This document shows positions 1-25,360 of a DNA stretch of 25,360 bases, one piece after another. Location: IMG/VR virus record IMGVR_UViG_3300010370_000221, positions 1 to 25,360 of that record, one strand, 5' to 3'. The translations under genes and the position numbers were made by a program. The stretch comes from a virus. Every line of letters begins with the position of its first letter. The first letter of the stretch is position 1. Under the pieces are notes generated by a model. The model had not been told where the DNA came from. It did no database searches and was given only the letters and a program-made list of their open reading frames with translations.

Positions 1-1
1 C

Positions 2-325
2 AGCAAAAAGAAAGAAAAGGATGGAACAGAAGTGGTCGGCAATATTATCAAAGCTAAGACTGCTAAATCGCGTTTGAGTAAGGAGAACAAAGATGTTGAA
101 GTCCGTCTGTATTATGATGAGCGTGGCCTTGATCGTTACTATGGTCTTCTGGAACTTGGTGAGATTGGTGGACTCTGGAAGAATGTAGCAGGACGCTATG
201 AGATCAATGGCAAAAAAATTTATGGGAAGGAAATCTTGAAAAACCCAGATCAATATTTTACCGAAGAAGTAATGCAGCAACTTGATGCTGTCGCAAACAA
301 AGAATTTTCTTATGGAACGAATTGA
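2..325 (+). CDS. uvsX: UvsX RecA-like recombinase, C-terminal part (5' end outside window)
   Basis: Only the last 107 residues are present; the frame is open to the window edge, so the true start lies upstream. From established T4 biology, UvsX is the RecA-type strand-exchange protein that forms filaments on ssDNA and drives recombination-dependent replication. The visible piece carries the segments AKTAKSRLSKENKDVEVRL, YYDERGLDRYYGLLELGEI and GGLWKNVAGRYE, which I recognise as the highly conserved C-terminal region of T4-like UvsX. The end KEFSYGTN also matches that family. The nucleotide-binding core is outside the window, so Walker motifs cannot be checked. The stop codon overlaps the next start (helicase) by 14 nt, the usual uvsX-41 adjacency in cyanomyoviruses. 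The GTG at 32 is an internal codon, not a start. Confidence 0.93.
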   Translation, partial: SKKKEKDGTEVVGNIIKAKTAKSRLSKENKDVEVRLYYDERGLDRYYGLLELGEIGGLWKNVAGRYEINGKKIYGKEILKNPDQYFTEEVMQQLDAVANKEFSYGTN

Positions 326-1697
326 GACCACTATTCTCAGAAATTTAGTATTTAATGAAGATTATTCCCGTAAAGTCATACCATTCATACAACCAAATTA
401 TTTTGAATCCCTATCAGAAAAAACAATTTTTGAAGAAATTGTTCAATTCATTGTTAAGTATGGTTCATCAATAACGATTGAAGCACTAAACATTGAAGTT
501 GATAAGAGAACAGATCTTACAGAATCTGAGGTTAAGGAGATTAGAGAAATTAATAATTTTCTTAATGATTCTCCAGTAGATCAACAATGGTTGCTTGATA
601 TAACTGAAAAGTGGTGTCGTGATCGTGCCATCTACCTTGCTCTTATGGAATCTATCCATATTGCTGATGGTAACGACGAAAAGAAAAATCGTGATGCCAT
701 TCCGAGCATTTTATCTGATGCTTTGGCAGTATCTTTTGATAACAATATTGGACACGATTACTTACAAAATTATGAAGAACGTTATGACTTCTACCACAGA
801 AAAGAAGACAAGATCGAATTTGACCTTGAATACTTTAACAAAATCACAAAAGGTGGTTTACCTAATAAGACTCTCAATGTCGCTCTTGCTGGTACGGGTG
901 TCGGAAAAAGTCTCTTTATGTGCCATGTTGCTGCTTCCGTCTTATTGCAAAGCAGGAACGTTCTCTACATCACTCTTGAAATGGCGGAGGAGCGAATTGC
1001 TGAACGAATTGACGCCAACCTTCTTAATGTTCCAATCCAAGAATTGATTGATCTACCAAAACAAATGTTTGAGACAAAGATTAACAATCTTGTCAATAAA
1101 ACAAAGGGACATCTTATAATTAAAGAGTATCCGACTGCATCTGCACATGCTGGTCATTTTAAAGCACTTCTTAATGAACTTGCACTTAAGAAGTCATTTA
1201 GACCTGATATTATTTTTATTGATTATCTTAATATTTGTGCTTCCTCTAGGTATAGGGGAAATAGCAATATCAACTCTTATACTTTCGTCAAAGCAATCGC
1301 GGAAGAGCTTAGGGGTCTCGCAGTGGAATTTAATGTACCCATTGTGTCTGCCACTCAGACTACTCGTTCAGGTTATGGTAATTCTGATGTTGAACTTACT
1401 GATACTTCTGAATCCTTTGGTTTGCCTGCTACTGCCGATCTTATGTTTGCTCTTATTAGTACAGAAGAGTTGGAGCAGTTGGGACAAATTATGGTGAAGC
1501 AACTTAAGAATAGATATAATGATCCTACAATCTACAAAAGATTTGTTCTTGGTATTGACAGAGCTAAGATGAGATTGTATGATTGTGAACAAAGTGCTCA
1601 AAATGATATTGTAAATAATGGTCATGAAGAAGAGTATGAGTATGAAGAAAAAAAATCTTCATTAAAAAATAAATTTAGTGCTTTTAATTTTGAATAG
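312..1697 (+). CDS. 41: gp41-type replicative DNA helicase (DnaB family)
   Basis: This 461-residue protein matches the size of T4 gp41, the hexameric 5'-3' helicase that unwinds the fork and partners with primase gp61. Residues 1-140 form a helical N-terminal region. The RecA-like motor follows with Walker A GTGVGKS at 194-200, the TLEM segment with its catalytic Glu near 223, and Walker B IIFIDY with Asp about 304. Late segments such as SATQTTRSGYG and KNRYNDP fit DnaB-like motifs H3 and H4. I chose the ATG at 312 rather than an in-frame ATG at 282, because 312 gives the usual N-terminus (MERIETTIL) and only a 14-nt overlap with uvsX. The tail is acidic and lysine-rich (EEEYEYEEKK), as is common in this family. 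Identification is secure. Confidence 0.95.
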   Translation: MERIETTILRNLVFNEDYSRKVIPFIQPNYFESLSEKTIFEEIVQFIVKYGSSITIEALNIEVDKRTDLTESEVKEIREINNFLNDSPVDQQWLLDITEKWCRDRAIYLALMESIHIADGNDEKKNRDAIPSILSDALAVSFDNNIGHDYLQNYEERYDFYHRKEDKIEFDLEYFNKITKGGLPNKTLNVALAGTGVGKSLFMCHVAASVLLQSRNVLYITLEMAEERIAERIDANLLNVPIQELIDLPKQMFETKINNLVNKTKGHLIIKEYPTASAHAGHFKALLNELALKKSFRPDIIFIDYLNICASSRYRGNSNINSYTFVKAIAEELRGLAVEFNVPIVSATQTTRSGYGNSDVELTDTSESFGLPATADLMFALISTEELEQLGQIMVKQLKNRYNDPTIYKRFVLGIDRAKMRLYDCEQSAQNDIVNNGHEEEYEYEEKKSSLKNKFSAFNFE

Positions 1698-1698
1698 T

Positions 1699-2250
1699 AT
1701 GAAGAAAATAAATCCAGAATTAATCGGAGATTTTAAATCCATAGAATATCCAGCAAGGAGACAATTTCCTAGTGATGAAATTGTTGAATCTTGGAAAAAA
1801 CGTGGGCATCTTTATGTAAATTATACTGGACTTCTAAGAGAAGAATATCGTGGTGTTCCAGAATGGTCTCATGATATTGTAAAAGTATTTAAAAAAAAGT
1901 ATATTCAAGACGGAGACAATTGGTATCTTCTAAAAGATACCTCATTGTCTCTTTATTGTATGCCTCCAGGAACAATCATGCCAGAGCATGAGGATACTTA
2001 TCCTAGGTTTAGAGAAATATATGGCGAACCAGATGTAAATAATATTTGTAGGATTTTAATATTTTTAGATGACTGGAAAACTGGACATTATTTTGAATTG
2101 AATAGAGAACCCTATGTTAAATGGCAAAAGGGAAACTATGTTTGGTGGAGAGGAGACACTTCTCATTTAGCTGCCAATCTTGGTATGGAAAATAGATATA
2201 CAATGCAAATTACAGCAACATTATCATTATGCAAAAAAGAAGAGCAGTAA
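1699..2250 (+). CDS. 2OG-Fe(II) oxygenase-like protein (putative hydroxylase)
   Basis: The start lies one base after the helicase stop, so the two genes are probably read from one transcript. The 183-residue product has a cupin-type dioxygenase signature: H97-x-D99 in PPGTIMPEHEDTY, a distal His156 in WWRGDTSHLAANLG, and Arg166 in NRYTMQIT, which could bind the 2-oxoglutarate carboxylate. Enzymes of this superfamily hydroxylate protein side chains, nucleic acids or small molecules using O2, Fe(II) and 2-oxoglutarate. It opens the glycan/modification cassette and is followed by a sulfotransferase overlapping by 22 nt. A hydroxylase next to GT25-like transferases recalls hydroxylation-then-glycosylation of proteins, but that link is inference. 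The substrate is unknown. A second, unrelated-looking oxygenase lies at 10554. Confidence 0.7.
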   Translation: MKKINPELIGDFKSIEYPARRQFPSDEIVESWKKRGHLYVNYTGLLREEYRGVPEWSHDIVKVFKKKYIQDGDNWYLLKDTSLSLYCMPPGTIMPEHEDTYPRFREIYGEPDVNNICRILIFLDDWKTGHYFELNREPYVKWQKGNYVWWRGDTSHLAANLGMENRYTMQITATLSLCKKEEQ

Positions 2251-2960
2251 TAGATGATATTGTAGAGCAACATTCTAAATATTGTTCTACTTTTACATTT
2301 AAATTGCAAAAGGGAATTCCTGGACAAGCAATACATAAAGAGGGGTTTATAAATTGTTATTGGTCTAAGGACTATAAACTAGTTTATATGCACATTGATA
2401 AATGTGGAAGTACGTCTGTTACAACTGCATTTGATACTCAATGTCAATATTTTATACCATTAGATAAATTGCCAAGAGCAAAAGATCCAGATTTTTTAGC
2501 GCAATATTTTGTAGAGTCTGATCATAAATTTTTTGCAATAACTAGAGATCCAGTTAGTAGATGGATATCTGGTTTAAATGAATTTATGTGTAGATATAAA
2601 CCACCAATAGAATGGGTTGTTAAACAAGTTCAAAATAAAAAATATATTTACGATGAACATACTGCTCCCCAAAAAAATTTTTTAAGATTGTGTTTTGAAA
2701 ATAATGGCAATCTTACGCTAATAAAATTAGATAATAATTTAAACGAAAAAATTAATTCGTTTATAAAAAATAATATTTCTGAAGAATTGCAGATTAGATA
2801 TAAGTCATTACAAATTCCACATTTGAGAAATTCAAAATATTTTATGCCAAATTATACTGCAATATGTAAAAAGATATATCAAGAATATGTTGAAACTAAT
2901 TTGACTGAATTTAAAACTCTTTATCAAGATGACTTTGAGATGTATGAAAATGGAATTTGA
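2229..2960 (+). CDS. Sulfotransferase family protein
   Basis: The 243-residue product shows both PAPS-binding elements of cytosolic/Golgi-type sulfotransferases. A 5'-phosphosulfate loop, HIDKCGSTS (55-63), follows a beta strand. A 3'-phosphate site, RDPVSRWISG (106-115), follows the strand FFAIT. The family moves sulfate from PAPS to hydroxyls or amines of carbohydrates, lipids or proteins. Placed among glycosyltransferases and an aminotransferase, it most likely sulfates a sugar of the glycan built by this cassette, though a tyrosyl or lipid target is possible. The start overlaps the preceding gene by 22 nt with no clear ribosome-binding site, suggesting translational coupling. The coding sequence is strikingly AT-rich (runs such as aataaaattagataataat), unlike the helicase or nrd genes. 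Confidence 0.78.
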   Translation: MQKRRAVIDDIVEQHSKYCSTFTFKLQKGIPGQAIHKEGFINCYWSKDYKLVYMHIDKCGSTSVTTAFDTQCQYFIPLDKLPRAKDPDFLAQYFVESDHKFFAITRDPVSRWISGLNEFMCRYKPPIEWVVKQVQNKKYIYDEHTAPQKNFLRLCFENNGNLTLIKLDNNLNEKINSFIKNNISEELQIRYKSLQIPHLRNSKYFMPNYTAICKKIYQEYVETNLTEFKTLYQDDFEMYENGI

Positions 2961-3546
2961 TATTGTAGATGAATTTGAAAGAACTATTGCAGATTATTTT
3001 GGTTCTCCTTATGCTGTAGCAACTGATTGTTGTACACATGCAATAGAGTTGTGTTTGAGATATGAACAGTATGATCAAATACAAATACCCGAACAAACTT
3101 ACATATCACTACCATTCACTGCAGAAAAACTTGGGTTAAAGTGGAGTTGGAAAAAAAATTACAAGTGGCATGATTATTATCGTATTTGGAATACTAATAT
3201 AATTGATGCTGCTGTTTTGTGGGAAGAAAATACTTATATTCCTGGAACTTATATGTGTTTGAGTTTTCAATTTAAAAAACATTTAAATCTTGGTCGAGGT
3301 GGAATGATATTATTGGATAATAAAGATGCGTATGATACTCTTAAAAAAATGTCTTACGATGGTAGAACTAGTGATAAACCTTGGGGAGAACAGGATATAG
3401 ATATTATAGGGTATCATTATTATATGACCCCAGAAACAGCGTCTCTGGGAATTCAAAAATTTGAAGAAGTCAAATCAAAAGAACCAAAAAGATTTTGTTA
3501 TTTGAATTATCCATTTTTGCCAGATATGAGAGTATTTAAAAAATGA
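2944..3546 (+). CDS. Short DegT/DnrJ/EryC1-type PLP aminotransferase
   Basis: The product is about 200 residues, against roughly 370-400 for normal DegT enzymes, which aminate keto-sugars or keto-cyclitols. Family landmarks are nevertheless present in order: an N-terminal FERTIADYFGSPYAVAT element, the IIDAA aspartate expected to contact the PLP pyridine nitrogen, and SFQFKKHLNLGRGG. In that last segment the second Lys, six positions on from Ser, is where the PLP Schiff-base lysine lies. The element GYHYYMTPETASLGIQKFEEV follows. The small C-terminal domain is missing and the central substrate region is contracted. Start candidates are 2929, 2944 and 2950; none has a clear Shine-Dalgarno, and all overlap the sulfotransferase end. 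The stop overlaps the next ATG (ATGA). It may be a minimal active enzyme, or need a partner. Confidence 0.7.
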   Translation: MKMEFDIVDEFERTIADYFGSPYAVATDCCTHAIELCLRYEQYDQIQIPEQTYISLPFTAEKLGLKWSWKKNYKWHDYYRIWNTNIIDAAVLWEENTYIPGTYMCLSFQFKKHLNLGRGGMILLDNKDAYDTLKKMSYDGRTSDKPWGEQDIDIIGYHYYMTPETASLGIQKFEEVKSKEPKRFCYLNYPFLPDMRVFKK

Positions 3547-4421
3547 ATTTAGATAATAAGTTAAAAGGTCTTCCTCCAATATTTTATCTTAACTTAGATC
3601 ATAGAATTGATCGAAAGGAACATATTGAGGGTCAGTTTAAAAAGTGGGGGGTAACTGATTTTACTAGAGTGTCTGCATCTAGATTTTCTACTGCTAAAAT
3701 TGATGAATGGGCACATAAGTTAGACCTTATGTTGTTAGCGCCATCAGATGCATCTATTGTAATGAATGAATTTACTACACTTATTGAATGGTATAAGTCT
3801 GGAATATCCGAAATTTGTATGATTGTACAAGATGATTTGTGCTTTGATTTAGTTGAATATTGGCCCTTTGATTGGAATACTGTAATGAGCAGACTTCCCT
3901 ACAATTGGGATATTGTTCAGTTTTACTATTGTCACGATCATGTTTTAAAAATGCATTTGCATCCAAGAGAATGGCATAGTTCTTCTGCTGCTTGTTTTAT
4001 AGTTAATAGATTTTTTGTTGAGAAATTAATGAAGATACACCTAAAACCTGATGGAACTTTTAAACTTAACAATAGTTTAAGAGATATGAAAGTTCCAAGG
4101 GAATCATATAGTAGTGATGACTTCTTATTGTATCAAATAGGAAAATCATACACTTTACCTTTATTTTGTTTAGATCCAAAACTAGCATTAGCACCAGATA
4201 ATAGGATTGAAAATATAGAAAATGATGAAGAGTATGATCCTATCATTAGTGCATATCATAATAAAATTTACGACGTATTAGCAACATCATGCACTAAAAA
4301 GTGGTGGGAAAATAATAGTCATAAGTATAGTGCTGATGATATCTTGAGTTATGGTGGATCTGTACATGAGATGATGCAGGTTCAGTTGCCACAGTATGAT
4401 AAGAAGGTATTGCCAAAATGA
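3543..4421 (+). CDS. GT25-like glycosyltransferase, tandem copy 1
   Basis: First of five tandem paralogues (292 residues). Family GT25 includes LPS biosynthesis transferases and collagen galactosyltransferases. The N-terminal signature NLDHRIDR at 17-24 matches the GT25 NLDxRxDR nucleotide-sugar motif. The metal/donor motif, normally EDD, reads QDD at 96-98. The GxAxSH-type motif between them is lost (VMNEFTTLIEW). Downstream elements shared by all five copies are FDWN, LPYNWD and LHP. A C-terminal WW followed by an aromatic-rich tail resembles copy 2 most, so copies 1 and 2 form one subgroup. The start is inside an ATGA overlap with the aminotransferase and the end is an ATGA overlap with copy 2, implying coupled translation. 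It may be active despite the Glu-to-Gln change; this is uncertain. Confidence 0.75.
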   Translation: MNLDNKLKGLPPIFYLNLDHRIDRKEHIEGQFKKWGVTDFTRVSASRFSTAKIDEWAHKLDLMLLAPSDASIVMNEFTTLIEWYKSGISEICMIVQDDLCFDLVEYWPFDWNTVMSRLPYNWDIVQFYYCHDHVLKMHLHPREWHSSSAACFIVNRFFVEKLMKIHLKPDGTFKLNNSLRDMKVPRESYSSDDFLLYQIGKSYTLPLFCLDPKLALAPDNRIENIENDEEYDPIISAYHNKIYDVLATSCTKKWWENNSHKYSADDILSYGGSVHEMMQVQLPQYDKKVLPK

Positions 4422-5299
4422 TGGATGAATTAGAAATTAATTTTAAAACTATATCAAGTAAATTAGATGGGATTCCAAAAATAATTTACTTAAATGATAA
4501 TCAACATCTTGATAAAAAGATGTATATGGAAAATCAATTTAAGAGTTGGGGAATTAAAGACTATAAAAGACATGAAAAAAAGTATAAAGAAGAAACTTAT
4601 AATGAGTGGAAAGATTTAGTTTTAGATGATAATCTAGTACAGTCCCCATCAGAATTGGCATTAACATTAAATACAATAAACTCAGTCATAGAATGGTACG
4701 ATTCTAATGAATCTGAAATTTGTATTTTTATGGAAGATAATATTAAATTTGATGCAGTTAATAATTGGCTTTTTGACTGGAATCTACTAATGAAGAATCT
4801 CCCATACAATTGGGATTGCATTCAATTTTTTAGTTCTGCAGAAAGAAGAATAAAAATGCATCTACATCCATGGGAGAGTGACAGTGGATCTTGCCATTGT
4901 TATATGATTAGTAGATATTTTGCTAAAAGATTGAAGCACTATCATTATAAAGATGGTAAATTTTTATTGCACTATCATACGCCAGATAAATCAATCCCAG
5001 ATTTTGAATACGGAGGTCTTCACAATTTCTTTTATAATTTAGGAATTACATATACATTACCAATATTCTCTTTAAATGAAGAGTTCATTGGTAGTGATAC
5101 TGTTAATGATCTTGTCGATAAGTTATCATCAGAGGCAATAGATTATTGGTGGTCGATAAGAAGCAAATCTTATTCTTCTTTTGAATTTTTTCATTATAAC
5201 AAAAATGATGAGTGGAGAATGGAAGTGATGTTTGATATATCTACAAAAAAACCATATGTTTTTAAAGATAAATCTGAGGGTCTCTTACTGTGGATATAG
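4418..5299 (+). CDS. GT25-like glycosyltransferase, tandem copy 2 (degenerate motifs)
   Basis: This 293-residue paralogue keeps the fold markers of its neighbours: KLDGIPKIIYLN at the N-terminus, FDWNLLMKNLPYNWD, MHLHPWE and a late WW. It lacks the catalytic-looking signatures. The NLDxRxDR segment has become NDNQHLDKK, EDD reads EDN at 106-108, and the SH element is absent. It resembles copy 1 most (YTLPIFSL against YTLPLFCL near residue 215). Loss of the signatures with an intact reading frame suggests a non-catalytic or altered-specificity partner rather than a pseudogene. Two adjacent ATGs (4418 and 4421) could serve as start; both lie at the copy 1 stop. The C-terminus runs into copy 3 by 10 nt. 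Confidence 0.7.
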   Translation: MMDELEINFKTISSKLDGIPKIIYLNDNQHLDKKMYMENQFKSWGIKDYKRHEKKYKEETYNEWKDLVLDDNLVQSPSELALTLNTINSVIEWYDSNESEICIFMEDNIKFDAVNNWLFDWNLLMKNLPYNWDCIQFFSSAERRIKMHLHPWESDSGSCHCYMISRYFAKRLKHYHYKDGKFLLHYHTPDKSIPDFEYGGLHNFFYNLGITYTLPIFSLNEEFIGSDTVNDLVDKLSSEAIDYWWSIRSKSYSSFEFFHYNKNDEWRMEVMFDISTKKPYVFKDKSEGLLLWI

Positions 5300-6192
5300 A
5301 AAATAAATTGGCAGGTATGCCTCATGTCTATTTTTTTAATCTCGATAATCGAGATGATAGAAGAAAGTGGATGGAAAGGCAATTTAAAAAATATGGAATA
5401 CAACATTCAAGAGTGTCTGGAACAAAATATCTTGCATCTGAAAATGGTAAATGGAAGCATTTAATATATGATATTGAAGATTATCATCTTTTAGTTCCCA
5501 TTGCTGCTAATGCTGTAACTCATTTAGATTTTTTGAAGAACTGGTACAAAAATACAAAAGACCCATATGTAATTTTAATGGAAGATGATTATGATCTTGG
5601 ATTAATTGAACGTTGGCATTTTGATTGGAATGAACTGATTCAAAGATTGCCTTATGATTGGGATTGTCTTTTGATGGGGTTTGAGAATCCAACAGGATTA
5701 AGATTTCATTTACATCCAATTGAAGATGCACATGACTTTGGTCCTGTTCTTCTGAATAGAAATTATGTAGAGAAATTGTTAGACTTACATTGTGTTGGAG
5801 ATCAATATAAACTAGTTAATACTGTTTGTAATGCCGCATGGAATAGGCAGAGTGATGTTGCTGGATCTGGTACAGTTGATTATTTTATGGTCCATACTGG
5901 CAGAACATATTGCATACCACTAATTACAATAAATCCTAATTTTGGGAGTTTTGAAAATAATAGCGTCATCCAAAGATTTTTTAGGGAAGAGGGTGATATT
6001 ATTGCAAGAAACACCTATTATTTTTGGTGGCAACATGAACGGGATAATTATAGTTTGGATCAATTTTTTACATTTGGATCAATTGAACATAATAAAATGA
6101 TTTTAAAACCAGATAGATTCAGGACATATGACATAACAAATAAGGGTGCAGAATTGTATGGTGAAGTGTATCTTGATTACTTTAGAAAATAA
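5290..6192 (+). CDS. GT25-like glycosyltransferase, tandem copy 3 (complete motifs)
   Basis: This 300-residue copy has the full signature set. NLDNRDDR lies at 17-24, ANAVTH near 73-78 corresponds to the GxAxSH element, and EDD at 98-100 sits in VILMEDDYDL. FDWNELIQRLPYDWD and FHLHPIEDAH follow, then TVDYFMVHTGRTY and a C-terminal WW. It groups with copies 4 and 5 (TVDYF...G.TY...P). The start is GTG at 5290: the resulting MDIENKL aligns with MDLKYKL and MDLKNKL of copies 4 and 5, which decides it. It overlaps copy 2 by 10 nt. Expected activity is transfer of a hexose from a UDP-sugar; acceptor unknown. A 51-nt gap follows, holding a late-promoter octamer. Confidence 0.78.
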   Translation: MDIENKLAGMPHVYFFNLDNRDDRRKWMERQFKKYGIQHSRVSGTKYLASENGKWKHLIYDIEDYHLLVPIAANAVTHLDFLKNWYKNTKDPYVILMEDDYDLGLIERWHFDWNELIQRLPYDWDCLLMGFENPTGLRFHLHPIEDAHDFGPVLLNRNYVEKLLDLHCVGDQYKLVNTVCNAAWNRQSDVAGSGTVDYFMVHTGRTYCIPLITINPNFGSFENNSVIQRFFREEGDIIARNTYYFWWQHERDNYSLDQFFTFGSIEHNKMILKPDRFRTYDITNKGAELYGEVYLDYFRK

Positions 6193-6194
6193 CT

Positions 6195-6202
6195 CATAAA
6201 TA
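6195..6202 (+). promoter_or_regulatory. Late-promoter-like octamer CATAAATA within the glycosyltransferase array
   Basis: It lies in the only real gap of the cassette, 42 nt before the ATG of GT25 copy 4. Its spacing is longer than that of the other octamers (20-32 nt). Confidence 0.45.
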
Positions 6203-6243
6203 CTTTTAAGAAAAAATTTAATGATGTGTTAGTTTAAATTATT

Positions 6244-7050
6244 ATGGATTTAAAATATAAACTGAAAAATGTTCCAACGATATATTATTTTAATTCCGAT
6301 AATAATGCTCATCTAGATGAGCATATGGATAGAAGTCTTAGTAATTTAAAGGTAGAAAATTATCAAAGAGTAACCACTTCAAAATATACTAAAGATAATG
6401 TATCTGACTGGAAAGATTTATTGATTGATATAAAAAATTATAAATTGCCTGTTACAACAGCTGCATATTCAATAACAGTTTTAGAGTTTTTAAAGGACTG
6501 GTTTTATAATACTGAAGAAGAAAAAGTTATTATTTCAAAAGATACTATTGATTTTGGATTAGATATCTATTGGCAATTTGATTGGGAATACATTAATACT
6601 AGAATCCCATATGATTGGGACTGCTTAATGCTAGGATTTGAAAATATTAATTATATTCCATTTTATCTCCACCCGATCATGCCAGCTCATACTTTTGGTA
6701 TGGCAATGTTGAATAGAAGATATGTTAAAAAATTAATCAAACTACATTGTCAAGAAGAAAGGTATAAACTGACGAATTATATTGCTAATAAAAATTTTGG
6801 ATTAAATTCTGGAACAGTTGATTATTTTATAGGGCATTGTGGCAAGACATATTGTTTACCTATGTTTCCAAATCATACAGATTTTTTTAGCAAGAATACT
6901 AAACGATACAGTATAGTAAAGGCATGTAGATTAGCATATTATGATTGGTGGAGAAATGATAGTAAACGACATAATTTAGATGAGATCTTTACATATGGAA
7001 AACAGAATGATATGGGAATGGTGAAGAAAACTATACATTATTTGAGATGA
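6244..7050 (+). CDS. GT25-like glycosyltransferase, tandem copy 4 (degenerate motifs)
   Basis: A 268-residue paralogue of the copy 3/5 subgroup, sharing MDLKYKLKN, FDWEYINTRIPYDWD, FYLHPIMPAH, TVDYFIGHCGKTY and LDEIFTYG. Like copy 2 it has lost the signature residues. NLDxRxDR is replaced by NSDNNAHLDE, the THL element reads AYSITVLEF, and EDD has become KDT at 99-101. The frame is open with no interruption, so it appears to be under selection for something other than standard catalysis. A regulatory, dimer-forming or new-specificity role is inference. It is the only glycosyltransferase in the row preceded by a real intergenic gap, with the octamer CATAAATA 42 nt upstream of the ATG. It ends in an overlap with copy 5. 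Confidence 0.7.
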   Translation: MDLKYKLKNVPTIYYFNSDNNAHLDEHMDRSLSNLKVENYQRVTTSKYTKDNVSDWKDLLIDIKNYKLPVTTAAYSITVLEFLKDWFYNTEEEKVIISKDTIDFGLDIYWQFDWEYINTRIPYDWDCLMLGFENINYIPFYLHPIMPAHTFGMAMLNRRYVKKLIKLHCQEERYKLTNYIANKNFGLNSGTVDYFIGHCGKTYCLPMFPNHTDFFSKNTKRYSIVKACRLAYYDWWRNDSKRHNLDEIFTYGKQNDMGMVKKTIHYLR

Positions 7051-7850
7051 TGGATTTAAAAAATAAACTTAAAAATTTTCCACATATTTACTATGTAAAT
7101 TTAGATAATAGAACTGATCGAAGAACTTATATGGAAGATCAGTTCTATTATTGGAAGTTGCAATTCACGCGGATCTCTGCATCAAAATTTTTAGCATCTA
7201 ATCTTGATGAGTGGGGATCAAAATATGTTGTTGGTGCGGTCACTGGAATACCTGCATATGCATTGGGAAATGCTGTAACTCATCTAGAGTTTATGAAAAA
7301 ATGGATAAACACTAGAGATGATGAATACTTATTGTTGATGGAAGATGATTATGATTTAAATTTATTGGAGTATTGGAACTTTGATTGGACATATCTTATG
7401 AATAGACTTCCATATGATTGGGACTGTATTCAACTAGGATTTGAATCTCAGGAATTTATTCCATTCTTTCTACATCCAAAATTAAGACATAGTTTTTTTG
7501 GACCCGTTATGATGACAAGGGATTATGTTGAAAAGATACTACACCTACACTGCCGAGGAGAAAAATATAAATTTGATAGAACAGTTGCTATAGACAAGTT
7601 TAATAAATCTTCGACTACTGTCGATTATTTTATAGGACATACTGGAAGAACGTATTCTATTCCCTTAATCACAACAAACAATAAGTTATCTAGTACTGAA
7701 TATGGAATAGAAATTAATAGATTGCATCATCAAAAATCTAGGTGTGCTTATTATTATTGGTGGATGAAAGAGCATTTAAAATTTACTTTGGATGAGTTCT
7801 TTACATATGGTAAAGATAATGATCATCAAATGGTTTTAACTACGAGTTGA
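7047..7850 (+). CDS. GT25-like glycosyltransferase, tandem copy 5 (complete motifs)
   Basis: This 267-residue copy carries intact motifs: NLDNRTDR at 18-25, GNAVTH near 74-79 and EDD at 99-101 in LLLMEDDYDL. FDWTYLMNRLPYDWD, FFLHPKLRH, TVDYFIGHTGRTY and LDEFFTYGKDNDHQM follow. Its tail is close to that of copy 4, so the two probably arose by recent duplication followed by decay of copy 4. ATGs at 7047 and 7050 are both possible starts; 7050 gives MDLKNKL, matching copies 3 and 4. The start overlaps the copy 4 stop. The stop is followed three bases later by the amidinotransferase ATG. Likely a UDP-sugar-dependent transferase acting with copy 4. Confidence 0.78.
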   Translation: MMDLKNKLKNFPHIYYVNLDNRTDRRTYMEDQFYYWKLQFTRISASKFLASNLDEWGSKYVVGAVTGIPAYALGNAVTHLEFMKKWINTRDDEYLLLMEDDYDLNLLEYWNFDWTYLMNRLPYDWDCIQLGFESQEFIPFFLHPKLRHSFFGPVMMTRDYVEKILHLHCRGEKYKFDRTVAIDKFNKSSTTVDYFIGHTGRTYSIPLITTNNKLSSTEYGIEINRLHHQKSRCAYYYWWMKEHLKFTLDEFFTYGKDNDHQMVLTTS

Positions 7851-7853
7851 AGT

Positions 7854-8819
7854 ATGTACGCAAAAAATGAATGGGACAAATTAAAAAAGGTAATTGTTGG
7901 TGTTGCTGACTATGCAACAATCCCAGCAATGGACAAAAGTTTGAGAACAATTAATTATGCTGGAATTCAAGACGTTTCTGATGTAAAAACTGGATTATAT
8001 CCACAACAAGTTATTGATGAATCCAATGAAGATCTTGAAACTTTTTGTTCTTTTTTACGTAATGAAGGCGTAGATGTTTTAAGACCAAAGAGAGAAATAA
8101 CAAGATATTATAATTATTGTCCAAGAGACTGTGTGTTTTTACATGGGGAACTTGCTCTTGCTACACCTCAACCACTGAGGGCAAGGAGAGGTAACTGGAG
8201 ATCATTTAGACACTACCTCATAAATCCAATTGAAATACCATGCTCATATCATGAGGACCTTTATAATGAAGAATGTATTGGAGATCCAGACACTCTTGCT
8301 TTAACGGAACTTACTCCAGCATTTGACGCTGCAAATGCCATACGTGCAAATAATGATATTTTATATTTGGTATCTAATAGTGGTAATGTTGCTGGTGCAA
8401 CAATACTTCAAAACCATCTTGGATCATCTGCAACAGTGCGAATTGTAAAGGACATCTATACTTTTGTTCATATTGATACGACGATTGCATTTTTAAGAGA
8501 AGGTTTAATGATGGTTAATCCCACCAGAGTTAAAAGTAAAGACATGCTTCCACATCCATTCAATACTTGGGATATAATTAATGCTCCAGATCCAGTAGAC
8601 ATTGGATACTATCCAGGTTATAATAATGCTTCAGAGTGGTGTAACATGAACTTGTTTAGTGTTTCACCAAATTTGGTTGCATTGGAAGAGCATCAACATC
8701 CAACAAGAAAAATATTAGAAACATATGGTATTGAATGTGCAATGCTTCCGATGAGACACCAAAGAACTCTTAGTGGAGGATTCCACTGCGTAACATTAGA
8801 TCTAGAAAGAGAAGCATGA
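7854..8819 (+). CDS. Glycine/inosamine-type amidinotransferase
   Basis: The 321-residue product has the pentein-fold catalytic residues of arginine:glycine amidinotransferase and StrB-type inosamine-phosphate amidinotransferases: Asp158 in PAFDAAN, His206 in FVHIDTT and nucleophile Cys312 in GGFHCVTLD. CPRD (89-92) and VNPTR (221-225) are further family landmarks. These enzymes move the amidino group of arginine onto an amine, giving a guanidino product. The start is 3 nt after copy 5 and the stop makes an ATGA overlap with the sugar dehydrogenase, so it belongs to the glycan cassette. With a DegT-type aminotransferase upstream, a guanidino-sugar or guanidino-cyclitol product is plausible, as in streptomycin biosynthesis. 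A glycine (guanidinoacetate) acceptor cannot be excluded. Confidence 0.85.
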   Translation: MYAKNEWDKLKKVIVGVADYATIPAMDKSLRTINYAGIQDVSDVKTGLYPQQVIDESNEDLETFCSFLRNEGVDVLRPKREITRYYNYCPRDCVFLHGELALATPQPLRARRGNWRSFRHYLINPIEIPCSYHEDLYNEECIGDPDTLALTELTPAFDAANAIRANNDILYLVSNSGNVAGATILQNHLGSSATVRIVKDIYTFVHIDTTIAFLREGLMMVNPTRVKSKDMLPHPFNTWDIINAPDPVDIGYYPGYNNASEWCNMNLFSVSPNLVALEEHQHPTRKILETYGIECAMLPMRHQRTLSGGFHCVTLDLEREA

Positions 8820-10036
8820 ACATTGGATTTATTGGCCTTGGTAAACTTGGATTGCCATGTGCATCAGAAATTGCTACTAAAAATCATATCGTTTATGGAT
8901 ACGATGTAGAATATCGCAGTGGTGGATTAATTAATATTTGCTCTTCAATAGAAGAAGTAGTTCAAAAATCTAAAATTATTTTTATTGCAGTACCAACACC
9001 ACATCATCCAGATTATGATGGAAGCACACCATCAATGCACTTAGAACCAAAAGATTTTGATTACTCAATCGTTAAAGACTGTTTAACAGAAGTAAATTCT
9101 GTTGCAAAAGGACAATTAGTTGTATTAATATCTACTGTATTGCCTGGCACCACCAGAGAACAATTTGTACCACTGATGACAAATGCGAGATTTGTCTATA
9201 ATCCATATTTGATTGCCATGGGAACCGTTGGGTGGGATATGGTTAATCCTGAGATGGTTATGATTGGTACTGAAGATGGATCTACCACTGGAGATGCTAA
9301 AGAACTAATTAATTTTTACAAAACTATTATGGAGAATAATCCAAAATATTTTGTAGGGACGTGGGATGAATGTGAATGTATAAAAGTTTTTTATAATACT
9401 TTCATTAGTACCAAAATCGGATTTGTAAACATGATTCAGGATGTTGCAATGAAACAAGGTAACATCAATGTAGATGTAGTTACGAATGCATTGTGTTCTG
9501 CTGGAACTAGAATTATTAATTCGTCCTATATGACAGCAGGTATGGGTGATGGAGGCGCGTGTCACCCAAGAGATAATATTGCACTTAGATATCTGTCTCA
9601 AAAACTAGGTTTGGGATATGATATGTTTGAGTCTGTTATGAAGTCTAGAGAAATTCAAGCAAAAAATCTTGCTGAGTATCTAGTAACTCTTTCTAATCAA
9701 CATAATCTTCCTATTGTTATTCATGGTAAATCATATAAACCAAGAGTTAAGCATCTTGATGGAAGTTATAGTTTGTTGGTAGGACACTACTGTAAAGAAT
9801 TTGGTAAAGCAGTTTCTTATGTTGATCCTGGTACAAAAGATGTTTATACTTCTGACGAACCTGCAATTTTTTTGTTAGCACATAGCGCAACTACAACATA
9901 CAAATATTGGGATGCTCCAGAAAGTGATGAACTATATTGTCAAATTCCAAAAGAAAGCATAGTAGTTGATCCGTGGAGAAAATTTAAATCACAAAATATA
10001 AAGGTTATTCATTACGGAAACACTAGACAAAACTAA
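8816..10036 (+). CDS. UDP-glucose/GDP-mannose dehydrogenase family protein
   Basis: These enzymes oxidise a nucleotide sugar twice with NAD to the uronic acid (for example UDP-glucose to UDP-glucuronate). The 406-residue product starts with a Rossmann GLGKLG at 7-12 and has VPTP at 59-62 and ISTVLPGT near 105-112. The active-site set follows: Lys190 and Asn194 in ECIKVFYNTF, and the nucleophile Cys249 in GDGGACHPRD. The C-terminal domain (HGKSYKPRVKHLDGS) is the usual family continuation. The exact sugar specificity is not readable. The start overlaps the amidinotransferase stop in ATGA, and this is the last gene of the cassette. It probably makes the acidic donor sugar for the GT25 enzymes, or the precursor that is later aminated. 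Confidence 0.88.
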   Translation: MNIGFIGLGKLGLPCASEIATKNHIVYGYDVEYRSGGLINICSSIEEVVQKSKIIFIAVPTPHHPDYDGSTPSMHLEPKDFDYSIVKDCLTEVNSVAKGQLVVLISTVLPGTTREQFVPLMTNARFVYNPYLIAMGTVGWDMVNPEMVMIGTEDGSTTGDAKELINFYKTIMENNPKYFVGTWDECECIKVFYNTFISTKIGFVNMIQDVAMKQGNINVDVVTNALCSAGTRIINSSYMTAGMGDGGACHPRDNIALRYLSQKLGLGYDMFESVMKSREIQAKNLAEYLVTLSNQHNLPIVIHGKSYKPRVKHLDGSYSLLVGHYCKEFGKAVSYVDPGTKDVYTSDEPAIFLLAHSATTTYKYWDAPESDELYCQIPKESIVVDPWRKFKSQNIKVIHYGNTRQN

Positions 10037-10073
10037 TGTTCTCTGGTAAACTACAACTGTATCTAAAAAAATT

Positions 10074-10547
10074 ATGACAGTTACGATTACGAAAAAAAGT
10101 CATCCTGATGGTTCTACTGAATTTACTATGAGTGAAAATAAAGTTATTGATACTAAAAAATATATTGAGTTTGTTCGTCAAACTACGAGTCCAGCAAGCA
10201 GTGACCTTTCAAGCTTACTGTCCCGAATGGCTGAATTAGAAGCATCTACAGACGCTGACGTTCCTCGTCTTCTTACTGCAGCTCTTGGAATGTCTGCAGA
10301 AGCGGGAGAATTTACTGAAGTAATTAAAAAAATTATTCTTCAAGGAAAACCATACACTGAAGAAAATCAATTTCATCTAAAGCGTGAACTTGGTGATATT
10401 TGTTGGTATCTTGCCCAAGCATTTATGGCACTAGGAACAGACTTTGAAGAAGTCCTTCAAATGAACTATGAAAAACTAAGTGCTCGCTATCCAGAAGGTG
10501 CATTTGATGTTTACCGTTCCGAAAATAGAGTTAAAGGTGATCTCTGA
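10074..10547 (+). CDS. mazG: MazG-like nucleotide pyrophosphohydrolase
   Basis: The 157-residue protein has the all-alpha NTP-PPase metal-binding pattern. A first helix carries Glu76, Glu79 and Glu82 (SAEAGEFTEVIKK), and a second carries Glu105-x-x-Asp108 (KRELGDICWYL). Family members hydrolyse (d)NTPs to monophosphates. Phage MazG in cyanophages was proposed to alter (p)ppGpp, but its known biochemical preference is for nucleotides. It is preceded by about 60 residues without an obvious domain; a later start is possible, but the ATG at 10074 leaves only a 37-nt gap to the previous gene. It is a common cyanomyovirus gene located close to the replication block. Confidence 0.85.
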   Translation: MTVTITKKSHPDGSTEFTMSENKVIDTKKYIEFVRQTTSPASSDLSSLLSRMAELEASTDADVPRLLTAALGMSAEAGEFTEVIKKIILQGKPYTEENQFHLKRELGDICWYLAQAFMALGTDFEEVLQMNYEKLSARYPEGAFDVYRSENRVKGDL

Positions 10548-10553
10548 TAATAT

Positions 10554-11186
10554 ATGTCTAAATTCTTATCTCATTTAGAGGTTTATCCAAATCTCGATAT
10601 GTTAAATCAAAATTATGATCTTATACGTCAAGAATATAAAAATAATTTGAATGAGTTAGAATTCAGAGATTTTACTGCTCAACAAGAAAGATTTATTGAT
10701 AACCGTGGAGAAGGATATCCGATTGGATATTCTTCTTATTTTTCTGCAGAGAAACGAGATCAAACAAAATATGGATGGCATCTTGCACCATTGTTTGCAG
10801 AAAGGGCAGAGGTAGATTTTAATACGAGAGTGCTTCCAACACTCACTAAAGTTTTATTGCAAGTTGGATTGACAGATGCATGTGCAATTAACGCATTGGA
10901 TCCTGGACAGTCTCTTGATTGGCATGTTGACAAAGACTACATTCCAGGAGTACAATTACTAAGAATCATATGGGGTTTAGACATAGATCCTAATGATAGT
11001 AAAGATTCATTTATTCAAATAATGGATGAATCTGGAATTATAGAAACTCAAAAATTTGAGAATAAAAAGTTTTACATTTTTCATCCCATGTCTAAACATA
11101 GGGTAGAAAATAATATGAGTTCTTGTAGATCTGTTCTGTGTATAGATTATATTACAGACACAGAATACACTCAAAACTTTTTGTAA
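10554..11186 (+). CDS. Aspartyl/asparaginyl beta-hydroxylase-like 2OG oxygenase
   Basis: The 210-residue product carries the Fe(II)/2OG residues of the Asp/Asn beta-hydroxylase-like family: His124-x-Asp126 in LDWHVDKD, distal His182 in HPMSKHRVENN and Arg192 in CRSVLCIDY. The approach DPGQSLDWHVD resembles the DPG...H.D pattern of that family. It would hydroxylate a side chain of a protein or a related small substrate; the target is unknown. The ATG lies 7 nt after MazG and the gene ends just before a tRNA. Its catalytic-motif sequences differ from the oxygenase at 1699, so the two are probably not recent duplicates. It may belong with the modification cassette or be independent. Confidence 0.72.
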   Translation: MSKFLSHLEVYPNLDMLNQNYDLIRQEYKNNLNELEFRDFTAQQERFIDNRGEGYPIGYSSYFSAEKRDQTKYGWHLAPLFAERAEVDFNTRVLPTLTKVLLQVGLTDACAINALDPGQSLDWHVDKDYIPGVQLLRIIWGLDIDPNDSKDSFIQIMDESGIIETQKFENKKFYIFHPMSKHRVENNMSSCRSVLCIDYITDTEYTQNFL

Positions 11187-11188
11187 TT

Positions 11189-11270
11189 GCCCAGTTGGCG
11201 GAATTGGTAGACGCGGCAGGTTTAGGTCCTGTTACTTCAATGTGTGTAGGTTCAAGTCCTATACTGGGTA
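11189..11270 (+). tRNA. tRNA-Leu (anticodon UAG)
   Basis: An 82-nt class II tRNA folds by hand. The acceptor GCCCAGT pairs with ACTGGGT (first pair G-U), with discriminator A at 11270. The D arm contains TGGTAGA. The anticodon stem is GCAGG/CCTGT with loop TTTAGGT, so the anticodon TAG is at 11223-11225 and reads CUA leucine codons. A long variable arm follows, then a T arm GTAGG-TTCAAGT-CCTAT. The 3' CCA is not encoded. It lies right after the hydroxylase stop and right before a late-promoter octamer. Confidence 0.95.
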
Positions 11271-11278
11271 TCTAAATA
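11271..11278 (+). promoter_or_regulatory. Late-promoter-like octamer TCTAAATA
   Basis: The octamer begins at the first base after the tRNA and lies 22 nt before the ATG at 11300. It is a CTAAATA variant of the T4-type late box (TATAAATA), recognised in T4 by gp55-RNA polymerase with gp33 and the sliding clamp. Confidence 0.45.
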
Positions 11279-11299
11279 TAAAAAAGTATATTCTTAGGA

Positions 11300-12382
11300 A
11301 TGTCACATAATTACACTGCAGATACAATATTTGCAATTTTAAAACAAAAAGTAAAGGATAGAAATATAAACGTTACCAAACAAAGTTGGCCTACTAAATC
11401 AAATTCTATTCAGTATGCTAGAATTATTATAAATGCAAATGATAGAATATCTGCGTTTGAATTAGTTGGTGATGTCTTGGATAAAGAAGACATTGCATTT
11501 GAAGAAACAAATATAAGAACTGAATCTAGTTTTAAGACAATTGTAATAGATGATTATTATAAAATAGGAAAGAGAGAAGAGTCTTTAAGAATAATCTTTA
11601 AATTTAAAGATAAGTTTTTATTTAAAGATGCTAAAGGTTCTTACATGTGGAACAACCTATTGCAATATGTTTTTATTAATAATCCAGAATTAAAAAGAGC
11701 ACCTAGAGATAGTAATGAAGTTGAAGTTATAAAAAAAGTTAATTCGGAAATAGAAAAACTTGGAGGTGGAACTCCAGTTACTTTGAGGATAGGTAATATT
11801 GATTTTGAAAATGTTGCTGGGTTTGTTGGTGGAGTTGGAACTAAAAAGGCAGACTTTGTGATTGTAAATTATTCTGGAGATGAAATAGGATTTTTATCCT
11901 ATAAAAAAGGACGCACTGCTACAGATTTCCAACAATACGGTGGGATAACAGAAAGAGCAGGTGCTGAGATAGGAAATCACTCCGAAGTTGAAGATTTTAA
12001 AGAAGTTGTAATTGATAACTGGGATACCTATAAAAAAGAATACCAGTCAGTTTGGAGAGAGATTAATGATAATAAATTAAAAAAACAAGCTGTGTTTGGT
12101 AAGAATTTTCAAAACAGTTCTGCTTATGATAGTGTAGATTTTTTTGTTCAAGGAACTCCAAGGTTGAGTAAATTGGGTACTTCGATTAGATTGGAGTTTA
12201 GTTCTAAAGTCGTTAAAAAGGGCAACCTCACATTACTTACTGGTGATTACGAACCAACTCTTGGTGTTCGCAGTGGTGAAAGATCTCGTAGAATTAAGAT
12301 TAAAAATAAGTCTATATATGGTGTACGGGGAGGAGTTTGGTCTCGTGCATACCTCACAAAAAGAGGAAACAAGGAAATTTGA
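11300..12382 (+). CDS. Unknown protein with restriction-endonuclease-like motif
   Basis: I do not recognise a named function for this 360-residue protein. A central segment, KKADFVIVNYSGDEIGFLSYKKG (182-204, motif residues Asp185, Ser200 and Lys202), followed by TATDFQQYGG, looks like the D...(D/E/S)xK hairpin of PD-(D/E)xK-fold nucleases. In some of these the acidic residue is replaced by Ser. The N-terminal 130 residues (FAILKQKV..., repeated YARIIINANDRIS-type strands) show no domain I can name. The C-terminus is very basic (SGERSRRIKIKNKS), consistent with DNA binding or virion location. It is preceded by a TCTAAATA late octamer and followed by GATAAATA, so it is probably a late unit of its own. 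The nuclease idea is a motif-level inference only. Confidence 0.6.
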   Translation: MSHNYTADTIFAILKQKVKDRNINVTKQSWPTKSNSIQYARIIINANDRISAFELVGDVLDKEDIAFEETNIRTESSFKTIVIDDYYKIGKREESLRIIFKFKDKFLFKDAKGSYMWNNLLQYVFINNPELKRAPRDSNEVEVIKKVNSEIEKLGGGTPVTLRIGNIDFENVAGFVGGVGTKKADFVIVNYSGDEIGFLSYKKGRTATDFQQYGGITERAGAEIGNHSEVEDFKEVVIDNWDTYKKEYQSVWREINDNKLKKQAVFGKNFQNSSAYDSVDFFVQGTPRLSKLGTSIRLEFSSKVVKKGNLTLLTGDYEPTLGVRSGERSRRIKIKNKSIYGVRGGVWSRAYLTKRGNKEI

Positions 12383-12385
12383 ATT

Positions 12386-12393
12386 GATAAATA
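12386..12393 (+). promoter_or_regulatory. Late-promoter-like octamer GATAAATA
   Basis: ATAAATA core in the short gap after the 11300 gene, 20 nt upstream of the ATG at 12413. It matches the spacing of the other late octamers in this window. Confidence 0.6.
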
Positions 12394-12412
12394 TTTGTAT
12401 ATCAAGATAATT

Positions 12413-13027
12413 ATGAAGAAATCATTCTCTCAGTTTATTAAAGAAACTGGATCTCTTGCTAGTATCCAAAGCAGGAGACTCGGTTTGGTTCCAGATGGTC
12501 ATGGTGGATACCATGATAAAAACACTGGGGAATTTATTGCGAAAAATGTTGCTGGAAGATTAAGATTTTATAATCAGAATCAAGTTCTGGGTAAACAAGA
12601 CCCAAGTCAAGTTAGAACTCAAGCAAATCAAAGACCTGTCGCAACACAAAATCCTAGTTTTGCCAGAAAAAATAAAGTAAAAGTTAATTCTTCTGAGAAT
12701 ATTGATAGAGATAAAGAAAAACAATTGAGGGAAAAATATATCTCTGGTCAAATTTTTAATGAAGGAACATATGTTGAAAATTTGAAAAATGGTATGATTG
12801 GTAAGATAGTTCGCAAAGGAACTAATCATTTAATTTGCGTTACTGAAGATGATGAAATGTTCAAAGCATGGATTCGTGACGTTAAAGAATGGACTGAAGT
12901 ATCTGGAGTTCCTGCAACCCAAAGAGAAGTTGGAACCGATGCATTTAGAAAGTATGCTATGAAGATGACAGATACAAAGAAGATTAGAAATTTCATAAAT
13001 AAATACAAGGCAAAAAATAAAACTTAG
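12413..13027 (+). CDS. Cyanophage late protein with SH3/KOW-like C-terminal segment (unknown function)
   Basis: I chose the ATG at 12413 (MKKSFSQFIKE), downstream of the late octamer; an upstream in-frame TTG has no support. The 204-residue product starts with SFSQFIKE, an N-terminus I associate with cyanomyovirus virion-associated proteins. It continues with RRLGLVPDGHGGYHD and GEFIAKNVAGRLRFYN (22-53). A polar, Gln/Asn/Lys-rich linker follows. The next segment, GTYVENLKNGMIGKIVRKG (about 121-139), has the strand-turn-strand rhythm of an SH3-like/KOW barrel. The tail is lysine-rich. The next gene begins 5 nt later. Its role is probably structural or internal to the capsid, judged from neighbours and promoter; no enzymatic motif is visible. 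Confidence 0.65.
   Translation: MKKSFSQFIKETGSLASIQSRRLGLVPDGHGGYHDKNTGEFIAKNVAGRLRFYNQNQVLGKQDPSQVRTQANQRPVATQNPSFARKNKVKVNSSENIDRDKEKQLREKYISGQIFNEGTYVENLKNGMIGKIVRKGTNHLICVTEDDEMFKAWIRDVKEWTEVSGVPATQREVGTDAFRKYAMKMTDTKKIRNFINKYKAKNKT
12994..13001 (+). promoter_or_regulatory. Late-promoter-like octamer CATAAATA inside upstream gene end
   Basis: The octamer lies in the last codons of the 12413 gene, 31 nt before the ATG at 13032, within the spacing range of the other late octamers. It may give the 800-residue virion protein its own late transcript. Because it lies in an AT-rich Lys/Asn-coding stretch, chance occurrence is possible. Confidence 0.4.
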
Positions 13028-13031
13028 AGGA

Positions 13032-15434
13032 ATGGCAAATTTACAGCATATTGTCACTGACCTCCATCAGGTTTATCTGACCGAGATGGAAGCAAAAATT
13101 CAGCCAAAAATTGGTAAAAAAGAATCACCTGCTGCTTCTGGTGGTGGATCCTCTGAAGGTGGTGGAGATTCTGGTGGAGATCCTGTTAAGAAGCAAGCAA
13201 GGCAACTTGCTTATGACACAAGATACAAAGCAAGAAGAGAAGGAATTCCTCTAGAAAGAGCGTTTACACAAACACTTCAAAACTCAAAAGCTTCTGCTCC
13301 AGTCAAGGATGCTGCAAAGGCAATGCTTTTTGGTGGTGGAGTTAAAGAAGAGGTTGATTCTATTGAAGAAGACGATAAGCAAAAAGTTTTAGTTACTCCA
13401 GCAAAGGGATATGGAAAACCATATCGCAGATATGCATCTAGAACTAAGATTCATCAGTTGAGATCTAATCCTCAAATCCAATCTGTAACTGGAACTTCAT
13501 ATGGTAATCCATATGAAGGTGAAAAGAAGAAGGGAGAGCAAACTGCTGCCGCACTTCAACATAAACCAGGTGGTAAAAAGGCAAAGAAAGATTTTGATGG
13601 TGATGGTAAGATTGAAAGTGGTAGTAAAGAACATGCTGGAGCAGTTCACAATGCCATTCAAAAAGCAAGAGGTGGCGTTCCTGATGGTAATGACACCAGA
13701 AAGAAGGGTGTAAAAAAAGAATCTGCACATCTTTCTGATTGGAGACAAGATCTTCATGAAGTGATTAGTAAGTCTACAAATTCAGATGTTAAAAAGATTT
13801 CAGAAAAAAACGTAGATAATAAAATTATAATTAATCCAGAATTAAAAGAAGAATTTTTTTTTAAATCAATTGAAATAGCAACAGAATATTTTTATGAGCA
13901 AGGATTAAATTCTACTGGTCTTGATATTCTTATTGAAGATCTTGGTTTAGAAGAATTTGCCCAGTTTGTATTTGAACTTGGTGAAGAATATGAACTAACT
14001 GAAGCGAAGTTTGATAGACTTCCTCCAGTATCTAAGAGTGGAAAAAATATTTCTTCTCTTAAAGGTGGTGCAAAGGCATCTGCAATTAAATCAAAAAAAC
14101 AAATAAGAACAACTCTTAGAAAAAAAGTTGATGATGAATCAAAGTCAAAACCTGGATTTAAATCATTTTCACAAAAACATTCTGCAGTAGCAAATGCCAA
14201 GAAACAACAACCCGCTAAGAAACCATTAAAAGATAGAATTGCTAAAGGTGTTCTTGGTGCTGTTAAGGCATATCAGCAGGGAATGGAACGTCATAGAGCA
14301 GCAACCGCAACTGCTGGTAAGGCAGTAAAAGTTGCAGCGAAGGGCGCAACTGAATTTGGTAAAGGAGTAGCATCTGGTGTAAAGGCAACGGCAAAAGTTG
14401 CAAAGGCAGCACATAAAGTTCTCAACAACTCTTATGAGATGGATGAGGCAGTTTATGGTGGTGAAAAAAAAGAACCAGAAGATAAAAGAATGACTGTAAC
14501 TGCTGCAGATAAAAAAGCAAACACTAAAGCATGGCAAAAGTTTAGTGCAGGTCATCCTTCATACAAAGCAGCAGCGCATCTTCAAAATTCTTCTTTTGAA
14601 CTAGAAGGTGATTTAGTTGATGAAGCAACTGATGATCCTATTGATGTTGATTTTAAACCACAAAGACTACCCAACGGTAAAACTCCAAAACCAAATCCAC
14701 AACATGCAGCAGCAATTGCTGCCGCCTTAAAATTAAGAGCAAGAGTTAAAGCATCTAAAAAAGTTGATGAAGGTCTTGCACAAGCACGTAAGAATGTTGG
14801 TGCAAGTAAGTGCTGGCCTGGTAAAGTTGCCAGAGGAACAAAAATGAAGAATGGTCGTGAAGTTCCAAATTGTGTTCCTGAAGCAGCAAGAGAACCCTAT
14901 GCAATCGGTATGGCAGCTGCTATGGATCAGGCTGATGATAAACCACCTCTAAAGAAATCTACTATCACAAAGGCACACAAAATTGCTAAAAAAATTGAAG
15001 CACAAGAAGCAGTAGATCCAAAGTCAGCACTATCACCAAAACAAAAAGATACTGAAAGACAACAGACTTTAAATGCTAAAGCAAAGTTAGAAAGAATCTT
15101 ATCAACACGTAAGGGTGACTATAGAGAAGAAACTGAACTTGATGAACTCAATCGTTATGAGAAAGAAAAAGGTAAAGACCTTAAAACTGGTAAACCAGTA
15201 ACCAAAGGTGGTACTATGGGTGGTAATGACACGCACTCTAAAGTGATGAGACACATGCATAGTGTTATGGGTGCTGGTAGAATGGGTGCTGGTGGTGCTA
15301 TTCAACAAAGAGGAAAGAAAAAGGTAAAGGGTGCTCCTACACCTGGACCTAGCGTTACTCCAGCACAAAAAGTAGCAAAGCGTCGTGCTGATGCCCAAAG
15401 AGCACAGGACATGATGCATTCTAGATACGACTGA
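13032..15434 (+). CDS. Large Ala/Lys-rich virion structural protein (cyanomyovirus type)
   Basis: This 800-residue protein resembles a family seen in cyanomyovirus virions; I know of no enzymatic role. Features in order: a Gly/Ser-rich linker (35-50); a basic helical part; an EF-hand-like loop DFDGDGKIE at 187-195 followed by SGSKEHAGAVHNAIQ; an acidic helical domain (about 270-325, containing LDILIEDLGLEEF); a histone-H1-like Ala/Lys/Gly block (about 398-466, such as AVKVAAKGATEFGKGVASG); low-complexity segments with KCWPGKVARGTKM and NCVPEAAREPYA; and a His/Met/Gly-rich C-terminus. Short hydrophobic-x-E/A,G sequences separate the blocks (LTEAK, MDEAV, VDEAT, VDEGL), resembling prohead-protease-like sites; this is inference. 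The start is preceded by AGAGG. A late promoter-terminator series follows. Confidence 0.72.
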   Translation: MANLQHIVTDLHQVYLTEMEAKIQPKIGKKESPAASGGGSSEGGGDSGGDPVKKQARQLAYDTRYKARREGIPLERAFTQTLQNSKASAPVKDAAKAMLFGGGVKEEVDSIEEDDKQKVLVTPAKGYGKPYRRYASRTKIHQLRSNPQIQSVTGTSYGNPYEGEKKKGEQTAAALQHKPGGKKAKKDFDGDGKIESGSKEHAGAVHNAIQKARGGVPDGNDTRKKGVKKESAHLSDWRQDLHEVISKSTNSDVKKISEKNVDNKIIINPELKEEFFFKSIEIATEYFYEQGLNSTGLDILIEDLGLEEFAQFVFELGEEYELTEAKFDRLPPVSKSGKNISSLKGGAKASAIKSKKQIRTTLRKKVDDESKSKPGFKSFSQKHSAVANAKKQQPAKKPLKDRIAKGVLGAVKAYQQGMERHRAATATAGKAVKVAAKGATEFGKGVASGVKATAKVAKAAHKVLNNSYEMDEAVYGGEKKEPEDKRMTVTAADKKANTKAWQKFSAGHPSYKAAAHLQNSSFELEGDLVDEATDDPIDVDFKPQRLPNGKTPKPNPQHAAAIAAALKLRARVKASKKVDEGLAQARKNVGASKCWPGKVARGTKMKNGREVPNCVPEAAREPYAIGMAAAMDQADDKPPLKKSTITKAHKIAKKIEAQEAVDPKSALSPKQKDTERQQTLNAKAKLERILSTRKGDYREETELDELNRYEKEKGKDLKTGKPVTKGGTMGGNDTHSKVMRHMHSVMGAGRMGAGGAIQQRGKKKVKGAPTPGPSVTPAQKVAKRRADAQRAQDMMHSRYD

Positions 15435-15435
15435 T

Positions 15436-15443
15436 ACTAAATA
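15436..15443 (+). promoter_or_regulatory. Late-promoter-like octamer ACTAAATA
   Basis: CTAAATA core immediately after the 800-residue gene, 30 nt before the ATG at 15473, and followed by a clear GGAGG ribosome-binding site at 15463-15467. Confidence 0.5.
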
Positions 15444-15472
15444 AGCCAGGATACTCTCATACGGAGGACATC

Positions 15473-15646
15473 ATGGGCGCAGTAGTAGCAGTGGTAAAAC
15501 CACTTCTGATTCAAATTGCGACACATCCTGCAGTTAAGAATCTTGTTCTTGACCTACTCAAGAAGTATGTTGATAGCACAGATAACAGCATTGACAATGT
15601 AGTTTATGATCTGGTAAAAGATAAACTCTTTACACCACAAGCATGA
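15473..15646 (+). CDS. Small hypothetical protein, 57 residues
   Basis: A short ORF with one of the best ribosome-binding sites in the window (GGAGG, 5 nt before ATG). It encodes MGAVVAVVKPLLIQIATHPA and then an amphipathic stretch (VLDLLKKYVD) and an acidic tail region. The N-terminal 16 residues are hydrophobic and could associate with membrane, but are short for a spanning helix. It ends in an ATGA overlap with another small protein, so the pair is translationally coupled. They lie between a CTAAATA octamer and an intrinsic terminator, forming a compact two-gene late unit. Function unknown; a role in lysis or virion assembly is only a guess from location. Confidence 0.7.
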   Translation: MGAVVAVVKPLLIQIATHPAVKNLVLDLLKKYVDSTDNSIDNVVYDLVKDKLFTPQA

Positions 15647-15807
15647 TTACTTGTTTTGTAACTAACTGGGGAGTAACCATTGTTCTTGGTCTGTTGTTAA
15701 CTACCTCTGAGTGGTTAGCAAAAACAAAAAGATTTGAAGAAAATGGATTACTCGATTTGACTACTAATTTTTTAAGAGTAGTACTTCAAAGGGGACCTAA
15801 AAAGTAA
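15643..15807 (+). CDS. Small membrane protein, 54 residues
   Basis: This ORF starts within the stop of the preceding small gene (ATGA). The product has a hydrophobic N-terminal stretch (about residues 8-20, WGVTIVLGLLLTT) that could form one membrane helix. A polar part (EWLAKTKRFEENG) and a basic C-terminus (LQRGPKK) follow. The stop codon is inside the loop of the terminator hairpin, so the terminator overlaps the end of the gene. No family recognised. Small, single-helix late proteins next to virion genes can be lysis regulators or minor membrane factors, but nothing here proves that. Confidence 0.65.
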   Translation: MITCFVTNWGVTIVLGLLLTTSEWLAKTKRFEENGLLDLTTNFLRVVLQRGPKK

Positions 15808-15822
15808 GGGTCTCCTTTTTTC
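15789..15822 (+). terminator. Intrinsic terminator
   Basis: AAGGGGACC pairs with GGTCTCCTT (9 bp including one G-T pair) around an 11-nt loop, followed by a run of T. It closes the two-small-gene unit. Confidence 0.8.
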
Positions 15823-15836
15823 TACCTCCGTGTTTT

Positions 15837-15844
15837 TATAAATA
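15837..15844 (+). promoter_or_regulatory. Late promoter TATAAATA
   Basis: Exact T4-type late box, 32 nt before the ATG at 15876 and about 15 nt after a terminator. Confidence 0.75.
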
Positions 15845-15875
15845 AAAAAAGAAAATAGTTATCTTAGGCAATCAC

Positions 15876-16403
15876 ATGGCACTCTGGGGAAATAATGATG
15901 CTAAGTTTGCAGGGGGAACAGTCTCCCTGAACTATACGACTTTAACAGTAACTGGAGCAGGTACTTCGTTTGGTGCTGTTGGTGCTGCTGCTACTGGTAA
16001 TGTAATCAGATTTGGCAACCGTTCTGGAACATATTTTGGCGAAGCTGTAATTGTTGGTATCGCAAGTACAACACAACTTTCTATTGCTTCAACCTCTGGT
16101 CTAAGTGGAGCAGCGATTGCCTCTACTTCATTCCAAATCACTGAGGCACCTGTTTATACAGTATTTGACTCTGCTTATAATAAGGCGCAGACCTCTGCTA
16201 ATGAGCATGTATATGGTGTTGGAGCAGCAGGTGCAGCAGCAGCAGTAACCACTCAATATGCAGTTACTCATTCTGGATGGGTAGGTGTTACAACTTATGT
16301 TGATCAACATGGCAACTTAAGAGTTAAAAAAGAAACTCTTGTAGCAATGTCTGGAATTACCACTGGTAATACTCCAATTTATGATGGTAATCCACTTGCA
16401 TGA
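15876..16403 (+). CDS. Virion structural protein (cyanomyovirus, beta-rich)
   Basis: The 175-residue product begins MALWGNNDAKFAGGTVSLNY and continues with Thr/Ser/Gly/Ala-rich strands (TVTGAGTSF, GNVIRFGNRSGTYFGEAVIVGI, TTQLSIASTSGLSG). This start and strand pattern match small virion structural proteins I associate with T4-like marine phages. The composition suggests a beta-sandwich or fibre-like domain; no charged catalytic cluster is visible. The C-terminal part (GWVGVTTYVDQHGNLRVKKETLVAMSG) resembles a conserved tail of that family. It has its own TATAAATA late promoter and is expected to be abundant late in infection. The exact place in the virion (head decoration, neck or tail) is not readable. 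Confidence 0.65.
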   Translation: MALWGNNDAKFAGGTVSLNYTTLTVTGAGTSFGAVGAAATGNVIRFGNRSGTYFGEAVIVGIASTTQLSIASTSGLSGAAIASTSFQITEAPVYTVFDSAYNKAQTSANEHVYGVGAAGAAAAVTTQYAVTHSGWVGVTTYVDQHGNLRVKKETLVAMSGITTGNTPIYDGNPLA

Positions 16404-16417
16404 TAGATATTTAACTT

Positions 16418-16807
16418 ATGTATTTTACTGACTTGAACGAGGACAATTTTTTATTATTTGCTATAAAAAACTACGAGAATCCTCAAGCAGTCACTAAAGA
16501 TGATTTTGATAAAGATTTAAATCATTTTAAGTATATCAAAAGATTACTTAAAAGATATAAAAATTCTGGTCAATTAAAAACTCATCTTTTAATAAATCAT
16601 TTTATAATTCTTTATAATATTTTTGGAGAAGCAGCAACACCAATGTTGTTTTACAAAATAGAAAAAGAGTTGTGGGATGTGATGAAAACTTTTATTATAT
16701 TTTTGAATCGAATGCCAGATTACCCCAAAACATATATTCATGATATACCAGTTGACATTCATTGCTTAGCAGAACTCAGAAAAGTATACAAAGATGACCC
16801 CACTTGA
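16418..16807 (+). CDS. Conserved hypothetical protein of T4-like marine phages
   Basis: The 129-residue product (MYFTDLNEDNFLLFAIKNYE...) is of a type I recall from many cyano- and pelagic myoviruses, without known function. It is predicted mostly helical, with a basic middle (FKYIKRLLKRYKNSG) followed by hydrophobic helices (HLLINHFIILYNIFG, DVMKTFIIFLNRM). A conserved acidic end region follows (DIPVDIHCLAEL). No signal peptide, membrane span or catalytic motif is clear. It lies 14 nt after the virion gene and overlaps the next start by 14 nt. No Shine-Dalgarno or late octamer precedes it, so it is probably read through from the TATAAATA promoter at 15837. Confidence 0.7.
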   Translation: MYFTDLNEDNFLLFAIKNYENPQAVTKDDFDKDLNHFKYIKRLLKRYKNSGQLKTHLLINHFIILYNIFGEAATPMLFYKIEKELWDVMKTFIIFLNRMPDYPKTYIHDIPVDIHCLAELRKVYKDDPT

Positions 16808-17000
16808 TAAGATTATTAAAATCATCAAAGAAAGTATGGTTGCAAACGCACCTGGGTCAAGTGGAGCATACACATCCAAGGGGGATCCATATACTGCAGG
16901 TGGATTTGATCCTGTTCAAGATGGAAGATCAAAAGTGATGAGAAGATTGCCAAAAGCATATAGTCAGTTCTTAAGACAATCCAGTAAAAAAAAGAAGTAA
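16794..17000 (+). CDS. Small basic protein, 68 residues (likely virion-associated)
   Basis: A short helical start (LDKIIKIIKE) is followed by a glycine/serine-rich, proline-containing stretch (NAPGSSGAYTSKGDPYTAGGFDP). The C-terminus is strongly basic (RSKVMRRLPKAYSQFLRQSSKKKK). Such short proteins with AGFDP-like and RRLP elements occur near structural genes of marine T4-like phages. I know no function for them. The start overlaps the preceding gene by 14 nt and the stop is one base before the next ATG, so three genes in a row are translationally linked. Confidence 0.6.
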   Translation: MTPLDKIIKIIKESMVANAPGSSGAYTSKGDPYTAGGFDPVQDGRSKVMRRLPKAYSQFLRQSSKKKK

Positions 17001-17001
17001 A

Positions 17002-17406
17002 ATGGCATTCGGTCTAGAGAAATTAGCGGTCCTTGAAAGTAAGCTTAGTATCTATGAAGACCTATCAAAAGAAATGCTCGATAAACTGGAAAGAGCAGTT
17101 GCATCTATTAGTGAAAGTAGTAACAGGGTGGCAATTATTCTAGAACGACACGAAGCTCGTTTAGATGAAAGTGATAAAAACGATAGACTAATTGTAAATA
17201 TGCTTGATGATATGAAGGACGGTGTAAATAAAAGATTAGACGTATTAGAGACAAGAGTAAATGATCTTGCAACGTTTAGGTGGATTGCAACAGGATTAGG
17301 AACTGCTGCGGTTTTAATCATTGGATCTGCAAGTTTTTTTGGTAATCTTTTGACTGTTGGTAATTCTCCGAATCAACAGACGATCCAACAGTCCTTATCC
17401 AAGTAA
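17002..17406 (+). CDS. Coiled-coil protein with C-terminal membrane helix (XhlA-like lysis accessory candidate)
   Basis: Residues 5-90 are heptad-rich helix (LEKLAVLESKLSIYEDLSKE ... KRLDVLETRVNDLATF). A single membrane helix follows at about 94-118 (WIATGLGTAAVLIIGSASFF), then a short polar tail. This architecture matches hemolysin XhlA-type and other phage holin-accessory proteins, whose coil acts on one side of the membrane while the helix anchors it. No sequence-level proof is available, and other coil-anchor phage proteins exist. It starts one base after the preceding stop. A lysozyme and a peptidase lie at the end of the window, but there is no adjacent endolysin. Likely late and membrane-located. 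Confidence 0.65.
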   Translation: MAFGLEKLAVLESKLSIYEDLSKEMLDKLERAVASISESSNRVAIILERHEARLDESDKNDRLIVNMLDDMKDGVNKRLDVLETRVNDLATFRWIATGLGTAAVLIIGSASFFGNLLTVGNSPNQQTIQQSLSK

Positions 17407-17412
17407 TTAAAA

Positions 17413-17420
17413 AATAAATA
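17413..17420 (+). promoter_or_regulatory. Possible late octamer AATAAATA
   Basis: ATAAATA core in the non-coding stretch after the coiled-coil gene, 21 nt before a possible 45-codon ORF and directly before an inverted repeat. The first base differs from the commonest form. Confidence 0.35.
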
Positions 17421-17446
17421 ATCATGGGTGGATTAAAACCATGATT
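17420..17446. repeat. Inverted repeat AATCATGG/CCATGATT
   Basis: Perfect 8-bp arms at 17420-17427 and 17439-17446 with an 11-nt loop. No T run follows on the + strand. The right arm contains the ATG of the small ORF at 17441, so folding of the transcript could hide that start; this is inference. Confidence 0.5.
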
Positions 17447-17578
17447 AAAAAAAGACACAAGACTATTGATTCAATTTATTGTCTTCAGGAATTAACAAAT
17501 ACTGTTATCAAGTGGACAAGTATTATCAGTGTTTGTTTAATGGATCTTGAGGTTGACAGCAGATTCTGGGAATGTTAG
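17441..17578 (+). CDS. Possible small ORF, 45 residues
   Basis: The ORF encodes MIKKRHKTIDSIYCLQELTN, then a hydrophobic stretch (WTSIISVCL) and an acidic end (MDLEVDSRFWEC). It fills most of the roughly 200-nt interval between the coiled-coil gene and the primase. Support is circumstantial: a late-type octamer 21 nt upstream matches the spacing before confirmed late genes, and the frame is open. There is no clear ribosome-binding site (GGGTGG lies 10 nt upstream), and I recognise no family. The interval may simply be a leader for primase. Confidence 0.3.
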   Translation: MIKKRHKTIDSIYCLQELTNTVIKWTSIISVCLMDLEVDSRFWEC

Positions 17579-17603
17579 TATTGGGCCATCTAAAACAATT
17601 ATT

Positions 17604-18572
17604 ATGGATTATGTTGACGTTAGGTTTGTAAACCTAATATCCCCTCGTCTTCAAAAATTTAAAGCAGTAAAGCAAAATCTATACAACTTTAGATGTCCTA
17701 TCTGTGGAGATTCTCAAAAGAATAAAAATAAGGCGCGTGGATATCTTTATGGAGTAAAAAATAATACAAATTACAAATGCCATAATTGTGGAGTAAGTTT
17801 ATCGTTTAATAACTTTTTAAAAAAAGTTGATTCTGAATTGCATAAACAATATACCTTAGAAAAATTCAAAGAAGGTCATACTGGTAAAAATTTTACAGCA
17901 GAAGAACCAAAGTTTGAATTTGAAAAACCTAAGTTTAAAAAAAGATTAGAACTTCCAAAATCATCAGAAGATACTAAGGCAAAACAATATCTGGAAAAAA
18001 GAAAATTAGATCCAGATAAATTTTATTTTGCTGAAAAATTTAAAGAGTTTGTTAACTCAATTAAACCTACTTTTGCAGCAACGGATACTGAAGAGTCTAG
18101 GATTGTAATACCACTATACTATCAAGATGATCTTGTTGGTATACAAGGAAGATCTCTAAATTCAAAGTCTATTAAATATATTACTGTGATGTTTAATGAT
18201 GACGCACCAAAAATCTATGGTCTCGATGAAGTACAAAAAAATCAAACTGTCTACGTTACGGAAGGTCCCTTCGACTCAACTTTCATTCGCAACTCGATTG
18301 CTCTTTGCGGAGCTGACGGTGATATTGGTAAGTGGGGTATTGGCGATTGTGTGTGGATCTATGATAACGAACCCCGCAATAAAGAAATCGTCTCCCGTAT
18401 TGCCCGTACCATTGATAGAGGAGAAAGAATCGTCATTTGGCCATCTAGTATAAATGAAAAAGATATTAATGATATGGTTTTGTCTGGACTGGATGTTCAG
18501 TCTGTGATAGAATCAAATACTTATAGTGGTCTAGAAGCAAAACTTAAATTTACTACTTGGAAGAAAATATGA
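17604..18572 (+). CDS. 61: gp61-type DNA primase
   Basis: The 322-residue protein is close to T4 gp61 in length (342). The zinc ribbon is seen as CPICGDSQ (Cys31, Cys34) and CHNCG (Cys59, Cys62), with the conserved NKARGYLYG between. The TOPRIM catalytic core has Glu220 in YVTEGPFDS and Asp254/Glu256 in WIYDNEPRN, followed by KDINDM. It makes short RNA primers for the lagging strand and works with the gp41 helicase. I chose the ATG at 17604 (MDYVDVRF). An in-frame TTG at 17547 would add 19 residues without family support and would overlap the small ORF. The stop overlaps the nrdA start in ATGA. Confidence 0.93.
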   Translation: MDYVDVRFVNLISPRLQKFKAVKQNLYNFRCPICGDSQKNKNKARGYLYGVKNNTNYKCHNCGVSLSFNNFLKKVDSELHKQYTLEKFKEGHTGKNFTAEEPKFEFEKPKFKKRLELPKSSEDTKAKQYLEKRKLDPDKFYFAEKFKEFVNSIKPTFAATDTEESRIVIPLYYQDDLVGIQGRSLNSKSIKYITVMFNDDAPKIYGLDEVQKNQTVYVTEGPFDSTFIRNSIALCGADGDIGKWGIGDCVWIYDNEPRNKEIVSRIARTIDRGERIVIWPSSINEKDINDMVLSGLDVQSVIESNTYSGLEAKLKFTTWKKI

Positions 18573-20869
18573 GCAACGGTATTAAAGTCATCAAAAGAAA
18601 TGGTCGAGTGGAACCAATCAATCTGGATAAGATGCATGTAATGGTTGATCTTGCATGTAAAGATCTAGCTGGAGTGTCTGCATCACAAGTTGAGATTCAA
18701 TCTGGAATTCAATTTTACGATGGGATTACTACTGCACAAATTCAAGAAATTCTTATTCGTTCTGCGTCTGATTTGATTGATTTGGATCATCCAAATTACC
18801 AATACGTTGCTGCAAGACTTCTTCTGTTTTCTGTTCGTAAATCTATCTTTGGTAAAATCCACGAAGTTCCAACTTTAATGGAACATATTGAAACTTGTGT
18901 TAACAAAGGTGTTTATGATGGTGATATTCTCTCTAGATATAGTAAAGAAGAATTTGCAAAGGTTAATGGTTTTATTGATCATACTCGTGACTTCTTATTC
19001 ACTTATGCGGGTCTACGTCAAGTCGTTGATAAGTACCTCGTGCAAGATAGAAGCAGTGGCGGTGTATATGAAACCCCACAGTTTATGTACATGATGATTG
19101 CTCTGACTATCTTTGCAGAGTATCCAAAGGAAACAAGACTCTCTTACGTCAAGAGGTATTATGACGCAATCTCAAGGCACAAAATCAACATTCCCACACC
19201 TATCATGGCGGGAGTGCGAACGCCACTTAGACAATTCGCTAGCTGTGTGCTTGTTGATGTTGATGACACCCTCGATAGTATCTTTACTAGCGATATGGCT
19301 ATTGGCAGATATGTTGCACAAAGGGCGGGAATCGGTATCAACGCAGGTCGCATCCGTGGCATCAACAGTAAGATCCGAGGGGGAGAAGTTAGTCACACAG
19401 GTGTTATCCCATTCCTCAAAAAGTTTGAAGCAACTGTCCGATGCTGCACTCAAAATGGCATCAGAGGTGGATCAGCAACTGTCCACTTCCCAATCTGGCA
19501 CCAAGAAATAGAAGATATTATTGTTTTAAAAAATAATAAAGGAACCGAGGATAACCGAGTTCGTAAGTTAGACTACAGTATCCAAATTAGCAAACTCTTC
19601 TATGAACGATTCTTCCAAGACGCAGACATCTCCCTCTTCTCTCCTCACGACGTTCCTGGTCTGTATGATGCTTTTGGCACTGATCGATTTGACGAGTTAT
19701 ATGTATCTTATGAACGAGATACAACTATTCCAAGAAAAACTATTGGCGCTCAAGAACTCATTCTGGACCTCCTGAAGGAGAGAGCAGAGACTGGTCGTAT
19801 TTACATCATGAATATCGACCACTGCAATTCACACTCTTCTTTTAAAGACAAGGTAAATATGAGTAACCTTTGCCAGGAGATTACTCTTCCTACAGATCCA
19901 CTTCAACACATTGATGGTAGTGGTGAAATTGCCCTATGCATTCTTTCTGCAATCAACGTTGGTAAGGTAAAGTCGGACGAAGAACTTGAAGAACTTTGTG
20001 ATCTTTCTGTTCGTGGTCTGGAGGAGTTGATTGACTATCAAAAATATCCCGTAGAGGCGGCAGAAATCGCCACCAAGGCACGTCGTTCTCTTGGTGTGGG
20101 ATTCATTGGGTTAGCACACTATTTGGCAAAATTAGGTTATGGATATGGATCTCAAGAAGCATGGGATGCGGTTCATGGTCTTTCAGAATCTTTCCAATAC
20201 TACCTATTAAAATCTTCTAATCAACTTGCCATTGAAAAAGGTAAGTGTGGTTATTTTGATCGCACAAAATATGCTGATGGGATTCTTCCCATTGATACAT
20301 ACAAGAAGGATGTAGATGAAATTACTTCTGTTGGATTAGAACATGATTGGGAAACTCTTAGATCATCCATCTTGGCTCACGGTCTCAGGCACTCAACACT
20401 GTCCGCACAGATGCCATCGGAGAGCAGTTCCGTTGTGTCAAACGCAACCAATGGAATCGAACCTCCTCGTGGATACTTGTCCGTTAAGAAATCAAAGAAG
20501 GGTCCCCTTAAACAAATCGTTCCTCAGTACCATTCCCTTAAGAACAACTATACGCTTCTTTGGGATATGCCTGACAATACTGGTTATATTAATATTGTTG
20601 CAGTTATGCAAAAGTTCTTTGATCAAGCGATCTCTGGAAACTGGTCGTATAATCCAGAAAATTATGCCGATAATGAAGTTCCTACTTCAGTAATGGCGAA
20701 CGATCTTCTAAGAACTTACAAATACGGATGGAAGACTTCTTATTATCAGAATACTCACGATATGAAGAGTGATGAAATTGAAGATAAGATAGATAATAAA
20801 GTCAAGTCTCTTCTTGACGACATCTTAACAAATTCTGAGGAGGACGATTGCGAGAGTTGTAAGATCTGA
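18569..20869 (+). CDS. nrdA: Ribonucleotide reductase class Ia, alpha (large) subunit
   Basis: The 766-residue protein reduces ribonucleoside diphosphates to deoxy forms with NrdB. An ATP-cone-like allosteric domain (IKVIKRNGRVEPINLDKM) starts it. Active-site residues are in place: Cys226 (ASC), Asn433-x-Cys435-x-Glu437 (NLCQE) and Cys457 (ALC), corresponding to E. coli C225, N437, C439, E441 and C462. SYYQNT near the end holds the radical-transfer tyrosine pair. The C-terminal CESCKI is the redox-active tail; its cysteines are two residues apart rather than the four in E. coli (CESGACKI). The ATG at 18569 overlaps the primase stop; the upstream in-frame TTG at 18557 is not needed. Host nucleotides freed by genome breakdown are the likely substrate pool. 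Confidence 0.97.
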   Translation: MSNGIKVIKRNGRVEPINLDKMHVMVDLACKDLAGVSASQVEIQSGIQFYDGITTAQIQEILIRSASDLIDLDHPNYQYVAARLLLFSVRKSIFGKIHEVPTLMEHIETCVNKGVYDGDILSRYSKEEFAKVNGFIDHTRDFLFTYAGLRQVVDKYLVQDRSSGGVYETPQFMYMMIALTIFAEYPKETRLSYVKRYYDAISRHKINIPTPIMAGVRTPLRQFASCVLVDVDDTLDSIFTSDMAIGRYVAQRAGIGINAGRIRGINSKIRGGEVSHTGVIPFLKKFEATVRCCTQNGIRGGSATVHFPIWHQEIEDIIVLKNNKGTEDNRVRKLDYSIQISKLFYERFFQDADISLFSPHDVPGLYDAFGTDRFDELYVSYERDTTIPRKTIGAQELILDLLKERAETGRIYIMNIDHCNSHSSFKDKVNMSNLCQEITLPTDPLQHIDGSGEIALCILSAINVGKVKSDEELEELCDLSVRGLEELIDYQKYPVEAAEIATKARRSLGVGFIGLAHYLAKLGYGYGSQEAWDAVHGLSESFQYYLLKSSNQLAIEKGKCGYFDRTKYADGILPIDTYKKDVDEITSVGLEHDWETLRSSILAHGLRHSTLSAQMPSESSSVVSNATNGIEPPRGYLSVKKSKKGPLKQIVPQYHSLKNNYTLLWDMPDNTGYINIVAVMQKFFDQAISGNWSYNPENYADNEVPTSVMANDLLRTYKYGWKTSYYQNTHDMKSDEIEDKIDNKVKSLLDDILTNSEEDDCESCKI

Positions 20870-20917
20870 ATTTGGTGACAATTTTTAAGTTTAAATATTT
20901 TAGGAGACGTAAAGAGT

Positions 20918-22096
20918 ATGCAATTCAATTTTCTGGAATCTGAAAAAAATTTAAGAGTAAGAGGAATGACGGTTTTTAATACCGATCAAGTAGAATTAAA
21001 AAAGCAACCAATGTTTTTTGGTAAACCGCTAGGAATCCAGAGATATGATTCATACAAATATCCAGTTTTTGATAAACTGACAACTCAGCAACTTGGATAC
21101 TTCTGGAGACCAGAAGAAGTCTCTCTTCAAAAAGATCGTGGCGACTATCAAACACTTCGTCCTGAGCAGAAGCATATCTACACTTCCAATTTAAAGTATC
21201 AGATCATGCTTGACTCTGTTCAGGGTCGTGGTCCTGGTATGGCATTTATTCCTTATTGCTCTCTTCCTGAACTGGAAGCGTGTATGGAAGTATGGGGATT
21301 CATGGAAATGATTCATAGTCGTTCTTATACTTACATTATCAAAAACGTATATTCAGACCCTAGTGAAGTTTTTGATGCCATCATTACCGACGAACGTATT
21401 CTAGAACGTGCTAAGAGCGTTACAGAGTCCTATGATGACTTTATTCAGTCAGCACAAGAATATGGTTCGTCTAATGCGTGGATACATCGTTTAGAGGGTG
21501 TACACTCCGCAAAGGAATCACTTAAAGATGCCAAACGAAAACTTTACAGAGCAGTTGCCAACGTCAATATTCTTGAAGGTATTAGGTTCTACGTTAGCTT
21601 TGCTTGTTCTTTCGCATTTGGTGAGCTTAAGCTTATGGAAGGATCAGCTAAAATTATATCTCTTATTGCAAGAGACGAAAATCAACACTTAGCAATCACG
21701 CAAAATATTTTGAATAAGTGGCGTGATGGTGATGACCCAGAGATGAAGCAAATTGCAATTGAAGAGGAAGAATGGGTTTATAGCATGTTCGATCGTGCTG
21801 TAAACGAAGAAAAGAAGTGGGCAGAGTATTTGTTTAAAGATGGATCGATGATTGGATTAAATGATAAACTTCTGTGTCAATATGTTGAGTGGATTGCAAA
21901 TCGTAGAATGAAGTCAATTGGATTAAAACCAAAATACGATATCTCTGCTAATAACAATCCACTACCATGGACACAGCATTGGATCTCTTCTAAAGGATTG
22001 CAAGTGGCACCACAAGAAACTGAAGTTGAATCTTATGTTGTTGGTGGAATTAAACAAGACGTTAAAAAAGATACATTCAGTGGATTTAAACTTTGA
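20918..22096 (+). CDS. nrdB: Ribonucleotide reductase class Ia, beta (small) subunit
   Basis: The 392-residue protein is the di-iron tyrosyl-radical partner of NrdA. Metal ligands are visible in order: Asp99 (MLDSVQG), Glu130 and His133 (FMEMIHSRSY), Glu220 (NILEGIRF), and Glu254 and His257 (RDENQHLA). The radical tyrosine is Tyr137 (HSRSYTYI), so it is the canonical Y-radical, Fe-type enzyme. An AGGAGA site at 20902-20907 precedes the ATG, and a 48-nt gap separates it from nrdA. The last residues (KKDTFSGFKL) are the usual C-terminal peptide that docks on NrdA. A strong terminator follows within five bases of the stop, ending the primase-nrdA-nrdB transcription unit. Confidence 0.97.
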   Translation: MQFNFLESEKNLRVRGMTVFNTDQVELKKQPMFFGKPLGIQRYDSYKYPVFDKLTTQQLGYFWRPEEVSLQKDRGDYQTLRPEQKHIYTSNLKYQIMLDSVQGRGPGMAFIPYCSLPELEACMEVWGFMEMIHSRSYTYIIKNVYSDPSEVFDAIITDERILERAKSVTESYDDFIQSAQEYGSSNAWIHRLEGVHSAKESLKDAKRKLYRAVANVNILEGIRFYVSFACSFAFGELKLMEGSAKIISLIARDENQHLAITQNILNKWRDGDDPEMKQIAIEEEEWVYSMFDRAVNEEKKWAEYLFKDGSMIGLNDKLLCQYVEWIANRRMKSIGLKPKYDISANNNPLPWTQHWISSKGLQVAPQETEVESYVVGGIKQDVKKDTFSGFKL

Positions 22097-22100
22097 TTAG

Positions 22101-22124
22101 TGGGAGGGTAACCTCCCATTTTTT
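22101..22124 (+). terminator. Intrinsic terminator after nrdB
   Basis: TGGGAGG and CCTCCCA form a perfect 7-bp stem around GTAA, followed by six T. The T run is immediately continued by the late box TATAAATA. Confidence 0.88.
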
Positions 22125-22131
22125 ATAAATA
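22124..22131 (+). promoter_or_regulatory. Late promoter TATAAATA
   Basis: Exact late box sharing its first T with the terminator T run and 26 nt before the ATG at 22157. Confidence 0.78.
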
Positions 22132-22156
22132 CAAATAAACGTCTAATTCTAGGGAT

Positions 22157-23383
22157 ATGAACTTTACTAATATTTCTGAAGCATACCAAGCAATTTACGA
22201 ACCAGTTGAGTTGGTTGAAGAATTCCTTTCAGAGGAATATGATGGTATTGAGGAATTAACTGAAGATGACTTTAGTTATATTGCCGAAGAGACTATCTAT
22301 GAAGTCCTAGATGAAGGCATTGAGGTTGAAGAACTTGATGATATTTTTGAAGCAGTGATTATGGAGTTGAATCCATATGCTCCTGCTGGATCAAAGGCAG
22401 CAAAACAATATCAAAAGTCAACTTCAGCATCTAAGCGTAGTGCTGAGAGATCTGCAGCAGTCTCTGCAGCAAAAGAAAAAGTTAAGGGTGCAATTAAGAG
22501 TACAGTTAAGACTGTTAAATCAAAAGCTCTTGCTGCTAAAGGATCTGCTCAAAAGACAGCAAAAGGTCTCAAGCAACAATCGCATGTTGGTGTTGCCAAG
22601 TATGCAAACAAGCATAACCTTGTAAAGGGTGCTGGACTCAAGACTCAATCAAGCAAAGGTAGAGGAGAACTTCGCTCTGCTGTTGCCAAGCATGTTGCTT
22701 CTAGAGTTAAGGATAAAATTAAATCAGCAGTTGGTAAAGTTAAGCAAAAGGCAGCATCTGCAGCAGTATCGGGATATGCAGCGGCACGTTCTGCTAAGCA
22801 AGCAGCATCTGATGTTAAGAACAGAGCAGTACAATCTGCTAAGAACAAGGCAGCAGTTGCAAAGCGCAATATCAAGGGTGCAGCAAGTGCAGCAAAAGCA
22901 GGCGCTAAAAGTGCTGTAGGTAAGGCAGCAAGATCAGTTGCAACTGGTGCGGGTAAGGTTGCTTCAAAACTTGGTGAGGAGATTGATACCTATGATATCG
23001 TTCTTGAGTATCTTTGTGTAGAAGGTTATGCAGATACCTTAGAAGATGCAGAATGGATTATGGCGAATGAACTTGATTTCGATACTATTGATGAAATCAT
23101 TGAAGCTTTTAAGGCAGCAAACCTTGACAAGATGAAATCAAAGGAAGCAAAACATGCTAGTGATGCTTTTAAGAAAGGACCAAATGATGATGGAAAGTAT
23201 AGAAGTGATTCTAGAAATAGATCTATGAAGATGCATGGCATCCGTGGTGCAATCGAACGTGGTGAAGATCCAAGAGCAGATACTTATGGTGGTGCTCAAA
23301 AGAAACCAGTTGACCACAGAGCAGGATTCTCAAAAAATCCATTAAACAATCCTCCAAGACCAGTTAAAAAACCAGGAGTATGA
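22157..23383 (+). CDS. H1-like Ala/Lys-rich virion protein
   Basis: This 408-residue protein has three blocks. An acidic helical head (1-75, for example LTEDDFSYIAEETIYEVLDEG) is followed by a 190-residue Ala/Lys/Ser-rich basic block (about 76-265, such as AKEKVKGAIKSTVKTVKSKA and GAASAAKAGAKSAVGKAARS) resembling histone H1 tails. A second acidic helical element (IVLEYLCVEGYADTLEDAEWIMANELDFDTIDEIIEAF, about 277-315) precedes a polar basic C-terminus. I recognise this type from cyanomyoviruses as a virion-associated protein, probably internal and DNA-contacting. The acidic parts could neutralise or be removed on maturation; this is inference. AGGGAT precedes the ATG. A terminator follows the stop. 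Confidence 0.7.
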   Translation: MNFTNISEAYQAIYEPVELVEEFLSEEYDGIEELTEDDFSYIAEETIYEVLDEGIEVEELDDIFEAVIMELNPYAPAGSKAAKQYQKSTSASKRSAERSAAVSAAKEKVKGAIKSTVKTVKSKALAAKGSAQKTAKGLKQQSHVGVAKYANKHNLVKGAGLKTQSSKGRGELRSAVAKHVASRVKDKIKSAVGKVKQKAASAAVSGYAAARSAKQAASDVKNRAVQSAKNKAAVAKRNIKGAASAAKAGAKSAVGKAARSVATGAGKVASKLGEEIDTYDIVLEYLCVEGYADTLEDAEWIMANELDFDTIDEIIEAFKAANLDKMKSKEAKHASDAFKKGPNDDGKYRSDSRNRSMKMHGIRGAIERGEDPRADTYGGAQKKPVDHRAGFSKNPLNNPPRPVKKPGV

Positions 23384-23388
23384 TTCTG

Positions 23389-23416
23389 AGACCCCCCGCA
23401 AGGGGGTCTTTTTTTA
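23389..23416 (+). terminator. Intrinsic terminator
   Basis: AGACCCCC pairs with GGGGGTCT (8 bp) around CGCAA, followed by six T. It closes the H1-like gene. Confidence 0.9.
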
Positions 23417-23424
23417 TCTAAATA
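23417..23424 (+). promoter_or_regulatory. Late-promoter-like octamer TCTAAATA
   Basis: CTAAATA core placed right after a terminator and 22 nt before the ATG at 23446, the same arrangement as the TATAAATA boxes. Confidence 0.55.
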
Positions 23425-23445
23425 TGTGTAAAGAATAATAATTCA

Positions 23446-23883
23446 ATGGTTGACTATGAAAACCCTTGGACCTACAATGGAAAAGTATTTGGTTCAAGTG
23501 ATATTCAGGATTATTTTGGTTTTGTATACCATATTCATTGCCATAAAACTGGTCGCAGTTATATTGGTAGAAAATATTTCTGGAGTTTCCGCAAGAAGGG
23601 AGCAAGTAGTAGACGAACTAAGATGGAGTCTGACTGGAAAAAATACTATGGATCATGTCCAGAACTCAAGGAGGATGTAACAAAATATGGTAGGGAGAAT
23701 TTTACGCGCACTATTTTATCTTTACATAAAACAAAGGGCAAAACAAACTTTGAAGAGACCAGACAACTCTTCTTCCACAATGTCCTTACAGAAGGACTTG
23801 ACGATGGAACCCCCGCCTACTACAATAGCAACATCCTCAGTAGATACTACCGAAAAGATTATTATGACAGAGGCGACGACTGA
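23446..23883 (+). CDS. GIY-YIG-type endonuclease
   Basis: The 145-residue product has the GIY-YIG fold markers: GFVYHI (25-30, the GIY strand), SYIGRK (38-43, the YIG strand with the catalytic Arg42) and Glu103/Glu104 in NFEETRQL, the probable metal-binding glutamate. The W...YYGSCPELKEDV...YGRENFTRTIL pattern is typical of the phage-encoded subgroup. These enzymes cleave DNA. They include homing endonucleases (T4 Seg family) but also conserved phage nucleases. It carries no recognisable DNA-binding extension (NUMOD), so it is a bare nuclease domain. A TCTAAATA octamer and terminator lie upstream. The next gene starts inside its 3' end. Confidence 0.82.
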   Translation: MVDYENPWTYNGKVFGSSDIQDYFGFVYHIHCHKTGRSYIGRKYFWSFRKKGASSRRTKMESDWKKYYGSCPELKEDVTKYGRENFTRTILSLHKTKGKTNFEETRQLFFHNVLTEGLDDGTPAYYNSNILSRYYRKDYYDRGDD

Positions 23884-24064
23884 ACAAATTGTAGCGTATG
23901 TTTATGATTGGGCGATGGGTAAAATTCAACCAGCACTAACTAAAAGCGGTGATAGTGAAGAATTTAAAAATGCCATGGCAATTGCAAACGAATTTGAAGA
24001 ATGGATTGATGCCGAATCATTAGGTATTGAAGACATTGAGATTATGTCTATTGAAAGGTATTGA
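23864..24064 (+). CDS. Small acidic hypothetical protein, 66 residues
   Basis: The product MTEATTEQIVAYVYDWAMGK continues as an acidic helical protein (EEFKNAMAIANEFEEWIDAE, IEDIEIMSIERY). I know no function. Two starts are possible. The ATG at 23864 overlaps the GIY-YIG gene by 20 nt and gives the compact helical protein. The ATG at 23804 adds 20 low-complexity residues (MEPPPTTIATSSVDTT) and has a GAAGGA 7 nt upstream, which could be a ribosome-binding site or just coding sequence of the upstream gene. I favour 23864. It ends 52 nt before the next ATG, with an inverted repeat and late promoter between. Confidence 0.65.
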   Translation: MTEATTEQIVAYVYDWAMGKIQPALTKSGDSEEFKNAMAIANEFEEWIDAESLGIEDIEIMSIERY

Positions 24065-24071
24065 TCTTTAC

Positions 24072-24103
24072 AAACACTAAAATATAAATATCTTAGTGTT
24101 TTT
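24072..24103 (+). other. Hairpin with late promoter in its loop, T tail
   Basis: AAACACTAA (24072-24080) and TTAGTGTTT (24093-24101) form a 9-bp AT-rich stem. The 12-nt loop contains TATAAATA (24083-24090). Two more T follow the second arm, so it could be a weak terminator for the upstream gene that also holds the promoter of the next. Confidence 0.55.
24083..24090 (+). promoter_or_regulatory. Late promoter TATAAATA (in hairpin loop)
   Basis: Exact late box 26 nt before the ATG at 24116, lying within the loop of a 9-bp inverted repeat. Confidence 0.75.
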
Positions 24104-24115
24104 GAGAAATATCCA

Positions 24116-24787
24116 ATGACCCTAGATCTTCATAACTTTTTTAAATTTTATGATGATAGTAATGCGAATCATGTAGCAGCAGTACAGTGGTTAGAGGATA
24201 ACCTTCCTGCTGAGTTTATGGATGACTCAGAGACTGACTGGATTGGAATGTTCAGAACAAAACCTCCAACTCCAGAAGTTCTCGCCGTTCCATACTTCAA
24301 CCAAGTAGATAATTACAGAGATGCACATAGAACTTGTAACAGTTCATCGTGCGCTATGTGTCTTGCGTTCCTCAAGCCAGGAAGCATCAAAGGCGACGAT
24401 GAGTACGTTAAGAAAGTATTTGCGATTGGCGACACGACTGACCATGCGGTACAAACAAAGGTACTTGCAGGTTATGGTGTTAAGTCACACTTTAGCTACA
24501 ATCTTTCTTTTGCTGACATTGATAAGAGTCTTGATGCTGGGAAACCTGTCGTTATTGGTATCTTGCATCGCGGTTCTTTATCTGCACCTACTGGTGGGCA
24601 CATGTGTGTAGTCATTGGTAAGACTCCAGATGGCAAGGGATATTATGTCAATGATCCATATGGTTCACTCAACGATAACTATACTGGTCCAGTGACAAAT
24701 GGCAAGAAGACCATTTACACCAAAGCAGTTCTCAAGCATCGCTGGTGCCCAGGTGGCAACGATGGTTGGGGTCGTATTTTTGACTGA
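24116..24787 (+). CDS. C39-like cysteine peptidase with N-terminal LHNFFKFYD module
   Basis: The 223-residue product has two parts. Residues 1-47 (LDLHNFFKFYDDSN..HVAAVQWLEDNLP..F..D..DW) are nearly the same as the start of the next protein, a lysozyme. Residues 57-223 look like a C39-type papain-fold peptidase: VPYFNQVDN, nucleophile Cys74 (RTCNSSSCAM), His162 (TGGHMCVVIG) and Asp180 (VNDPYGS). Such domains cleave peptides or peptidoglycan stems. No signal peptide is visible. Beside a lysozyme and with a shared N-terminal module, it is more likely a virion- or wall-targeted hydrolase than a housekeeping peptidase; this is inference. The late TATAAATA at 24083 drives it. Confidence 0.78.
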   Translation: MTLDLHNFFKFYDDSNANHVAAVQWLEDNLPAEFMDDSETDWIGMFRTKPPTPEVLAVPYFNQVDNYRDAHRTCNSSSCAMCLAFLKPGSIKGDDEYVKKVFAIGDTTDHAVQTKVLAGYGVKSHFSYNLSFADIDKSLDAGKPVVIGILHRGSLSAPTGGHMCVVIGKTPDGKGYYVNDPYGSLNDNYTGPVTNGKKTIYTKAVLKHRWCPGGNDGWGRIFD

Positions 24788-24806
24788 TTACTAAAGGAGA
24801 AAAACA

Positions 24807-25360
24807 ATGGCAAGAATCGATTTACACAACTTCTTCAAGTTTTATGACGAGAAGAATCCTAATCACGTCAAAGCAGTTCAATGGTTAGAAGATAATCTCC
24901 CAGTTAAGTTCCTTGAGGACAATGTAGATTGGGCAGAAATTTATCGCGGAAAAAAGACTAGTGCTGCACCAGCCCCTGCCGCTGCTGCAGCTCCTGTAAC
25001 TGGTGGTGATGATGTCCCACAAATGGGCATCAAATTAATAAAGGAGTTTGAAGGATGCCATCTCAAGGCATATCCTGATCCCCTAACTGGTGGACTTCCA
25101 ATCACAATTGGTTGGGGTTCCACTCGTAAGAAGGATGGTTCAGCATTCAAACTTGGCGATACACTCACCCAACAGGAAGCAGACGCACTTCTTATTGAAC
25201 AATGTAAGAAGGAGTTTCTTCCAGCATTACGCAAAATCCCACATTGGAATGAAATGTCAGATGGAAAAAGAGGCGCTCTTCTCAGCTTTGCTTATAATCT
25301 CGGCGCTGGTTTCTACGGTGGTGATAACTTTAATACTATTACTAAACGCCTGAAGAATAA
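24807..25360 (+). CDS. GH24 (T4-type) lysozyme with N-terminal LHNFFKFYD module, 3' end outside window
   Basis: The frame is open to the window edge, giving 184 residues so far. The ATG at 24807 follows AAAGGAGA, 6 nt upstream, the strongest ribosome-binding site in this part. Residues 1-47 repeat the module of the preceding peptidase. An Ala/Pro-rich linker follows (about 53-63). Then the GH24 domain starts: Glu82 (KEFEGCHLKAYPD) with Asp91 nine positions on, the same spacing as T4 lysozyme E11/D20, and Thr100 in PITIGWG. It cleaves the NAM-NAG bond of peptidoglycan. The domain ends (LLSFAYNLGAGFYGGDNFNTI...) just before the edge. It could be the lysis endolysin or a virion-associated lysozyme. 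Confidence 0.88.
   Translation, partial: MARIDLHNFFKFYDEKNPNHVKAVQWLEDNLPVKFLEDNVDWAEIYRGKKTSAAPAPAAAAAPVTGGDDVPQMGIKLIKEFEGCHLKAYPDPLTGGLPITIGWGSTRKKDGSAFKLGDTLTQQEADALLIEQCKKEFLPALRKIPHWNEMSDGKRGALLSFAYNLGAGFYGGDNFNTITKRLKN

Follow-up and report, generated by a model that had tools for sequence, protein, structure and literature searches.

The window analysed here is the whole 25,360-nucleotide stretch of IMG/VR record IMGVR_UViG_3300010370_000221, a T4-like cyanophage fragment, and the question it raises is what a block of ten genes at positions 1699–10036 makes. A first-pass annotation had proposed a guanidino- and/or sulfate-bearing glycan, built by the logic of streptidine biosynthesis, where an amine is installed and then amidinated. 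Guanidino-sugar chemistry is most familiar from antibiotics, streptomycin among them. Our reading is that the block, carried by the phage, encodes the synthesis and transfer of a guanidino-amino-sugar, and we put the probability of this reading at about 0.55.

Results

A recurrent ten-gene cassette

All ten cassette reading frames are open and lie on the plus strand, with the gp41 helicase gene on one side and mazG on the other; in phage S-SRM01, these two flanking genes adjoin directly. The cassette had been described as chained by start/stop overlaps, and this holds at seven of the nine internal junctions but not between GT3 and GT4 (a 51-base gap) or between GT5 and the amidinotransferase gene (a 3-base gap). 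The order oxygenase, sulfotransferase, DegT, glycosyltransferases, amidinotransferase is seen again in 35 loci of a redundant set. The cassette genes are under purifying selection: in comparisons of the window with four relatives by the NG86 method, dN/dS was 0.03–0.35 in every case that yielded a value (one GT4 comparison did not), with dS close to saturation in places. Because the gene order recurs and dN/dS stays within this range, we conclude that the cassette is real and not a product of chance. Scanning it for promoter-like and terminator-like sites was uninformative, since the counts (47 and 4) were about those of shuffled sequence (56.6 and 3.0).

An amidinotransferase paired with a short aminotransferase

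The amidinotransferase (AMT, 321 residues; 7854..8819, plus strand) is StrB1-like, with a phmmer match to StrB1 (1BWD) at E 6.2e-58 and 200 bits to StrB1 versus 107 bits to GATM. Its identity to StrB1 is 35.4% (205 bits), compared with 28.0% to GATM (120 bits) and 28.0% to HsvA (133 bits), and its sole Pfam match, PF02274, is below cut-off. The full catalytic triad ascribed to it is borne out, as 97% or more of 64 aligned rows keep each of D158, H206, and C312. In a tree with GATM and StrB1, the phage AMTs form a single clade (99/93) that is excluded from the GATM/HsvA clade (100/96) and has no supported position relative to the group containing StrB1. A creatine route was dropped because AMT lies outside the GATM clade. 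Our literature search, with few subscription papers in reach, found no cyanophage amidinotransferase besides an unrelated survey reporting GAMT, which is another enzyme.

Scans of IMG/VR seeded with AMT gave 154 loci, which reduce to 106 distinct AMT genes. A DegT-type gene of only ~200 residues (mini-DegT) lies near 100 of these, on the same strand in 100 of 100 pairs. When we consider only distinct AMT loci with adequate flanks (at least 4 kb upstream and at least 2.5 kb downstream), mini-DegT is near AMT in 74 of 75. An independent scan seeded with DegT gave 55 distinct genes, 49 of them with AMT (39 of 42 among those with flanks). The exceptions include L064, which has AMT and a GDP-mannose-4,6-dehydratase-like (GMD-like) gene with mini-DegT absent nearby, and L275, L307, and L308, which have mini-DegT without AMT. 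The cultured cyanophage S-SCSM2R carries the same DegT-AMT pair; a literature search, mostly unable to reach subscription papers, found no mention of this phage. Such gene blocks are carried by large viruses that infect marine cyanobacteria. The outcome named beforehand as counting against a sugar pathway, namely an AMT grouped tightly with GATM in phages without sugar genes, is not what we observe, as the phage AMTs lie outside that clade and a DegT gene is nearly always near.

In cells, none of 76 loci with AMT relatives matches any other window protein nearby, and therefore the AMT family by itself implies no sugar. Judged by eye, the recurrent neighbors there are NRPS-type, cysteine-synthase-like, ornithine-cyclodeaminase-like, and phosphopantetheinyl-transferase genes. 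This non-sugar context of the nearest cellular relatives, along with L064, would suit an AMT that acts on a small amine (an amino acid or polyamine) or on an amino-acid substituent, with the DegT product being a separate amino sugar. We regard this as unlikely, however, because the pairing in 74 of the 75 flanked loci is maintained across varied gene orders and cassette types. Such pairing points to a common metabolite or product glycan and would otherwise be hard to explain. Amination followed by amidination, carried out by DegT and AMT, is therefore supported.

The mini-DegT (205 residues; 2929..3546, plus strand) is a shortened PLP aminotransferase of the DegT/DnrJ/EryC1/StrS type, matching PF01041 at 61.0 bits (cut-off 19.8). 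It is ~160 residues shorter than its solved relatives (~360–440 residues), and in VIA-align 195–201 of its residues align over ~300-residue spans of solved chains of at least 357 residues. Since complete large and small domains are absent, we classify it as a shortened DegT form. The short length could mean that the protein is no longer an aminotransferase and serves as a PLP-binding regulator or a partner of a host enzyme, with AMT using a host-supplied amine. This seems distinctly improbable given that D93 and K117, which were assigned as the PLP aspartate and lysine by alignment to 4zwv, are invariant in 33 diverse rows, that the predicted structure is confident and compact (pLDDT 94.6, pTM 0.90), and that dN/dS between the window and relatives is 0.13–0.31. 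The best Foldseek match of the model is GDP-perosamine synthase (E 3.7e-10; top matches 3dr4, 3dr7, and 3bn1). In VIA-align, several other sugar aminotransferases equal or outrank perosamine synthase (Z 16.8–18.8), which lies within ~1 Z of them.

Sugar context of the pair

In a search for a host donor within a sample of one cyanobacterial phylum, AMT-profile matches occur in 13 of up to 386 genomes and DegT-profile matches in 130 of up to 386; among the DegT matches listed there is one full mini-DegT, in genome G371. On this cyanobacterial chromosome, mini-DegT overlaps a diverged GMD-like gene. The surrounding genes resemble polysaccharide genes by eye. On phage contigs, a GMD-like gene abuts mini-DegT in L308 and lies two genes off in L071. 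The GMD-like genes by mini-DegT score 373–381 bits and do not reach the cut-off of the gmd equivalog (415), so that their product may be a different 4-keto sugar. PF16363 is over cut-off in 9 of 11 large viral records that bear AMT or DegT, and both long window-type records encode a full-length GMD elsewhere (E 2e-155 and 4e-158). In these two records, the GMD gene adjoins a second SDR and further glycosyltransferases, roles that we read by eye. The c37 genes beside the oxygenase in L031, L032, and L034 were dropped as GMD candidates, as they share only a common BLAST cluster with GMD.

The streptidine comparison stands for the tight pairing of an aminotransferase with a StrB1-like enzyme but not for the cyclitol. 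PF01408 (GFO_IDH_MocA), which we take to be the family of the inositol dehydrogenase of the streptidine pathway, was found in 0 of the 11 viral records, which may be fragments and for which a host gene could serve, compared with 14 of 14 control genomes. The streptidine or cyclitol route was dropped on this basis. Given the lack of an inositol-dehydrogenase-family gene and the GDP-mannose 4,6-dehydratase context, a guanidino-4,6-dideoxyhexose is the likelier product over a cyclitol.

Accessory genes and the acceptor

Five GT25-like transferases had been annotated, and all five (plus strand) match phrog_2835: GT1 (3543..4421; E 1.9e-36), GT2 (4418..5299; E 2.5e-31), GT3 (5290..6192; E 2.7e-40), GT4 (6244..7050; E 5.2e-26), and GT5 (7047..7850; E 9.1e-49). 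We keep the name "GT25-like" because none reaches the PF01755 cut-off of 24 bits; GT3 (17.3 bits) and GT5 (20.0 bits) are sub-threshold, GT1, GT2, and GT4 have no match, and an S-SCSM2R relative does clear it (31.9 bits). An EDD-type motif is kept only in GT3 (EDD in 44 of 44 rows) and GT5 (EDD in 42 and EDE in 2 of 44), while QDD replaces EDD in GT1 (36 of 36 rows) and a [KR]D motif replaces it in GT4. GT2 is fast evolving with a degenerate motif, variable across 34 rows, and is broken into two ORFs in L019. A phmmer search found no PDB relative of GT5 (best E 0.24).

The nucleotide-sugar 6-dehydrogenase (UGDH, 406 residues; 8816..10036, plus strand) is over cut-off for PF00984 (61.1 bits) and PF03721 (59.7 bits) and below it for PF03720; it matches phrog_9148 at E 5.4e-96 and has GG[AS]CHPRD with the catalytic Cys in 32 of 32 rows. 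The sulfotransferase (SULF, 243 residues; 2229..2960, plus strand) matches PF03567 at 33.4 bits (cut-off 22), and all 26 rows contain K-C-[GA]-S-T-S, presumably the PAPS-site motif. A phmmer search gave it no relative in the PDB (best E 0.25).

The remaining gene, OXY (183 residues; 1699..2250, plus strand), encodes a small 2OG-Fe(II) oxygenase-like protein, an assignment drawn from conserved residues and a fold model. OXY has no Pfam match, and a sequence-profile search of the PDB returned nothing convincing, its top match being a late genes activator at E 0.0077. Its HxD...H...R residues H96, D98, H155, and R165, numbered from base 1702 (add 1 when counting from the ATG at 1699), are invariant in 23 aligned sequences. 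The model is a double-stranded beta-helix (pLDDT 89.0) that VIA-align matches to 2OG oxygenases with a best Z of 13.5; Foldseek gives TMq of at most 0.50 and rmsd of ~7–11 Å. By its modeled fold, OXY is probably a generic 2OG oxygenase.

These genes accompany AMT to different extents. OXY is near 95 of the 106 distinct AMT genes, GT25-like genes near 66, UGDH near 61, and SULF near 31. By tblastn at 1e-5 in the available flanks, 40 of the 106 have no window-type GT25 gene nearby, and UGDH is likewise missing near 13 of those 40; some of these contigs are short. SULF is missing near 75. Since GT25 genes and the sulfotransferase are so often missing, GT25 transfer and sulfation are window-type traits rather than core ones, which weakens the proposal of a glycan that is transferred by GT25 enzymes and sulfated.

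The guanidino-glycan might be made but placed on a structural protein of the phage, in the virion coat or fibers, instead of host LPS or capsule. GT25 relatives and 2OG hydroxylases act on collagen-like proteins in giant viruses and animals, which counts in favor of such a target, as does the 2OG oxygenase with two domains (the representative matches PF13640) that precedes the glycosyltransferases in many type-B loci. PMC9614988 lists mimivirus L230 as a Glc-transferase. However, the genes around the window cassette are for replication and nucleotide metabolism (helicase, mazG, primase, nrdA/B) with no fiber genes adjoining, and the one cyanobacterial chromosome with the mini-DegT/GMD-like pair has it amid polysaccharide-like genes, as judged by eye. 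We therefore consider a virion-protein target somewhat unlikely.

The same replication-gene setting of cyanophage 2OG oxygenases and transferases would also suit DNA hypermodification, where a hydroxylated base would receive a charged sugar, and sugar-bearing phage DNA has precedents in T4 and RB69. A single Tet_JBP match in S-SCSM2R falls short of threshold (15.6 bits against a cut-off of 34.9), and a PF00303 protein (thymidylate synthase or hydroxymethylase) is found in 3 of the 11 records. Against this, among these records, which may be fragments, neither Tet_JBP nor the C5 DNA methylase family PF00145 is over cut-off in any of the 11, and PF00303 is in neither of the two window-type ones. 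DNA modification is thus very improbable and was dropped, as no DNA-hydroxylation genes were found in window-type records.

Discussion

For the guanidino-sugar module, we infer the reactions, their order, the identity of the sugar, and the acceptor as follows. A GDP-mannose 4,6-dehydratase or GMD-like enzyme, encoded by the phage or its host, would provide a nucleotide-linked 4-keto-6-deoxyhexose, the ketone of which mini-DegT would aminate to give a perosamine-type 4-amino sugar. The StrB1-like AMT would then move an amidino group from arginine to the amine of this sugar. GT25-like transferases could attach the guanidino sugar onto a growing glycan; GT1, GT3, and GT5 look catalytic, and GT2 and GT4 may be helpers. 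UGDH would supply a uronic acid, and the oxygenase may decorate the product, with the sulfotransferase doing so in window-type phages only. The acceptor would preferably be a host surface polysaccharide, with a virion protein possible. The fuller version, in which widespread cyanophages build a cationic 4-guanidino-4,6-dideoxyhexose with a PLP aminotransferase pared down to ~200 residues and with a StrB1-like AMT and move it to a host surface glycan or the virion, is one that we put forward tentatively, as possible rather than probable.

The pair resembles the streptidine branch (StsC and StrB1) in joining a DegT-type aminotransferase to an Asp/His/Cys amidinotransferase with 1BWD as its best PDB match. 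It differs in that the phage AMTs form a clade of their own with 35% identity to StrB1, the phage DegT has only ~200 residues, and the loci have glycosyltransferases, UGDH, and GMD around them in place of an inositol-type dehydrogenase (0 of 11 records). GDP-perosamine synthesis in bacterial O-antigens, by GMD and GDP-perosamine synthase, is similar in the top Foldseek matches and in the GMD-like gene by mini-DegT in L308, L071, and G371. Unlike that pathway, however, mini-DegT is far shorter, its GMD-like neighbors are below the equivalog cut-off, and an amidinotransferase is added. The literature search, with subscription papers mostly outside its reach, found no guanidino-sugar wording and no guanidino O-antigen with an amidinotransferase.

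Other viruses provide partial parallels. The mimivirus viosamine pathway (R141, L136, and L142; PMC9614988) also has a virus-encoded dehydratase and DegT-class aminotransferase serving a surface glycan, but mimivirus N-acetylates the amine whereas the cyanophage cassette pairs an amidinotransferase with it. Amidinotransferases have been reported from phages before, as Campylobacter phages CP220 and CPt10 carry radical-SAM/amidinotransferase modules. PMC2853527 names their enzyme a glycine amidinotransferase and suggests a boost to host metabolism. These enzymes share 25–26% identity with AMT, keep the triad, and belong to a metabolic module that is swappable and includes two genes annotated with nucleotide-diphospho-sugar transferase domains, but the stretch of CP220 that we examined has no mini-DegT or OXY profile match. 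S-SCSM1 is likewise a T4-like cyanophage with many glycosyltransferases and 2OG oxygenases, read as cell-surface (LPS or cell-wall) genes in PMC9602691. Ocean AMG surveys can overlook a cassette of this kind because one catalogue, as described in PMC11360552, excluded AMGs whose contigs also carried LPS genes of the glycosyltransferase type.

Mini-DegT and AMT form a concrete pair for enzymology, mini-DegT being a very short PLP aminotransferase. If our reading is correct, phages carry antibiotic-style sugar chemistry that alters surface charge. A guanidino sugar used by a virus would be a charge-switching coat, and one cyanobacterium bears the aminotransferase/dehydratase half in its chromosome. 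On host LPS or the virion, a cationic sugar could prevent superinfection, protect against grazing or antibody-like recognition, or tune attachment in seawater.

Insertion Site of the Cassette

The ten plus-strand genes of the cassette (1699-10036) lie between a gp41-type helicase gene on the left (282-1697) and mazG on the right (10074-10547), both named from record matches. After mazG come a second 2OG oxygenase, directly followed by tRNA-Leu (11188-11272), then primase and nrdA/nrdB, also named from record matches. By megablast, the window, an IMG/VR virus fragment spanning 25,360 bases, matches 381 phage records, all in the 60-80% identity band and named Synechococcus (304), Cyanophage (56), Prochlorococcus (18), or Marine (3). 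In S-SRM01 the helicase and a mazG-like pyrophosphatase abut, and in S-SCSM2R the two are separated by a 2OG oxygenase and a small ORF; the cassette is therefore an insert at a variable site. Elsewhere, window positions 13032-15434 and 22157-23383 encode lysine/alanine-rich proteins of 800 and 408 aa, and the S-SCSM1 stretch matching them contains several genes annotated as virion proteins.

Amidinotransferase and Aminotransferase Occur as a Pair

We scanned IMG/VR with the StrB1-like amidinotransferase of the window (AMT; 188 relatives matched, best 80 analysed) and again with a distant AMT as seed (190 matched, best 80 analysed, 74 under new ids), giving 154 loci with 106 distinct AMT genes, where distinctness was judged by the gene plus or minus 150 bases. 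The sets from these scans and from the reverse scan described below hold the best-scoring loci, and their counts describe the nearer relatives. When the locus DNA was examined by tblastn at 1e-5, the shortened DegT-type aminotransferase (mini-DegT) was near 100 of the 106 AMT genes and the small 2OG-Fe(II) oxygenase-like protein (OXY) near 95, followed by window-type GT25-like genes (66), the nucleotide-sugar 6-dehydrogenase UGDH (61), and sulfotransferase (31). Five of the six AMT loci without mini-DegT (L016, L033, L061, L070, and L177) have contig ends or short flanks, and the sixth, L064, lacks it despite ample flank. Among distinct AMT genes whose flanks extend 4 kb or more upstream and 2.5 kb or more downstream, 74 of 75 have mini-DegT nearby. 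All 100 pairs are on the same strand, and 60 are spaced by less than 700 bases.

The reverse scan, with mini-DegT as seed, gave 86 relatives, of which the best 80 were analysed and 55 genes were distinct. AMT is near 49 of these 55, and near 39 of the 42 with flanks; the remaining three are L275, L307, and L308. The mini-DegT of L275 (7998-8597) is solitary, with no AMT and no other cassette gene in the stretch. In the 642-kb uncultured phage LR756502, a mini-DegT of 53% identity (L090 7010-7600) shares its stretch with a UGDH-like gene and, as read by eye, further glycan-type genes, and tblastn did not find AMT there. The gene cassette described by the first-pass annotation stands, and its proposal that an amine is installed and then amidinated is well supported by this pairing.

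Type A loci (35, not deduplicated) have the window gene order at the helicase-mazG site. Type B loci have GT25-like genes, mini-DegT, OXY, and AMT at other sites, frequently accompanied by a carbamoyltransferase and a 2OG oxygenase of two domains; S-SCSM2R, a phage of Synechococcus WH7803, is the cultured representative (67.1% identity to the window for AMT, 55.8% for mini-DegT). Other cassettes carry radical-SAM genes and UGDH without a window-type GT25 gene. At L287 (9578-12484), OXY-like and UGDH-like parts are fused in one 968-residue ORF, a hint that the two act in sequence. L071 and its relatives encode a TIGR04324/TIGR04323-like "sporadic carbohydrate cluster" protein scoring below cut-off.

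Fold and Family of the Two Enzymes

The mini-DegT passes PF01041, and its Asp93 and Lys117 are invariant in 33 rows. Only the N-terminal ten residues of its otherwise confident model (overall pLDDT 94.6) score low, with a mean block pLDDT of 60. The best Foldseek match is GDP-perosamine synthase (3dr4, E 3.7e-10, TM-score by query 0.71), and VIA-align gives WlaRG at Z 18.8 (rmsd 3.2 over 195) and perosamine synthase at Z 17.8 (3.5 over 198); numerous sugar aminotransferases fall between these two or tie with them. Because these matches are sugar aminotransferases, the modelled mini-DegT is a shortened sugar-aminotransferase fold; the structure does not fix the substrate.

For AMT, the best phmmer match in the PDB is StrB1 (E 6.2e-58, 200 bits), followed by HsvA (115) and GATM (107), and pairwise BLAST gives the same order (StrB1 35.4%/205 bits, HsvA 28.0%/133, GATM 28.0%/120). 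A tree of 39 rows puts the 12 from phages in one clade (99/93) and the GATM/HsvA rows in a separate one (100/96); it gives no supported placement of the phage clade relative to the StrB1-containing group, and long branches lead to CP220, one cyanobacterial row, and a second S-SCSM2R enzyme. The gene for the latter (L089 13353-14246; PQ898602 213353-214246) is amidinotransferase-like, 21.6% identical to the window AMT, and adjoins genes annotated KdsA, KdsB, and 2OG oxygenases.

Cellular AMT relatives at 76 loci are 31-42% identical, and none of their neighbours matches another window protein; the ORF filter missed AMT itself in 5 of the 76, and a profile recovers it in all 76. The phage genes were therefore not acquired recently from any sampled cell, and family membership alone does not dictate a sugar substrate. 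The cellular neighbours (L092-L167), by eye and in clusters, include NRPS-type (48/76), cysteine-synthase-like (28/76), ornithine-cyclodeaminase-like (28/76), and phosphopantetheinyl-transferase (21/76) genes; they could belong to an unrecognised pathway to amidinated peptides in marine bacteria.

A 6-Deoxyhexose Precursor Is Favoured

Of 386 sampled genomes belonging to the same phylum as a cyanobacterial MAG, a single one, G371, encodes a full mini-DegT (E 5.7e-99, against 1.7e-10 for the next match), on a 1.93-Mb contig carrying Photo_RC genes. There mini-DegT overlaps by four bases a gene like GDP-mannose-4,6-dehydratase (GMD), with a cupin-like gene near. Relatives of the cupin and GMD-like genes occur in phages L064 and L071 (59-66% and 69%) and in L307 and L308 (51-52% and 62-67%). 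Against gmd TIGR01472, GMD-like proteins of mini-DegT neighbourhoods score 373-381 bits, below the cut-off of 415; phage record G391 has a GMD that exceeds it (557 bits), as does a second GMD in G371 (548 bits). PF16363 is over cut-off in 9 of 11 large records, and both window-type records have a full-length GMD. With GMD-like genes beside or near mini-DegT and PF16363 matches in most of the large records, the precursor with the best support is a 4-keto-6-deoxyhexose, which would be GDP-linked should those neighbours prove to be true GMDs. The streptidine reading of the first-pass annotation is not supported, and a guanidino-6-deoxyhexose is the product that we favour.

A literature search of open-licence papers found no publication on a guanidino sugar in phages. 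PMC2853527 describes functionally matched, sequence-unrelated clusters in the Campylobacter phages CP220 and CPt10, which contain radical-SAM genes together with a putative glycine amidinotransferase, and PMC9614988 describes mimivirus N-acetyl-viosamine, made with a DegT-class enzyme; PMC6884629 names an amidinotransferase in its reference list only.

Glycosyltransferases and Acceptor

The GT25-like label of GT1-GT5 is based on phrog_2835 matches and on a single relative that passes the cut-off of PF01755. GT3 and GT5 have an EDD motif, GT1 QDD, GT4 [KR]D, and GT2 a variable one, which suggests that GT3 and GT5, and perhaps GT1, are catalytic and that GT4 and GT2 may not be. GT2 (4418-5299; split in L019) and GT4 (6244-7050) have no EDD-type motif yet are under purifying selection, and could be non-catalytic partners of GT1, GT3, and GT5.

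Glycosyltransferases of cyanophages are interpreted as LPS/cell-wall genes in PMC9602691. DNA is a disfavoured acceptor and a virion protein a possible one; we favour a host surface glycan because the cassette is not among fibre genes and the chromosomal mini-DegT region resembles, by eye, a polysaccharide locus.
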